Part shown: positions 1 through 64,000 of the stretch, piece after piece | Position numbering within the stretch: the stretch's first letter is position 1 | Layout: every line of letters begins with the position of its first letter | Origin: Rhodospirillales bacterium | Lineage (GTDB): Bacteria; Pseudomonadota; Gammaproteobacteria; Nevskiales; Nevskiaceae | Direction: 5' to 3' | Length of the DNA stretch: 64,000 nt | Assembly (NCBI GenBank): GCA_903970615.1 | Contig: CAJCJH010000087.1 | Span: forward strand, 1-64,000 | Translations under genes and position numbers: made by a program | Notes under the pieces: generated by a model | The model's input: only the letters and a program-made list of their open reading frames with translations | The model's database searches: none | What the model was told of the DNA's origin: nothing

Positions 1-1
1 G

Positions 2-1066
2 TCATACAGCCAGAAGCTGGATTCGGTCAGTTATCAGAAAGAATTGGGATCGATAGCCGACAAGGTAAAACGTATTCATTTTCTGACGGACCGAATCGGA
101 ACTTCTTTAGCCCGAATTCATCCGGAATTGCTTGGGCAGAAAGGTGCCAACGCAGCACGTGCCGCCAACCTTTGCAAGAGTGATTTGGTGACTCGAATGG
201 TCTACGAGTTCCCCGAACTTCAAGGTCTGATGGGCGGTTACTACGCGGTGAAATCAGGCGAGCCGGAAAGCGTAAGCCGCGCAATCGCCGAGCATTATCG
301 ACCCACTCAATCCGGCAGCCCGATTCCCTCAACGATCGAAGGCCAGATCGTCGCGCTCGCCGACAAACTCGATACCCTCGCCGGCATTTTCGCCATCGGC
401 CAAAAGCCCACCGCGAGCAAAGACCCTTACGCACTGCGCCGCGCCGCGCTCGGCGTGCTGCGCATTTTGATCGAAGGAAAATTGCCGCTCGATCTCGCGT
501 CTTTGCTGGAGTCCGCGCTCGAAGCGCAGCCGGCCGGCAAGCGCGATGCAACGACGCTCAACGAACTGATCGACTTCGTGATGGAACGTCTGCGCGGCTA
601 TTACGTCGAGCAGCAATTGCCGAGCGAAATGTTCGAAGCGGTCAAAGCGCTGGGCATTACCGAGCCGCTGGATTTCGATATGCGCGTGCAGGCGCTGCGC
701 GCGTTCTGGGCGCTGGACAGTGCGCGCCAACTCGCGGCGGCGCACAAGCGCGTGCGCAATATTCTCAAGCAGGCTGGCGAAACTTCCGCAGTGGTGGATG
801 CCGTGCGTTTCACGCATCCGGCCGAGCGTGCGTTGGCTGCGAAGCTCGGCGAGTTGCAGATGACTGGCGACTACGCCGCGCAGCTATCGCAGCTGGCGAG
901 TTTGCGCGAGCCGGTGGATGCGTTTTTCGACATGCGGGCCGCGAATGGCGAGCCGGTGATGGTGAACGATCCCGATCCGGCGATCCGCAGCAATCGCCTG
1001 GCGCTGCTGGCGCAGCTCGACAAACTCTGCCGCAGCGTCGCCGATATTTCGCTGCTGCCGGGTTGA
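2..1066 (+). CDS. glyS: Glycyl-tRNA synthetase beta subunit, C-terminal half (5' end outside window)
   Basis: Beta subunit of the tetrameric (alpha2beta2) bacterial glycyl-tRNA synthetase, which charges tRNA-Gly in the cytoplasm. The frame is open from the first bases and already encodes the internal YQKELGSIADK stretch of the family, so the start lies upstream of the window; about 354 of the usual roughly 690 residues are present. What remains covers the later body of the protein (IEGQIVALADKLDTLAG region) and the C-terminal anticodon-binding DALR-type domain, recognised by KRVRNILKQAG. The stop is followed 7 bp later by gmhB, so the two are probably cotranscribed, an arrangement common in Gammaproteobacteria. 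No frameshift seen. Confidence 0.95.
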   Translation, partial: SYSQKLDSVSYQKELGSIADKVKRIHFLTDRIGTSLARIHPELLGQKGANAARAANLCKSDLVTRMVYEFPELQGLMGGYYAVKSGEPESVSRAIAEHYRPTQSGSPIPSTIEGQIVALADKLDTLAGIFAIGQKPTASKDPYALRRAALGVLRILIEGKLPLDLASLLESALEAQPAGKRDATTLNELIDFVMERLRGYYVEQQLPSEMFEAVKALGITEPLDFDMRVQALRAFWALDSARQLAAAHKRVRNILKQAGETSAVVDAVRFTHPAERALAAKLGELQMTGDYAAQLSQLASLREPVDAFFDMRAANGEPVMVNDPDPAIRSNRLALLAQLDKLCRSVADISLLPG

Positions 1067-1073
1067 TCCCGCG

Positions 1074-1610
1074 ATGAAGCTGGTGATTCTGGATCGGGAT
1101 GGCGTGATCAATTACGACTCGCCGGACTACATCAAATCGGCGGCGGAATGGCAACCGATTCCGGGCAGTCTGGAAGCGATCGCGCAACTGTGCCAGGCGG
1201 GCTATCAGGTTTACATTGCCAGCAACCAGTCCGGCATCGGCCGCGGGCTGTTCGATCACGACGCGCTATCCGCCATCCACGATCGCATGCAGCGCGAGTT
1301 GGCCGCGCTCGGCGGCAGAATTGCCGGCATCGAATACGCGCCGGAAGCGCCGGAGCACGCCACCGAAAGGCGCAAGCCCGCGCCCGGCATGTTGAACGAT
1401 ATCGCCAAGCAGTTAGGTGTGAGTTTGCAGGGCGTGCCCTTTGTCGGCGATTCGGAGACGGATGTTCAAGCCGCCATCGCCGCTGGCGCCCGCCCGGTTT
1501 TGGTGCGGTCTGGCCCTAAAAAAGTGCGCGAGATCGAAGGCGTAGAAGTTCACAATGATCTTGCGGAATTCGTGCGCTGTTTTCTCGCTTGTCCGCATCC
1601 TGAAAAATAA
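1074..1610 (+). CDS. gmhB: D-glycero-D-manno-heptose 1,7-bisphosphate 7-phosphatase lacking the usual zinc motif
   Basis: HAD-family phosphatase that removes the 7-phosphate from heptose bisphosphate in ADP-heptose synthesis for the lipopolysaccharide core. Visible are the HAD motif I (LDRDGVINYD, nucleophile D7 and acid/base D9), motif II in SNQSGIGRG, the RRKPAPGM lysine region and motif IV VGDSETD. Length (178 aa) fits GmhB. Odd point: typical GmhB and HisB-N proteins carry a zinc loop of the form C-x-H ... C-x-C just before RKPxPGM; here the segment reads EYAPEAPEHATERRKP and contains no cysteine. Function is therefore likely retained but the structural zinc is probably absent. It lies 7 bp after glyS. 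A related HAD phosphatase role cannot be excluded. Confidence 0.85.
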   Translation: MKLVILDRDGVINYDSPDYIKSAAEWQPIPGSLEAIAQLCQAGYQVYIASNQSGIGRGLFDHDALSAIHDRMQRELAALGGRIAGIEYAPEAPEHATERRKPAPGMLNDIAKQLGVSLQGVPFVGDSETDVQAAIAAGARPVLVRSGPKKVREIEGVEVHNDLAEFVRCFLACPHPEK

Positions 1611-1695
1611 TTGCGGTTTTGGGTTGGCTTCGCGGAAGTGATGCAGGTTTTGAAGTGACGATGACTCCGCCAGACGCGCTCAACATCTCATCGAC

Positions 1696-2076
1696 TTAGC
1701 GTCCGCAAACCGCGTAATCCTCGCGCCTGCGCTCGATGCGCACGCCGACCATTTTCGCTTCCGTCACCGCGCCGGGTTTGCCGATGGTCAGTTTCAGCGA
1801 GGTGATCGGGAAGCGATCGAACAGCAGTCGCGCGATGGTTTCGGCCAGGGTTTCGATCAGCTGAAAACGGCGGCTGCGGCCGAGTTCGAGAATTTCATCG
1901 GCAACGGCGCGATAGTTCACCGCATCGCGCAGCCGGTCGGACGCCGCGGCGTGGCGAATGTCGACGCCGAGTTCCAGGTCCAGCACCAGCGGCCGCGGCG
2001 CGCGCTGTTCCCAGGCATGTACGCCGATGACCATGCCAATTTCGAGCTGCTCGATCAGGATGAAGTCGGTCGTCAT
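1696..2076 (-). CDS. folB: Dihydroneopterin aldolase
   Basis: Cytoplasmic enzyme of folate synthesis that cleaves 7,8-dihydroneopterin to 6-hydroxymethyl-dihydropterin and glycolaldehyde (many FolB proteins also epimerise the substrate). The 126 aa length matches the family. Family signatures are the IEQLEIGMVIGVHAWEQR start, VNYRAVADEILELG in the middle, LIETLAETIARLLF, and the C-terminal LTIGKPGAVTEAKMVGVRIERRR containing the KPxA(V) catalytic-lysine region. It follows tsaD with a 6 bp gap on the same strand, suggesting a two-gene tsaD-folB transcript that diverges from rpsU. Convergent with gmhB; the 85 bp between them shows no clear terminator. Confidence 0.93.
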   Translation of the reverse strand: MTTDFILIEQLEIGMVIGVHAWEQRAPRPLVLDLELGVDIRHAAASDRLRDAVNYRAVADEILELGRSRRFQLIETLAETIARLLFDRFPITSLKLTIGKPGAVTEAKMVGVRIERRREDYAVCGR

Positions 2077-2082
2077 CGCAAG

Positions 2083-3147
2083 TCAGGAAGGGTTAACCGG
2101 CGCGGTCAAGGTGTGCAGCGGCCAGCGCGCGCGCGCGCTGATGCCGGCATTCGCAGCGCCGCCTTCGGCCAGCCGCGCCCAGCCGGCGTAAGCGATCATC
2201 GCGGCATTGTCGGTGCAGAATTCCGGTCGCGGAAAAAACAGCGCGAAACCATGCTGATCCGCAGCCATTTGCAGCAGACTGCGCAGCCGCCGATTGGCGC
2301 CGACGCCGCCGGCAACCACGAGCTGCTTCAAGCCGGTTTGTTCGAGCGCGCGCTGACATTTGATCGCCAGCGTATCGGTCACCGCTTGTTCAAACGCCAG
2401 CGCGAGGTCGGCGCGATCCTGCGGCGTTACCGCGCGGGGCAATGCGGTGAGCACGGCGGTTTTGAGTCCGCTGAAGCTGAAATCGAGGCCGGGCCGATCG
2501 GTCATCGGCCGTGAAAATCGAAACTTTCCGGATGGATTGCCGGTGGCGGCGAGCCGCGCCAGTTCCGGCCCACCGGGATATGGCAAGCCCAGCGCTTTAG
2601 CGGTTTTATCGAACGCTTCGCCAGCGGCATCGTCGAGCGTTTCGCCGATGATTGCGTAGCGGCCCACGCCATCGACACGCGCCAGCAAAGTGTGGCCACC
2701 GGAAACCAGCAGCGCCAGAAATGGAAAAACCGGCTGGCGCGCCTCCAGCATCGGCGCGAGCAGATGGCCTTCGAGATGATGCACCGGCAGCAACTTCGCG
2801 CCGCAAGTCGCCGCCAGGCCTGCTGCAAACGAGCCGCCGACCAGCAAGGCGCCGATCAGGCCCGGACCTGCGGTGTACGCGATGCCGGCGAGTTGATCGA
2901 CGACCAGATTCGCCGCACTCAGCGTTTCGCTGACCAAGCCCGATAGCCGGCCGACGTGATCGCGCGCGGCCAGCTCCGGCACCACGCCGCCGTATTCGGC
3001 ATGCATCGTGGCCTGGCTATATAAGCGGTGTGCGAGCAGGCCGCGCTCGCCATCGTAAATGGCGACCGCGGTTTCATCGCACGAGGTTTCGATGCCGAGC
3101 ACGGCTTGTGTGGCAGCAGCGGCGATGGATGGGCTGGGAGCATTCAC
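2083..3147 (-). CDS. tsaD: tRNA N6-adenosine threonylcarbamoyltransferase
   Basis: TsaD transfers the threonylcarbamoyl group from TC-AMP to A37 of ANN-decoding tRNAs, working with TsaB, TsaC and TsaE. The ASKHA-fold signatures are present: [17 protein letters not shown] at the N-terminus, the metal-binding [11 protein letters not shown] motif near residue 115, the LVSGGHTLL strand, and [22 protein letters not shown]. The C-terminus has [10 protein letters not shown] and [18 protein letters not shown]. Length 354 aa is slightly longer than E. coli (337 aa), with a short N-terminal extension before the first motif. It is transcribed away from rpsU, sharing the 106 bp spacer that must hold both promoters; this tsaD/rpsU divergence is conserved in Gammaproteobacteria. 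Confidence 0.97.
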
Positions 3148-3253
3148 GAGGCGCGTATTCTGCGCTGCCGGCGCGTTGCTTTACAGCCCGCGCTTGACTA
3201 AACTCTCGCCCCCTGTTCTTCGGGGCACCATCCCCGCTGTCGAGATTGAGCTT

Positions 3254-3469
3254 ATGCCGAGTGTCCGCGTCCGCGATAACGAACCGTTCGAAGTAGCCCT
3301 GCGCCGATTCAAGCGTACCTGCGAAAAGGCCGGTGTGCTCACCGATCTGCGCGCGCGCGAATTCTTTGAAAAGCCGAGCCAGGAACGTAAGCGCAAGCGC
3401 GCGGCGGCGGTGAAGCGTCAGCAGAAGCGCGTATCGCGCGAAACCGCAAGGCAGACGCGGCTGTATTGA
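3254..3469 (+). CDS. rpsU: 30S ribosomal protein S21
   Basis: Small basic ribosomal protein of the 30S platform, involved in initiation. The 71 aa product starts [20 protein letters not shown] and continues with the S21 signature [11 protein letters not shown] and [14 protein letters not shown], ending in the basic tail [11 protein letters not shown], all typical of proteobacterial S21. The frame is open further upstream, but the conserved MPSV start at 3254 is the family start. It heads the plus-strand block rpsU-yqeY-dnaG-rpoD. A TTGACT hexamer at 3194-3199 is a possible -35, but I do not see a convincing -10 at normal spacing. Confidence 0.97.
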
Positions 3470-3558
3470 GGCGCGATTGCGGGTTCGTGCTGCGTCACCG
3501 CCCGAGTGTCGAGTGTCGTCTTGACCAAGACCGTGTTCGGTATGTCATCCTGACAAGA

Positions 3559-3578
3559 CCGCGACATCTACGTCGCGG
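3559..3578 (+). other. Hairpin between rpsU and yqeY
   Basis: A perfect 7 bp stem (CCGCGAC / GTCGCGG) with a 6-base loop lies 90 bp after the rpsU stop. No U-tract follows, so it is not a classical intrinsic terminator. In E. coli a partial terminator sits between rpsU and dnaG and lowers expression of primase relative to S21; this hairpin occupies a similar place and may act as an attenuator or an RNA processing site. That role is inference from position only. Confidence 0.35.
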
Positions 3579-3628
3579 CAATCCCACACAAGCGCCGTTT
3601 TCCAACCTGCATCGTTCCGGCGTTTCCC

Positions 3629-4075
3629 ATGACTGATCTGAAAACCCAACTCGCCGCCGACATCATCACCGCGATGAAAGCTGGTGAGAAGACGCGCGTC
3701 GGCACGCTGCGTTTGTTATCCGCTGAACTGAAGCAGCGCGAAGTGGTGGAATCCACCGAAATCACCGACGCCGTAGTAATCGCCGCGATCGAAAAAATGC
3801 TCAAGCAGCGGCGCGATTCCGAAGCGCAATATCGCGCCGGAAATCGCCCCGAACTGGCGGACAGGGAAGCGGCGGAAATCGTCGAGCTTTCGCGTTATCT
3901 GCCGCAAGCGCTTACCGATGATGAAGTCGATGGCTTGATTACGCAGGCTGTCGGCGAAACCGGCGCGGCTGGCATCAAGGACATGGGCAAGGTGATGGCC
4001 TGGCTGAAGCCGAAAGTCGCCGGCCGCACCGACATGGGCAAGTTGTCCGGCCGCATCAAAACCCGGCTCGGCTGA
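3629..4075 (+). CDS. GatB/YqeY domain protein
   Basis: Small cytoplasmic protein of the YqeY family, related to the C-terminal domain of GatB, the tRNA-dependent amidotransferase subunit. Precise function is unknown; the fold is tRNA-binding in GatB. Family features seen are LKTQLAADIITAMKAGEKTRVGTLRLL at the start, the AAIEKMLKQRRDSEAQYRAGNR helix and the C-terminal GIKDMGKVMAWLKPKVAGR..MGKLSGRIKTRL. Length 148 aa matches. It lies between rpsU and dnaG (159 bp and 61 bp gaps), as in many proteobacteria, so it is likely coexpressed with the translation-replication-transcription block. Confidence 0.92.
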   Translation: MTDLKTQLAADIITAMKAGEKTRVGTLRLLSAELKQREVVESTEITDAVVIAAIEKMLKQRRDSEAQYRAGNRPELADREAAEIVELSRYLPQALTDDEVDGLITQAVGETGAAGIKDMGKVMAWLKPKVAGRTDMGKLSGRIKTRLG

Positions 4076-4136
4076 CAGCAGCGCCGCGGTCGCTGCGCGA
4101 CTGGAAACCCGCTCGCGGAAGCTGGACACTGCCCGC

Positions 4137-5960
4137 ATGAGCGGCCGCATTCCCGAAAGCTTCATCCAGGATTTACTGACCCGCACCGACATCGTCGATG
4201 TGATCGGCGCGCGGCTGGACTTGAAACGCGCTGGCAAGGAATACAAGGCGCGATCGCCGTTCACCAACGAAAAGTCGCCGTCGTTTTTCGTCTCGCCCGC
4301 GAAGCAGATGTTCTTCTGTTTTTCGTCCGGCAAAACCGGCAACGCGATCGGCTTCCTGATTGAATACGACCGGCTCACATTCGTCGAAGCAGTCGAAGAA
4401 TTGGCCAAGCGCGCCGGCGTCGAAGTGCAGCGCGAAGGCGGCGATTCCGCTCCACGGCTGGTGCTCGATGGTCCGCTCGATGCGCTCGCCGCGGCCGAAC
4501 GCATCTTCCGCAATCATCTGCGCACGCATCAGACTGCGATCGACTATCTGAAGAAACGCGGCGTCAGCGGCGACACGGCGAAACTGTTCGGCATCGGCTA
4601 CGCGCCGGATGCCTGGGATGAACTGGCGAAGGCGTTTCCGAATCCCGAACATGCGCTCGCCGCCGGTCTGCTGAAGAAAAAAGACGACGACCGCGCGCAG
4701 GCGGATACTCGTCAAAAGCAGCGGATTTATGATGTTTTCCGCAATCGCATCATGTTCCCGATCCGCGACACGCGCGGCCGCGTCATCGGCTTTGGCGGCC
4801 GCACGCTGGGCGACGATCCGGCCAAATATCTGAACTCGCCAGAAACGCCGCTGTTCCATAAAGGCCGCAATCTGTTCGGCCTGTATGAAGCCAAGCAATC
4901 GAGCAAGGCCGCGCTGCCGTATCTGCTCGTAGTCGAAGGCTATATGGATGTGGTGATGCTGGCGCAGCACGGCATTCACAACGCGGTGGCGACGCTCGGC
5001 ACCGCGACCACGCGCGAACATCTGGCCTTGCTGTTCAAATCGACGTCGCGCGCGGTGTTCTGTTTCGATGGCGACCGCGCCGGCCGGTCGGCGGCGTCGC
5101 GCGCGCTCGAACAGGCCTTGCCCGAAGTCAACGAGGGCCGCGAATGCCGTTTCATGTTTCTGCCGGAAGGCCACGATCCAGACACGCTGGTGCAGGAAAT
5201 TGGTGCGGAAGCGTTCCGCGAATTGGTCGAAGGCGCGATCACCTTGTCCGATTTCCTGATCGCTGAAATTTCAAATGACCTCAATCTCGGCAGTCTCGAT
5301 GGCCGCGCGCGGCTGGTGAGTCTGGCGCGGCCGCACTTGCAGAAATTGCGCGAAGGTCCGCTGCGGATTCTCATCATCGAAGAACTGGCGCGCATCACCC
5401 GTTTCGGCCGCGCCGATTTTGAAGCGATGCTGAGCGGCGCGCCGAATCCAGCGGCGGCGCGCACCGAATCTGCGAAGACCAATCGGCGCGAACGCCCCGA
5501 ACAACCCGGCGCGCGGCCGATCAAACGCGCACTACAATTGCTGCTGGAAAAGCCGGACATGGCGCAGCGTGTTCAGCACCTCGATCAGCTCGCTTTGGTG
5601 TCGCAGCCCGGCATTGCAATTCTGGTCGAGGCGATCGAATTCTTTCAGGAGCATCCGCAGGCTTCGTCGTCGCATCTGTTCGAGCAGTGGCGTGAAACGC
5701 CGAAAGGCGAGGCGATCCAACGCATTTCGATTTCGGATCTCGAACGGCCCGATTACAGCAAAACGCTGAACAGTCTGATCAACAGCGCGGACGCTGAAAC
5801 CGAATTCTTCGACTGCCTTGCGGAGTTGCGGATGAAGGCCTTGCGCGCGCGCGCCGAAGCACTCGCAGCACAGGCGCGCAGCGGCGAATTGAGCAGTGCA
5901 GAAATGGTGGAATGGGAAGAAATCACCCGCCAACTTTCCGCCCGTTCGTTGGTCGGATAA
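4137..5960 (+). CDS. dnaG: DNA primase with degenerate zinc-binding domain
   Basis: DnaG makes RNA primers for lagging-strand synthesis and interacts with DnaB through its C-terminal domain. Length 607 aa is normal. The TOPRIM catalytic core is intact: VVEGYMDVVML carries the catalytic glutamate, followed by ATLGTATTREH and FCFDGDRAGRSA with the DxD metal ligands; the RNAP-basic motif region (IMFPIRDTRGRVIGFGGR) is also present. The N-terminal zinc-ribbon, normally CPFHxEK...CFGC, reads SPFTNEK at 40-46 and CFSSG at 61-65: positions 40, 43, 61 and 64 are S, T, C, S instead of C, H, C, C. The domain's length and surrounding residues are kept, so it is folded but almost certainly zinc-free. Start chosen at the MSGRIPESFI motif; no good ribosome-binding site is visible. 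Confidence 0.96.
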   Translation: MSGRIPESFIQDLLTRTDIVDVIGARLDLKRAGKEYKARSPFTNEKSPSFFVSPAKQMFFCFSSGKTGNAIGFLIEYDRLTFVEAVEELAKRAGVEVQREGGDSAPRLVLDGPLDALAAAERIFRNHLRTHQTAIDYLKKRGVSGDTAKLFGIGYAPDAWDELAKAFPNPEHALAAGLLKKKDDDRAQADTRQKQRIYDVFRNRIMFPIRDTRGRVIGFGGRTLGDDPAKYLNSPETPLFHKGRNLFGLYEAKQSSKAALPYLLVVEGYMDVVMLAQHGIHNAVATLGTATTREHLALLFKSTSRAVFCFDGDRAGRSAASRALEQALPEVNEGRECRFMFLPEGHDPDTLVQEIGAEAFRELVEGAITLSDFLIAEISNDLNLGSLDGRARLVSLARPHLQKLREGPLRILIIEELARITRFGRADFEAMLSGAPNPAAARTESAKTNRRERPEQPGARPIKRALQLLLEKPDMAQRVQHLDQLALVSQPGIAILVEAIEFFQEHPQASSSHLFEQWRETPKGEAIQRISISDLERPDYSKTLNSLINSADAETEFFDCLAELRMKALRARAEALAAQARSGELSSAEMVEWEEITRQLSARSLVG

Positions 5961-6071
5961 AGGTGAAATCAAGTAGCATTTGGTCACGACTTCAAGGTAT
6001 GACTTTTCTGACGGCGGGAATCGTGCATCATTTATTCACTGCCCCAGCAGGTTCCAAAAAGAGTACGGTTG

Positions 6072-7916
6072 ATGAGCGCTTCTGACCAGCAATCACAGAT
6101 CAAAACCCTGATCGCCCTCGGCAAGGACAAAGGCTTTTTGACCTTCGCCGAAGTGTCGGATCACTTGACCGAAATCGTCGACTCCGAGCAGATCGACGAT
6201 GTCATCACGATGATTCAGGGCATGGGCATTCCGGTGCATGACGAAGCGCCGGATAGCGAGCAGCAATTGTTCTCGGAACCTGCGGTCGCTGCCGCCGAGG
6301 ATGACGAAGAAGCCGCCGAAGAAGCCGCCGCCGCGCTCGCCGCCGCAGATTCCGAATTCGGCCGCACCACCGATCCGGTGCGTATGTACATGCGCGAAAT
6401 GGGCACCGTGGAATTGCTCGACCGCGAAGGCGAAATCCGCATCGCCAAACGCATCGAGGAAGGCTTGAGCGAAGCGCTGTACTCGATGGCGATTTATCCG
6501 GAAACCGTCGCCATTCTGCTGGAAGCCTACGACATGGCGAAGGCCGGCAATAAGCGCTTGGCGGAAGTCGTACTCGGCTTCTTCGACCCGAACGCGCCAC
6601 CGCCGCCGCCCGAAGAAGTGCTGATCGAAGCGGTGGTGGATGAAGCCGCCGAGATCGACGAAAAAGACAAGGAAGACAGCGACGACGAAGAAGCCGTCGA
6701 TACCGGCCCCGATCCGGTCGAAGTCGCCAGGAATTTCGATGAATTGCAGGCGCTTTACGATAAAGCCTGGGATTCGCTGTCGCGTCTCGGCAGCGCCAGC
6801 AAGAAAACGCAGGAGCGCCGCGAAGCCGTTGCCGACCTCATCATGACGTTCCGGCTGCCGGCGAAGATCGTCGAAGAAGTCACGGTGAATCTGCGCCGGA
6901 AGGTCGAGCAGGTGCGCGCGCTGGAACGCGGCATCATGCGCATCGGCATCGAAGCCGGCATGTCGCGCGAAGAATTTCTCAGCAAGTACCGCGAAGGCAA
7001 ACCGACCGATCTGGCCTGGGTCGACAAGGCCGTGCGCGCGAAGCGCAAATATTCCGCGACGCTGGCCACGCAGCGCGGCGAGTTGAAAGTGCTGACCGAT
7101 CAGCTCGCGCAAATCGAAGCGGATAATCTGTTGTCGCTCGACGAAATCAAGGACATCTATCGCAAGATGACCGTCGGCGAAGCGAAGGCCCGACGCGCGA
7201 AGAAGGAAATGGTCGAAGCGAATTTGCGACTGGTGATTTCGATTGCGAAGAAATACACCAATCGCGGCCTGCAATTCCTCGATCTGATTCAGGAAGGCAA
7301 CATCGGCTTGATGAAGGCCGTGGATAAATTCGAATATCGCCGCGGCTACAAGTTTTCGACCTATGCAACCTGGTGGATTCGTCAGGCGATCACGCGTTCG
7401 ATCGCCGACCAGGCGCGCACGATTCGCATCCCGGTACACATGATCGAAACGATCAACAAGCTCAACCGCATCAGCCGCCAGATGCTTCAGGAAATGGGCC
7501 GCGAGCCGACGCCGGAAGAACTGGCGGTGAAGATGGAAATGCCGGAGGACAAAGTCCGCAAGGTGTTGAAGATCGCCAAGGAACCGATCTCGATGGAGAC
7601 GCCGATCGGCGATGACGAGGATTCACACCTCGGCGATTTCATCGAGGACGGCGCCGCAGTTTCGCCGCTGGAATCGGCGACCTCACAATCACTTTCCGAA
7701 GCCACGCATCAGATTCTCGCCAGCCTTACCCCGCGCGAAGCCAAGGTGCTGCGTATGCGTTTCGGCATCGACATGAACACCGATCACACACTCGAAGAAG
7801 TCGGCAAGCAGTTCGACGTTACCCGCGAACGCATCCGCCAGATCGAAGCGAAAGCGCTGCGCAAACTGCGGCATCCGTCGCGCGCGAATTATCTGCGCAG
7901 CTTCCTCGAAGAGTGA
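6072..7916 (+). CDS. rpoD: RNA polymerase sigma factor RpoD (sigma-70)
   Basis: Primary sigma factor. The 614 aa protein has region 1.1 ([21 protein letters not shown]), an acidic non-conserved insert (roughly residues 75-230, with a [16 protein letters not shown] run and a proline stretch), region 1.2 starting [11 protein letters not shown], regions 2.1-2.4 ([49 protein letters not shown]), region 3 and region 4.2 ([25 protein letters not shown]). The ATG at 6072 is preferred; a TTG directly before it is also in frame. It ends the rpsU-yqeY-dnaG-rpoD block; the 111 bp gap after dnaG could carry its own promoter, but I see no clear one. An intrinsic terminator follows. Confidence 0.98.
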
Positions 7917-7973
7917 GCCGAAAAAGCAGCGGATCGAGACGCGAAATAAGTGAACGCCGCAATCCGAGTCGAC

Positions 7974-8003
7974 AAAAAAAGCCGCTCGATCGAGCGGCTT
8001 TTT
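7974..8003. terminator. Bidirectional intrinsic terminator between rpoD and cytochrome genes
   Basis: An 18-base perfect palindrome (GCCGCTCGATCGAGCGGC, 7981-7998) is preceded by seven A and followed by five T, then G and three more T. It therefore forms a GC-rich stem with a U-tract in both orientations, which suits its place between the end of rpoD on the plus strand and the end of the cytochrome pair on the minus strand. Confidence 0.93.
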
Positions 8004-8069
8004 GTTTGAATCCAGCGTTTGCAAACCAATCCGTTTCAGGCCGGTTCCGTTGCCGGCTTCCAGCCTCGA

Positions 8070-8423
8070 TTAGTTCTTACCTTCCGGCAACTCGGGTGTG
8101 TACAGCACCGGCGTTTGCTGTGAAAACCATTTGGCCAGTTGCTTGATGTCGGCGTCGGACAAATTGGCGGCTTGTGCAGCCATGATCGCGTTCTTGCGTT
8201 CGCCGGATTTGTAGGCGTGCAGCGCGTGCTCGATGTAGTTTTCCTGCTGGCCGGCGAGATTGGGGAAGATCGGCTGCGTACTCACGCCTTCTGCGCCGTG
8301 ACATGCCGCGCAGACGCCCACCTTGTCCGGCTTTTCGACGGGGGATGCGGCCTGTGCGCTGGCGGCGAATGTCATCGCAATTGCGACTGAGGCAAGGCTA
8401 CGCTTCATGGGAGTCATCGTCAT
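8070..8423 (-). CDS. Periplasmic monohaem cytochrome c
   Basis: Small class I cytochrome c, 117 aa, with a Sec signal peptide (MKRSLASVAIAMTFAASAQA) and one haem-binding CAACH motif about residue 38, followed by NLAGQQENYIEHALHAYKSGERK, typical of the c4/c553-like subfamily, and a distal methionine candidate in IMAAQA. It presumably carries electrons in the periplasm, for example to a terminal oxidase; no oxidase gene is nearby, so its partner cannot be named. The start ATG follows directly on the TAA of the preceding cytochrome gene; a second ATG six codons in (MKRS) gives the cleaner signal peptide. The two genes form an operon and probably arose by duplication. Confidence 0.9.
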   Translation of the reverse strand: MTMTPMKRSLASVAIAMTFAASAQAASPVEKPDKVGVCAACHGAEGVSTQPIFPNLAGQQENYIEHALHAYKSGERKNAIMAAQAANLSDADIKQLAKWFSQQTPVLYTPELPEGKN

Positions 8424-8759
8424 TTATTTATGATCCGGGCCGGGCGCTGCGGAAAGGTAAGCGGCGACATCCGCCATGTCCTGATCGGAAAGCGTGCTGG
8501 CCTGCGCGTGCATGGTGCCGTGATTGCGTTCGCCGCGCTGATATTCCTTCAACGCGGCAACGATATATTCCGGATGTTGACCGCCGAGCCGCGGCACGCG
8601 ATAAGTCGGATAGACGTTGTTGTAATTCGGTATCGCATGGCAGCCAAGGCAGGTGTAAGCCTTCTGCTTGCCAGCGACTGCATCGCCATCGGCCTGCGCG
8701 TCGACGGCGCACAGCACAGAGGCGGCGAGGGCTAAAACGGCCCAGCGCGCTGATCTCAT
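8424..8759 (-). CDS. Periplasmic monohaem cytochrome c, first of tandem pair
   Basis: 111 aa cytochrome c with signal peptide (RSARWAVLALAASVLCAVDAQA) and haem motif CLGCH, followed by RVPRLGGQHPEYIVAALKEYQRGERNHGTMHAQA. The GGQ-x-YI-x-ALK-x-Y-x-GER pattern is shared with the downstream cytochrome, so both belong to one subfamily and might substitute for the two domains of a dihaem c4 cytochrome split into separate proteins; that idea is inference. Its stop codon abuts the start of the second cytochrome, implying translational coupling. Function beyond electron transfer is not deducible. Confidence 0.9.
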   Translation of the reverse strand: MRSARWAVLALAASVLCAVDAQADGDAVAGKQKAYTCLGCHAIPNYNNVYPTYRVPRLGGQHPEYIVAALKEYQRGERNHGTMHAQASTLSDQDMADVAAYLSAAPGPDHK

Positions 8760-8979
8760 CTTGGACTCTCCGAAACGCTATTGTGGCATCGCCAGCGCGG
8801 CGACACTTTCCCTATTTTCCGGGTTATCGAATCCGCGCGTCAATCGATTCATCGAATGGCGCGGAAATTTGTCAATACCCGGTGCGTTGATCCTGCGCCG
8901 AGTGCGCCGTTTGCGTCGTCAAAAACGATCGATCGATCCGGTATAGTTCGGCCGTCCTTACATCAGCCTTGAAGCCGCC

Positions 8980-9375
8980 ATGAATCTCGTGATTACCGCA
9001 GCAAGCATCGCGGTCTGCGCCATCTTGCTCGCCGTGCTGGCGCTGCGCGTTTCGATCTTGCGGACGAAGTTCAAGGTCGCGCTCGGCGATGGCGGCCGGC
9101 CCGAACTGCTGCGCGCGATCCGTGCGCACGGCAACAACATCGAGCACATTCCGATCTTCCTGTTGACCTCGCTCGGCTACGAAGCGCTGGCAGGCTCGAC
9201 CACCACGCTGGCTTTGCTGGATACGCTGTTCGTCGTCGCCCGCGTGCTGCTGGCGCTAGGCTTGAGCCGCAGCGCGATCAACCTGCTGCGCCGCGTCGGC
9301 GCCATCAGCACGCTGTTCTGCGAACTGGTGCTGGCCGGCATGTTGTTGTGGACGGTCGTCGCGCGCGTGCTGTGA
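8980..9375 (+). CDS. MAPEG family membrane protein
   Basis: 131 aa integral membrane protein of the MAPEG family (membrane-associated proteins in eicosanoid and glutathione metabolism). Four hydrophobic helices are apparent, and the family core RVSILRTKFKVALGDGG followed by LLRAIRAHGNNIEHIPIF is present, which contains the conserved R-x-x-x-N-x-x-E/P pattern. Bacterial members such as YecN are presumed glutathione-dependent but mostly uncharacterised. The stop overlaps a GTG that probably starts ppx (GTGA), so the two may be coupled. The 220 bp upstream, between it and the divergent cytochrome gene, holds no other gene that I can see. Confidence 0.88.
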   Translation: MNLVITAASIAVCAILLAVLALRVSILRTKFKVALGDGGRPELLRAIRAHGNNIEHIPIFLLTSLGYEALAGSTTTLALLDTLFVVARVLLALGLSRSAINLLRRVGAISTLFCELVLAGMLLWTVVARVL

Positions 9376-10934
9376 CGCGTATTGTGAAGAAGGCCGCAGC
9401 GCAGCAGCGCTCGCAAAAATCGAAAGGTAACACGGCATCGATTGCGACCGAAGTCGCAGCAGTCGATCTCGGCTCCAACAGTTTTCACATGCTGGTCGCG
9501 CGCGAGAACGACGGCCAGTTGCAAGTGCTGGATCGTCTGCGCGAAGCCGTCCGTTTGGCAGCTGGTTTAGGGCCGGATCGCAAGCTCACGCGCGAAGCCG
9601 AAACGCGCGCGCTGGCCTGTCTCGAACGCTTCGGTCAGCGCCTGCGCCAGTTACCGCAGAACCGTGTGCGCGTGGTCGGCACCAATACCTTGCGGCGCTT
9701 GCAGGATGGCGGCGCGTTCGTCGCGGCGGCGGAAAAAGCGCTGGGCCACGAGATCGGCATCATCTCCGGCGTTGAAGAAGCGCGGCTGGTCTACAACGGT
9801 GTCACGCATGGCATGGATAGCCGCCGTGGCGCGCGACGCAGGCGGCTGGTGGTGGATATCGGCGGCGGCAGCACCGAACTGATTATCGGCCGCGGCGCCG
9901 ACGCACAACTGATGGAAAGCGTACCGCTCGGTTGCGTCGTCCACACCCAGCGTTTTTTCAGCGACGGCGAAATTACCCGCGCGCGCATGCGCGAAGCGCG
10001 ACTCGCCGCGCGGGTTGAAATCGAATTCCTCGAACATCGCTATCGTCGTGCCGGCTGGGATGTCGCGCTCGGCGCCAGTGGCACCGTGCGCGGCGCCTGG
10101 CGCGTGATGAAAGGCCAGGGCTGGAGCGACGAACTCATCACCCGCGAAGCGCTCGAAAAAACGCTGGAGATGACTATTCGCGCCGGCAAAATCGAACGCA
10201 TCGATTTCCCCGGTTTGCGAGAAGATCGCCGGCCGGTGTTCGCCGGCGGCATCGCGGTGCTCGCCGGCATCTTCGATGGCCTCGGCATCACGGCGATGGA
10301 AACTTCCGATCGCGCGCTACGCGAAGGTTTGATCTACGACCTGCTCGGGCGCTTATCCGACCGCGACGTACGCAACCGATCGGTCGAGCAAATGGCTGAG
10401 CGTTATGGCATCGATCGCCAGCATGCGCAGGCGGTCGAGCGCACCGCGCTGAAGCTGCTGGATCAGGTCGCGGCCAGCTGGCAGCTCGATCGCCGCATCG
10501 CCACCACGCTATTGCACTGGGCCGCGCAGCTACAGGAGATCGGCCTCATCATCGCGCACGATGGCTCGCATCGGCACGGTGAATACATCCTGCGTAACGC
10601 CGATATGTTCGGTTTCTCGCAGACCGATCAGACCATGCTCGCCGCGCTCGTGCGATTGCAACGCGGCAAGTTCGCCAATAGCGTGATCGAAGAAATACCC
10701 GAAGCCTGGCGCGCACTGGTGCGCAAACTCGCGGTGATCTTCCGGCTCGCCGTGGTGCTGCATCGCGCCCGCACACCGGGCCTGCGCGTGCCGCTGAAAA
10801 TCAGCATCGACGCCCGCACCGTCAAGCTCGACTTCCGCCCTGGCTGGCTCGATCGCTATCCATTGACACGCGAGGATCTGGAGATCGAAGCGCAGGCGCT
10901 GGAAGCGGCAGGGCTGAGGTTACGGGTGATGTAA
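9372..10934 (+). CDS. ppx: Exopolyphosphatase (Ppx/GppA family)
   Basis: Releases phosphate processively from polyphosphate chain ends (GppA paralogues hydrolyse pppGpp). The ASKHA-fold phosphate motifs are visible: AVDLGSNSFHMLVA near residue 35, VVGTNTLRR, GVEEARLVYNGV with the catalytic glutamate, LVVDIGGGSTELIIG, and GASGTVRG. A C-terminal HD-like helical region follows (TLLHWAAQLQEIGLIIAHDGSHRHGEYIL). Start taken as the GTG at 9372, overlapping the previous stop; a GTG at 9384 is an alternative, and the first about 30 residues are a basic extension unlike the family. About 520 aa is typical. It converges on ppk, so synthesis and degradation of polyphosphate are encoded side by side. The Ppx assignment over GppA rests on length and this neighbour. 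Confidence 0.92.
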   Translation: MTRIVKKAAAQQRSQKSKGNTASIATEVAAVDLGSNSFHMLVARENDGQLQVLDRLREAVRLAAGLGPDRKLTREAETRALACLERFGQRLRQLPQNRVRVVGTNTLRRLQDGGAFVAAAEKALGHEIGIISGVEEARLVYNGVTHGMDSRRGARRRRLVVDIGGGSTELIIGRGADAQLMESVPLGCVVHTQRFFSDGEITRARMREARLAARVEIEFLEHRYRRAGWDVALGASGTVRGAWRVMKGQGWSDELITREALEKTLEMTIRAGKIERIDFPGLREDRRPVFAGGIAVLAGIFDGLGITAMETSDRALREGLIYDLLGRLSDRDVRNRSVEQMAERYGIDRQHAQAVERTALKLLDQVAASWQLDRRIATTLLHWAAQLQEIGLIIAHDGSHRHGEYILRNADMFGFSQTDQTMLAALVRLQRGKFANSVIEEIPEAWRALVRKLAVIFRLAVVLHRARTPGLRVPLKISIDARTVKLDFRPGWLDRYPLTREDLEIEAQALEAAGLRLRVM

Positions 10935-11009
10935 TGTTTACTGCGGACATTCAACTCGAAGCCAGCAACTAATCCAGCCCGAAGGCAGTGGTCTACATAT
11001 TCCAAAAAT

Positions 11010-13118
11010 TTAGCCGCCCAAACTTTCCTCAAGAATCCTGATCTGCACACCCTTGGTTCCTGGTTCAGTCGGTGCGCGCAGATAAGTCCCATCTTGCTGC
11101 AACAACCAACTGCTGGCGGTATCGGCGAGGTAGGCTTCGAGTTGATCGATCACTCGCTCGCGCAGTTTTTTGTCTTGCAGCGGGAATGCGATTTCCACGC
11201 GGCGGAACAGATTGCGTTCCATCCAGTCGGCGCTGGATAACCACAACTCCTTATCGCCGCCGTTGTGGAAATAGAACACGCGCGAGTGTTCGAGGAAGCG
11301 GCCGATGATGGAGCGCACGCGAATGTTTTCGGAGAGGCCCGGCACGCCGGGGCGCAGGCAGCACATGCCGCGCACGATCAGGTCGATGCTGACGCCGGCC
11401 TGCGATGCGGCATACAAAGCCTGAATCATTTCCTGTTCAACCAGGCCGTTCATCTTGGCGACGATGCGGGCTTTCTTGCCTTTCGCGGCGTGGGCGATTT
11501 CGCGGTCGATGCGCTCGCGCATGCCAGTGGCGAGTGTGAACGGCGATTGCAATAGACGATTGAGTTTGCTGACCTTGCCGAGACTCGTCAGCTGCAGGAA
11601 CACACTGTGTACATCGCGGCAGATCGCGGCGTCGGCGGTGAGCAGGCCGTAGTCGGTATACATGCGAGCGGTGCGTGGATGATAGTTGCCGGTGCCGAGA
11701 TGCGCGTAATGCCGCAGCGCACCGGAAGTGCCGCCGGGCGTGGCATCTTCGCGGCGCACGATCAACATCATCTTGGCGTGCGTCTTGTAGCCGACCACGC
11801 CATACACCACATGCGCACCGGCCTCTTGCAGCGCTTCCGCCAGCGAGATGTTGTCGAGCTCATCGAAGCGCGCACGCAACTCCACAACCACCGTGACTTC
11901 CTTGCCGGCACGCGCTGCGGCGATCAGTGCTTCGGTGACGGCAGACTTCGCACCGGTGCGATAAAGCGTTTGCTTGATCGCGAGCACGTTCGGATCTTTC
12001 GCCGCCTGCCGCAACAACTCCAGCACCGGCGCAAACGAATCGTAGGGATGCTGCAACAGCTGATCGCGCTCGCGCATCGCCGCGAACATATCGCCGCTCA
12101 AAGCTTTGGGGCTACGCGGTGTGAAGTTGGCGTATTTGAGATCAGGACGGTCGATCAAATCCGGAATCGCCATCAGCCGCATCAGGTTCACCGGGCCGTT
12201 GCACTGATACACATCCGAAGCCTGCAATTCCAGCTTTTCGGCGAGATATTGCGCCATCGCATCCGGGCAGTTGTGCGCCACTTCAAGCCGCACGGTATCG
12301 CCCCATTGACGTTGCGAAAGCTCATCTTCCAGCGCTTCGAGCAAATCATCGGCTTCGGCTTCATCGACCAGCAGATCAGAATTTCGAGTGACGCGGAACT
12401 GGAAGCAGCCGGTGGCCTTCATGCCGGGAAAAAGATCGTCGGCATAAGCGTGGATCACACTCGATAAAAACACGAAATCGTAGGGCCCGGTGCCGGGCAC
12501 ATCGCGCGGCAATTGAATCAGGCGCGGCAAGGCGCGTGGCGCCTGCACCACGGCATAAGCAATGTTGCGGCCGAACGCATCCTTGCCGGATAAGGAGACG
12601 ATGAAGTTCAGCGATTTATTCAGGATGCGCGGAAACGGATGCGCCGGATCGAGACCGAGCGGCGACAGCACCGGCAGCAGTTCATTCTGGAAATAACTCG
12701 ACAGCCAGGCATCCTGCTCCGGCGTCCATTCCTGACGCCGCACGAAGCGGATTTTTTCGCGTTCCAACGCGGGAATCATGACCTCATTGAGCACGCGATA
12801 TTGCTCTTCCACCAGCGCATGCGCGCCGCTGCCGACGGCACCAAGCAATTCCACCGCCGTCATGTTTTCACCGCCCGGCGGCTGCGTGCCGAGCTTCACC
12901 ATCTGCTTGATGGAAGCCACGCGAATCTCGAAGAACTCGTCGAGGTTCGAGCACGAGATGCACAGGAACTTGAGCCGCTCCAGCAGCGGCACCGATTCAT
13001 CCTTGGCCTGTTCCAGCACGCGATGATTGAATGCGAGCAGCGACAGCTCGCGGTTGAAAAAACTGGGCGCTACCGCAACGGGCGTGGTCTCGGCGATAGG
13101 CTGTGAAAGATCGGGCAT
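11010..13118 (-). CDS. ppk: Polyphosphate kinase 1
   Basis: Membrane-associated enzyme that polymerises the gamma-phosphate of ATP into polyphosphate. The 702 aa protein shows the N-terminal domain (FFNRELSLLAFNHRVLEQAKDE), the head domain, and the two phospholipase D-like C-terminal domains. The autophosphorylated histidine region is visible in HYAHLGTGNYHPRTARMY, with TDYGLLTADAAICRDV after it, and the last domain carries IDLIVRGMCCLRPGVPGLSENIRVRSIIGRFLEHSR. Start at MPDLSQPIAE is supported by conserved sequence soon after it. The gene converges with ppx. A Pho box and -10 element lie 46-79 bp upstream of the start, so PhoB control under phosphate limitation is likely. Confidence 0.97.
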   Translation of the reverse strand: MPDLSQPIAETTPVAVAPSFFNRELSLLAFNHRVLEQAKDESVPLLERLKFLCISCSNLDEFFEIRVASIKQMVKLGTQPPGGENMTAVELLGAVGSGAHALVEEQYRVLNEVMIPALEREKIRFVRRQEWTPEQDAWLSSYFQNELLPVLSPLGLDPAHPFPRILNKSLNFIVSLSGKDAFGRNIAYAVVQAPRALPRLIQLPRDVPGTGPYDFVFLSSVIHAYADDLFPGMKATGCFQFRVTRNSDLLVDEAEADDLLEALEDELSQRQWGDTVRLEVAHNCPDAMAQYLAEKLELQASDVYQCNGPVNLMRLMAIPDLIDRPDLKYANFTPRSPKALSGDMFAAMRERDQLLQHPYDSFAPVLELLRQAAKDPNVLAIKQTLYRTGAKSAVTEALIAAARAGKEVTVVVELRARFDELDNISLAEALQEAGAHVVYGVVGYKTHAKMMLIVRREDATPGGTSGALRHYAHLGTGNYHPRTARMYTDYGLLTADAAICRDVHSVFLQLTSLGKVSKLNRLLQSPFTLATGMRERIDREIAHAAKGKKARIVAKMNGLVEQEMIQALYAASQAGVSIDLIVRGMCCLRPGVPGLSENIRVRSIIGRFLEHSRVFYFHNGGDKELWLSSADWMERNLFRRVEIAFPLQDKKLRERVIDQLEAYLADTASSWLLQQDGTYLRAPTEPGTKGVQIRILEESLGG

Positions 13119-13163
13119 GAGAATCAGGCGGCGAAACGCGCCTAGTTGGATTTTGGAGCGGCT

Positions 13164-13197
13164 AGTAGAGTCATCTGCAATGACAGAATCGTGACAG
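13164..13197 (-). promoter_or_regulatory. Pho box and -10 element of ppk promoter
   Basis: Read on the minus strand, 13197-13180 is CTGTCAC-GATT-CTGTCAT: two 7-base direct repeats separated by 4 bases, matching the PhoB consensus (CTGTCAT, 4 bp AT-rich, CTGTCAT) at 13 of 14 repeat positions. Ten bases further downstream is TCTACT (13169-13164), a plausible -10 at the spacing used in Pho promoters, where PhoB replaces the -35. This points to PhoR-PhoB control of ppk. PhoB itself is not in the window. Confidence 0.8.
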
Positions 13198-13245
13198 CGA
13201 ACAGGCTAACACTGACGGCGATGGACGAATACGAATGTTCGCGCC

Positions 13246-13830
13246 TCAGCGCTGCATCGTTCCCATCAAGATTCCGCGCGCGAGCACATGGCCCTTGATC
13301 GCTGCGAGCGCTTCACGCCGGCGCACCGGACAGCGAAATCCCAGCGGCAGATCGAGCGCCAATAATTGAAAGTAATAGCGATGCGCGCCGTGGCCCGGCA
13401 GCGCCGCAGGCGCAAGATAACGGCGCTGGCCGAGGCCGTTGTAGCCGAACACCAGCGCCGGTGCGTCCGCTGGCGCCTGCCGCGACAGTGCGCCTTCGGG
13501 CAGCATGCGCACGCGCGGCGCGATGCCGAAAACCATCACATGCAGCAACGGCCGCAGCCAGGGAATATCGGCGTCTTCCATCACCAGTGCGAGGCTTTGA
13601 GTTTGTGCGGGCACGCCGCTCCAGACCAGCGGCGGTGAGCGATCGACCCGCTCGCCGCAGTATGGCGATGGAATCACGCCACCGTCTTCAAACGCCGGGC
13701 TGACGAGCCGCAGGCGCAGCGGAATCGTGGCGATCGCCGGATCGTTGCTGAGCAGGCGATCGGTGCCGGCGCGCAGGCCTCTGAGCAGGCCGCCGAGCGG
13801 TTGCAGCAGTGAAGTGATCGGCACCGTCAT
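13246..13830 (-). CDS. YbhB/YbcL-type Raf kinase inhibitor-like (PEBP) protein
   Basis: 194 aa protein of the phosphatidylethanolamine-binding fold. Recognisable elements are the DGGVIPSPYCGERVDRSPPLVWSGVP start of the fold, the SLALVMEDADIPWLRPLLHVMVFGI segment with the D-x-D and H of the ligand pocket, and a C-terminal HRYYFQLLALDLPL strand. Bacterial members are cytoplasmic or periplasmic with unclear ligands; no signal peptide is obvious here. It is 11 bp downstream of the glutathione transferase gene on the same strand, so probably cotranscribed. Function cannot be specified further. Confidence 0.85.
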   Translation of the reverse strand: MTVPITSLLQPLGGLLRGLRAGTDRLLSNDPAIATIPLRLRLVSPAFEDGGVIPSPYCGERVDRSPPLVWSGVPAQTQSLALVMEDADIPWLRPLLHVMVFGIAPRVRMLPEGALSRQAPADAPALVFGYNGLGQRRYLAPAALPGHGAHRYYFQLLALDLPLGFRCPVRRREALAAIKGHVLARGILMGTMQR

Positions 13831-13841
13831 CGCTGAAAAGC

Positions 13842-14528
13842 TCAGCGCACCAGCATGGTTTGCGCCGCCTGCACGATCTTGTCGCCGGCGGCGCGCTTGC
13901 CCGGCACTTCCAACCCGCGCTGCACCGCGGGCCGCGCGAGGATGCGTTGATGCCAGGCGCTCAGGTTCGGCAAATCGTCGATCGCAACTCCGGCCCAGGC
14001 GTGTACGTTCACCCAGGGAAAATGCGCGATATCCGCAATCGAATATTCACCGCACAGATAGTCCCGATCGGCGAGCCGCGCATCGAGCACGCGATAGAGC
14101 CGTTTGGTTTCGTTTTGATACCGATCGATCGCCGGCTGATATTTCTCGTGCCAGTAACGGAAGAACACATTCGCCTGCCCTTGCATCGGCCCCAGTCCGC
14201 CCATCTGGAACATCAGCCACTGCATCACTTCCGAGCGGCCTTGCACATCCTTCGGCAGTAGCCGGCCATATTTTTCGGCGAGATAAATCAGGATGGCGCC
14301 GGACTCGAAGACCGCGAAGCTGCCGTTCGCCGCATCCACTTCACGATCGACGATCGTCGGAATGCGGCCGTTCGGATTGAGCCGCAAATACTCCGGCTTT
14401 TTCTGCGCGCCGCTGCCGAGATCGATGGCGTGCAATTCGTAAGGCAACCCCAGCTCTTCGAGCATGATCGAAGCCTTGTGGCCGTTCGGCGTGGCAGCGG
14501 TGTAGAGCGCGATGGCAGGTTCAGTCAT
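13842..14528 (-). CDS. Glutathione S-transferase, YfcG-like (nu class)
   Basis: 228 aa protein with an N-terminal thioredoxin-like domain ([28 protein letters not shown]) and a helical C-terminal domain. The TPNGHK glutathione-binding turn, [11 protein letters not shown] with the cis-proline, [15 protein letters not shown], and later [17 protein letters not shown] and [13 protein letters not shown] match the E. coli YfcG/YghU (Ure2p-like, nu class) enzymes, known disulfide-bond reductases that bind two glutathione molecules. It is followed by the PEBP gene. Role is probably thiol-redox protection; the natural substrate is unknown. Confidence 0.92.
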
Positions 14529-14699
14529 TTCGTTCCTAAGTGTGCCGATAAAGGCGCAATGCGGGGTTCAAAGATAGCAATCCCGAATGCTGCGTGCAGG
14601 TTTGCTGCGAAGACAGCTTCCATTGAATGTTGATCGGCATGATGAATCTGCGGTTATTCAGGCCGGCTTTCAACCGCTGCGCGCCTCGCCTAAACGGGC

Positions 14700-15407
14700 T
14701 TAGATCGCCACAGCGCGATCGGGAAAATCGGTGAACACGCCATCGATGCCGAGCGCCCGCAGCGCAGCAATTTCCGTACTTTCGTTGACGGTGTAGACGT
14801 AGATTTTAAGCCCGCGCGCTTTCGCATCGGCGATCAATTGCGCATCGAGAAATTCAGCACTGATGTTCAGCGAAACCGCCTCTAGTTCGGTGGCGCAGGC
14901 GGCCAGATCGAGCGGCACGCCGCCGAGCAGCGCGCCGACCGGAATCTCCGGCGCGATCCGCTTGAATTGGCGCAGCTCCGGCAGATCAAAAGACGACACC
15001 AGAAAGCGCTGCGCCGGCCAGCCTTTGCCGATGAAACGGCGCAGCACCGCGGCAACCGCAGCGGCGGTGCCCTCCGAGGTTTTCAATTCGACATTGACGA
15101 TCACGCGCTGCGCGATCAGTTCGAGTGCTTCGTCCAGCGTCGGGATTTTTTCGCCTTCGCCGGCATCGAGTGCTCGCAGGGTTTCATAGCTGCAACCGCG
15201 CAGCGCGCCGCGGCCATTGGTGGTGCGTTGCAGCGTTAAATCGTGTAGCAAAAGCAGCGCGCCACTCGGATGCAGTTGTACATCGAATTCCACCGCATGC
15301 GCGCCCAGCGCAATTCCGCGCTCGATCGCCAGCAGCGTATTTTCCGGTGCATGCCCGCGCGCACCGCGATGTCCGATGACGAGGAAATTTTCCGACGACT
15401 TTTGCAT
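14700..15407 (-). CDS. ugpQ: Glycerophosphodiester phosphodiesterase
   Basis: Hydrolyses glycerophosphodiesters from phospholipid turnover to glycerol-3-phosphate and an alcohol. The TIM-barrel GDPD signatures are present: VIGHRGARGHAPENTLLA (His, Arg, Glu of the active site), GAHAVEFDVQLHPSGALLLLHD with the metal-binding Glu/Asp and the second His, then VNVELKTSEG. The C-terminus ends in YTVNESTEIAALRALGIDGVFTDFPD. No signal peptide, so the cytoplasmic UgpQ type. The start at 15407 has a GGAG six bases upstream and is preferred over an in-frame ATG seven codons earlier. Stands alone, 106 bp downstream of pyk. Confidence 0.92.
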   Translation of the reverse strand: MQKSSENFLVIGHRGARGHAPENTLLAIERGIALGAHAVEFDVQLHPSGALLLLHDLTLQRTTNGRGALRGCSYETLRALDAGEGEKIPTLDEALELIAQRVIVNVELKTSEGTAAAVAAVLRRFIGKGWPAQRFLVSSFDLPELRQFKRIAPEIPVGALLGGVPLDLAACATELEAVSLNISAEFLDAQLIADAKARGLKIYVYTVNESTEIAALRALGIDGVFTDFPDRAVAI

Positions 15408-15513
15408 CGCAGTCTCCGATCGGCGCATCCGCGTTTGAACAATTTCGTTGAAGATTCGCGCGGAAATTTCTGCTCAGAACATCGTCGTGCTTATCGCAGT
15501 TCGTATGAGCGCT

Positions 15514-16944
15514 TCAACTGACCGTGACGATCTTCATCGAGTTGGTACCGCCGGTGCTGTCCTTGCCGTCGGCATCGCCTTTGGTGACGAGCACGCGATC
15601 GCCGGGCTTGATAACGCCGCGATACTTGAGGCTTTCGATCGCCTGTTTGATGATCGAAAGCGAATCCGGTTGCGCCGCCTGAAATGCGATCGGATAAACG
15701 CCGCGGCACATCGCCATCTTGCGACGCGTGCGCTCGTGAATGGTCAAGGCATAAATCGGAATCTGCGTTTCCGAGCGCGCCATCATCAGCGCCGTGTTGC
15801 CGGATTCGGTGAGTGCGACGATCGCGGTGGCGTGCATGTGCCGCGCGGTCCACGCGGTGGCCATGCCGACGGCTTCGTCGACGCGCTCGAAATGCGTTTC
15901 CAGACGGCTGTCGTCGCGGCTGCGCGGCGCGGCATTTTCGGCGGCCACACAAACACGCGCCATCGCCTCGACCGTTTTCACCGGCCATTTGCCGCTGGCG
16001 GTTTCGGCCGACAGCATCACCGCATCGGTGCCGTCCATCACCGCGTTGGCGACATCCGAAACTTCGGCGCGCGTCGGCAGCGGATTGACGATCATCGACT
16101 CCATCATCTGTGTTGCGGTGATAACCATGCGGTTGGCCTCGCGCGCCTGCGCGATGATGACTTTCTGCCAGCCGGGCAATTCGGCGTCGCCGATTTCCAC
16201 GCCGAGATCGCCACGCGCCACCATCACCACATCGCTCGCTTCGATGATGCTCCCCAGCGCCGGCAAGGCTTCGGCGCGCTCGATCTTGGCGACCAGCGCG
16301 GCGCTGCCGCCAGCGGCAATCATCAATGCACGCGCTTCGTTCATGTCGTCGGCCGAACGCGGAAAAGACACGGCGATGAAATCGACACCGATACTCACCG
16401 CATGGCGCAAATCCTCGCGGTCCTTATCGGTGAGCGCGGCCGCGGAAAGTCCGCCGCCCTGTTTGTTGATGCCCTTGCGATTCGACAGAATTCCGCCGAG
16501 CAGCACGATCGTTTCGATGCGCGTGCCGGCGACTTTTTCCACGCGTAGCGTGATCGCGCCATCGTTCAGCAGCAGGATGTCGCCCGCTTCCACATCGCGC
16601 GGCAGATGTTCGTAAGCGCAACCCACAGCATGTGCGTCGCCGGCATTCACGCCCATCGCGGTATCGAGTGCGAAGGGCTGATCTTCAAGCAGTTCCACCG
16701 GCCCTTTGGCGAAGCTTTCGATGCGGATTTTCGGGCCTTGCAGATCCGCCAGCACACCGATATCCACGCCGAGTTCGAGCGCGATCGTGCGCACGCTGTC
16801 GGCGCGTCGCGCGTGGTCTGCCGCGGCGCCATGCGAGTAGTTCAGCCGCACTACATCCACACCGGCCCGCAGCATGCGCCGCAGCACGGCAGGATCATCG
16901 GTGGCGGGCCCGAGCGTGGCGAGAATTTTAGTGCGGCGAGTCAT
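15514..16944 (-). CDS. pyk: Pyruvate kinase
   Basis: Last glycolytic step: phosphoenolpyruvate and ADP to pyruvate and ATP. The 476 aa protein starts [18 protein letters not shown] and shows [27 protein letters not shown], the signature KIERAEAL (catalytic lysine and metal-binding glutamate), [56 protein letters not shown], and the C-terminal allosteric domain ending at [14 protein letters not shown]. The frame is open further upstream, but the conserved start is at 16944. Divergent from purT with a 138 bp gap. The active site loop is RLNYSHG rather than RLNFSHG, a common variant. Confidence 0.97.
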
Positions 16945-17082
16945 GCGTCTTTGGGCGGGTTCCTGGAGTGGTCTGCGATCATTGTCTGCAATGGGCTTGC
17001 TTCGCGCTCGCGTTACCGCGTAACACAAGCGTGCGCAGTATTATCCGCTGCATCCGCCACTCGCCGCATCAGGATTTTTTGC

Positions 17083-18279
17083 ATGACCACACTCGGCACT
17101 CCGCTTTCTCCGAATGCCACGCGCGTGCTGCTGCTCGGCTCCGGCGAACTCGGCAAGGAAGTCGTCATCGAATTGCAGCGCCTGGGTGTGGAAACCATCG
17201 CGGTGGATCGCTACGCCGATGCGCCGGCGATGCAGGTGGCGCATCGCAGCCATGTGATCAAAATGCTGGATGGCGCCGCGCTGCGCCGCGTGATCGAACT
17301 GGAAAAACCGCATTACATCGTTCCCGAGATCGAGGCGATACACACGGCCACGCTGCTCGAACTCGAAGCTGAGGGTCATACGGTAATCCCGACCGCGCGC
17401 GCGGCGCGTTTGACGATGGATCGTGAAGGCATTCGCTGCCTCGCCGCCGAACAGCTCGGCCTGCCAACTTCGCCGTATCGCTTCGCCGACAACGAAACGG
17501 ATTATCGCGCAGCGGTAAAAGTGCTCGGCATTCCCTGCGTGGTAAAGCCGCTGATGTCGAGTTCGGGCAAAGGCCAGAGCGTGATCCGAAGCGAAGTCGA
17601 GGTGACGCGCGCCTGGGATTACGCGCAAGCCGGCGGGCGTGCCGGCGCGGGCCGCGTAATCGTTGAAGGCTTCGTGCCGTTCGATTACGAAATCACACTG
17701 CTTACCGTGCGCCATCTCGATGCCAGCGGTGCCACGAAAACCAGTTTCTGCACGCCGATTGGCCATTTGCAGATCGATGGCGACTATCGTGAATCCTGGC
17801 AGCCGCAACCGATGTCTGCGGGCGCGCTGAAAAAGGCCGAGGCGATCGCAGAAAAAATCACCGCCAACCTCGGCGGCCGCGGACTTTTCGGCGTGGAGTT
17901 GTTCGTCAAGGGAGAAGAAGTGATTTTCAGCGAAGTCAGCCCGCGCCCGCACGATACCGGCCTGGTCACGCTGATCTCGCAGGACTTACCGCAATTTGCG
18001 CTGCATGCACGCGCGATTTTAGGTTTGCCGATTCCAAACATCCGCAGCCGCGGCGCCGCGGCTTCCTGCGCGATTCTGTGCGAAGGCGACCGAAAAGCGC
18101 CTGTATTTGCTGACATCCACGCCGCTCTCGAACAAACCGACACGATGCTGCGCCTGTTCGGAAAACCCGAAATCAGCGGCAAGCGCCGCATGGGTGTGGC
18201 GCTCGCGCTGGGCGATTCGGTCGAAGAAGCGCGCGCCAAGGCGCGGCGAGCAGCGGCGGCGGTCAGCGTGGTTGATTGA
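17083..18279 (+). CDS. purT: Formate-dependent phosphoribosylglycinamide formyltransferase
   Basis: ATP-grasp enzyme that formylates GAR directly with formate and ATP in purine synthesis, an alternative to folate-dependent PurN. The 398 aa product starts [27 protein letters not shown] and has [27 protein letters not shown], the ATP-grasp region [16 protein letters not shown], and the metal-binding [28 protein letters not shown]. Start chosen at the conserved MTTLGTPLS motif; the frame is open far upstream only because it shadows pyk. It ends 62 bp before the oppositely oriented small membrane protein gene; no strong terminator is visible there. Confidence 0.97.
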
Positions 18280-18341
18280 GCCCACCCGATTGATCGGATC
18301 GAAACTGGGTTGTTCGGTCTTCGATCGGCGAAACAGCGCTT

Positions 18342-18635
18342 TCAGCGGCGTGCGATTTCCACATAACGCCGCTCGCCGGTTTTCGGCTCGAACCAGACTT
18401 CCGTCATTGCGCCGCTGCCCGGATCGACGAAACGCTCGCCGGTGAGCTGCCAGCCGGCTCCTGGTTTGTGCGCGTGCGAGCGGCGATATTGCCAGCGCTC
18501 GAAGACGATGCCGAGCGTGATCACTGCGCCATTGACGCCACACCAAAGTGCGGCAGGCGCGTTGCCGCGAGCGGTCATTGCCGCAGCGATCAACAGCAGC
18601 GCTAAGCCGATCGTCAACAACACTTTGCGCAGCAT
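18342..18635 (-). CDS. Small membrane protein of unknown function
   Basis: 97 aa. Two hydrophobic segments (about residues 4-22 and 28-45) separated by a short polar turn are followed by a soluble tail with FVDPGSGAMTEVWFEPKTGERRYVEIAR. That tail motif, pairing a conserved FxDPxSG with VWFxPxTGERRY, is one I have seen in uncharacterised proteobacterial proteins, but I cannot name the family. It lies 2 bp after the YbjQ-like gene and is likely cotranscribed with it. The final peptide is probably exposed to the cytoplasm. Confidence 0.7.
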   Translation of the reverse strand: MLRKVLLTIGLALLLIAAAMTARGNAPAALWCGVNGAVITLGIVFERWQYRRSHAHKPGAGWQLTGERFVDPGSGAMTEVWFEPKTGERRYVEIARR

Positions 18636-18637
18636 TT

Positions 18638-18961
18638 TCAGCGCGCAGGTTCGATCACCACCGCCGTGCCATAGGCGACGATCTCACTCATGGTCTGGGC
18701 GATTTCGGCGGAATCGAAACGCATCATCACGATTCCGTTCGCGCCCATCGCCGAGGCATTGGCCACCAGCCGGTCGATAGCATGGCGCCGCGCTTCTTCG
18801 AGCATCTGCGTATATTCATGAATCTCGCCGCCGATCAGCGAGCGCAGGCCCGCCATCAAATTGCCGCCGATGCCGCGGCTGCGCACCACCACGCCGAAAA
18901 CCTGACCGAGTGTCTGGCTGATTCGATACCCGGCAATCTGTTCGCTGGTGACGACGATCAT
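18638..18961 (-). CDS. YbjQ/UPF0145 family protein
   Basis: 107 aa protein of the YbjQ (heavy-metal-binding domain, UPF0145) family, forming homopentamers in solved structures; cellular role unknown. Characteristic stretches are SEQIAGYRISQTLGQVFGVVVRSRGIGGNLMAGLRSLIGGEI, YTQMLEEARRHAIDRLVANASAMGANGIVMMRFD and a final VAYGTAVVIEP. The ATG is preceded by AGGAG at 7 bases, a good ribosome-binding site. Forms a two-gene unit with the small membrane protein downstream. Confidence 0.9.
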   Translation of the reverse strand: MIVVTSEQIAGYRISQTLGQVFGVVVRSRGIGGNLMAGLRSLIGGEIHEYTQMLEEARRHAIDRLVANASAMGANGIVMMRFDSAEIAQTMSEIVAYGTAVVIEPAR

Positions 18962-19188
18962 CGATGTTCTCCTTGCGGGCGCGCGATAAACAAACTGCGT
19001 GCGCTTACTTTAAGCGAGTGCGGGATTCCGCTGTAAATGATCCGGACTTTTCAGCCCATGCCCGTCAAGCACTTTCCATTATTTGGCTGGATGTAATCCG
19101 GATGTTTGATAATCAAATCCCCTGAAATTCTTGTTCCGATGAAACACCCGTTGCCGCCAGTGCGCATCTGTTCGCGCCGAGTCTTTTC

Positions 19189-20598
19189 ATGAAGCGCCGC
19201 GAGGTCTTGATCGGCCTCGGTGCTGGCGGCCTCGCGGCGTGCAGTCGCGCGCCGCGCATTACGCTGGCGCAGCGCACGACGGCCGCCGTGCGACTGAATA
19301 AAACGCCGCGCGGTCCGCGTCTGCAAAGCTCGTTTCTGGGCCTGAGTTTTGAATCTTCATTGCTGGCAGATGCGAGCGTTTTCCACGCGGGGAACATGTC
19401 GCTGATCGCGCTGCTGCGACAGCTGGCGCCGGATGGTTCTTTGCGTTTCGGCGGCAACTCCAGCGAGTTCTGCGTCTGGCAGCGGCAGCCGACCGCGCTC
19501 GCCAAGCCGTTCAGGAATGCGATTACACCGGCGGATATCGATCGGCTGGCCGGTTTTGTCGAGGCCTGCGGCTGGCGTGTGATTTATGGCCTCAACCTCG
19601 GCCACGGCGAGCCCGAACGGGCGGCGGATGAAGCGGCGTATCTGGTACAGCGTCTCGGCGATCGGCTCGAAGCTTTGCAGATCGGCAACGAGCCGGATTT
19701 GTACTATCGGAACGGTTTGCGCACGGATAAATATACGGCCGATAAATACATCGCCGAATGGCGCCGTTATGCGCAGGTGATTCGCGCTCAGACTCCAAAC
19801 GCGCCACTGGCCGGGCCGGATGTGGCGTATCGCCCGGAGTGGATCGAGGCGTTTACGAGTGCTTGTGGCGACGAGGTGAAATTCGTTTCCGATCACTACT
19901 ATGCGGCCGGCCCGGCGAACGATCCGGATATCGGCGTCTCCACATTATTCCTGTCTGAACGCGAGCATTATCAGCGTTTAAGAGCGGTTGCACTCAGTAA
20001 TGCCGCGCGTGGAAAACCCTTGCGGATCACCGAATCGAATTCGGTTTACAACGGCGGCAAGGAGAACGTGAGCAATACGCTGGGTGCCGCGCTGTGGGCG
20101 ACGCAACTGTTGTTCGAGTCGTGCCGCGACAGGATCAGCGGTATAAATTTTCACGGTGGAACCGGCGGCCCGTACACGCCGATCGCGCGCGATAAAAAAA
20201 GCGGTGAATGGATTCCGCGGCCGCTGTATTACGCGATGCTGCTGTTCGCGCAGGCCGCCGCGACGACGTTCGTCGAAGCCGAAACGCAGAGCCATAATCC
20301 GCTGCTGCACGCGCATGGACTGATGGACGACGACGGCAAGTTCAAGCTGCTGCTCGTCAACGAAAGTGCCGCGCTGGCGATCGACGTGCAGGTCAGCGCC
20401 GAGCAGCCTTTTCAGCAGGCATCCGCGCTGCGTCTGCAAGCTTCGAGTATCTGGCGCAGCGATGGCGTAACGCTCGGCGGAAATGCTGTGGATGCCAATG
20501 CGCACTGGCATCCACAGGCGGAGCCGCAAGTGGTGGATGGCGGCTCGGCATACATTACGGTGTCGCCGGCGAGCGCGATGCTGGTCAGCTTCGATTGA
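19189..20598 (+). CDS. Predicted lipoprotein glycoside hydrolase, GH79-like
   Basis: 469 aa. The N-terminus is a lipoprotein signal: KRREVLIGLGAGGLAAC with lipobox LAAC at 17-20, and a twin-arginine-like KRR start. The body resembles clan-A (beta/alpha)8 glycosidases of the GH79 beta-glucuronidase/heparanase group: SFLGLSFESS early, GSLRFGGNSSEF, an IGNEPDLYY motif (acid/base Glu after Asn), and RITESNSVYNGGKENVS (nucleophile Glu). The end (AYITVSPASAMLVSFD) is typical of the beta-sandwich that follows the barrel. It probably removes uronic or related sugars from extracellular glycans at the cell envelope. Substrate is not deducible; no sugar transporter or other glycosidase is adjacent. It stands alone on the plus strand, 227 bp from the divergent ybjQ-like gene. 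Confidence 0.78.
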   Translation: MKRREVLIGLGAGGLAACSRAPRITLAQRTTAAVRLNKTPRGPRLQSSFLGLSFESSLLADASVFHAGNMSLIALLRQLAPDGSLRFGGNSSEFCVWQRQPTALAKPFRNAITPADIDRLAGFVEACGWRVIYGLNLGHGEPERAADEAAYLVQRLGDRLEALQIGNEPDLYYRNGLRTDKYTADKYIAEWRRYAQVIRAQTPNAPLAGPDVAYRPEWIEAFTSACGDEVKFVSDHYYAAGPANDPDIGVSTLFLSEREHYQRLRAVALSNAARGKPLRITESNSVYNGGKENVSNTLGAALWATQLLFESCRDRISGINFHGGTGGPYTPIARDKKSGEWIPRPLYYAMLLFAQAAATTFVEAETQSHNPLLHAHGLMDDDGKFKLLLVNESAALAIDVQVSAEQPFQQASALRLQASSIWRSDGVTLGGNAVDANAHWHPQAEPQVVDGGSAYITVSPASAMLVSFD

Positions 20599-20675
20599 AT
20601 TGCGGCACAATTGATTCAGCGCTGTTGAATCGCCAACCTCTAATGACTACGCTGAAAACGCGGGTCCAAGCAAAC

Positions 20676-22721
20676 TCAAAAATCACGCCGAGGCTTATTG
20701 AATTTGCCTGACGGTTTGGCCGGTTTTGCCGGCTTTACAAATTTCGGACGCGGCGCGGAATGTGGCGCAGTGTCCGCACCGGCGCGACTCAGCTTCAATT
20801 GCTGGCCGCACACCCAGACTTTTTGCAGATCCCGAAAAATCTGCTTCGGCATGCCCATCGGTAAATCGACCAGGCTGTAGTCCGCACGAATATCGATGCG
20901 GCCGATGAAATTCGCATCGACACCGGCCTCGTTCGCAATCGCGCCGACGATGTTCGCCGGCTTCACGCCATGCTGTTCGCCGACTTCGAGCCGGAAAGTT
21001 TCCTTCGGCACATCTTCTTCGCCGGGCATGCGCGGCGTGCGAGCTTTGCGCAGCACTTCGCGGATCGGTTCCGGGCCTTTCGGCCGCTCGGTCGGCGGCG
21101 CGACGAACTCCGCACGCGCGGGCCGTTCGATGCGTTCAGTACGTTCCGGCCGCGGGCTGTGTTCGATTGGTTCTGCGCGCGCCGCAGGTTCCGGATTCGT
21201 GCTCGATGCGCTTTGTTCGTAAGGCAATCTGGCCGCGCGCGGCGCAGGTTTATCTACCGGATGCGCAGCCGGATGCGCCGACGCCTGCGACGAAACCGGC
21301 CTTGCCGCCGGGCGCTCTGAGCGGGTCGTTGGCGCTGCGGGTACGCTGTAGCCGCGCTCACGATTGGCATTCGCATCCGCCATCAACAGCGGCGTATCGC
21401 CCTGCGCCATGCGCGCGAGTGCGGCGGCGATTTCGATCGCGGGCACGTTGTGTTCGCGCTCGTAGTCTTCGATCAAACTGCGGAACGGATCGAGGCCGCC
21501 CGCAGTTAGTGCCTCGGCGATTTTCGTCTTGAAACGCGCGATACGCTGGTCGTTCACCGCCGCCACGCTCGGCAATTCCATCGCGGAAATGTTCTGTCGC
21601 GTGGCGCGTTCGATCGCCTTCAGCAGGTGCCGTTCGCGCGGGGCTATGAACAGGATCGCTTCGCCGCTGCGACCCGCGCGACCGGTGCGGCCGATGCGAT
21701 GCACATAGCTTTCGGTATCGGTCGGAATATCGTAATTGACGACGTGGCTGATGCGCTCCACGTCGAGCCCGCGCGCGGCGATGTCGGTGGCCACGACGAT
21801 ATCGAGATCGCCATTCTTCAAGCGCGCAACCGTGCGTTCGCGTGCCTTCTGTTCCATGTCGCCATTCAAGGCTGCGGCGGCAAAACCGCGTGCTTCGAGC
21901 TTCTCCGCCAGTTCCTGCGTGGCGGCCTTGGTGCGCGCGAAAATCAGCAGCCCATCGAAATCCTCGGCTTCCAGGATGCGCGTGAGCGCATCTAATTTGT
22001 TAACGCCGCTGACCAGCCAGTAACGCTGGCGGATGTTCGTCGCCGTCGTCGTTTTGCTGCGGATCGTCACTTCTGCCGGATCGTGCAGATAGGTCTGCGC
22101 GATGCGGCGAATCTGCGACGGCATCGTCGCCGAAAACAGCGCCACTTGCCGCGTCGGCGGCGTTTCCTTCAGCACGAATTCCACGTCATCGATAAAGCCC
22201 ATGCGCAGCATTTCGTCGGCTTCATCGAGCACCAGACATTTGAGCGCGCTCAGGTTCAAGGTGCCGCGTTTCATGTGATCCAGCACGCGGCCGGGTGTGC
22301 CGACCACCACATGCACGCCGCGGCGCAGCGCCTTCAACTGCGGTTCGTAACTCTGGCCGCCATAAATCGGCAGCACATGAAAACCCGGCAGATTCGCCGC
22401 ATATTTCTGGAAAGCCTCGGCCACCTGGATCGCCAGTTCGCGCGTGGGTGCGAGCACCAGCGCCTGCGGCAGCTTGGCGTGGAGATCGACCTGCGACAGA
22501 ATCGGCAGCGCAAACGCAGCCGTTTTACCGGTGCCGGTCTGCGCCTGACCCAGCACATCGCGCCCACCAAGCAGATGCGGAATCGTCGCTGCCTGAATCG
22601 GCGAAGGCGTTTCGTAGCCGACGGATTCGAGCGCTTTCAGAACCGGCGCGCCGAGCGCGAGATCGCGGAACGTCACGCCATCGCTGGCGGCATTATGGGT
22701 CGTGGAAATATCGGCAGACAT
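20676..22721 (-). CDS. deaD: DEAD-box RNA helicase, CsdA/DeaD type
   Basis: ATP-dependent RNA helicase for ribosome assembly and mRNA turnover, especially in the cold. Helicase motifs in order: Q-motif (FRDLALGAPVLKALESVGYETPSPIQ), AQTGTGKTAAFALP (motif I), PTRELAIQV, TPGRVLDH, VLDEADEML (motif II), SATMP, and the C-terminal RecA domain ending RGLDVERISHVVNYDIPTDTESYVHRIGRTGRAG. A low-complexity Pro/Ala/Arg/Glu linker (about residues 455-560) leads to a DbpA-type RNA-binding domain (FRLEVGEQHGVKPANIVGAIANEAGVD) and a basic tail. The start at 22721 has an AAAGGTG ribosome-binding site. About 681 aa, slightly longer than E. coli CsdA (629). Confidence 0.95.
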   Translation of the reverse strand: MSADISTTHNAASDGVTFRDLALGAPVLKALESVGYETPSPIQAATIPHLLGGRDVLGQAQTGTGKTAAFALPILSQVDLHAKLPQALVLAPTRELAIQVAEAFQKYAANLPGFHVLPIYGGQSYEPQLKALRRGVHVVVGTPGRVLDHMKRGTLNLSALKCLVLDEADEMLRMGFIDDVEFVLKETPPTRQVALFSATMPSQIRRIAQTYLHDPAEVTIRSKTTTATNIRQRYWLVSGVNKLDALTRILEAEDFDGLLIFARTKAATQELAEKLEARGFAAAALNGDMEQKARERTVARLKNGDLDIVVATDIAARGLDVERISHVVNYDIPTDTESYVHRIGRTGRAGRSGEAILFIAPRERHLLKAIERATRQNISAMELPSVAAVNDQRIARFKTKIAEALTAGGLDPFRSLIEDYEREHNVPAIEIAAALARMAQGDTPLLMADANANRERGYSVPAAPTTRSERPAARPVSSQASAHPAAHPVDKPAPRAARLPYEQSASSTNPEPAARAEPIEHSPRPERTERIERPARAEFVAPPTERPKGPEPIREVLRKARTPRMPGEEDVPKETFRLEVGEQHGVKPANIVGAIANEAGVDANFIGRIDIRADYSLVDLPMGMPKQIFRDLQKVWVCGQQLKLSRAGADTAPHSAPRPKFVKPAKPAKPSGKFNKPRRDF

Positions 22722-23007
22722 GGCAACACCTTTGGATGAGTTAGCGCTTCGCAAGCAGTGCGCGAGGCGAACTTGGGAGTCTGCCAATGTGCGGGCCAGC
22801 GTTCGAGAAGTCCGCGTTGGGACTTGTCGTTGGAGCGGTACGACGAAATGAGCGCGGAATTTTACGCTTTTATGAGCGAGCCCTGACTAAAAGCTCTGTT
22901 TGACGGATCCCGGGTTTAATCTTGAAGAAAAAAACATCCAGTCGTACAGTGGCTGCAGCACTCAGGAAGTGCGACATAAATCTAAACAATAATTTGGGGG
23001 ATTCGAA

Positions 23008-23558
23008 ATGCACCGCATCAGTATTTTTATTTTCGTCGTGTTCGGCGCGCTCATTAATTCAGCCTGTTCTTTGGTGCGCCTCAGTACACCTCTAACCTTT
23101 CAAATGTTCAAAAGCTAAAGGACGCTGGCGTAAACAGCGTCAAGGTCGGTCAATTTACGGCGAGTAAGGAGTCGACGATTTCCTTGCGTGGTTCATCGCT
23201 AAGTTCTCCGTATGCAAATTCGTACGGACAGTATTTGGCCGAGTCCTTGAAACAAGAACTCGATCTGGCCGGCAAGCTGTCCCCGACTTCAAAGGTCGAG
23301 GTTACCGGCGTCCTCTTGGAAAATGATCTCGACGCGAGCGGCTTTTCAACCGGTACAGGCCGTATCAAAGCGCGATTTATCGTCACCAACGCTGGCGTGA
23401 CTCAATACGACCAGATCAAGTCAGCGGGAATTAAATGGGACTCTTCCTTTATGGGGAACGTCGCTATCCCGCGCGCGCAACAGCAATATCCAAAACTAGT
23501 GCAAACGCTATTGTCGAAGCTATTCGATGATCAATCCTTTCTGAAGACGCTCAAATGA
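23008..23558 (+). pseudogene. Lipoprotein gene interrupted by a one-base frameshift
   Basis: Starting at the ATG 23008, with GGGGGA eight bases upstream, a lipoprotein signal is encoded (RISIFIFVVFGALINSACS, lipobox NSAC). This frame stops at 23116 after 36 codons. From about 23070 the next frame reads on without stop to 23558 with coherent sequence (FGAPQYTSNLSNVQKLKDAG, later RGSSLSSPYANSYGQYLAE and ENDLDASGFSTGTGRIKARF). Adding one T to the short T run at 23070-23072 joins the two into one 183-residue protein. The mature part resembles YajG-like lipoproteins of unknown function. Either the gene is inactivated or the base call is wrong; the remainder shows no further damage. It overlaps the next lipoprotein gene by ATGA. 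Confidence 0.8.
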
Positions 23559-24160
23559 GCGCCACATTCATGCGTAGCCTGATTCTCGCAAGTGTTCTAA
23601 CGTCGACCGGTTTGATTTCTGCCTGCGCGCATCCTTTGGTGATCAGCCCCGACATTTCACAGATAGTGCCCGAGCCATCAACGCAGCCCATCAAAAAGAA
23701 TGTGGGTTATTACATCTCCGCCGACAAGCGCGCGCTTGAAGTAACAACGCCCGGTGGTGGTGGCGATAAAGTCAACTACCATCCGTATGCCGATACGGAA
23801 ACCGCGTTTTACAAGATGTTATCCACTGTTTTCTCGAACGTAACCGTGCTTAATTCGGCGAATGATGCGGAGGCTCTGGGCAAGGGGCAATTGAGCTACA
23901 TCATTGTGCCTACTTTTAGCACTAACTCGTCCTCCTCCGGTCTCGTCACTTGGATGCCCACGGACTTCAGTTTTCAGTTGTCTTGCAACGTCAGTACGGC
24001 GAGCGGAGTTCCAGTTACCAACGATTCTGTGAACGGAAAGGGCCATGCCGACACCGGTGAACTGCTGAAGGATTTTTCCTTGTCGGGAAAGCGGTCAGCG
24101 CAAGATGCGCTGCTCAAATCCCAGCGGGCCCTCTTGAACGACCCAAAGCTAAGAAACTAA
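23555..24160 (+). CDS. Predicted lipoprotein of unknown function
   Basis: 201 aa (196 from the second ATG at 23570). Signal peptide SLILASVLTSTGLISAC with lipobox ISAC, followed by a mature domain containing NVGYYISADKRALEVTTPGGGGDKV, FYKMLSTVFSNVTVLNSAND and LSYIIVPTFSTNSSSS. Such sequence suggests a beta-rich periplasmic domain of the group that includes LptE-like and YajG-like envelope lipoproteins, but I cannot assign a family. Base composition is lower in GC than neighbours. It overlaps the frameshifted lipoprotein gene by 4 bp, so the two were one operon. Convergent with the alpha/beta hydrolase. Confidence 0.72.
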   Translation: MSATFMRSLILASVLTSTGLISACAHPLVISPDISQIVPEPSTQPIKKNVGYYISADKRALEVTTPGGGGDKVNYHPYADTETAFYKMLSTVFSNVTVLNSANDAEALGKGQLSYIIVPTFSTNSSSSGLVTWMPTDFSFQLSCNVSTASGVPVTNDSVNGKGHADTGELLKDFSLSGKRSAQDALLKSQRALLNDPKLRN

Positions 24161-24177
24161 CCAGGAACTGCCGGTCT

Positions 24178-24783
24178 TCAAACCGCCGTCGCAGTAAGAG
24201 AATGCGAGGCTAGGTTGCCATGACTTACCTGCAACGCATAACGATTCACGCGGCGACAAAGCCAGTCCAGGTGATCGAGGCCGCTGGGCCATTCGCCGAA
24301 GCCGGAGTCGGCGTTGATGTGGCCGGCTTCGCCGAGGTCGATGAAATCGCTGCCCCAGCGTGCGGCCCAGCGGCGCGCGCTAGAAAGTGCAATCCACGGG
24401 TCGTTGCGGCTGGCGATCACGCTGGTCGGGAATTGCAGCTGCGTTTGCAATTGCGCTTCCACGTTGAAGCGTGCGGGATCGGCGGGTGCGACCAGCAGCG
24501 CGCCGGCGATCAGGCCGGACTGGAAAATTTCCGCGCGCACGGTGGCGAGGCAGCCGAAGCTGTGCGCGATTACCAGCGCGGGCTCATCGAGCGTCACCGC
24601 GGCTTCGACGATGCTGCGCGCCCAGCGATCGAGATCGGGCGTGTGCCAGTCGCTCTGCTGCACACGGCGGAAATCGGTGTAGCGGCGCTGCCACAGGCTC
24701 TGCCAATGGCGTTCGCCGCTACCGCCCAAGCCCGGCACCACCAGCACGGGGCCGCGCCAATCCAGCAATTCGTTAGTCGTCAT
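24178..24783 (-). CDS. RBBP9/YdeN-type alpha/beta hydrolase
   Basis: 201 aa serine hydrolase of the small RBBP9/YdeN family. The start at MTTNELLDWRGPVLVVPGLGGSG is preferred over in-frame upstream starts because the family begins near this motif. Visible are the oxyanion region PGLGGSGERHWQSLW, the DWHTPDLDRWARSI segment typical of the family, and the nucleophile elbow VIAHSFGCLATV (Ser in HSFG). The aspartate and histidine are in SRNDPWI and GHINADSGFGEWPSGL. Likely cytoplasmic esterase of unknown substrate. Stands alone, convergent with the lipoprotein pair. Confidence 0.88.
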   Translation of the reverse strand: MTTNELLDWRGPVLVVPGLGGSGERHWQSLWQRRYTDFRRVQQSDWHTPDLDRWARSIVEAAVTLDEPALVIAHSFGCLATVRAEIFQSGLIAGALLVAPADPARFNVEAQLQTQLQFPTSVIASRNDPWIALSSARRWAARWGSDFIDLGEAGHINADSGFGEWPSGLDHLDWLCRRVNRYALQVSHGNLASHSLTATAV

Positions 24784-25138
24784 TTCATTCACTCTTTCGT
24801 ACACGCTCGCCGCAATTGAAGGCTCATCGTCAGTCCACAATTTTTGTAGAGGTTCGGAAGATTCTTCAGGCCTGCGTAGGCTAAGCCGATGTGCGCCGTG
24901 CGGGAAGTAAGTTCGGAGCCTTTGCTTAGGCTTTGAAGATATTCAAGCGTTGATGCTGAATTCGGATCGCAGAACGCTCAAGCTTTGTCTTCGCTGCGAA
25001 GCGCCGCGGCTTCGAGCGCACGATTTATCGACTATCCATCGACGGTTCATCGACTGAAATCGACCATCCGCGCAGCCGCCGGTCTACAATGCGCGCCCGC
25101 GAATCGCCTGCTTTGTTCCTGTTCCAGAAACCCGATCG
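24784..25138. other. Intergenic region, no gene seen
   Basis: 355 bp between the divergent hydrolase and the Uup gene. It must contain both promoters, but I see no strong sigma-70 pair. A stretch near 25025-25075 has the hexamer ATCGAC four times in short succession (tttATCGACtatcc, cATCGACgg, cATCGACtg, ATCGACc); this may be chance in a region rich in CGAT. No tRNA or small ORF stands out. Confidence 0.6.
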
Positions 25139-27016
25139 ATGCTGCTGAGTCTGAAAAACCTGAGCCTGGCGATGGGCAGCACGGTGCTGCTCGACCAGGT
25201 CAATATCACGCTCGATCGCGGCGAACGGCTGTGTCTGGTGGGCCGCAACGGCGCGGGGAAATCGACGCTGATGAAACTGATCGCCGGCGAGCAAAAGGCG
25301 GATAGCGGCGAGATCATCCGCACGCAGGGTTTGCGTGTGGCGCAACTCGCGCAGGATGTGCCGAAAAATATCGCCGGCAGCGTGTTCGACGTGGTCGCCG
25401 CGGGCCTCGGCGAAGCCGGCCGTTTGCTTGCGCAATATCATCATCTGCTGGCGCACGATCCGGACAACATGGATGCGCTCGGCCGCGTGCAGACCGCGTT
25501 TGAAGCGCACGATGGCTGGACGCTGGATAGCCGCGTTGCCGCCGTCATCACGCGCCTGCAATTGCAGGAAGATGCCGAATTTGCCGGGCTCTCCGGCGGT
25601 TTGAAGCGGCGCGTGCTGCTGGCGCAGGCGATCGTCGCCGAGCCGGATTTGCTGCTGCTGGACGAGCCGACCAATCATCTGGATATCGAATCGATCGCGT
25701 GGCTCGAAGAATTCCTGCAATCGTGGTCCGGCACGCTGTTATTCGTCACGCACGACCGCGCGTTCCTGCGCCGGCTGGCGACGCGCATCATCGAACTCGA
25801 TCGCGGCAATCTGAAAAGCTGGCCTGGAACTTACGATCAATATCTCGCGTTGAAGGAAGAAGCGCTGCGCACCGAAGCGCAAAGCGCGGCGCTGTTCGAC
25901 AAGAAACTGGCGCAGGAAGAAGTGTGGATTCGCAAAGGCATTCAGGCGCGGCGCACGCGCGATCAGGGCCGTGTCGAGCGCTTGAAAAAACTTCGCGCCG
26001 AATTTGCCGCGCGCCGCAATCTGCCGGGTGAAGCCAAGCTGGTGATGCAGGAAGCGGAGCGTTCCGGCAAGCTGGTCGCCGAAGCCAAGAAGATCAGCTT
26101 CGCGCGCGGTGAACGCACGATCGTGCGCGAGTTTTCGGCCACCGTGATTCGCGGCGACAAGATCGGCATCATCGGACCGAACGGCGCGGGCAAGACCACG
26201 CTGCTGAATCTGCTGCTCGGAAAATTGCAGCCGGACTCCGGCGAAATGAAGCTCGGCACCAATTTGCAGGTGGCATATTTCGATCAACTGCGCGCGCAGC
26301 TCGACGACGATAAACCCGTGTTCGAGAACATCGGCGACGGCAAGGAATTCGTCGAGATCGATGGCAAGCGCATGCATGTGATGAGCTACCTGCAGAACTT
26401 CCTGTTCACGCCGGATCGCGCACGTTCGCCCGCGCGCGCGCTCAGCGGCGGCGAACGCGCGCGTCTGCTGCTGGCGCGATTGTTTGCAATGCCTTCCAAT
26501 CTGCTGGTGCTCGACGAGCCGACCAACGATCTCGATGTCGAAACGCTCGACTTGCTCGAAGAACTGCTGGTGGATTACGCCGGCACGGTGCTGATGGTGA
26601 GCCACGATCGTGAGTTCATCGACAACGTGGTGACGCGCTCTTTCGTTTACGAAGGCAATGGCCGCATCGGCGATTACGTCGGCGGTTATACCGACTGGCT
26701 GCGGCAACGGCGCGAGCCGTCGACGACCGGCGCAGCACCCATCACCGCGAAGTCGATTCCGCAAACGCAGGCCACCGCCGCACCGGTGAGCAAGCTCAGT
26801 TATAAGGACAAGCGCGCGCTGGAGGCGCTGACGGCACAGATCGAAACGCTCGAAGCCGAGCAGGCGAAGTTATCGGCTGCGTTAAGTGATGGCAGCCTTT
26901 ACGCAAAAGACAAACCGGCGGCGCTGGCGGCGCAGACACGCTTGAGCGGCATCACCGTGGAACTCGGTGCGGTTTACGCGCAGTGGGAAAAACTGGAAGC
27001 GCAGGCCGGGCGCTGA
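25139..27016 (+). CDS. uup: ABC-F family ATPase Uup
   Basis: Soluble twin-ABC protein acting on ribosomes; E. coli Uup suppresses transposon precise excision and affects ribosome and branched-DNA intermediates. Domain order: ABC1 (Walker A GRNGAGKSTLM about residue 35, signature LSGGLKRRVLLAQA, Walker B LLLLDEPTNHLDIES), linker with P-site tRNA interaction motif region (RTRDQGRVERLKKLRAEFAARR), ABC2 (GPNGAGKTTLLN, LSGGERARLLLARL, LLVLDEPTNDLDVET), then a charged C-terminal coiled coil (ALEALTAQIETLEAEQAKL) typical of Uup. 625 aa is near the E. coli length. No transmembrane part, so not a transporter. Convergent with the gtr-like operon. Confidence 0.95.
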   Translation: MLLSLKNLSLAMGSTVLLDQVNITLDRGERLCLVGRNGAGKSTLMKLIAGEQKADSGEIIRTQGLRVAQLAQDVPKNIAGSVFDVVAAGLGEAGRLLAQYHHLLAHDPDNMDALGRVQTAFEAHDGWTLDSRVAAVITRLQLQEDAEFAGLSGGLKRRVLLAQAIVAEPDLLLLDEPTNHLDIESIAWLEEFLQSWSGTLLFVTHDRAFLRRLATRIIELDRGNLKSWPGTYDQYLALKEEALRTEAQSAALFDKKLAQEEVWIRKGIQARRTRDQGRVERLKKLRAEFAARRNLPGEAKLVMQEAERSGKLVAEAKKISFARGERTIVREFSATVIRGDKIGIIGPNGAGKTTLLNLLLGKLQPDSGEMKLGTNLQVAYFDQLRAQLDDDKPVFENIGDGKEFVEIDGKRMHVMSYLQNFLFTPDRARSPARALSGGERARLLLARLFAMPSNLLVLDEPTNDLDVETLDLLEELLVDYAGTVLMVSHDREFIDNVVTRSFVYEGNGRIGDYVGGYTDWLRQRREPSTTGAAPITAKSIPQTQATAAPVSKLSYKDKRALEALTAQIETLEAEQAKLSAALSDGSLYAKDKPAALAAQTRLSGITVELGAVYAQWEKLEAQAGR

Positions 27017-27144
27017 AGCTTTTTTCTGCGCGTCGCGCGAGGCGGTTACGCCATCACCGCTTGAAACAATGTTGGCCTGATCGCCGCGAAATTCTGCGTT
27101 GATTGGGGAATGCACGAAGGTCACGCACGCAGCTTTTGCAGCGC

Positions 27145-27447
27145 TCAATTATCCGACACACGTTCCGGCGACGGCGCCAGCGAAGCCGGATTCGGCAGCA
27201 GTTTGCGGCACTCTTCCGGCAGCTGGTCATAAGCCGCCTGTGCCGCCGGGCCCACGCCGCCGGTGTTGCGCACCAGTGCGGCGATGCGCGGCTCGCAGTT
27301 CACCGCATTGCCGGTATCGGTATGCACGCCGGTGCCGGATTTCAGCATGAAATAAGCGATCGCGCCGATCGCCAGCAGCGTCAATAACAGGCTCAACATG
27401 CCGCCGTTTTGATGATATTTCGCCGCCGCCTGGAATCGCATTTTCAT
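27145..27447 (-). CDS. Small membrane-anchored protein of unknown function
   Basis: 100 aa. One hydrophobic segment (MLSLLLTLLAIGAIAYFML, residues 17-35) is followed by a soluble part with two cysteines (NCEPRIAALVRNTGG and EECRKLLPNP) that could form a disulfide if periplasmic. It overlaps the stop of the GtrA-pirin gene by ATGA and is therefore the last gene of that operon. I do not recognise the family; a role in the same surface-glycan or redox function is only inference from position. Confidence 0.65.
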   Translation of the reverse strand: MKMRFQAAAKYHQNGGMLSLLLTLLAIGAIAYFMLKSGTGVHTDTGNAVNCEPRIAALVRNTGGVGPAAQAAYDQLPEECRKLLPNPASLAPSPERVSDN

Positions 27448-28820
27448 GCGCGTTGCACCGGTAGTGGAATGAATTCGGTTTCGCCCGGCACCGGCGCGAA
27501 ACGCTGCGCGGCCCAGTCGGCTTTGGCCTGTTCGATACGCTCCGGCCGCGACGAAACGAAGTTCCAGTCGATGTATCGCTCGCCGTCGAGCTTGGCGCCG
27601 CCGAGCAACATCACACGGCCGCCTTGCGGCGCGGAAAATGTCACGTCGGCATCAGCGGCAAGGACCATCAGGCTGCCGGGCGAATGCGTTTCGCCATCGA
27701 TTTCGATCGGCTGATCGACCGGATAAATCGCACGCTCGGCATAGTCGTTCGGCACCTTGATCATCGCACCATGCTCGCACAAAGCCTCGACATAAAACGT
27801 CGGCGAAGCCGTGATCACGGGTGACTGCGCGCCGAACGCATGGCCGGCGATGATGCGCAGCTGCGCACCGGGCAGTTCGACCCGCGGCAAGGCATCGGCC
27901 GGATGATGCACGAAGCTCGGCGCGCATTCTTCGCACTCGCGCGGCAACGCCACCCAGGATTGAATGCCATGCATCGCAATGCCGTCGGCGCGATCCTGCG
28001 GCGTGCTGCGTTCGGAATGAACGATGCCGCGGCCGGCCGTCATCCAGTTCACCGCACCGGGTTCGATCGCCTGCACGGTGCCGAGGCTGTCCCGATGATG
28101 CATGCGGCCAGTGAACAGGTACGTCACCGTCGCCAGCCCGATATGCGGATGCGGCCGCACATCCATACCGGTACCGGGTGCGAAGTTTACCGGCCCCATT
28201 TCGTCGAAAAATATGAATGGGCCAACCAGTTTTCGATGGCCGATCGGCAGCACGCGACGCACGCTGAAACCACCCAGATCGCGCGCGCGGCCGGCAATAC
28301 GATCAATAATTTTCGGGCTCACGCTGGAATTTGGCGAATTCGTCCGGGGGCCTGTAGATTCAGCTAGCTGCAACGACTGCGCATGCGGAATCAATTCGTC
28401 TTCCAGAATTTCGAGCAGTTGGCGTGGTGCTGCGAACGCCCAGTATTTGCTGCAGATGAAAACCAGAATCGGCGTGACCAGAAAGATGCCGTAAATCACA
28501 TCGAGCGCCGGCAGATGGAATTGATCCACCACCAGCCAGGTGATGAATTGATTGCTGCAAAAGCCGAGCAGCGCGGTGGCGAGAAATTTCGGCAGCGCGC
28601 CTTTCGCGGCCTGATGCGCGAAGGTCCAGTCCCGATGGCCGAAGAATGACACCAGAAACGCCAGCGCGAACGCCACCGGATTCGCTGCAAGCGGTGCCAC
28701 GGAAGTCCGGCTCACCAGGTAGCCGTATACCGCCGCATGCGTTGCGGTGGCCACCAAACCGACGATGCCGAAGCGCAGCAACTCCGGCAACAACGGGTGC
28801 AAGCGTCGCCGTAGATTCAT
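27444..28820 (-). CDS. Fusion of GtrA-like flippase and pirin
   Basis: One uninterrupted 458-residue frame. Residues 1-130 are a GtrA-type membrane protein with four hydrophobic segments (LLRFGIVGLVATATHAAVYGYL, NPVAFALAFLVSFFGHRDWTF, KYWAF at the end), the family thought to flip polyprenyl-phosphate sugars. After a 40-residue linker, residues about 168-458 form a complete pirin: KIIDRIAGRARDLGGFSVRR, iron ligands H224 and H226 in RPHPHIG, and H268 and E270 in GIVHSE; the C-terminal cupin is present too. A GTG at codon 167 could start pirin alone, but no ribosome-binding site is seen before it. Its start overlaps the GT2 stop (TAATG), placing it third in the operon. Real fusion or loss of an intervening stop cannot be separated here. 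Confidence 0.88.
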   Translation of the reverse strand: MNLRRRLHPLLPELLRFGIVGLVATATHAAVYGYLVSRTSVAPLAANPVAFALAFLVSFFGHRDWTFAHQAAKGALPKFLATALLGFCSNQFITWLVVDQFHLPALDVIYGIFLVTPILVFICSKYWAFAAPRQLLEILEDELIPHAQSLQLAESTGPRTNSPNSSVSPKIIDRIAGRARDLGGFSVRRVLPIGHRKLVGPFIFFDEMGPVNFAPGTGMDVRPHPHIGLATVTYLFTGRMHHRDSLGTVQAIEPGAVNWMTAGRGIVHSERSTPQDRADGIAMHGIQSWVALPRECEECAPSFVHHPADALPRVELPGAQLRIIAGHAFGAQSPVITASPTFYVEALCEHGAMIKVPNDYAERAIYPVDQPIEIDGETHSPGSLMVLAADADVTFSAPQGGRVMLLGGAKLDGERYIDWNFVSSRPERIEQAKADWAAQRFAPVPGETEFIPLPVQRA

Positions 28821-29860
28821 TACGGATTCGCATCCTCGGCAATGGTTTGTGCCAGCGCTTGCGGTTCATGCGCGCGCCGCACCACATACAGCGGCCGCTG
28901 TTTCGATTCCAGAAAAATGCGGCCGACATAAGCGCCGAGCACGCCGACGCTGAAGATGTTGATACCGCCGAGAAACATCACCGCGACGATCAGCGAGGCA
29001 TAACCCGGCACGTCCGAACCGCGCACGATGGTGCGGATGATGATGAAGCTGCCGTAGACAAATGCGAACAGCGAAATCGAGGTGCCGACGTACATCCACA
29101 GTCGCAGCGGAAACAGGCTGAACGACGTGATCGCATCCGCCGCCAGATGCAGCAGTCGCCGCGTATTGAACGTGCTCTTGCCGGCGGCGCGCGGGGGGCG
29201 CTGATGACGGATGAGGTAATGACGGAAGCCGATCCACGCGAACAGGCCTTTATTGAAACGGGTGCGTTCGGGCAGCGACAGGAAGGCTTCGACCACGGCG
29301 CGATCCAGCAGGCGGAAATCGCCCGCGTGCGGCACGAAGCGCATCTCCGAAACCGCATTCAGCAGCCGGTAAAAACCGCGCGAAAGCTGTCGCCGCATGT
29401 AAGGATCAGTCTCGCGTTCGGCATGTACGGCGACCACGGTTTCATAACCTTCATGCCAGCGCGCGATCATTTCGACGATCAGTTCCGGCGGGTCTTGCAG
29501 GTCGGCATCCAGCGTAATTGCGCAGTCACCGCGGCACAGCCGCAGGCCCGCGGTGAGCGCGGCTTCCTTGCCGAAATTGCGCGACAGATCGATCACCCGC
29601 AACTGCGGTACTTGCGCTTGCAGGCTCAACAGTTTTTGCAGCGTGTCGTCGAAACTGCCATCGTTGACGACGACGATCTCGAAACTTTTCGCCGCGCTGC
29701 GGATGATCGGCAGCAGCGTCGCAAACAGATGATCCAGCCCCGCAGCCTCGTTGTGCATCGGGATCACCAAACTCACCTCGGGTGCCGCTGCACCGCCGGC
29801 AAGCGCGGTGGATTGCCCGGTGAATTGCCCAGCGGATCGACTAGCGGGTTCTTGATTCAT
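28820..29860 (-). CDS. GT2 glycosyltransferase, GtrB/DPM1-like
   Basis: 346 aa from the ATG at 29860, which overlaps the upstream stop as ATGA; the frame is open further upstream only within the neighbouring gene. A GT-A domain (VSLVIPMHNEAAGLD, VVVNDGSFDDT, DLSRNFGKEAALTAGL, ITLDADLQDPPELI, AERETDPYMRR, GDFRLLDRAVVE) transfers a sugar from a nucleotide sugar to undecaprenyl phosphate. Two C-terminal transmembrane helices follow (LWMYVGTSISLFAFVYGSF and AVMFLGGINIFSVGVLGAYVGRIF). This layout matches GtrB/ArnC/YfdH proteins. With the adjacent GtrA and GT-C proteins it makes a gtrABC-type set for modifying a surface glycan. Confidence 0.92.
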   Translation of the reverse strand: MNQEPASRSAGQFTGQSTALAGGAAAPEVSLVIPMHNEAAGLDHLFATLLPIIRSAAKSFEIVVVNDGSFDDTLQKLLSLQAQVPQLRVIDLSRNFGKEAALTAGLRLCRGDCAITLDADLQDPPELIVEMIARWHEGYETVVAVHAERETDPYMRRQLSRGFYRLLNAVSEMRFVPHAGDFRLLDRAVVEAFLSLPERTRFNKGLFAWIGFRHYLIRHQRPPRAAGKSTFNTRRLLHLAADAITSFSLFPLRLWMYVGTSISLFAFVYGSFIIIRTIVRGSDVPGYASLIVAVMFLGGINIFSVGVLGAYVGRIFLESKQRPLYVVRRAHEPQALAQTIAEDANP

Positions 29861-31323
29861 CAAACGCTTTCGTTGACGGTGAAAGCAGAAGGGTAGAGCC
29901 TCGCCGGAGTTTTCGCAGATTGTGGCCTCCGGTCGTTGCGAAATGACGCCAGCCATCGCAGCAAATCCAGCAGACTTTTCGCGGCGAGGATGATCAGCAA
30001 GCCATCGAACGGAATGCGGTAGCGCACCTCCCCCTCGGCAATGAAGGTGAGCGCCATCAGGCCCAGCAGCGGCGCGAACAGCAGCCATTCACGCAGGCTT
30101 TCGGCACGCATGTCCATCATCGACCGCCAGCGCCAGACAATGCGCGCAGCGGCCAGCGGCAGAATCGAAAACCAGAAAATGAATTGGAAGGTCTTGCCGA
30201 GATCACGATGCAGCAGCGTGGCCGGCGGCCAGATGGTGATGCCGGAAAACAGATCGAGCATATTGCGAAAGCTTTGCAGCAGCGCGGCACCCGGATGTTC
30301 GAACACATAGTCGCGCACCAGCTGCATGTTTTTGGCCGAGTCATAAGCGCCGAAATCGAGACTCGCCGAATCGGTGAAACCGCGCAGCGAAGCCGTCGGG
30401 CTGCCGAAATTGAAGTAGTAATTGCGCGCGCGGTCGCGCCAATAGAACATGAACTTGTCGCCGTAATGGCCCTGCAGGATGTTCATCGCGCCATTGGTGG
30501 CGACGAGGCAGAATTTGCCTTCGGTGAGATGCGTGCAGCGCAGGCTCATCGGTGTGATGAGCGCTGCGATTCCCAGCAGCAGAGCGGTGCTGATGCCGAG
30601 CCAGTAAGCACGCTTGTGCTTGATTGCATACACCGCGAATAGCAGCCCGGTGATCGCAATCGGCCCCAGGATCGTCGTCTTGAACGAGCAGGCGACGCCC
30701 GCGCTCAGGCCCGTCAGCAGCGCCCAGCCGAGCGCTTGCCAGCGCCGTTGCACGGTGATCGCCTGGATGAACAAGCGCAGCGTCAGCAGCAGCAGAAACG
30801 TGAACGGATTTTCGGCGAGGAACAACGCGGCATAGTGGATCGTGGGGAAATACAGCGCGATCAGCGCGAGTGTCGCCACCGCCACACCGTTGCCGTACAA
30901 GCGCCGCGCCAGCGACCACAAGAGGCCCATGATCCCCAGCGACAGCAGCCATTGCACCAGCAGCGCCAGATTCCAGGCCGGGTCGAGCTGGTACAGCAGG
31001 CCGAAGAAAATCGACGCGCCGGGCGGATAAATCGTATCGGCAATGGTCTGCGGCCGGCCGCCGAAAAAGTTGCGCGCGCGATCCACATAACCCGCCATGT
31101 CGCTGAAAATGAACAGCGTCGCCGGATGCACCACATCGATATACAGCAGTCGCGCCAGCGCACCAACGATCCAGCTGGCCCAGACGATGCGCAGTTGCAG
31201 GCTGGTGAGCGGCTTGAATGTCAGCGATCGCTCCGAGATTTCATTCAGCAAAATGACTTGAGTCCCCAATGCGCGGCGGCCTGCGCGTTTTATTCGAGTC
31301 GAAGAATGCTCTCGCGGATGCAC
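29860..31323 (-). CDS. Polytopic GT-C type glycosyltransferase
   Basis: 487 aa with roughly ten hydrophobic segments, a short cytoplasmic N-terminus, and an early acidic motif FSDMAGYVDRARNFF in the first loop where GT-C enzymes carry catalytic aspartates. Organisation resembles ArnT/PMT-type (GT39) and GtrS-like enzymes that move sugar from polyprenyl phosphate to a glycan or protein on the outer face of the inner membrane. It is first of the operon GT-C, GT2, GtrA-pirin, small protein. The exact start is uncertain; in-frame starts exist within the first 45 codons and the conserved part begins near residue 40. Substrate unknown. Confidence 0.82.
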   Translation of the reverse strand: MHPREHSSTRIKRAGRRALGTQVILLNEISERSLTFKPLTSLQLRIVWASWIVGALARLLYIDVVHPATLFIFSDMAGYVDRARNFFGGRPQTIADTIYPPGASIFFGLLYQLDPAWNLALLVQWLLSLGIMGLLWSLARRLYGNGVAVATLALIALYFPTIHYAALFLAENPFTFLLLLTLRLFIQAITVQRRWQALGWALLTGLSAGVACSFKTTILGPIAITGLLFAVYAIKHKRAYWLGISTALLLGIAALITPMSLRCTHLTEGKFCLVATNGAMNILQGHYGDKFMFYWRDRARNYYFNFGSPTASLRGFTDSASLDFGAYDSAKNMQLVRDYVFEHPGAALLQSFRNMLDLFSGITIWPPATLLHRDLGKTFQFIFWFSILPLAAARIVWRWRSMMDMRAESLREWLLFAPLLGLMALTFIAEGEVRYRIPFDGLLIILAAKSLLDLLRWLASFRNDRRPQSAKTPARLYPSAFTVNESV

Positions 31324-31384
31324 GCATCAAGCCAGCAAACGTAAGACTGCCTGCACTTTTCATCGACGTTAGAATTGCACCCCT

Positions 31385-31510
31385 ATGATCAAAGCTATTG
31401 TGACGGATATCGAAGGGCGCTCCAGAGCTTTCGGCGAGCATGCCTCGACGCCGGAACGCGACTGGCCACGCATGGCCGGGCCGGACGCCGCATCAGGGAC
31501 GATGATGTAA
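31385..31510 (+). CDS. Short leader ORF duplicating the mtnC start
   Basis: 41 codons from an ATG at 31385 to a TAA at 31508-31510, directly followed by the GTG that begins mtnC. Its first codons give MIKAIVTDIEG, almost the same as AIRAIVTDIEG in mtnC; over 29 nt (31388-31416 against 31520-31548) 26 bases agree, in register exactly 44 codons apart. After that the peptide is unrelated. Either it is debris of a second mtnC copy, or an insertion separated the true start from its gene, or a translated leader. No ribosome-binding site precedes the ATG. Confidence 0.5.
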   Translation: MIKAIVTDIEGRSRAFGEHASTPERDWPRMAGPDAASGTMM

Positions 31511-32203
31511 GTGAGCGCGATCAGAGCCATCGTGACGGATATCGAAGGCACCACCTCGTCGATCGACTTCGTCCATCAATCCCTGTTCCCGTACGCGAAA
31601 GCGCATCTGCGCGAGTATCTGCAAGCGCATGCGCACGATACCGCGGTTGCGCAATCGCTGGCGCAAGTCGCGCAACTGGAGCAGCGCGCGTTAACGCCGG
31701 ATCGAGCCGCCGACGTGCTGGAACGCTGGATCGATGAAGACCGCAAGGCCACGCCGCTGAAAACCCTGCAAGGCCTGATCTGGGCGCAGGGCTACGCCGC
31801 CGGCGAATTGCGCGGCCATGTGTATGCGGATACGCCGGAATCTCTGCGCCGCTGGCATGCGCGTGGCGTGAAGCTCTACGTGTATTCGTCCGGCTCGGTG
31901 GCCGCGCAGAAACTCATTTTCGGCCACAGCGATGGCGGCGATCTGACGCCGCTGTTCGCCGGCTATTTCGATACGAATATCGGCGGCAAGCGCGAGGCGA
32001 AATCTTATCTTGCGATTCTTGGCGCCATCGAAATGCCCGGCGCTGGCACGCTGTTCCTCTCGGATATCGGCGAAGAACTCGACGCCGCACGCGAAGCCGG
32101 TTTGCAGACTTGCCAATTGTTACGGGATGACAAGGCCAAACCCACGGCCGCACATCCGCAGGCGAAAGATTTTAGTCAGGTGTCGCGGCAGTTTGGGTTG
32201 TAG
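31511..32203 (+). CDS. mtnC: Enolase-phosphatase E1 (methionine salvage)
   Basis: Bifunctional HAD enzyme that enolises and dephosphorylates 2,3-diketo-5-methylthiopentyl-1-phosphate to acireductone. 230 aa. Motif I is VTDIEGTTSSIDFVH, with nucleophile Asp and the E1-specific cap residues; others are LQGLIWAQGYAAGEL, VYADTPESLRRWHARGVKLYVYSSGSVAAQKLIFGHSDGGDLTPLF, GGKREAKSY and FLSDIGEELDAA. The start is taken as GTG 31511, preceded by AGGGA about 12 bases upstream. No other salvage gene (mtnA, mtnB, mtnD) is adjacent. See the leader ORF for the duplicated beginning. Confidence 0.95.
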   Translation: MSAIRAIVTDIEGTTSSIDFVHQSLFPYAKAHLREYLQAHAHDTAVAQSLAQVAQLEQRALTPDRAADVLERWIDEDRKATPLKTLQGLIWAQGYAAGELRGHVYADTPESLRRWHARGVKLYVYSSGSVAAQKLIFGHSDGGDLTPLFAGYFDTNIGGKREAKSYLAILGAIEMPGAGTLFLSDIGEELDAAREAGLQTCQLLRDDKAKPTAAHPQAKDFSQVSRQFGL

Positions 32204-32305
32204 TCCCCGACCCGCTTTCGCTTTTAGGTCTACTTCTGATCTTAGTTCCCCCCTGGATTGCGCCGAGATCGTATGCGTTAAAACTTCCGTTCGAGAATCC
32301 AGTTG

Positions 32306-32640
32306 TTACTGCAATGTATTTGATTTGTCGGGGTAGATTTTGATCGTGCCTCTCAACGCCTCACGATCAGCCAATCGATTTAGCCCATTCGCCGTTGGTA
32401 TGCATGGCTTTAACTCCACCAGTTCTCCCCAGAAAGGTTTTTCACCGTCGCAGGTCAGAATTTTTTTCTCCTATAACGCGGCGTAGTGAAAGAGCATTTA
32501 CTTCAAGCACCTCAAATTCAATCGCTTCTTGTGTACGCGCGGTGACGAATACATGAGCCAGCAGTAGTGGCCGGCCGCCGTTTACGAATCGCGAGATCGC
32601 TGTCATGGAATTTGATTGTCTCCGACGAATAAGTACGAGT
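32306..32640 (-). pseudogene. Decayed gene, coding-like in three frames
   Basis: In the 476 bp between mtnC and ybbP, the minus strand holds sequence that looks coding but needs frame changes. From about 32640 one frame reads SSETIKFHDSDLAI; a second frame starting at 32606 reads on as VNGGRPLLLAHVFV, TQEAIEFEVLEVNALSLRR; after the A7 run (T run at 32461-32467) a third reads ILTCDGEKPFWGELVELK and ends at 32306 after DREALRGTIKIYPDKSNTLQ. Removing one A of the run joins the last two. The HDS start resembles uncharacterised small proteins beginning with a HDSxL motif. Real decay is likely for the first shift; the homopolymer one may be a read error. The other 170 bp of the gap show nothing. 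Confidence 0.5.
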
Positions 32641-32679
32641 CAGTCTCGCATACGCACCGACCCAAAACCGAGTGCTTTG

Positions 32680-35316
32680 TCAGCCGGCCGCCAGCACCGC
32701 CCGCGGCGGCGAATTCAATACGCGCCGCAAACTCAGCCAGCCGGTCAGCGTAACGATCAGGCAGCCCGACAAGGCACCCGCAATCAACAACGTCGGCCGT
32801 GGTCCATACGGCAGATCGAACACCTGTACCGCCAGCACCCAGGCAATGGCTTGCGCGGCGATGGCAGCGACGCTGCCGGCGAGCAGGCCGAGCACGGCGT
32901 ATTCCGCCAGCAGGCCTTGCAGCACTACGCGCCACGACGCGCCGAGCGCTCGCAGCACACCGGTTTCGCGCACGCGCTCGGCACGCGAACCTTCGATCAC
33001 CGCGAGCATCACCACCAGCCCGGCGAGCAGCGTGAACAGCAGCACCAGTTCGAGCGCACGGACGACGCGATCGACGATGCTGCGGACCTGCGCCAGTGCG
33101 GCATCGAGATCGAGCGCGGTGACGTTCGGAAACTGCCGCACCAGTTCGCGCAGCAGCTTGCGGTTTTTCTCCGCGCTGACGGTATCTTCCGGCGCGGGCT
33201 TCGGCAGATAAAAACTCGTGACCCACTGCACCGGCGCTTCGGCGCGATCCGCGCTCGCGGGCGCATCGAGCACGCCGGGCGGCGTCATCATGAAAAAATT
33301 CGGTTTGAAACTATCCCAATGCACTTTGCGCAGATCGTGCACGGTGAGCGAATAGTTCTGGCCGGCGATGTCGAAATCGAGCGTGTCGCCGAGCTTCAAT
33401 TTGAGCCGCTTGGCGGCATCCTGCTCGATCGATAACCAGGGTTTTCCGGCGTCGGCGGCAGTCCAGAATTCGCCGGCGATGAGTTGATTGTCGGCACCGA
33501 AATGATCGGTCCACGACAAGTTGAATTCCCGATTGATCCAGCGCCTGGTTTCGGGATCTTCAAACGCGGCTTCGGTGACCGGCTGATGATTGATCGCGGT
33601 GAGATGCGCGCGCACCATCGGCAGCAGCGGCAATCGCGGATAGCCTTGCGCGATGAAGAACGCCTGCAAAGGTTCGCGCTGTTCGCGCTGGATGTTGATG
33701 AGGAATTGATTCGGCGTATCGGCCGGCAGCCGATTGCGCCAGGTGCCGAGCAAATCCTGCCGCACCACGGTGACCAGCAGTAGCGACAGCAAGGCCACGC
33801 CGAGTGCCACGGTTTGCGCCACCGTATCCGGCCCGCGCCGCACCAGGTTGCCGAGACCGAATCGCCAGGCCACGCCGGTGCGCGTGCGCAAGGGGCGCAG
33901 CAGGCGGATCAAGGCCCAGGCGAGCAGCGCGAGAATCGTTGCGGTTGCCGCCGCACCGATGGCGATGAAGGCAGCGAGCTTGATATCGCCCGCCTGCAAC
34001 CACAGCAAGGCACCCACCGCAGCGAGTGCGGCGAAGGCGCTGGCGCGCGCGCTGTTGCTTGCAGTAGCCGCGCGTTGCAGCACGCGCACCGGCGGCGTTG
34101 CCAGCGCGGCAATCACCGGCGGCAGCGCAAAGCCGGCCAGCATCAACAGCACTACGCCGAGCGACAACAGCAACGGCCACGGGCTCGGCCACGGCAGCGC
34201 CACGCCCAGCACCGGCGCGACCACGCGGCCGAGCAGCTCCTGCGCCAGCGCGCCGAGCAGCACGCCGGTGCCGCCTGCAAACAGGCCCAGCAGCAGCATT
34301 TGCATCAGCAGCGATTGCAACAGAAAACGGCGGCCGGCACCGAGTGTTTTCAGCAGTGCGACCTCATCGCGCAGGCGCGCACCGTATTGACGTGCGGATA
34401 GCGCGACCGCCGCCGCAGCGAGCAGCAGTGTCATCAGCACGGCGATATCGAGAAACTGGCGCGCGCGCGTCAGCGATTGCTTGAGTTCGGGCCGCGCATC
34501 TTTCGGCATGATCAGTCGCATGCCGCGCGGCAGTTCCAGTTTGTTGAGTGCCGCGATCTGGCCGCTGCTGGCGCCGAGCAGTTCAACGTATTGCACGCGG
34601 CTGCCGGGGCCGATGAGACCGCTGGCATCGAGGTCCGCCGCGTTCATCATCAACTCCGGTGCGAGATTGGCGAAGGTGTTGCCGCGGCCGGGTTCGTCGA
34701 CGATCACCGCGGTCGCCGTCAAGGCAATCGAACCGACTTGCAGCTGCGCGCCGTTGCCCAGACCAAACATCGTCCACAGCTTGGCGTCGACCCAGATCTG
34801 GCCGCGCGGCGGCACGGCGCTGGCAACGTGCGCAGGCGCGAAAGGTTCATCGCTGATGAGCAGATCGCCGCGCAGCGGATAGCCAGTTTCGACCGCCTTG
34901 ATCGAAGACAGCTGCGTAACGTCGTCGGCATTATCTTGACCTCCTGGTACATTTTTATCGGGCGCGGCGACTTTGGTGACGACGCTGGGGAACTCCGCAG
35001 CGGCGACGATTCGCACATTATCCGCGTGCAATTTCTGCAGCAATTCTGCAGGCAGCGGCGTGCTCGAACGGATCACCGCATCTGCGCCGAGTGCGTCGCC
35101 GGCACTGCGGTCGATCGCCGACAGCACGCGATCGGTGAACAGGCCGACGCCGCTGGCAACCGACGCGGCGATGACCAGGGCCAGTGCCAGCACGCGCAAA
35201 TCGCCGGCACGCAAGCCGCGCCGCAGGGTGGCGAAAGCGTGACGCGCGGCGGCGGCAAATGAGACGCGATTACGCGAGTGCGGCGAGGCCTGAATCTGCA
35301 TGATCGACGTCGTCAT
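32680..35316 (-). CDS. ybbP: ABC transporter permease, YbbP family
   Basis: 878 aa FtsX/MacB-superfamily permease. An N-terminal helix (LRVLALALVIAASVASGVGLF) is followed by a large periplasmic domain, then a FtsX-type helix bundle in the middle (helices around ARQFLDIAVLMTLLLAAAAVALSA and LLLSLGVVLLMLAGFALPPVIAAL), a second periplasmic domain, and a C-terminal bundle (LVLLFTLLAGLVVMLAVIEG, RVRETGVLRALGASWRVVLQGLLAEYAVLGLLAG). It overlaps ybbA by ATGA and so works with it. E. coli YbbP is 804 aa; the family is linked to lipoprotein or lipid handling and to TesA by neighbourhood but its substrate is unproven. Confidence 0.92.
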   Translation of the reverse strand: MTTSIMQIQASPHSRNRVSFAAAARHAFATLRRGLRAGDLRVLALALVIAASVASGVGLFTDRVLSAIDRSAGDALGADAVIRSSTPLPAELLQKLHADNVRIVAAAEFPSVVTKVAAPDKNVPGGQDNADDVTQLSSIKAVETGYPLRGDLLISDEPFAPAHVASAVPPRGQIWVDAKLWTMFGLGNGAQLQVGSIALTATAVIVDEPGRGNTFANLAPELMMNAADLDASGLIGPGSRVQYVELLGASSGQIAALNKLELPRGMRLIMPKDARPELKQSLTRARQFLDIAVLMTLLLAAAAVALSARQYGARLRDEVALLKTLGAGRRFLLQSLLMQMLLLGLFAGGTGVLLGALAQELLGRVVAPVLGVALPWPSPWPLLLSLGVVLLMLAGFALPPVIAALATPPVRVLQRAATASNSARASAFAALAAVGALLWLQAGDIKLAAFIAIGAAATATILALLAWALIRLLRPLRTRTGVAWRFGLGNLVRRGPDTVAQTVALGVALLSLLLVTVVRQDLLGTWRNRLPADTPNQFLINIQREQREPLQAFFIAQGYPRLPLLPMVRAHLTAINHQPVTEAAFEDPETRRWINREFNLSWTDHFGADNQLIAGEFWTAADAGKPWLSIEQDAAKRLKLKLGDTLDFDIAGQNYSLTVHDLRKVHWDSFKPNFFMMTPPGVLDAPASADRAEAPVQWVTSFYLPKPAPEDTVSAEKNRKLLRELVRQFPNVTALDLDAALAQVRSIVDRVVRALELVLLFTLLAGLVVMLAVIEGSRAERVRETGVLRALGASWRVVLQGLLAEYAVLGLLAGSVAAIAAQAIAWVLAVQVFDLPYGPRPTLLIAGALSGCLIVTLTGWLSLRRVLNSPPRAVLAAG

Positions 35317-36035
35317 GCGCGCGGCCCGGCGCTGCGTTCGACCAGTTTGCCGGCTTCGAGCGTCACCGTGCGGCCGCAGCGCGCAGCGAGTTGCTGATCG
35401 TGCGTGACCAGCACCAGCGTGGTGCCACGCGAACGATTCATCGCGAACAATTGTTCGATGATCGAACTGCCGGTGGCGACATCGAGATTGCCGGTGGGCT
35501 CATCGGCGAACAGGATCGACGGGCTGGCGGCGAAGGCGCGCGCGAGTGCCACACGCTGTTGTTCGCCGCCGGAAAGCTGATGCGGATAATGCGTGGTGCG
35601 CGCGGCGAGGCCGACCTGTGTCAGCATGTCCTGCGCACGCTGGCCGGCGTCCGCCAGACCTGCCAGCTCGGCGGGCAGCATGACGTTTTCCAGCGCAGTC
35701 AATCCTGAAAGCAGTTGGAACGACTGGAACACGAAGCCGACGCGGCCGGCACGCAGCCGCGCACGGCCATCTTCATCGAGTGCGCCCAGCGATTGCCCGG
35801 CCAGCCGCACATCGCCGCGCGTCGGCGAATCGAGGCCTGCGAGCAGCGATAGCAGCGTGGTTTTGCCGGAGCCGGAACGGCCGAGAATCGCCACCGATTC
35901 ACCGGCTGCAATCTGCAGATCGAGATCGTCGAGAATGGTCAGGCGTGCGCCGCCGCTGATAATCTCCTTGCAGATTTTTTCGGCGACAATCGCGGACACT
36001 TGCGTGTCGGCATCCCGGCTTAATACTTCGTTCAT
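35313..36035 (-). CDS. ybbA: ABC transporter ATP-binding protein, YbbA family
   Basis: 240 aa ATPase of the MacB/LolD-type (mechanotransmission) group. Walker A GRSGSGKTTLLSLL, Q-loop FVFQSFQLLSGLTALENVMLP, signature LSGGEQQRVALARAF and Walker B ILFADEPTGNLD are present, followed by VLVTHDQQLAARC. Start at 36035 is preferred; the frame is open upstream. This ATG overlaps the ATG of tesA on the other strand as CATG, so the two starts share bases and each gene's 5' untranslated region lies in the other gene. The ybbA/ybbP-tesA divergence is conserved in Gammaproteobacteria. Confidence 0.92.
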   Translation of the reverse strand: MNEVLSRDADTQVSAIVAEKICKEIISGGARLTILDDLDLQIAAGESVAILGRSGSGKTTLLSLLAGLDSPTRGDVRLAGQSLGALDEDGRARLRAGRVGFVFQSFQLLSGLTALENVMLPAELAGLADAGQRAQDMLTQVGLAARTTHYPHQLSGGEQQRVALARAFAASPSILFADEPTGNLDVATGSSIIEQLFAMNRSRGTTLVLVTHDQQLAARCGRTVTLEAGKLVERSAGPRA

Positions 36036-36726
36036 GATTAAAAAATTTTCGTGGTGCAAGAGATCGGGTCGATCGGGATTAGTGCGACGTGCCGCGTGCG
36101 TTCTGTGCGGGCTATTGTTCAGCCTGAGCGCGGCGGCCGCGCCGACCTTGATGGTATTCGGGGACAGCATCAGCGCGGGTTTCGGGCTCGATCCGGGCAG
36201 CGGCTGGGTTGCATTATTGGACACCAAATTGAAGGCACAAAGTTCGCCGGCCTTGAAAAACTGGTCGGTGGTGAATGTTTCGGTTTCGGGCGAAACCAGC
36301 GGCGGCGGGCTGGCGCGGCTGCCAGCGGCGCTGGCGCAATATCACCCGCAAATGCTGTTGATCGAACTCGGCGGCAATGATGGCCTGCGCGGTCAGCCGA
36401 TCTCGGCGATGCGCGCAAATCTGGAAAAAATGATCGTGCTCGGCGCTGCCGCAAAAGCTCAGCCGGTGCTGATGGAGATGCGTATCCCGAGCAACTACGG
36501 GCCGCTATATACGGACCACTTCACCCAGACTTTCGCGGCGGTTGCGCAGGCACAGCACGTTGCGCTGGTGCCGTTCTTCTTGATGCCGCTGGCGGCCGAC
36601 CGCGCGCGCTGGTTTCAGGACGACGGCATTCATCCGAACGCAGCGGCGCAACCGCTGCTGGTGGATGCAGTGTGGCCAACGCTGCAACCGCTGCTGATGA
36701 AATTGGGCGCCGCAGCGGTCCGATAA
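36034..36726 (+). CDS. tesA: Acyl-CoA thioesterase I / lysophospholipase L1
   Basis: Periplasmic SGNH hydrolase, acting on acyl thioesters, lysophospholipids and arylesters. Block I GDSISAGFG (catalytic Ser45 from this start), block III GGNDGLRG, and block V DGIHPNAAAQ with Asp and His are present. A signal peptide (VRRAACVLCGLLFSLSAAAA) precedes. The ATG 36034 overlaps the ybbA start; a GTG at 36082 would leave a cleaner signal peptide and room for a leader, so the true start is uncertain. 230 aa from the first start (E. coli 208), consistent with the shorter alternative. Confidence 0.93.
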   Translation: MIKKFSWCKRSGRSGLVRRAACVLCGLLFSLSAAAAPTLMVFGDSISAGFGLDPGSGWVALLDTKLKAQSSPALKNWSVVNVSVSGETSGGGLARLPAALAQYHPQMLLIELGGNDGLRGQPISAMRANLEKMIVLGAAAKAQPVLMEMRIPSNYGPLYTDHFTQTFAAVAQAQHVALVPFFLMPLAADRARWFQDDGIHPNAAAQPLLVDAVWPTLQPLLMKLGAAAVR

Positions 36727-36914
36727 TTGCTGCCCGCTTCACGGGATTTTGTATGATTCCATCAGGGAAGTGCGACGATCCGCAGCGGCGGACTCCGCTC
36801 GATGATTTGCAGCTTGGAAAACTTTGCCTGGGGCCGGGCTTGCATCTTCGGTAGCGCTTCGTCCGTAAAGACTGAAACAACTAACACCCGGCCGCAGGCC
36901 ACATCACATCCAAC

Positions 36915-38270
36915 ATGAAAATTGCGGTTATCGGCACCGGTATTTCGGGTCTCGGCGCTGCTCATTTTCTGGCGCGCCGGCACGAGGTCACCGTGTTCGA
37001 GCAGGACAGCCGCGCGGGGGGTCATACCAATACTTTCGATGTCGCCACACCGCGCGGCACACTCGCCATCGATACCGGATTTATCGTCTGCAACCCGGTG
37101 AACTATCCGAATTTTTATCCGTTTCTGAACGAGCTGGGTGTGCGTTTGCAGGACACCGATATGTCGCTCGGCGTTTCGGTGGAAGAGGGCCGCATCGAAT
37201 GGGCGGGCGACGAGAATCTGGCAAAGATTTTCGCGCAGCCGAGCCTGATGTTTTCACCGACGCACATCCGCATGCTGCTGGCCGTGGTGCGCTTCAACAA
37301 GCAGGTCAAGCAATTGTTGGCAGACGACGCGCTGCCCGACATCACGCTCGGCGAGTTTCTCGAAATCAACCAATATCCGATGGCTTTGCGCGTGCGTTAT
37401 GTCGCCGCGATGGCGGGGCCGATCTGGAGCACTTCCACCGCGGGCGTGATGGAATTTCCATTTCCCGCGTTCGCCCGGTTTTTTGAATCGCACGGGCTGC
37501 TGAATGTGTACGAGCGGCCGCAATGGCAAACGGTGGTGGGCGGCTCGCGCAGCTATGTGCAAAAGCTGCTGGCGAAGTTTGGCGGCGAGATGCGGCTGAA
37601 CGCAAAAGTGCTGCAATTGCGCCGCGAAAATGGCGCGGCTTTCGTCCGCACCTCGGCGGGCGAGGAGCGGTTCGATGCAGTGATCTGCGCTGCGCATTCG
37701 GATCAGGCGCTAACCTTGCTGCAGGACGCCAGCGACGCCGAGCGTGCGATTCTCGGCAACGTGCCTTATGCGAAAAATCGTGCGTATCTGCACACCGATA
37801 AAACGCTGCTGCCGCGCCGACGCTGGGCCTGGAGCAGCTGGAATGCGATTCTGAAATCCGATGCGCTCACCGACGAACCGATCGGCGTGACGTACTGGAT
37901 GAACCAGTTGCAGCGCCTGCCGAAAGCCATCACCGGCGACACGCAATACATCGTTTCGCTGAATCCGCCGCGGCTGCCGGATCCGGCGAGCGTGCTGTAC
38001 GAAGTCGATTACGAACATCCGCAATACAACCCGGCGACGATTCAGGCGCAGGCGCGGCTGGCGGAAATTCAGGGCCAGCGGCACATCTGGTGGGCCGGCG
38101 CGTGGACGGCGTATGGTTTTCACGAAGACGGCTTCAAATCCGCCTTGCGCGTGGTCGGCGCGATCGATCGGGATTGCCTGCCGCCTTATGTCAGCGGCAT
38201 CGATTTGCAGCTGCCGAGTAACGACCGCTTCAACGCGCCGATGGATTCTGCGGCGCCGGCATTGGCATGA
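36915..38270 (+). CDS. FAD-dependent amine oxidase-like oxidoreductase
   Basis: 451 aa, N-terminal Rossmann FAD site IAVIGTGISGLGAAHFLARRHEVTVFEQ followed by AGGHTNTFDV, typical of the NAD(P)-binding/amine-oxidase proteins found next to DUF1365 and cyclopropane synthase genes. The C-terminus has the second FAD-contact region RHIWWAGAWTAYGFHEDGFKSALRVV. First gene of an operon: its stop overlaps the DUF1365 start (ATGA), and cfa follows. Proteins of this group are implicated in modification of unsaturated or cyclopropane fatty acyl chains (for example furan or methylated fatty acids), but the reaction here is not determined by sequence. No signal peptide; probably inner-membrane associated or cytoplasmic. 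Confidence 0.87.
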   Translation: MKIAVIGTGISGLGAAHFLARRHEVTVFEQDSRAGGHTNTFDVATPRGTLAIDTGFIVCNPVNYPNFYPFLNELGVRLQDTDMSLGVSVEEGRIEWAGDENLAKIFAQPSLMFSPTHIRMLLAVVRFNKQVKQLLADDALPDITLGEFLEINQYPMALRVRYVAAMAGPIWSTSTAGVMEFPFPAFARFFESHGLLNVYERPQWQTVVGGSRSYVQKLLAKFGGEMRLNAKVLQLRRENGAAFVRTSAGEERFDAVICAAHSDQALTLLQDASDAERAILGNVPYAKNRAYLHTDKTLLPRRRWAWSSWNAILKSDALTDEPIGVTYWMNQLQRLPKAITGDTQYIVSLNPPRLPDPASVLYEVDYEHPQYNPATIQAQARLAEIQGQRHIWWAGAWTAYGFHEDGFKSALRVVGAIDRDCLPPYVSGIDLQLPSNDRFNAPMDSAAPALA

Positions 38271-39145
38271 GCCAAATCTCGCACGCTGGCGATCATGGCG
38301 ATCTGTGCGCCGACGCCGCGTGGAGCGACGACGCACCCGCGACGCACAATCGTGAATCTGCCGACGTGCAGCCGTCTGCGCAGCCCGCCGCCGCAGTTCT
38401 CTACAGCAGTCGCGTGATGCACCGTCGTCTGATCGCGCCGTTTTATCGCTTCGCCTATCGCGTGTTTTATCTGCTGCTGGACGTCGATCGCATCGACGAA
38501 GCCGCGCGGGGCTTGCGGCTGTTTTCGCACAATCGCTTCAACCTGCTGGCATTTCACGATAGCGATCACGGTCTCGAACAGCCGGGTGGCTTGCGCGTCT
38601 GGGCCGAAGGCGTTTTGGCCAATGCCGGCATCGCGCTCGACGGCGGCCGTATTCGTCTGCTGGTGCTGCCGCGGCTGCTGGGTTTCGCGTTCAATCCGAT
38701 CAGCCTCTGGTATTGCGAACACCGCGATGGCCGCTTGCGCGCGGTGATCGCCGAGGTGCGCAATACTTTCGGAGAAAAACATGCTTACCTGCTCGCATCC
38801 GACGGTCAGCCGATGCCGTATGAAGCTCTGTACGAGAAGGAAAAATGTTTTCACGTGTCACCGTTTTTCGATCTGGTGGGGCGTTATCGATTCAGCCTGA
38901 ACGAGCCTGCCGAGCAGTTGCGGGTGTTGATTCACGAAACCCGCGAAGGCGTGCCGATTCTGGACGCCACGCTCGCCGGCGAACGCTTGGGTTTGACCGA
39001 TTCCGCAATCGTGAAGCTGGTGTTGGCGATGCCGCTGATGACCTTGAAAGTCGTCGCCGGCATTCATTGGGAAGCTTTGAAAATCTGGGCACGCGGCGGG
39101 CGCTTCCATCGGAAGCCGGCGCCGCCGGATGTGCCGGTCAGTTGA
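38267..39145 (+). CDS. DUF1365 family protein
   Basis: 292 aa. Family features are VMHRRLIAPFYRFAYRVFYLLLDVDRID, LRLFSHNRFNLLAFHDSDHG, VLPRLLGFAFNPISLWYCEH, and VAEV-like RNTFGEKHAYLL followed by KCFHVSPFFDLVGRYRFSL. An N-terminal extension of about 40 residues (including an alanine-rich part) precedes the conserved VLYSSRVMHRR core, and an alternative start at MHRR is possible. The family is nearly always linked to an FAD amine oxidase-like gene and a cyclopropane synthase, as here, and is presumed to act on fatty acyl chains; biochemical role unknown. It ends 14 bp before cfa. Confidence 0.88.
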   Translation: MSQISHAGDHGDLCADAAWSDDAPATHNRESADVQPSAQPAAAVLYSSRVMHRRLIAPFYRFAYRVFYLLLDVDRIDEAARGLRLFSHNRFNLLAFHDSDHGLEQPGGLRVWAEGVLANAGIALDGGRIRLLVLPRLLGFAFNPISLWYCEHRDGRLRAVIAEVRNTFGEKHAYLLASDGQPMPYEALYEKEKCFHVSPFFDLVGRYRFSLNEPAEQLRVLIHETREGVPILDATLAGERLGLTDSAIVKLVLAMPLMTLKVVAGIHWEALKIWARGGRFHRKPAPPDVPVS

Positions 39146-39159
39146 ACAGGTAAGTGAAG

Positions 39160-40446
39160 ATGAAACCAGACAATTTCGACAAGCAGGACTCGCTCGACAA
39201 GCTCATGAGCCGCGATGGGTTTTCGCCGGATTTGCCGCGTGCGTTTTCCGCGCAGGCGGATCACGGCACGAAAGGTCTTTCGCTCGGCTTGAAAATCCTG
39301 ATGTACATGCTCTCCGGCATAAAAATCGGCTCGATGGATATCACGCTGCCGAACGGTGCCACGCGCCATTTTGAAGGCGGCGAGCCGGGGCCGCATGGCA
39401 TCTGGAATATCAAGAGCGAACGGCTGGTCGGCCACCTGTTGCGCTCGGGCGAAGTCGGCATCGGCGATTCCTACCTGGAAGATTGCTGGGATTCGCCGGA
39501 TCTCACCCGCCTGCTGCAAGTGATGTTTTTCAACGAACCTTATTACAAGGGTCCGTTCGAGAAAAACTGGCTCGGCCGCGTGCATGGCTGGTGGCAGCAT
39601 CAGCGCCGCGCCAACACCAAGGTGAAGGCGAAAAAGAACATCGAGTATCACTACGATCTCGGCAACGAGTTCTACAAGATGTGGCTCGATGAAACGATGG
39701 CGTATTCGTCCGGCATGTACATCGAGCCGAACGAAACGCTGATGGATGCGCAGATCAACAAGTTCAAGCTGATGTACGAGCGGCTCGAACTGACGCCCGA
39801 ACATACGCTGCTCGAAATCGGTTCCGGCTGGGGCGGCTTTGCGATTTATGCGGCGACGCATTCCGGTTGCCGCGTGCATTCGATCACGCTGTCGCAGGAA
39901 CAGCTTGCCGAAGCGCGCATCCGCGCCGAAAAAGCCGGCGTGGCCGATCGCGTGACATTCGAGATTCGGGACTACCGCGATGTCGTCGAAAAATACGATC
40001 GCATCGTTTCGATCGAGATGTACGAAGCGGTGGGCGAGAAATTCTGGCCGGGTTATTTCGCAACGATCTCGAATGCCTTGAAGCCCGGCGGCAAAGCGGC
40101 GATCCAGGGCATCACGATCGATCCGGCGCGCTTCGACAACTACCGCAGCAAGCGCGATTTCATCCAGAAATATATCTTCCCCGGCGGCATGCTGTGCCCG
40201 CCCGCGCACTTTGAAAATCTTGCAGGCGCGGCGGGGCTGAAGCCGAGCGATGCCAAATTTTATGCCAAGGATTACGCAGATACACTCGCGCAATGGCACG
40301 TCAACGTGCTGGCCGTGCGCGATAAAGTGGTGCAGCAATTCGACGAGCGCTTCCTGCGCATGTGGCGCTATTATCTGAGCTATTGCGAATGCGGCTTCCG
40401 CAACGGCGCCTGCGATCTGATGCAGATTACGTTGAGCAAGGCGTGA
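39160..40446 (+). CDS. cfa: Cyclopropane-fatty-acyl-phospholipid synthase
   Basis: SAM-dependent methyltransferase that converts cis double bonds of membrane phospholipid acyl chains into cyclopropane rings. 428 aa. The SAM motif LEIGSGWGGFAIYAATHSG, NIEYHYDLGNEFYKMWLDETMAYSSGMY, the CFA signature VSIEMYEAVGEKFWPGYFATI and the C-terminal YLSYCECGFRNGACDLMQITLSK are present. An in-frame GTG six bases before the ATG at 39160 is too close to the AGGT sequence to be used. Third gene of the FAD-DUF1365-cfa operon; a terminator hairpin follows 83 bp after the stop. Confidence 0.96.
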   Translation: MKPDNFDKQDSLDKLMSRDGFSPDLPRAFSAQADHGTKGLSLGLKILMYMLSGIKIGSMDITLPNGATRHFEGGEPGPHGIWNIKSERLVGHLLRSGEVGIGDSYLEDCWDSPDLTRLLQVMFFNEPYYKGPFEKNWLGRVHGWWQHQRRANTKVKAKKNIEYHYDLGNEFYKMWLDETMAYSSGMYIEPNETLMDAQINKFKLMYERLELTPEHTLLEIGSGWGGFAIYAATHSGCRVHSITLSQEQLAEARIRAEKAGVADRVTFEIRDYRDVVEKYDRIVSIEMYEAVGEKFWPGYFATISNALKPGGKAAIQGITIDPARFDNYRSKRDFIQKYIFPGGMLCPPAHFENLAGAAGLKPSDAKFYAKDYADTLAQWHVNVLAVRDKVVQQFDERFLRMWRYYLSYCECGFRNGACDLMQITLSKA

Positions 40447-40528
40447 CTTCGTAATCGCTTGGGATCAATCATTTCGATCTGCGGTCTGAACGCTTGAGGT
40501 TCAACGAAGTTTAGCCACGGGTTTTTCC

Positions 40529-40555
40529 AGCCCCGCCTCGCGCGGGGCTTTTGTT
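40529..40555 (+). terminator. Intrinsic terminator after cfa
   Basis: AGCCCCGC (40529-40536) pairs with GCGGGGCT (40542-40549) around a 5-base loop and is followed by TTTTGTTTG. GC-rich stem plus U-tract fit a Rho-independent terminator for the cfa operon; the next gene starts 15 bp later with its own ribosome-binding site. Confidence 0.8.
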
Positions 40556-40570
40556 TGCGGAGATGAAATC

Positions 40571-40903
40571 GTGACCGGCCGACTCAAAATAATCTTCACG
40601 CTGATCCTGCTGACCATCCTCAGCGGCACCATCTGGGCGAGCCTGCAAATGCCGTTCTGGAAAACGCCGCAAGCGGTCGTTACGCACCCGTGGTTCATCG
40701 CCACACTGATCGATTGCTATCTTGGCTTCTTCACGTTCTGGCTGTGGGTGGTCTACAAGGAAGCTTCGGTGATTCGCGCAGGAATCTGGCTCGTGCTGAT
40801 CTTCGCGTTCGGCAATATTGCGATGGCGACTTATGCGCTTATCACGCTATGGCGCTTGCCGGCCGGTGCGCCGATCGAAGCTTTTTTGTTGCGCCGCAAA
40901 TGA
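40571..40903 (+). CDS. DUF1475 family membrane protein
   Basis: 110 aa with three transmembrane helices, matching the DUF1475 pattern: KIIFTLILLTILSGTIWASLQMPFWKTP, HPWFIATLIDCYLGFFTFWLWVVYKE and WLVLIFAFGNIAMATYALITLWRL. Start is a GTG with GGAG ten bases before it. Function unknown; members are often near lipid-modification genes, as here after cfa. It overlaps the following DUF2062 gene by 4 bp (ATGA). Confidence 0.85.
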   Translation: MTGRLKIIFTLILLTILSGTIWASLQMPFWKTPQAVVTHPWFIATLIDCYLGFFTFWLWVVYKEASVIRAGIWLVLIFAFGNIAMATYALITLWRLPAGAPIEAFLLRRK

Positions 40904-41400
40904 ATCACGAAGTCACACCGCCACAAGGCTCGTTCTGGAAACGACGCATCGTCGCGCCGATCGCCGCACAGTTGAGTCAGGGCATCACGCCGGAAAAAAT
41001 TGCGCTGACACTCGCGCTCGGCACGGTGCTGTCGCTGTTCCCGATCATGGGTTCGACCACGCTGCTGTGTACGCTGGCAGCCTTGTTGCTGCGGCTGAAT
41101 CAGCCGGTCATCCAGCTGCTCAACTGGATTTGTTATCCGCTGCAACTGACGCTGCTGATTCCGTTTTACCGCGCCGGCGAATGGCTCGGCGCGCCGCATC
41201 TGGCGCTATCGATTCCGCAGATGATCGATCGCTTCAAAGCGGGGGTGTGGCAGTTCATTCAGGATTTCGGCCTGATTGCGCTCGGCGGCATCGGCATCTG
41301 GTTTCTGGTCGCACCGCCGGTTGCGGCACTGCTGTATTTCGGCCTGCGCCCGCCGCTGCGGGCACTCGCCGCGCGCACGGCACGCGCACGCAAGGCTTGA
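40900..41400 (+). CDS. DUF2062 domain membrane protein
   Basis: 166 aa. The DUF2062 pattern is clear: an amphipathic start (FWKRRIVAPIAAQLSQGITPEKIALTLALGTVLSLFPIMG), then STTLLCTLAALLLRLNQPVIQLLNWICYPLQLTLLIPFYRAGEWL and a final helix pair (LIALGGIGIWFLVAPPVAALLYF). Function is unknown; in many Proteobacteria it is near envelope genes. The start ATG overlaps the DUF1475 stop. A stem-loop follows its stop and separates it from the oppositely oriented DUF1624 gene. Confidence 0.85.
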   Translation: MNHEVTPPQGSFWKRRIVAPIAAQLSQGITPEKIALTLALGTVLSLFPIMGSTTLLCTLAALLLRLNQPVIQLLNWICYPLQLTLLIPFYRAGEWLGAPHLALSIPQMIDRFKAGVWQFIQDFGLIALGGIGIWFLVAPPVAALLYFGLRPPLRALAARTARARKA

Positions 41401-41403
41401 TCT

Positions 41404-41433
41404 TTTGAGTCCCGCAAGGGCGGGTGGCTCAAA
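41404..41433. terminator. Hairpin between convergent genes
   Basis: TTTGAG (41404-41409) and CTCAAA (41428-41433) flank CCCGC-AAGG-GCGGG (41411-41424), giving a two-part stem with small internal bulges. It lies between the DUF2062 gene and the end of the DUF1624 gene and overlaps the stop of the latter. T and A runs on the outer arms would allow termination both ways. Weaker than the other terminators here. Confidence 0.5.
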
Positions 41434-42625
41434 CATAACTGAGCCACCAGTAGTCCTTGTTCCGCCGCTTGTAATCGGCATACCAATGACATAGCGGATA
41501 CAGCATCAGCACCACAATCAGCCAGACCGCGTAAACCCGCAGCAGGCTCGGCTCATAACCGCTCGGCAGCTCCGGATGACGCACCTGGATATTCGGCATC
41601 ACGCCGTACATCACGCGCGCGCCGAGCAGCGCCAGGCCATGAATCAGCGGCACATGCAGCAGATAGAAAAACATCGGCACGCGACCGAACACGCTGACCG
41701 CCTGCGCCAGTCTGCCGCGCGCCGATTCCAGCCACGGCAACAGCAGCAACACCGGGCTGAGCGTCATCAACAGATATTGCAGCGACGGCGGATATTTGCT
41801 GACGTTGAGCACGTCGAGCGCGGTGAACACGGCGCCGCGCGGATTGATCTGCCACAGCGAATGATCGCCATAAAAGTTAGTCAGCCGCAGCAGCAGGAAC
41901 AGCGCGATCATTTCAAGGCCGATGAACCGCATGAAGCGCGCGCGTTCAGCGGCCGGCCTCAGCAACACCTGGCCAAAGGCATAGCCGAGCGACATCACAC
42001 CGATCCACGGCACCAGCGGATATAACGCCAGAATCTCGAATCCAGAAGCGGTGTGCGCATCGAGCGGCTCATGCGCGATCGCCCAGGCCCAGCCTTCGAT
42101 CGTGTGTTCGCCGCCGAAGCCCTGCGGATGAATGCCGTCGAAAAGATTGTGGCCGAACACCAGCAGCAGGCCGATGGCAACGATGCCGCGCAGCGGCAGA
42201 AACAACATCAGCGACAGCCAGACCATCGACCAGCCCAGCGCCCACAGCACCTGCAAGTTGACGCCGTCGACCGCGAAACGCCACATGAAACTGTTCCAGG
42301 TGATTTCAAGAAACACCAGCCACAGCCCGCGGGTAACGAGGAATCGCTGCAAGCCCGCGCGATCGACACCGGTATTGCGCGCATACAAAAATGCGCTGGT
42401 GCCGGCCAGAAACATGAACGTCGGCGCACAGAAATGCGTGATCCAGCGCGTCAGGAAAAGTGCGACGGACGCCTTGCCCAGATCGGTCGGATCGTAAGGG
42501 AACGGACTGACGAAATCACGCACATGATCGATCGCCATGATCAGCATGATGATGCCGCGCATCAAATCGATCGAAGCGATGCGCGGGCGATCGATGTTGT
42601 CGTTCGTGGTCTCGCTGCCCGGCAT
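41429..42625 (-). CDS. DUF1624 (heparan-alpha-glucosaminide N-acetyltransferase-like) membrane protein
   Basis: 398 aa polytopic membrane protein with about ten helices. The family start is RIASIDLMRGIIMLIMAIDHVRDF, with the histidine-containing DHVRDF region, then WITHFCAPTFMFLAGTSAFL and a large middle loop with HNLFDGIHPQGFGGEHTIEGW. Related proteins are YeiB-like acyltransferase-like permeases that may transfer acetyl groups across the membrane onto sugars. The substrate is unknown. No operon partner is evident; the 93 bp to the upstream hypothetical gene is short enough for cotranscription. Confidence 0.85.
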   Translation of the reverse strand: MPGSETTNDNIDRPRIASIDLMRGIIMLIMAIDHVRDFVSPFPYDPTDLGKASVALFLTRWITHFCAPTFMFLAGTSAFLYARNTGVDRAGLQRFLVTRGLWLVFLEITWNSFMWRFAVDGVNLQVLWALGWSMVWLSLMLFLPLRGIVAIGLLLVFGHNLFDGIHPQGFGGEHTIEGWAWAIAHEPLDAHTASGFEILALYPLVPWIGVMSLGYAFGQVLLRPAAERARFMRFIGLEMIALFLLLRLTNFYGDHSLWQINPRGAVFTALDVLNVSKYPPSLQYLLMTLSPVLLLLPWLESARGRLAQAVSVFGRVPMFFYLLHVPLIHGLALLGARVMYGVMPNIQVRHPELPSGYEPSLLRVYAVWLIVVLMLYPLCHWYADYKRRNKDYWWLSYV

Positions 42626-42718
42626 CGATGACTTCCCGGCCTCAGGTTCTCGTTCGATCTTTAGTCGCCTCTCGAATCCTTCGCGCTAGAGAGATATCTA
42701 CGAGCAGGCGCAGAATTG

Positions 42719-43426
42719 TCACGCGCGTTTCGCGTGCAACACCGGCGCATCGGCTTCATCCACCGATTTCAGCAGCAGGCTGGCCATCACCAATAGCCAG
42801 GCGAAGAACACGCCGGCCGGAAGCCAGAACGAGAACAGGCCATTCCATGCAAACGGTCCGGTCTTGAAGACGAACGCCAGCCCGGCCGGGATCAGCAGCA
42901 GGGCTGTCCAGAGATTGAGAAACGCCACCCAGCGCGGAAACACCGGCTGCGTGCGCTGGTCGCCGAGAATTCCCCACGCGATACCGCAATTCTGCGCGAC
43001 GAAAGTCGGAAACGGCGTGAGAAAAAACAGCCACGCGGCATCGTTAAGCAGCATCGTCAATTGCGGACTACGCTCGGGCCGGAACGCCGTCAACAGGAAA
43101 CCCAGCTCCGGCAACAGCAGTAGCACGGTGCCGATGGAACCTGCGCCCAGTTGCAGATAAACCGGCGTCAGCCCGACACCCTGCATACGCCGCATCTGCA
43201 CCGAAATGCTGGCAATGAAAGGCAGATAGAACACATTCGACAACACCGCGAGCAGCATGCCGATACGGATCAGCGCCGTGTGCGACTGGTAAATCGCAGC
43301 GACTTCATCGGCGCCGAGCGACGGCGATGGCGGCGGCACGAAACCGGCCGTCAGCAGCCCGGCGCCAAGCAAGGCCGCAAAAACAAATCCGCACCAAGCG
43401 CCTGTTTTTTGATCTGTCGTTGTCAT
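42719..43426 (-). CDS. Hypothetical membrane protein
   Basis: 235 aa with about six hydrophobic segments, starting GAWCGFVFAALLGAGLLTAGFVPPPSPSLGADEVAAIYQSH and continuing with several helix pairs. The pattern, with a conserved PPPSPSxxADExAxFY-type loop after helix 1, is one I associate with uncharacterised membrane proteins of Actinobacteria and Proteobacteria, but I cannot name a function. On the same strand as the WS/DGAT gene upstream and the DUF1624 gene downstream. Confidence 0.7.
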   Translation of the reverse strand: MTTTDQKTGAWCGFVFAALLGAGLLTAGFVPPPSPSLGADEVAAIYQSHTALIRIGMLLAVLSNVFYLPFIASISVQMRRMQGVGLTPVYLQLGAGSIGTVLLLLPELGFLLTAFRPERSPQLTMLLNDAAWLFFLTPFPTFVAQNCGIAWGILGDQRTQPVFPRWVAFLNLWTALLLIPAGLAFVFKTGPFAWNGLFSFWLPAGVFFAWLLVMASLLLKSVDEADAPVLHAKRA

Positions 43427-43546
43427 CGCCGCATCTCCCCGATTCTGTTTGGTTGAAGTTTATTGCTGCGCAAGCCTTCACTCATGGCGAAGGCCTGCAA
43501 ACTATCAGGGCTCGAGTGCCTCTGCTGAAAATTGCACGACCCAGGT

Positions 43547-44941
43547 TCAGCGCGCGCCGACCGCCGCTTCCAGCTCGTCCAGCGCCTCGCCGGTATACAC
43601 CGCCAGCCGCTGCATGTGCGGCAGTGTATCGCGGCATCCGGTGTAACCGAAGTTGAGCTTGCCGGCGTAGCTGACGCAGGTGATGTTGAGCGCCTGGCCG
43701 TGTTGCAGCACTGAAACCGGATACATCGCTTCGAGTTTTGCGCCGGCGAAATACAGCGGTTTTTCCGGGCCGGGCACGTTGGAGATGGCGAGGTTAAACA
43801 TCGGCCGGCCGTGACCGCCGATACCGGTGAGCTGGCTCAGCACGAACGGCGCCATGAACAGCATCGTGTAGGAATTCATCGCCGCGCGCGGCAATTCCTG
43901 CAGCAGTTCTTTCGCGCGCAGGGTGGATTCGTGGATCGCATTCAGGCGCAGCAGGGGATCGGCCACATCGGTGCCGAGGTTGGCGAGAATGAAGCTGATC
44001 GCGGTGCCGAGCGCGTGATCGCCTTGCGGCCGCACCGAAACCGGCAAGCCCGCAGTGAGGGCTTCGCCGGGCAGTGCGTGCAGTTCCTTCAGGAAGCGGC
44101 GCAGGGCGCCGGCGCTGGCGGCGAGTACGACATCGTTCAAGGTGACGCCGGCATTTTCCGCCAGCGTGCGCAGCCGCGTCAGCGAATATTGTTGCGTAGC
44201 AAATCGGCGCGCGGGAGTGATGCGTTGATTCAGCAGAGAGGTCGGCGCATCGAATGGCGAGATCAGTGGGTCGCCTTCGCCGCGATGGCCGAGCTTCCAC
44301 GACTCGGCAACGCCGCGCACCGCCTTGCGCAGATTGCCGCCTTCGCGCCGCACTGCTTCGATCAGCGCGGCCATCGGTTCGACCGACGCGGTGTGTTCTT
44401 TTTTCGCATGCTCCGGCGATGAGGCGCCAAACGACCAAGGCGGCGTGAAGCTGCGCTGACGCACGGACGTGCCCATCGCCTTTTGCAGCAGCCGCATGCC
44501 GCCGACGCCGTCGATCAGCGAATGATGCATCTTGGCGTAGAGCGCGAAGCGTCCGCCTTCCAGACCTTCGATGATGTGGACTTCCCACAGCGGCTTGTCG
44601 AAATCCAGCGCATTGGAATGCAGCCGCGAAACCAGCACGCCGAGCTCGCGTTCGCCGCCCGGCGCAGGCAACGCGGAATGACGAACGTGATAATCGAGAT
44701 CGAGATGATTGTCGGTTTCCCAGGCCGGCAGAATGCCGCGCAAAATTGAAGGTTTGAGCCGCAGGTTCCACGGCGCTTCAAACTTTGCAGGCTGTTTCAG
44801 CAGCATTACCAGATCGCGCACGAAGCCCGGCCTGGCCTTCGGCGGCGGCGAAAAAATCTGTAGCGAGGCCACGTGCATCGGTGTCGCGCGGGTATCCACA
44901 TACAGCCACGACGCATCCAGCGGCTTGAGCCGTGTAGCCAT
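43547..44941 (-). CDS. Wax ester synthase / diacylglycerol acyltransferase
   Basis: 464 aa bifunctional acyltransferase that makes wax esters and triacylglycerol from acyl-CoA for storage. The catalytic motif HHSLIDG is at residues 139-145 (second His is the base). The family PLW motif (DKPLWEVHIIEGLEGGRFAL) precedes it, and C-terminal elements include a region with NLAISNVPGPEKPLYFAGAKLEAMYPVS. AGGAG is about 10 bases before the ATG. It is followed by small membrane protein genes, and the acyltransferase gene lies behind it on the same strand, suggesting storage-lipid capacity. Chain specificity cannot be deduced. Confidence 0.93.
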   Translation of the reverse strand: MATRLKPLDASWLYVDTRATPMHVASLQIFSPPPKARPGFVRDLVMLLKQPAKFEAPWNLRLKPSILRGILPAWETDNHLDLDYHVRHSALPAPGGERELGVLVSRLHSNALDFDKPLWEVHIIEGLEGGRFALYAKMHHSLIDGVGGMRLLQKAMGTSVRQRSFTPPWSFGASSPEHAKKEHTASVEPMAALIEAVRREGGNLRKAVRGVAESWKLGHRGEGDPLISPFDAPTSLLNQRITPARRFATQQYSLTRLRTLAENAGVTLNDVVLAASAGALRRFLKELHALPGEALTAGLPVSVRPQGDHALGTAISFILANLGTDVADPLLRLNAIHESTLRAKELLQELPRAAMNSYTMLFMAPFVLSQLTGIGGHGRPMFNLAISNVPGPEKPLYFAGAKLEAMYPVSVLQHGQALNITCVSYAGKLNFGYTGCRDTLPHMQRLAVYTGEALDELEAAVGAR

Positions 44942-45174
44942 TTTTTTAGTTCTCCTCGGAATTTGCGGTTACTTTACGCGAGATGCCGGACGCGGATTTC
45001 CCGCAGGAACCATCGGCGTCATCCGACAGCTTGCGTTTACCGCGAGTTGCAAGCCGCTTTCAGCTACGCCGATCAATCACTGATCAAGCCTTGATGACTG
45101 AGCTGATGCCGGGACTGATCGCTCGCCAATGCTTGTCTGAATTGCAGCCGAATGCCGACCAAAATAAGCGCCGG

Positions 45175-46080
45175 CTACTGGCCGATGATCCGCGCCAGCT
45201 TTGCATCCTTATCCGCCCACAACTGATTCACCCAGTCCTGAAAGTGCTGGCGGAACTCAGCATCGTCGGCGTAGTCGCCGTGCAGCAGTTCAGCCGGCAG
45301 CGGCAGCACTTTCGCATCCAGCGACACCGCGGATTGCTCGCCGCACAGAAAGCTCCACAACTTAGAGCGGCGCGACGGCTGATACACCAGCGTGACATCG
45401 ATCATGCCGGCGAACTGTTCGCCCATCGCATTCAACATGAACGAAAGCCCGGCGGATTTCGGCCGCAGCAGATGCCGATACGGCGATTGCCGCGCGATGC
45501 GCTTGGCTTCGGTGCAGCGCGTGCCTTCGACGAAATTCACCACCGTGATCGGCTGCTGTTTGTACTTCTCGCAGAATTTACGCGTGGTTTCGAGATCCTG
45601 ATTTTTCAGCGCCGGATTGGCGGCCACCGCTGCGCGCGAGTGACGTTTCATGAACGGCATGTCCAGCGCCCAGCAAATGATGCCGACCAGCGGCACCCAG
45701 ATCAGTTCGCGCTTGAGGAAAAAACGCGGGAACGGCGTGCGGCCGCCGAAGGCATCGAACAGAATGAGGATATCGGCCCAGGACTGATGATTGCCGACGA
45801 TCAGCCAGCTGCGCCGGCGATCCAGCGCGGCATCGAGACGATGCGCGGTTCGGCGTCCATGCAGCATCGTGTAGATCGCACTGTTGCCGCGCACCCACGG
45901 CACGCCCGCGGCCCAGACCATGCCATTCGACAGCGCGCGTCGCAGTCGCGGCACCGGCATCAGCAGCTTGATGACTGCCATCGACAGAATGACCGCAACG
46001 CCCCAGATCATCAGCCAGACGAACATGCTGGTGACGGTGAGCACTCCGATCACGGGTGCGGGCAGCCAGCGGCGCAACAT
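45175..46080 (-). CDS. 1-acylglycerol-3-phosphate acyltransferase-like protein (YihG type)
   Basis: 301 aa with an N-terminal membrane helix region (VIGVLTVTSMFVWLMIWGVAVILSM) and a PlsC fold: NHQSWAD (motif I, H98 and D103), FPRFFLKRELIWVPLVGIICWALDMPFM, FVEGTRCTE (motif III, 183-190) and a last motif with a proline. It resembles E. coli YihG and other lysophospholipid acyltransferases. It is 9 bp after hemE on the same strand, so it may be cotranscribed with pyrF and hemE, an odd mix of functions. Acyl and lipid substrates are not determined. Confidence 0.9.
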   Translation of the reverse strand: MLRRWLPAPVIGVLTVTSMFVWLMIWGVAVILSMAVIKLLMPVPRLRRALSNGMVWAAGVPWVRGNSAIYTMLHGRRTAHRLDAALDRRRSWLIVGNHQSWADILILFDAFGGRTPFPRFFLKRELIWVPLVGIICWALDMPFMKRHSRAAVAANPALKNQDLETTRKFCEKYKQQPITVVNFVEGTRCTEAKRIARQSPYRHLLRPKSAGLSFMLNAMGEQFAGMIDVTLVYQPSRRSKLWSFLCGEQSAVSLDAKVLPLPAELLHGDYADDAEFRQHFQDWVNQLWADKDAKLARIIGQ

Positions 46081-46089
46081 GCGCGGCGC

Positions 46090-47175
46090 CTACAACGCCT
46101 CGTCCGCAGCGGCGGCGTGATACGCCGGGCTGAGTTCGTGCACCGCCTGCACGAGGGCGGCAACATTTTCCATCGGCGTGCCGGGCAAAATGCCGTGGCC
46201 GAGGTTGAAGATATGGCCAGGTGCGGCTCCGTAATCATCCAGAATGCGGCCGGCCATTTCGCGGATCTTTTCGGGCGAGGCGAACAGTGCGGTCGGATCG
46301 AAATTGCCTTGCAGCGCCACTTCGCCGTCGAGCCGATGCCGCGCGTCGCCGATGTTGATGGTCCAGTCCACACCGAGACAGGCGGCACCGGTGCTGGCCT
46401 GTTCCAGCAGGTACGCCGAAGCGCCTTTGCTGAACAGCATCACCGGCACGCCGGGCGCGATCACCGACAGGCGCTCGACGATGCGTGCCATCGGCGCGAG
46501 CGAGAAAAACCGGTAGCCGTCCGGATCGAGCACACCGCCCCAGGTATCGAAAATCATCAGCGCATCGGCGCCGGCCTTGGCTTGTGCTGCGAGATAAATG
46601 GCGACCGATTCGGTGAGCTTGTCGAGCAGCGCTTTCAACAATTGCGGCGCGTCGTAACGCATGCGTTTGGCGTGCGCGAAATCGCGCGAACCGCGGCCTT
46701 CGATCATGTACGTCGCCAGCGTCCACGGGCTGCCGGCGAAACCGATCAGCGGCACGCGATTGCTCAAGCCGCGCTTGATCGTACGCACGGCGTCCATCAC
46801 ATAGCGCAGTTCGCCTTCCGGATCGGGAATCGGCAGTTGCGCGATATCGTCCGCGGTACGCACCGGATTGCTGAATACCGGGCCTTCGTTTTCGAGGAAC
46901 TGCAAACCCACACCCATCGCATCCGGAATGGTGAGGATGTCGGAGAATAGAATCGCGGCGTCGAAACCGTAGCGGTCGATCGGTTGCAGCGTGACTTCGC
47001 AGCACAGTTCCGGCGTCTTGCACAGCGTTAAAAAATCGCCAGCCTTGGCGCGCGTCGCGCGATATTCGGGCAGGTAACGCCCGGCCTGCCGCATCAGCCA
47101 CACCGGTGTGCGGTCCACCGGCTCGCGCCGCAGCGCGCGCAGGAAACGGTCATTCTGGAACACGGTTGAAGTCAC
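46090..47175 (-). CDS. hemE: Uroporphyrinogen decarboxylase
   Basis: Removes four carboxyl groups from uroporphyrinogen III to form coproporphyrinogen III in haem synthesis. 361 aa. Signatures: [44 protein letters not shown], and the conserved [17 protein letters not shown], with catalytic Asp in the FSDIL region. The start is GTG, overlapping the pyrF stop as GTGA, so pyrF and hemE are translationally coupled. Confidence 0.97.
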
Positions 47176-47891
47176 GCAAGCGCCTCGGCGATCTGGGTCT
47201 GGATTAAATACGCAGCAGCGCGCGGATCGGCTGCATCGCGGATCGGCCGGCCGACCACCAGATGGTCTGCTCCAGCTTGCAACGCACGTGCCGGAGTCAT
47301 CACGCGCTTCTGATCGCCATCGGCCTGGTTATCGACCGGACGAATGCCGGGCGTGACGACGATCAATTCCTGCGGCGCATATTCACGCAAAGCCGCGACT
47401 TCGAGGCCGGACGACACCACGCCATCGCAACCGGCGGCAAGCGCGCGTTTGGCACGCGACAGCACCAGAGCTGCGACATCACACTGAAAACCGAGATCGT
47501 CCAGATCGCCGCGATCAAGGCTGGTCAGCGCGGTCACCGCCAACACTTTCATGCCGCCGGATTTCGACTGCGCTGCCGCCTGCATGATCGCCTGATTGCC
47601 GTGCACGGTGCAGAACTGCGCGCCACGTTCGGACAGCCGCGCCACGGCGCGCGCCACCGTTTCCGGTATGTCGAAAAACTTCAGGTCGACGAAGACTTTC
47701 TTGTCCTGCGCGCGCAGCCATTGGAGCAGTTCAAAGAAGCCCGGCGCCATGCACAATTCCATACCGATCTTGTAGAAACTCGCCGCATCGCCGAGCTGCC
47801 CGACCAGCGTGCGCGCCGCCGCGGCTTCGGGAAAATCCAGTGCGACGATCAGGCGGTCCACATTCGATATTCCGCTCTTCGATTGGGACAT
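47172..47891 (-). CDS. pyrF: Orotidine 5'-phosphate decarboxylase
   Basis: Last step of de novo UMP synthesis. 239 aa TIM-barrel with [21 protein letters not shown] at the N-terminus, the catalytic tetrad segment [14 protein letters not shown] (D-x-K-x-x-D) and C-terminal VVTPGIRP and [19 protein letters not shown]. Starts 5 bp after ccdB and its stop overlaps hemE, so it stands within a closely packed minus-strand unit hrpA, ccdA, ccdB, pyrF, hemE, acyltransferase. Cotranscription with the toxin-antitoxin pair is likely. Confidence 0.97.
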
Positions 47892-47896
47892 CGACT

Positions 47897-48214
47897 TCAG
47901 TTTCCAGTGAGTAAAAGATCGAGCGCGGCGATCAACTCGGTTCGCCGCGCTGAAAGGTCATCCAGCGCATTGGTCAAGTTGGATGTGGCGACTGCGCCCA
48001 TCTCGGCGGGCGACAGGATGACCGGCTGACCTTTAATCACGAAGCGCAAGTTGAGATTCGTAATGCGGCGTGAAGGAAACATTCGATCACGCACCAGCGG
48101 CACTACCAGGCGCGTCGGCAGCAAATCCATCGTGTCGGATTGAACGTCCAGTACGAAGGGAATTCGCTCGCGGCCGGATGTGCGCGGATTCGCGTAAACC
48201 GAAAACTGCGCCAT
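47897..48214 (-). CDS. ccdB: CcdB-type toxin
   Basis: 105 aa toxin of the CcdB family, which poisons DNA gyrase by trapping it on cleaved DNA. The start is MAQFSVYANPRTSGRERIPFVLDVQSD, followed by LLPTRLVVPLV and a C-terminal LSARRTELIAALDLLLTG. CcdB length is about 101. Its start overlaps the ccdA stop as ATGA, the usual toxin-antitoxin coupling, and it precedes pyrF by 5 bp. Whether it still binds gyrase depends on the final residues, which here end WGI-free (LLLTGN); E. coli CcdB ends in a WGI tail, so toxicity is not certain. Confidence 0.9.
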   Translation of the reverse strand: MAQFSVYANPRTSGRERIPFVLDVQSDTMDLLPTRLVVPLVRDRMFPSRRITNLNLRFVIKGQPVILSPAEMGAVATSNLTNALDDLSARRTELIAALDLLLTGN

Positions 48215-48459
48215 CAAAATCCGCGCTCTTCGGTATCACCAAAAATGCCATGCCGCTCGATATAACGCCCGAACGCCTGCATTGCCTCACGATTTTCTTC
48301 CTTCCATCGCGCCGCACGGCGTTCGCGCAAACGTGCATTCAAGGCTTCTTCCAAAACGCCTGATAAATTAAGGCCAGCCGCGCGCGCTTCGTCGATCAAG
48401 CGCTGCTGAATCGACACATTCACCGGCTTGCGCCGCGTTGCTGCGATGGGTTCGGCCAT
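48214..48459 (-). CDS. ccdA: CcdA-type antitoxin
   Basis: 81 aa antitoxin. The start MAEPIAATRRKPVNVSIQQRLIDEARAAGLNLSGVLEEAL is the ribbon-helix-helix DNA-binding region; the C-terminal, acidic-tailed helix (NREAMQAFGRYIERHGIFGDTEERGF) matches CcdA, where it binds CcdB. The frame is open 15 codons upstream, but the conserved start is at 48459. The stop overlaps the ccdB start. Autoregulation of the operon by the complex is expected; I see no clear operator palindrome in the 78 bp upstream. Confidence 0.9.
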   Translation of the reverse strand: MAEPIAATRRKPVNVSIQQRLIDEARAAGLNLSGVLEEALNARLRERRAARWKEENREAMQAFGRYIERHGIFGDTEERGF

Positions 48460-48537
48460 ATCCTGTGTGCTCCAGCATTGGGTATGCGCATAGTACCTGC
48501 GCATGCGTTTCTTGTCATTGATGATTCCAGCGCGGAA

Positions 48538-51500
48538 TCAAGCCGCGAGCGCCGCCTGGATTTTCGCAGCGCTCGGCGCGCCGTTGGCACGCAGTTCCTG
48601 CGCGAACAAGGCAATGCGCCATTCTTCGATGAGCCAGCGCGCGGGATGAAACGGCACCGGTAAATGGATGGCGACGACGCGAATCTGCTTGGCCATTTCG
48701 AGATCGCGCTGCGGCTTGTGCGGCAGACGTTCGAGCCGCACGGCGGCAGCTTTCAGATAGAGCGCGATGCGCGGCCAGATTTCGTCCGGAATCGCGGCGA
48801 TGAAGCCGGGTGCAAACAGACTTTGCAGTTGCGCGCGCAGATCGCTGGCCGCTTCCGGCCAGGGCTTTGCAACACTGTCGATGCGCTTGCGCAATTCCAT
48901 CGCGCTGTTGAGCCAGCAGCAGACCTCTTCGAGTTGCCTGGCCGCGCTGTGGCCGAATTCGGCACGACGTTCGAGCGCGGCGTGAAAGGCTTGTTCGTTA
49001 CGAATTTCAGCGGGATTCCAGTACGTTCTGGCGGCGCGCGCAGCGACTTCGGCGCCTAAGCCCTCGGCGCTCAAACCGGTCTGCGCCAGCGCGATGCCGA
49101 GACGATTGCGCGCAGTGCGTGCGAGATCGCGCAGGCGATCGTTGACGCGCATCAATAATAACGCCTGCGTGCCCGCGCCATGCGCGGCGCGGGCGGCTTC
49201 AAGCGATTCGAACAGACGCAGCGCGACGTGATCTTTTCCCGCTGCGAGCGCCGGATAAGCGCGCGCGCCGGCAACTTCGATGTGTTGCGGCAGCGTGCCG
49301 AAATCCCAGTCGAGCACGCGCTCGCGCGTCCAGCGTTTGGCTGCCTCATCGTCACTCGCGCGGCGTGAAAGTTCGGCGCGTGCGGCACCGCCAAACCGGC
49401 GCTGCAAATCGGGCAGCGTCGCGGCCTCGCCGAGCGGCGCGCCATGCGCATCTTCGAGCAACAGGCGCGGCTGCAAATGCGCTTCGAGCTTGAGCGGCGA
49501 AAAATCTTCCGGCTTCAGTTGCACGCCGATCATGGCGTGGAAACGCGCGCAGATCGCTTGCAGCAGATCGCCGTCTTCGGGCTTCGTGCTCGCCGCAATC
49601 GCGTCTGCGTAGTCGGCGGCAGGCGTGCATAAACGCCGCAAAGTCATCGGCAAAGTACGGATCAGCGCTTCGATTTTCGCCGGCCGCAAGCCGGGCACCA
49701 GCCAGTCGAAAATTGTCGCCGGCAATGCGAATAGTTGTGCGACCGGAATATGAAAACTGACACCATCGGTGTCTTCGCCGGGATTATGCGAATAGCTCAA
49801 TTTGATGTGGATGCCAGCAATATCGAGGTGATCCGGGAACAAGCTGGCGACATCGGCGTTAGCGCCGGGCTTCAGCGCATCGTTCTCGGCCATCAGCAGC
49901 GAAGCCTGCGCACCGGCGTGTTTGCGCAGCCAGTTCTTCAGAGCGGCCGTGGTGCAGATGTCGGCAGGCAAAAGCGCATCGTAGAAATCGAAGAACTGCT
50001 CTTCGTCGGCGAGCAGATCGGGCCGGCGCAAGCGTGCTTCCTTGTCGCGCACGCTGGCAATTAGCTCCAGATTGCGCAGCAGGAAGTTCGGCTTGCCGAT
50101 CAGCTCGCCGCGCACCAGCGCTTCGCGGATGAAGATCGCGCGCGCGGCGGCAGGCTCATCGGAACCGTAATGACGCGCACGCTTAAGCACCGGCATGCCG
50201 AATAGCGAAACGAATTCCGTGGCGGTGACTTCGCCGCGTTGCGCGTTCCATTCCGGATGCTGCAACACGCGCTTGACCAAATGCGGCGCGACTTCGGCGA
50301 GCCATTCGGGTTCGATCGCGGCGACGTTGCGCGCGAACAACTGGCTGGTCTGCGCAAGCGCGGCGCAGACGATCCACAGCGGTGGCTTTTTTGCGAGCGA
50401 CGACGCCGGAAAGATTTTGAAGCGGCGTCCGCGTGGACCCTGAAATTCAGGCTTTTCGATCAGCTTCTGGCCGATGTGATCGATCAATCCGGCAAGCAGG
50501 CATTTGTGGATTTCCGGATAAAGCTTATCGAGCGGCTGCGTGGTCTTGGGTTTTTCCGCATCGCTGCGGCCGAGCATGTCGACGATCTGTTTATACACCG
50601 ACTCCCATTCTTCCATTCGCAGATACGAAACGAAGTGCTCCTTGCACCGCTTGCGCAGTTGCCGGTTGGAGGCCTGCTCGCTCCACTCGCGCCAGCGCTG
50701 CCACAGATTCAGCAACGTGAAGAAATCCGATTTCGGATGACGCCACTCCGCATGCTTGGCGCGCGCCGCGGCCTGCATGTCTGGTGGGACTTCGTGCGGA
50801 TCTTGCACCGACATCGCGGCGGCGAGAATCCAGACGTGTTCCCGATAACTCGCACCGCGCGCAGCAAGTGCGATGCGTGCAATGCGTGGATCGAGCGGCA
50901 AGCGACCCAGCTCGCGGCCGAGTGGCGTGAGCCGGCGATCGTCATCGAGCGCACCGAGGGTTTGCAGCAGGCGATAACCTTCGGCGACGTGGCGGCTTTC
51001 CGGCGCATCGAGCCACGGAAATTCTTCGACATCGCCAAGGCCGAGTGTGGCCATTTGCAGAATCACGCCGGCCAGATTCGAGCGCAATATTTCGGGGTCG
51101 GTGAACGCTGGCCGCAACGCGAATTCGTCTTGCTCGTACAGGCGCAGCGCAACGCCGGGACCGACACGGCCGCAACGTCCGGCGCGCTGATTCGCCGCCG
51201 CCTGCGACACCGCTTCGATCTGCAATTGCTGCACGCCGAGCCGCGGCGAATAACGATTGACGCGCGCCGTGCCGGTGTCGACGACATAGCGAATGCCGGG
51301 CACCGTCACCGACGTTTCGGCGACATTAGTGGCGAGCACGATGCGCGTGGTACCTCCGCTGGCGAACACGCGATCCTGCTGCGCGGCCGGCAGGCGCGAA
51401 TACAGCGGCAGGATTTCGGCACGCGGAAAACGGCCCGGCAATGAACGCGCGAGGTCGTTGATTTCGCGTTCGCCGGGCAGGAACACCAGCACATCGCCGA

Positions 51501-52392
51501 GCGAGGCTTGGCCGGGCAGCACGTCGCCGGCCTTGCCACCGCGCCAGAGTGATTCGATGCCGGCGGCGACCTGGTCTTCGAGATCGTCGTCTTTATCCGG
51601 CGCGTGATAACGCAGCTCGACCGGAAACGCGCGGCCTTCGACCATGAAAATTGGCGCCGCATTTCCGCTGCCATCGGCGAAATGCCGTGCGAGTTTTTCT
51701 GGATCGAGCGTTGCCGAGGTGACGATCACTTTCAGTCCCGGCCGGCGCGGCAACAGCCGCTTCAACCAGCCGAGCAGGAAATCGATATTGAGACTGCGCT
51801 CGTGCGCCTCGTCGAGGATCAGCGTGTCGTAATTCAGCAACTCGCGGTCGCGCTGCAACTCCGCCAGCAGAATGCCGTCGGTCATCAACTTGATCAATGA
51901 ACGCTCAGACACACGCCGGTCGAAGCGCGTTTCATAACCGACCAGCTCGCCGATATTGCCGTTCAATTCGCGCGCGATCCGCTGCGCCACACTGCGCGCT
52001 GCCAAACGGCGCGGCTGCGTGTGGCCGATCAGCCCGCGCGTGCCGCGGCCGAGTTCGAGGCACAGCTTTGGTAGCTGCGTGGTCTTGCCGGAACCGGTTT
52101 CGCCGCAGACGACGACCACCTGATGGTTACGGATGATTTCGGCCAGTTCATCCTTGGCCTGCACCACCGGCAGCTCGGCCGGATAGCTGATCGTCGCGGG
52201 CCGCAAACGCAGCCGATTTTCCGCCGCCAGTTTTGCCTGTGCGAGGTCGCGCTCGAAACGCGTCGCGTCGAATTTCGGGTTCGTCCGCGCCTGCGACAGC
52301 AGTCGCCCCAGCCGCGCCGCGTCGCGTGCGAGCAGTTGCTCGCGTTCGCGTCTGAACTGCGTAAGGAGAGTTGCGGGAACGCTCAAGGGCAA
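48538..52392 (-). CDS. hrpA: ATP-dependent RNA helicase HrpA
   Basis: DEAH-box helicase of 1284 aa (E. coli HrpA 1300) acting in mRNA processing and in rescue of collided ribosomes. Motifs in order: [21 protein letters not shown] (I), [18 protein letters not shown] (Ia), [21 protein letters not shown] (II, DEAH), [15 protein letters not shown] (III), [31 protein letters not shown] (V) and [22 protein letters not shown] (VI), then the HA2, OB-fold and the HrpA-specific C-terminal domain. The first codon is TTG; no ATG in the same frame lies just upstream. The gene leads the strand that continues into ccdAB-pyrF-hemE. Confidence 0.95.
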
Positions 52393-52494
52393 AGGGTTTT
52401 GCGATGCGGGACGCGCATGTTAAAGCAGAGAACGCTACGCCGAGCTACCGCGATGTTCTATAACTCGTGCTCACTATCACGACCGATCAATCCA

Positions 52495-53076
52495 CTAGAA
52501 ATCGTAAGTAATTGCGCCGTTCGTCTCAGAAATCATTTTGTTCGCAAACAGGATATCGATGATGCGATCGACATCACTCTGGGCGATCTTCTTCTGGAAC
52601 ATCGAAGAGATATGTTGCGACAATGTCTTGCGCTTTCGCGGCCGCGACTTTTTCTCGGACTTGCCGAGTAGTTCTATTACGCGCTGGTAATTGGCATCTT
52701 CCGGCTGAGCGGTTTTCGGGTCCAGTTCGAGCAGGCTGTTGAGGCGCTTGCACTTCAAGCCGAGCTTATTGAGATGCCGCAATAGGGGATCGAAGCCTTT
52801 GTCTTTCGACAAAACGATGCACTCCTGTTTTAGCGATCTTTCGAGCACTCTTCCAAGATGGCAGGCAATGAAGAAGTCGAGCGCATTGCTGCCTACTGCA
52901 TCCATCCGCAGCCACTCGATCCGGCTGCCGAGTTTCTGGGCTTGTGTCACCAGGTCGATTGGAATACTTTTTTGCACTGCGCCGACAAAGATGACGATAT
53001 GAAAACTGTCGTCGAGTCGCGCCAGATCAATCTGCTGGACATTCTCGAAATCGACCAGCAATAGTTTTGGGTTCAT
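52495..53076 (-). CDS. PIN/NYN-like domain protein with C-terminal basic region
   Basis: 193 aa. The N-terminal 110 residues look like a NYN/PIN-like nuclease domain: LLLVDFENVQQIDLARLDD (first acidic motif), a beta strand with IVIFVGAVQKSIPIDL, MDAVGSNALDFFIACHLGRVLE with Asp, and CIVLSKDKGFDPLLRHLNKLG with another Asp. Acidic residues D9, E11, D and D are candidates for the metal site. The middle is basic (KSEKKSRPRKRKTL) and the end (SSMFQKKIAQSDVDRIIDILFANKMISE) is helical, like a winged-helix. Probably an RNase or RNA-binding protein. GC content is lower than that of flanking hrpA. It is downstream of YceH and upstream of hrpA; coupling is unclear. Confidence 0.75.
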   Translation of the reverse strand: MNPKLLLVDFENVQQIDLARLDDSFHIVIFVGAVQKSIPIDLVTQAQKLGSRIEWLRMDAVGSNALDFFIACHLGRVLERSLKQECIVLSKDKGFDPLLRHLNKLGLKCKRLNSLLELDPKTAQPEDANYQRVIELLGKSEKKSRPRKRKTLSQHISSMFQKKIAQSDVDRIIDILFANKMISETNGAITYDF

Positions 53077-53106
53077 TCGATCTCCCGTTGCGAAAATCCG
53101 ATTCGC

Positions 53107-53748
53107 TCAGGAAAATTTCTGCTCAAGTTCCGCCAGCCGCGCCTCCAACACCTGCACGCGCGCTTCGAGTTCTGCGAGTGAAGTTCGGGCCGAAGAAGCG
53201 TTCGATGAGGATGGCGCATGCTCGATGGTATCCACAGCCAATTGCTCGTTCGCCGCACCACACAGCAGATGCGCATAGCGCGCGGCGGATTGTCCCGGCG
53301 CGCGCGGCAGCAGCTTCAACAAAGGCTGTGCGCGATCTTCGAGATCGGCGATTGCGGCGGCAAAACCTTCGGCATCGTCCGGACCGCCGAGGGTTTGCGC
53401 GTTGGCGCGCAATTCGGCGGCGGTTTGCGCACCACGCAACATGAGTGTGGCGATCACGGCGACCGACGCAGGTTTCAGCAGCAGCTGGTTCTGCAGGCGC
53501 TGACGCCATTTCGGCACACGGCCCGCGTGGTCGTCGCGCGCGGCGAGCCTGGCGTGTTCGAGCTGCGTCAGCGCAGCGCCCACTTCGCCTTCGTTGAAGT
53601 GAGTGACCGGATTGCGCGCATTTTTCTGGTTCGCCGCGAGCATGATCGCGTTCACCGTCATTGGGTAATACTGCGGCGTGACGATCGACTTCTCCACCAG
53701 CGATGCGAGCACGCGCGCCTCGGCGGGCGTCAACCGCAATTCACTCAC
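53107..53748 (-). CDS. yceH: YceH family protein (DUF480)
   Basis: 213 aa. Start GTG gives VSELRLTPAEARVLASLVEKSIVTPQYYPMTVNAIMLAANQKNARNPV, the DUF480 signature with winged-helix repeats; later SVAVIATLMLRGAQTAAELR and the C-terminal LAELEARVQVLEARLAELEQKFS is a coiled-coil helix. E. coli YceH is 215 aa, function unknown. The GTG overlaps the stop of the upstream membrane protein gene (GTGA), so the two are coupled. The frame is open further upstream but contains no family sequence there. Confidence 0.92.
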   Translation of the reverse strand: MSELRLTPAEARVLASLVEKSIVTPQYYPMTVNAIMLAANQKNARNPVTHFNEGEVGAALTQLEHARLAARDDHAGRVPKWRQRLQNQLLLKPASVAVIATLMLRGAQTAAELRANAQTLGGPDDAEGFAAAIADLEDRAQPLLKLLPRAPGQSAARYAHLLCGAANEQLAVDTIEHAPSSSNASSARTSLAELEARVQVLEARLAELEQKFS

Positions 53749-54293
53749 GCCTGCGCCTCGACTGGCGGTGGCGCAGCTGGCGCGAGTGCGCGCGAGCGGA
53801 TCAACACGCCGATGTAATAGGCCACGTAGTAGGCGACGACGAGGCCGAGGACCGCCAGTGTCAGCGGCGTGCGCGAACTGCTGAACATCATCGTCTGCAT
53901 GTCGGCGCCTTCGTGCCCGATCGATTGCAGCATCGGCGCCAGCACGATCAGCCGATACGCGATGCGCGCGATGAACAAGGCTGATACGGCTAGACCGATG
54001 TAAAGATTCGGATGATAGAAACGGCCGGCTTCTGTGGTCTCGAAGCGCGTGTGACGCAAGCCGAGAAAGGCGAGCGCAATGCCGGGGCCGATACCCGCCA
54101 GCATCGCCAACGCCAGCTGTGGCTGAAACGGCGGTGCCAGCGCGAGAGACAGCAGCGCGAAGGTCAGCAGCGCCGCACGAATCTGCATGCGCCGTGGCCG
54201 CACGCGCTGGCGGCCCACGCTGCGGCGTATGCGGAAAACCACCATCAAGGCCATCAATGGCGCTGCAACGGCAAAAGGCAATAGTTGATTCAT
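53745..54293 (-). CDS. DUF1453/CcdC-like membrane protein
   Basis: 182 aa from MNQLLPFAVAAPLMALMVVFRIRR. Four to five transmembrane segments; the motif TEAGRFYHPNLYIGLAVSALFIARIAYRLI resembles DUF1453/CcdC-like proteins, where an F-x-x-N-x-YI-G-L motif precedes a helix. No function is known. An upstream in-frame start at 54329 is less likely because the first helix begins at the ATG 54293. Its stop overlaps the GTG of yceH. Confidence 0.75.
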   Translation of the reverse strand: MNQLLPFAVAAPLMALMVVFRIRRSVGRQRVRPRRMQIRAALLTFALLSLALAPPFQPQLALAMLAGIGPGIALAFLGLRHTRFETTEAGRFYHPNLYIGLAVSALFIARIAYRLIVLAPMLQSIGHEGADMQTMMFSSSRTPLTLAVLGLVVAYYVAYYIGVLIRSRALAPAAPPPVEAQA

Positions 54294-54406
54294 CTGAGCC
54301 GATCCTGAATCGAGGGAGCCAATCAACATGATGCCAGCAGTGCGGATGATTTTCGCTGGCTTTTGCCATCTCGCGTGGCAGATTTTTCAACGCTGGACAA
54401 GAGTGC

Positions 54407-55870
54407 CTACTTGCTAAAACCTTGCCGTACATAAACGACGGCGATTTTGTCTGCATACAAACGCCGCCACGAAGGGAGTGCGTCGATCATGTCGAGTATC
54501 GAACTGTCGGTTTTCAGGATCATCCATTGAATGCCGTATTTTTCGATTGCCCGGTCGAGCGCAGCCCGGTTTGGCGTCATGATGGAAACGTAATCGAAAA
54601 CGAAGTCGTCGCCGTACATGTCGGCACGGCCATCGATGAAAGGCCTGATACCGCTGAAGATCAGATAGCCTCCAAAGTTGTAGCTGTTGAGCACCGCTTC
54701 CTGCCGAAGCTCAGCAGGCACATGATCCAGCGCTGTCGTGGGTGAAACCCGATCATCTTTTCGCACGATCGGATGCCCCATGCGCGCGGCCGTCAGAAGC
54801 ACGGCCATCGCGGCGGCGCCGGCAACCCACCTGCGGCTTGAGCCATCCTGGATGCTTCCGCTGGATTTTCTGCCCAAGGCGTTCGCAAGCGGTTTGGCCA
54901 GCACCAGTGCGCCGACAATCCCGGCAAGCATCTGGTGGCGGCCGTGATGCAGCGCCAGATGCAACACGCCCAGCAATATGAGCAGCCGCGGGATCGATAT
55001 TTTCATCGGCCGGGTGAACGCCATGACCAGCGTTGCCATCAAGACGAGTTCCAGAGGTTGAAGTGTCTTGAAATTCGGCGGCATCCACTCGGTGATGGTC
55101 GACAGATGCTTCATGTTCAGCAGCTGGAACGGAAAGACCAGGGTGTGCCAAGTGTTCGGCGTTGCCAGACACATCACTAGCGCGGCAATAAAAAACAATG
55201 CCCAGTCACGCGAGACTTTCAGTCGATTGGGTTTCGCGTCCATCACCGCTTCAACGGCGACGGGCAACACCAGCGCAAGACCAAAAACAAAACTGCCATG
55301 CAGATTCGCCCAAAGCGCCATCAGTGGCAGCAGCCAAAAGCTTGGACGCTCACCTTTTTCCTGTGCTGCAAGCAGGCCTGCGAACCAGACGACCAAAATT
55401 GGCAATGCAAGCAGGTGAGGACGCGCCAAAAAGCTGGGCCAGATACATGCGACGCTCAACAGAAACACGATAAAACCTGCCAGCGGAGCAAGCTGACGCG
55501 AAAGCAGCTTCGCCAGCAGCCAGAATGTCAGCGCGGTGACGACTCCAAAAAAGATGACGATGCCGTTCCATTGACCGGCCTCATAGACCAGTGCCATGAG
55601 GATTTCGGAAAGCCACTCGATCGCCATCCAAGGTACGCCGCTGAAGGTGTAAGAGAACGGGTCTGTATGCGGAACTGCGCCGTGCTGGAGAATCCACTCG
55701 CCTGTTTTGATATGCCAGTAAATATCCGCATCGCTAAGAATTCGATGGGTAAAGAGCGCGAGGCCATAGCCGGCTATCGCGGCAACAAGCGGAAATACTC
55801 TTTGCCACTGAAAATCCGGGAACGCTGTTTTCAGGACAACAATCGCGCGCTCAATCGAACCCGTCCTCAT
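54407..55870 (-). CDS. Polytopic membrane protein, GT-C-like
   Basis: About 487 aa with roughly ten hydrophobic helices. The first loop contains HRILSDADIYWHIKTGEWILQHGAVPHTDPFSYTF and MAIEWLSEIL, a feature (D-x-D/W-x-H-x-x-x-G) seen in membrane proteins with GT-C architecture, and the last 100 residues form a soluble domain (NSYNFGGYLIFSGIRPFIDGRADMYGDDFV). I do not recognise a specific family; it may be a glycan-modifying transferase. The start is uncertain: GTG 55873 or ATG 55870. GC content is slightly lower than that of neighbours. Confidence 0.75.
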   Translation of the reverse strand: MRTGSIERAIVVLKTAFPDFQWQRVFPLVAAIAGYGLALFTHRILSDADIYWHIKTGEWILQHGAVPHTDPFSYTFSGVPWMAIEWLSEILMALVYEAGQWNGIVIFFGVVTALTFWLLAKLLSRQLAPLAGFIVFLLSVACIWPSFLARPHLLALPILVVWFAGLLAAQEKGERPSFWLLPLMALWANLHGSFVFGLALVLPVAVEAVMDAKPNRLKVSRDWALFFIAALVMCLATPNTWHTLVFPFQLLNMKHLSTITEWMPPNFKTLQPLELVLMATLVMAFTRPMKISIPRLLILLGVLHLALHHGRHQMLAGIVGALVLAKPLANALGRKSSGSIQDGSSRRWVAGAAAMAVLLTAARMGHPIVRKDDRVSPTTALDHVPAELRQEAVLNSYNFGGYLIFSGIRPFIDGRADMYGDDFVFDYVSIMTPNRAALDRAIEKYGIQWMILKTDSSILDMIDALPSWRRLYADKIAVVYVRQGFSK

Positions 55871-55888
55871 CACAGAACGTCCACGAGC

Positions 55889-56278
55889 CTACAATTCGCC
55901 TGTGAGGAACTGTGCGCGGCCATTGCCGAAACTCCAGTCGACATCGGTATTGGTGACGATCGACACCATTACATCGCTCGCTTCGACTCCACAGCTTGCC
56001 TTCAATTCGCGGCATAGCTCCACATAGAATTTCTGCTTCGCAGGCTCACTGCGCGGCCGGCTGGTGACGCTGACGACAACCACTTTCTCAGTGCGCGGAA
56101 TACCCAGCCCGCTATCTTCGACGATGAAGTGCGACGGCTCGTGCTCCGTCAAAATCTGATAGCGATCGCGCTGTGGCACCTCGAATGCAGACACCATCGC
56201 TCGATGCGCCGCATCGAGCAGCCTCTTGATCTCGTCCTTGCTGCGCCCTTTCACTACATCGAATCGCATCAACGGCAT
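55889..56278 (-). CDS. Tautomerase family protein (Tautomerase_2 type)
   Basis: 129 aa. The start MPLMRFDVVKGRSKDEIKRLLDAAHRAMVSAFEVPQRDRYQILTEHE carries the N-terminal proline after Met that is the catalytic base of 4-oxalocrotonate tautomerase-like enzymes. The double-length fold with NTDVDWSFGNGRAQ at the end fits the Tautomerase_2 family. Substrate unknown. It lies 18 bp upstream of the GT-C-like gene on the same strand. Confidence 0.88.
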   Translation of the reverse strand: MPLMRFDVVKGRSKDEIKRLLDAAHRAMVSAFEVPQRDRYQILTEHEPSHFIVEDSGLGIPRTEKVVVVSVTSRPRSEPAKQKFYVELCRELKASCGVEASDVMVSIVTNTDVDWSFGNGRAQFLTGEL

Positions 56279-56416
56279 GTTCAGATTTTTCCATTGTGAT
56301 TGTGTATGTTCATCGATCGAAGTTTACTGCGCTAGTCAAAGCAGTATCGAGCGGTGACGCAGATCAACTGATAACGCTGCTTTTGATGTTGCAGTTGCTT
56401 TTGATTTACCCACACC

Positions 56417-56716
56417 TTGAGTGCGCCGAGCATCGCAGCCCGCGTCGATCAGGCTCGCGTGAGCCAGGCGAGGCAGGATGCCGAAGCCTTTCCGGCGCGG
56501 GCGAGAAGCGCAGGGTATTCCGATGCACAAGCTTTTCGCGCATCGGAACGTAACGACGGCGGCACGCTTTCTTTCGTGAGTTTCTTTGACGTGCATCAAA
56601 GAAAGTTACCCGCCCTGCAGGGGCGGAACCAAAGGTTCGGCGAATGCATATACATCTCGCTTCGCATCTGCCGAAATACCCGCATAGGCACGCTACGCTT
56701 TGTCCATCCTACTTTT
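56417..56716. repeat. Xanthomonadales-type intergenic repeat with inverted repeats
   Basis: In the 438 bp between the tautomerase and a small membrane protein, no gene is supported. The stretch from 56417 onward reads like a dispersed intergenic element of Xanthomonadaceae: CAGGATGCCGAAGCCTTTCC, then a strong stem TTTCTTTGA (56581-56589) / TCAAAGAAA (56596-56604), followed by CCCGCCCTGCAGGGGCGG and ending GCTACGCTTTGTCCATCCTAC. The stem and its flanking word TTTCTTT-GTTAC-like pattern resemble repeats present in many copies in such genomes. I see no second copy in this window. Identification is by memory of the style, not alignment. Confidence 0.5.
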
Positions 56717-57094
56717 CTAAAACAACTTGTTAAGTAAGTCCCCGAAGCCCCAAATGGTGGTGCCGAGTAGCCCTGTAGCCGGACCAAGCACGCCTATTGC
56801 AAAACGAGCTTTTAGATCCGTAACTAACCATTGCGGAACTGGCTGGCCAAGTTTTTTGTAGTGCTCTGGGTCCAATTGACTTAAGCCGGTTTCTGACATT
56901 TTTATACTTGGACGAAGCTCATGCCCTATCAAACCAGCTTGTGAAAGGAAGATGACGCTCATAGCCACTACTATTGCTCCGGAACGAGAGAAGCAGACAA
57001 AGTCATGCGTGAACAAGCTGGCAGCAACGCCCGATATTGCAGATAAAGCAGCTATAACGAGCAGGAAATGATTATTGGCTAATAGACTACGCAT
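56717..57094 (-). CDS. Small membrane protein of unknown function
   Basis: 125 aa with three hydrophobic segments (NHFLLVIAALSAISGVAASLF, GAIVVAMSVIFLSQAGLIG, IGVLGPATGLLGTTIWGFGDL) and a hydrophilic loop with MSETGLSQLDPEHYKKLGQPVPQWL. Composition is AT-richer than the surrounding genes and codon use is different, which suggests recent acquisition. I recognise no family. It follows gltD by 17 bp on the same strand, so it may be read from the gltBD transcript. Confidence 0.6.
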   Translation of the reverse strand: MRSLLANNHFLLVIAALSAISGVAASLFTHDFVCFSRSGAIVVAMSVIFLSQAGLIGHELRPSIKMSETGLSQLDPEHYKKLGQPVPQWLVTDLKARFAIGVLGPATGLLGTTIWGFGDLLNKLF

Positions 57095-57111
57095 AGAAGG
57101 CCTACCGTAAT

Positions 57112-62981
<5,870 letters not shown>

Positions 62982-63294
62982 GACGCTTGCCTCGTTGCGG
63001 CGGCGCGCCGCCCTGCCGCGGTTTGCGGCGATCCGGGGATCAGCGACAGGGGAAATAACGCGCGGTGGACGGACCTTGAAGTCTGCACTGTGGGTGCCAC
63101 CGCAGTGCAACATCGGAATTATAAAGCGGCGCTGCGGGCAGTCAATTGGACCGCGTTCGCAGATGCGCGGTTAATGCTGCTTTCGCACCAATTTACGCCA
63201 ATCCGCAGGGATGCCGACTATTTTCCGCGGCGCGGATGGATTGCAGACGCACTGCCAGCCGAATGCGCTGCGAATGAAGGCTTGATGTCCGGCT
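62982..63294. other. Intergenic region upstream of gltB, no gene seen
   Basis: 313 bp between the end of dgt and the gltB start, both on the minus strand. It contains the gltB ribosome-binding site (GAGG, 62990 region) and presumably its promoter, but I could not identify a convincing sigma-70, sigma-54 or Lrp site. No terminator with a clear U-tract was found for dgt. Frames open on the plus strand here are long but show no family sequence. Confidence 0.6.
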
Positions 63295-64000
63295 TCAGCG
63301 TAGACGGCGCGGATCGAACAGCCGCTCGTGCTCGTCGATGGCGTAACGATCGGTCATGCCGGCGATGTAATCGGCCACTACGCGCGCGCGGCCGCTGATG
63401 CCGTTGTGCTGCTCGGCCGCCTGCGCCTGGATGAAAAATTCCGGCGGCATCAAGCGCACATCCGCGAACAGCGCTTCAAACAACGCGCGCACCACGCCTT
63501 GCGCCTTGTAGGTCATCCGGTAGACCAGATGATGCTGATACAGGCGCTCGCGCAGGAAGCGTTTCAGCTCCCGATTTTCGTGCTGCATGGTTTCGCTGAA
63601 GCCGATCAGCGGCTTTGGCTGCGCGCGGACTTCGTCGACATTCTTCGGCGCAGCGTTTTGCAGTTGCACGCGGCTGTTTTCGGTGAGATCGCCGACCAGT
63701 GCGTTGATCATGCGGCGAATGGTTTCGTGGCGCAGCTGCTTCGGTGTGAGCTTGCCGTAATGCGCGATCACTTCGGCGTGATGACGCGCGAACAGCGGCA
63801 CTTCACACAGCGCGTCGATGCTCAGCAAACCGGCGCGCAGACCGTCGTCGACATCGTGATTGTTGTAGGCGATTTCGTCGGCAACATTCGCCAGCTGTGC
63901 TTCCAGGCCGGGCTGCTGGCGCTTGAGAAAACGCTGGCCGATTTCGCCGAGATTGAGCGCGCGCCGCTCGGAGCAATGCTTGAGAATGCCTTCGCGCGTT
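63295..64000 (-). CDS. dgt: Deoxyguanosinetriphosphate triphosphohydrolase, C-terminal part (5' end outside window)
   Basis: dGTPase of the HD superfamily, hydrolysing dGTP (or other dNTPs) to deoxynucleoside and triphosphate, which sets dNTP pools. The frame is open to the window edge and includes LEAQLANVADEIAYNNHDVDDGLRAGLLS, where DEIAYNNHDVDDGL is the conserved family stretch, then IAHYGKLTPKQLRHETIRRMINALVGDLTENSR and ERLYQHHLVYRM. About 235 residues are present; the N-terminal HD site lies outside. It matches the Dgt type of about 380 residues found in alpha/gammaproteobacteria rather than the 505-residue E. coli Dgt. Confidence 0.93.
   Translation of the reverse strand, partial: TREGILKHCSERRALNLGEIGQRFLKRQQPGLEAQLANVADEIAYNNHDVDDGLRAGLLSIDALCEVPLFARHHAEVIAHYGKLTPKQLRHETIRRMINALVGDLTENSRVQLQNAAPKNVDEVRAQPKPLIGFSETMQHENRELKRFLRERLYQHHLVYRMTYKAQGVVRALFEALFADVRLMPPEFFIQAQAAEQHNGISGRARVVADYIAGMTDRYAIDEHERLFDPRRLR

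Follow-up and report, generated by a model that had tools for sequence, protein, structure and literature searches.

Zinc-ligand loss in the DnaG primase of Nevskiaceae and its recurrence in Alphaproteobacteria

The DnaG primase encoded in the window analysed here, a stretch of 64,000 nucleotides from a member of the Nevskiaceae, carries a zinc-ribbon domain in which three of the four zinc ligands have been replaced. The replacement is a fixed character of this family of soil and water bacteria, and the same five positions have changed independently in Alphaproteobacteria. We consider it likely that the protein is a functional DnaG whose template-binding ribbon works without zinc and is held by a polar and salt-bridge cluster. 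DnaG zinc is thus apparently replaceable.

The gene (4137..5960, plus strand, 607 aa) exceeds the curated cut-off of the bacterial DnaG primase model TIGR01391 (416.7 bits, cut-off 283.6) and sits in the conserved cluster rpsU-yqeY-dnaG-rpoD, all on the plus strand, whose other members were recognised by sequence: rpsU, encoding ribosomal protein S21 (3254..3469), the GatB/YqeY-like yqeY (3629..4075) and the sigma-70 gene rpoD (6069..7916), which closes the cluster. All DnaG domains are present. The zinc-ribbon (CHC2) domain, in its zinc-free form, covers residues 6-100 (4152..4436), as placed by Pfam PF01807 and the AF2 model; it is followed by the catalytic core, made of DNAG_N (residues 124-253) and Toprim (263-351; together 4506..5189), and by the DnaB-helicase-binding C-terminal domain PF08278 (residues 463-590; 5523..5906). 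The Toprim catalytic motifs (EGxxD, DxD) are intact, with VEGYMDVV at 266, FDGDRAGR at 310 and DPDT. The protein thus shares with the canonical CHC2 primases of E. coli, B. stearothermophilus (1D0Q) and Aquifex (2AU3) its domain order, ribbon fold, core motifs, helicase-binding domain and operon, and differs from them by the replacement of three of four ligands and by the changes G63S and A66K. On the minus strand of the same window, at 8070-8759, two adjoining small open reading frames with CxxCH haem motifs read as tandem class I cytochrome c-like proteins.

Around the metal site the protein reads KARSPFTNEKSPSFFVSPAKQMFFCFSSGKTGNAIGFLIEYD. Alignment columns 40, 43, 61 and 64 hold Cys, His, Cys and Cys in every canonical gammaproteobacterial DnaG examined; here they hold Ser, Thr, Cys and Ser, exactly as a sequence-only reading of this DNA had claimed. 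Codon 40 (4254..4256) is TCG, codon 43 (4263..4265) ACC and codon 64 (4326..4328) TCC, and the only ligand retained is Cys61, encoded by TGT at 4317..4319. Two further changes, absent from that reading, belong to the same substitution package: Ser63 (TCG, 4323..4325) stands where zinc-binding DnaG has Gly, and Lys66 (AAA, 4332..4334) where 99% of gammaproteobacterial zinc-binding DnaGs have Ala. Residues 1-104 contain one Cys (C61) and no His, so no substitute ligand set exists within the domain. The domain itself was retained, again as the sequence-only reading held, and matches the PF01807 profile with 107.9 bits, far above the gathering cut-off of 24.9. We refer to this ribbon type, defined by Ser40, Ser/Ala63, Ser/Thr64, Lys/Glu66 and Cys/Asp61, as zinc-free; that no zinc is bound is what the missing ligands lead us to infer.

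The window lies on contig C87 of an assembly of 3.17 Mb in 126 contigs that is 98% complete; among named organisms, its closest relatives are Nevskia and Sinobacteraceae/Nevskiaceae. The PF01807 domain occurs in a single gene of this assembly, the present dnaG: a second, canonical copy, for which the sequence-only reading had left room, is absent, and the genome yielded no further gene for a DnaG-type primase. Since it is the sole DnaG zinc-ribbon gene, has intact core motifs and possesses all domains, the protein must prime replication, and we take priming function to be probably retained.

Within the Nevskiaceae, a DNA pattern scan matched the zinc-free motif in 53 of 58 genomes and in 12 of 12 genera. 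The five genomes without a match comprise three that have no detectable DnaG zinc-ribbon gene, one in which only mobile-element-like primases were found (C-H-C, with the last Cys shifted) and one with a canonical DnaG. The first three (G007, G1079 and G1080) are assemblies of 92-98% completeness, and the missing gene probably reflects assembly gaps. The zinc-free form is therefore present in 53 of the 54 genomes having a chromosomal dnaG, which bears out the earlier suspicion of a lineage trait. A sequencing or assembly error, such that re-sequencing would restore Cys and His codons, is ruled out as the cause of ligand loss by the recurrence of the motif in 53 Nevskiaceae genomes. In genome G030, what looked like an in-frame stop within dnaG proved to be located upstream of the start codon. 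Residues 40/43/61/64 follow the pattern S-[TS]-[CD]-S, one genome ending in A. Of 49 distinct sequences, 34 have Asp at position 61, and so no ligand left, and the other 15 have Cys; the Asp61 sequences carry Lys at 66, rarely Arg or Gln. More distant primases in two genomes (L132-L134, in G011 and G001) retain zinc ligands of the WHCLGAC type and are probably of mobile-element origin.

Outside the family, five sister families of the same order, sampled with 17 genomes in total, have C-H-C-C throughout, as do the remaining gammaproteobacterial loci examined. A scan of 369 gammaproteobacterial genomes, mostly from different families and with a pattern blind to Gln at position 43, returned no zinc-free DnaG besides that of the window's genome; two extra matches do not translate into the DnaG motif. 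The earlier judgement that such a primase is unusual among Gammaproteobacteria thus holds in this sample.

The single canonical member of the family, G1065, bears on the timing of the switch. Its DnaG (L290, contig C8, 33362-33646, minus strand) has C-H-C-C and lies in the usual rpsU-yqeY-dnaG order, and it also has Lys66 (FGCGKHG), a residue otherwise typical of zinc-free members. In the core tree it pairs with a zinc-free congener (support 95/93), and a single clade of all zinc-free members without G1065 was not rejected (AU test, p 0.068). Three histories would fit: Lys66 arose before the ligand loss and permitted it, the ligands were lost twice, or they were regained; it is possible that this DnaG is an ancestral intermediate or a regain, and given this canonical member the zinc-free clade of the Nevskiaceae may not be uniform in origin.

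The same type of ribbon is widespread in Alphaproteobacteria. A one-per-family sample yielded SNCS, SQCS, SQDS, SGDS, STDS, STCS, SKCS and other types beside canonical families. With the class, and Hyphomicrobiales as the order sampled in depth, assigned from named relatives, about 30 of 289 genomes are zinc-free in the class-wide scan (32 matches, of which two are probably fortuitous); in the order, the motif is matched in 169 of 397 genomes and 68 of 141 genera. Methylobacterium bullatum, of the Hyphomicrobiales, has S-N-C-S, and the megaplasmid of Methylorubrum extorquens AM1, of the same order, encodes a zinc-free DnaG-like primase with S-Q-C-S (L418, 908595-908873 of the record), of which about 512 codons were read. 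Canonical ligands are found in Sinorhizobium meliloti, Sphingomonas parapaucimobilis and Tistrella mobilis. The primase of Caulobacter phage Sansa has S-T-C-S. Only 3 of 59 relatives on virus contigs (L318, L324 and L335, from IMG/VR) are zinc-free, so phages are not the main carriers of the type; one of them, L318, reads S-H-D-S and has kept the His while losing all three Cys. Like those of the Nevskiaceae, the alphaproteobacterial domains show S-x-[CD]-[ST] at the ligand positions together with altered residues 63 and 66; unlike them, they have mostly Asn or Lys, not Thr, at 43, with Lys or Glu at 66, and are of independent origin. In these sequences (L384-L416 and the order-wide matches) the residues at positions 43, 63 and 66 are linked, forming either K-A-E or N-S-K; one alphaproteobacterial family (f424) includes both sets.

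That the two groups converged is indicated by trees from which the trait itself was removed. In the core tree, built with the N-terminal domain left out, the Nevskiaceae form one clade (SH-aLRT 100) inside their own order and far from the Alphaproteobacteria. The zinc-free state requires 13 changes overall on this tree, of which at least four within Alphaproteobacteria are forced by well-supported branches. Another tree, computed for the N-terminal domain after omission of its seven trait columns, places the Nevskiaceae among gammaproteobacterial zinc-type domains (branch SH-aLRT 99), which means that the residues changed in place, by convergence and not by import. The five most divergent positions of the whole protein between Nevskiaceae and gammaproteobacterial zinc-type DnaG are 40, 43, 63, 64 and 66, and the same five are again the most divergent between zinc-free and zinc-type DnaG of Alphaproteobacteria; position 61 is exclusively Cys or Asp in the compared zinc-free sets. 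Neither residue 63 (G to S/A) nor residue 66 (A to K/E) is a ligand, and that both switch points to compensation for the lost metal. The nearly identical signature of the two groups, LSPF..EK.PSF...[CD]FSSGK, might instead suggest that recombination brought the zinc-free ribbon from Alphaproteobacteria. We regard this as very unlikely: once the seven trait columns are taken out, the identity of the Nevskiaceae domain is 0.67-0.76 with the nearest gammaproteobacterial zinc-type domain and 0.51-0.54 with the nearest alphaproteobacterial zinc-free domain, and the trait-free domain tree disfavours horizontal import of the whole N-terminal domain. A conversion tract restricted to the few trait codons is conceivable.

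The domain is under strong purifying selection. Its dN/dS (NG86) is 0.03-0.14, with values of up to 0.28 elsewhere in DnaG, and wherever all three values could be computed it lies below that of the core and that of the helicase-binding domain, one core value not being computable. Across 48 sequences, 34 columns are invariant, and the PSF / EK core varies little or not at all. An AF2 model made from 48 zinc-free sequences shows a zinc-ribbon fold with a pLDDT of 94.2 (95.4 for a control made from 48 zinc-type sequences) and superposes on the zinc-bound B. stearothermophilus domain 1d0q with 1.0 A rmsd over 92 columns. The normal ribbon fold is thus predicted to be compatible with the zinc-free sequence; AF2 draws the family fold from homology, and a high pLDDT is no proof of metal-free stability.

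Charges at the former metal site are distributed in a regular way. Among 95 distinct alphaproteobacterial zinc-free sequences, whose shared ancestry inflates the raw Fisher p values given here, Lys43 occurs with Glu66 in 21 of 22 cases (the exception has Ala66), against 12 of 73 otherwise (p 1e-11), and with Ala63 in 18 of 22 against 0 of 73 (p 7e-16); Asp61 never occurs with Glu66 (0 of 14 in this set, p 0.002; also 0 of 40 in a combined set). Tree-independent pairs number 3-6 behind these values and 2-7 for the charge pairing as a whole; they are not significant alone, and the Lys43/Glu66 pairs never run in the opposite direction. Like charges are never paired in these sets. The pattern is no more than suggestive of a cluster of salt bridges or hydrogen bonds in place of the metal.

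We thus propose that the window encodes what would be the normal and only replicative primase of a Nevskia species, in which zinc and its C-H-C-C cage would have given way in situ, at about the time the Nevskiaceae arose, to a small polar cluster of Ser40, Thr/Ser43, Cys/Asp61, Ser63, Ser64 and Lys66. Hydrogen bonds and charge pairing would join the two knuckles through this cluster, a stabilising role that we infer. The ribbon would keep its fold and most likely its job, namely to pin the single-stranded template so that the core can start a primer, and many Alphaproteobacteria would have acquired the same five-position package separately.

Other readings have to be weighed against this one. 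We consider it extremely unlikely that the N-terminal domain survives only as a degenerating relic, with priming done by the core alone. Ligand loss in animal Twinkle does go along with the loss of primase activity. This mitochondrial protein of metazoans, a relative of the zinc-ribbon primase-helicases with a changed primase module that is no longer active in animals (PMC10557236), would be the precedent; the window DnaG differs from it in keeping all catalytic motifs. Decay or a pseudogene state of the domain is contradicted by the lowest dN/dS of the protein and by the invariant columns, and decay would have scattered substitutions instead of producing the same five replacements in two lineages. 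That Cys61 persists in the window DnaG, as in 15 of the 49 distinct family sequences, could mean that the site holds another metal, or that two molecules share a zinc through this residue. We give this very little credence, as the 34 sequences with Asp61 lack a thiol at all four ligand positions and the window domain has no His.

The sequence-only reading had raised adaptation to zinc limitation, in which a zinc-poor lineage would have replaced its zinc proteins generally, DnaG included. Losing the ligands of an essential enzyme would save metal, and zinc-free paralogues of ribosomal proteins are an established precedent for zinc sparing. The C-minus paralogues of L31, L36 and other ribosomal proteins likewise are ribbons that work without ligands, and they are second copies used under zinc shortage. 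The present case differs: the only dnaG copy of the genome is the zinc-free one, with a single PF01807 gene and hence no zinc-binding counterpart or second, zinc-regulated copy. L31 keeps a CxxC (CSKC) in its visible part, IEVCSKCHPFYTG, the end of the contig truncating the gene, and LigA retains a complete four-Cys finger, so that no ligand loss was found in the two other zinc proteins checked. The trait, fixed over a whole family and many genera of an alphaproteobacterial order, follows deep lineages and behaves as a lineage character, not as a condition-dependent one. This explanation therefore fared poorly, and we consider it improbable.

A change in start-site rules, such that the zinc-free domain reads another template trinucleotide or none, is a more serious possibility, albeit a rather doubtful one. 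In primases that have been studied, sequences are recognised through the zinc-binding domain (PMC6163395), and it is the tip of the ribbon that carries the altered residues; against this, the PSF / EK core is kept, so that the reading surface may well be unaltered.

The zinc of DnaG has been described as conserved, DNA-sensing and stabilising, its ligands being called highly conserved and its exact role unresolved (PMC6163395). We found no description of a zinc-free DnaG in the open-access literature, subscription papers falling mostly outside the search. It is tempting, if still tentative, to generalise that bacterial replicative primases can dispense with zinc by a recurrent swap of five residues (40, 43, 63, 64 and 66), that this is the standard form in one family of Gammaproteobacteria and across a large part of one order of Alphaproteobacteria, and that start-site selection is altered or decoupled from zinc in these bacteria. 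Drug designs directed against the DnaG zinc site would miss such bacteria. Natural zinc-free DnaGs that are the sole copy of free-living bacteria turn the role of zinc into a matter of direct comparison, for which the canonical sister families and G1065, the canonical member of the Nevskiaceae themselves, provide the controls.
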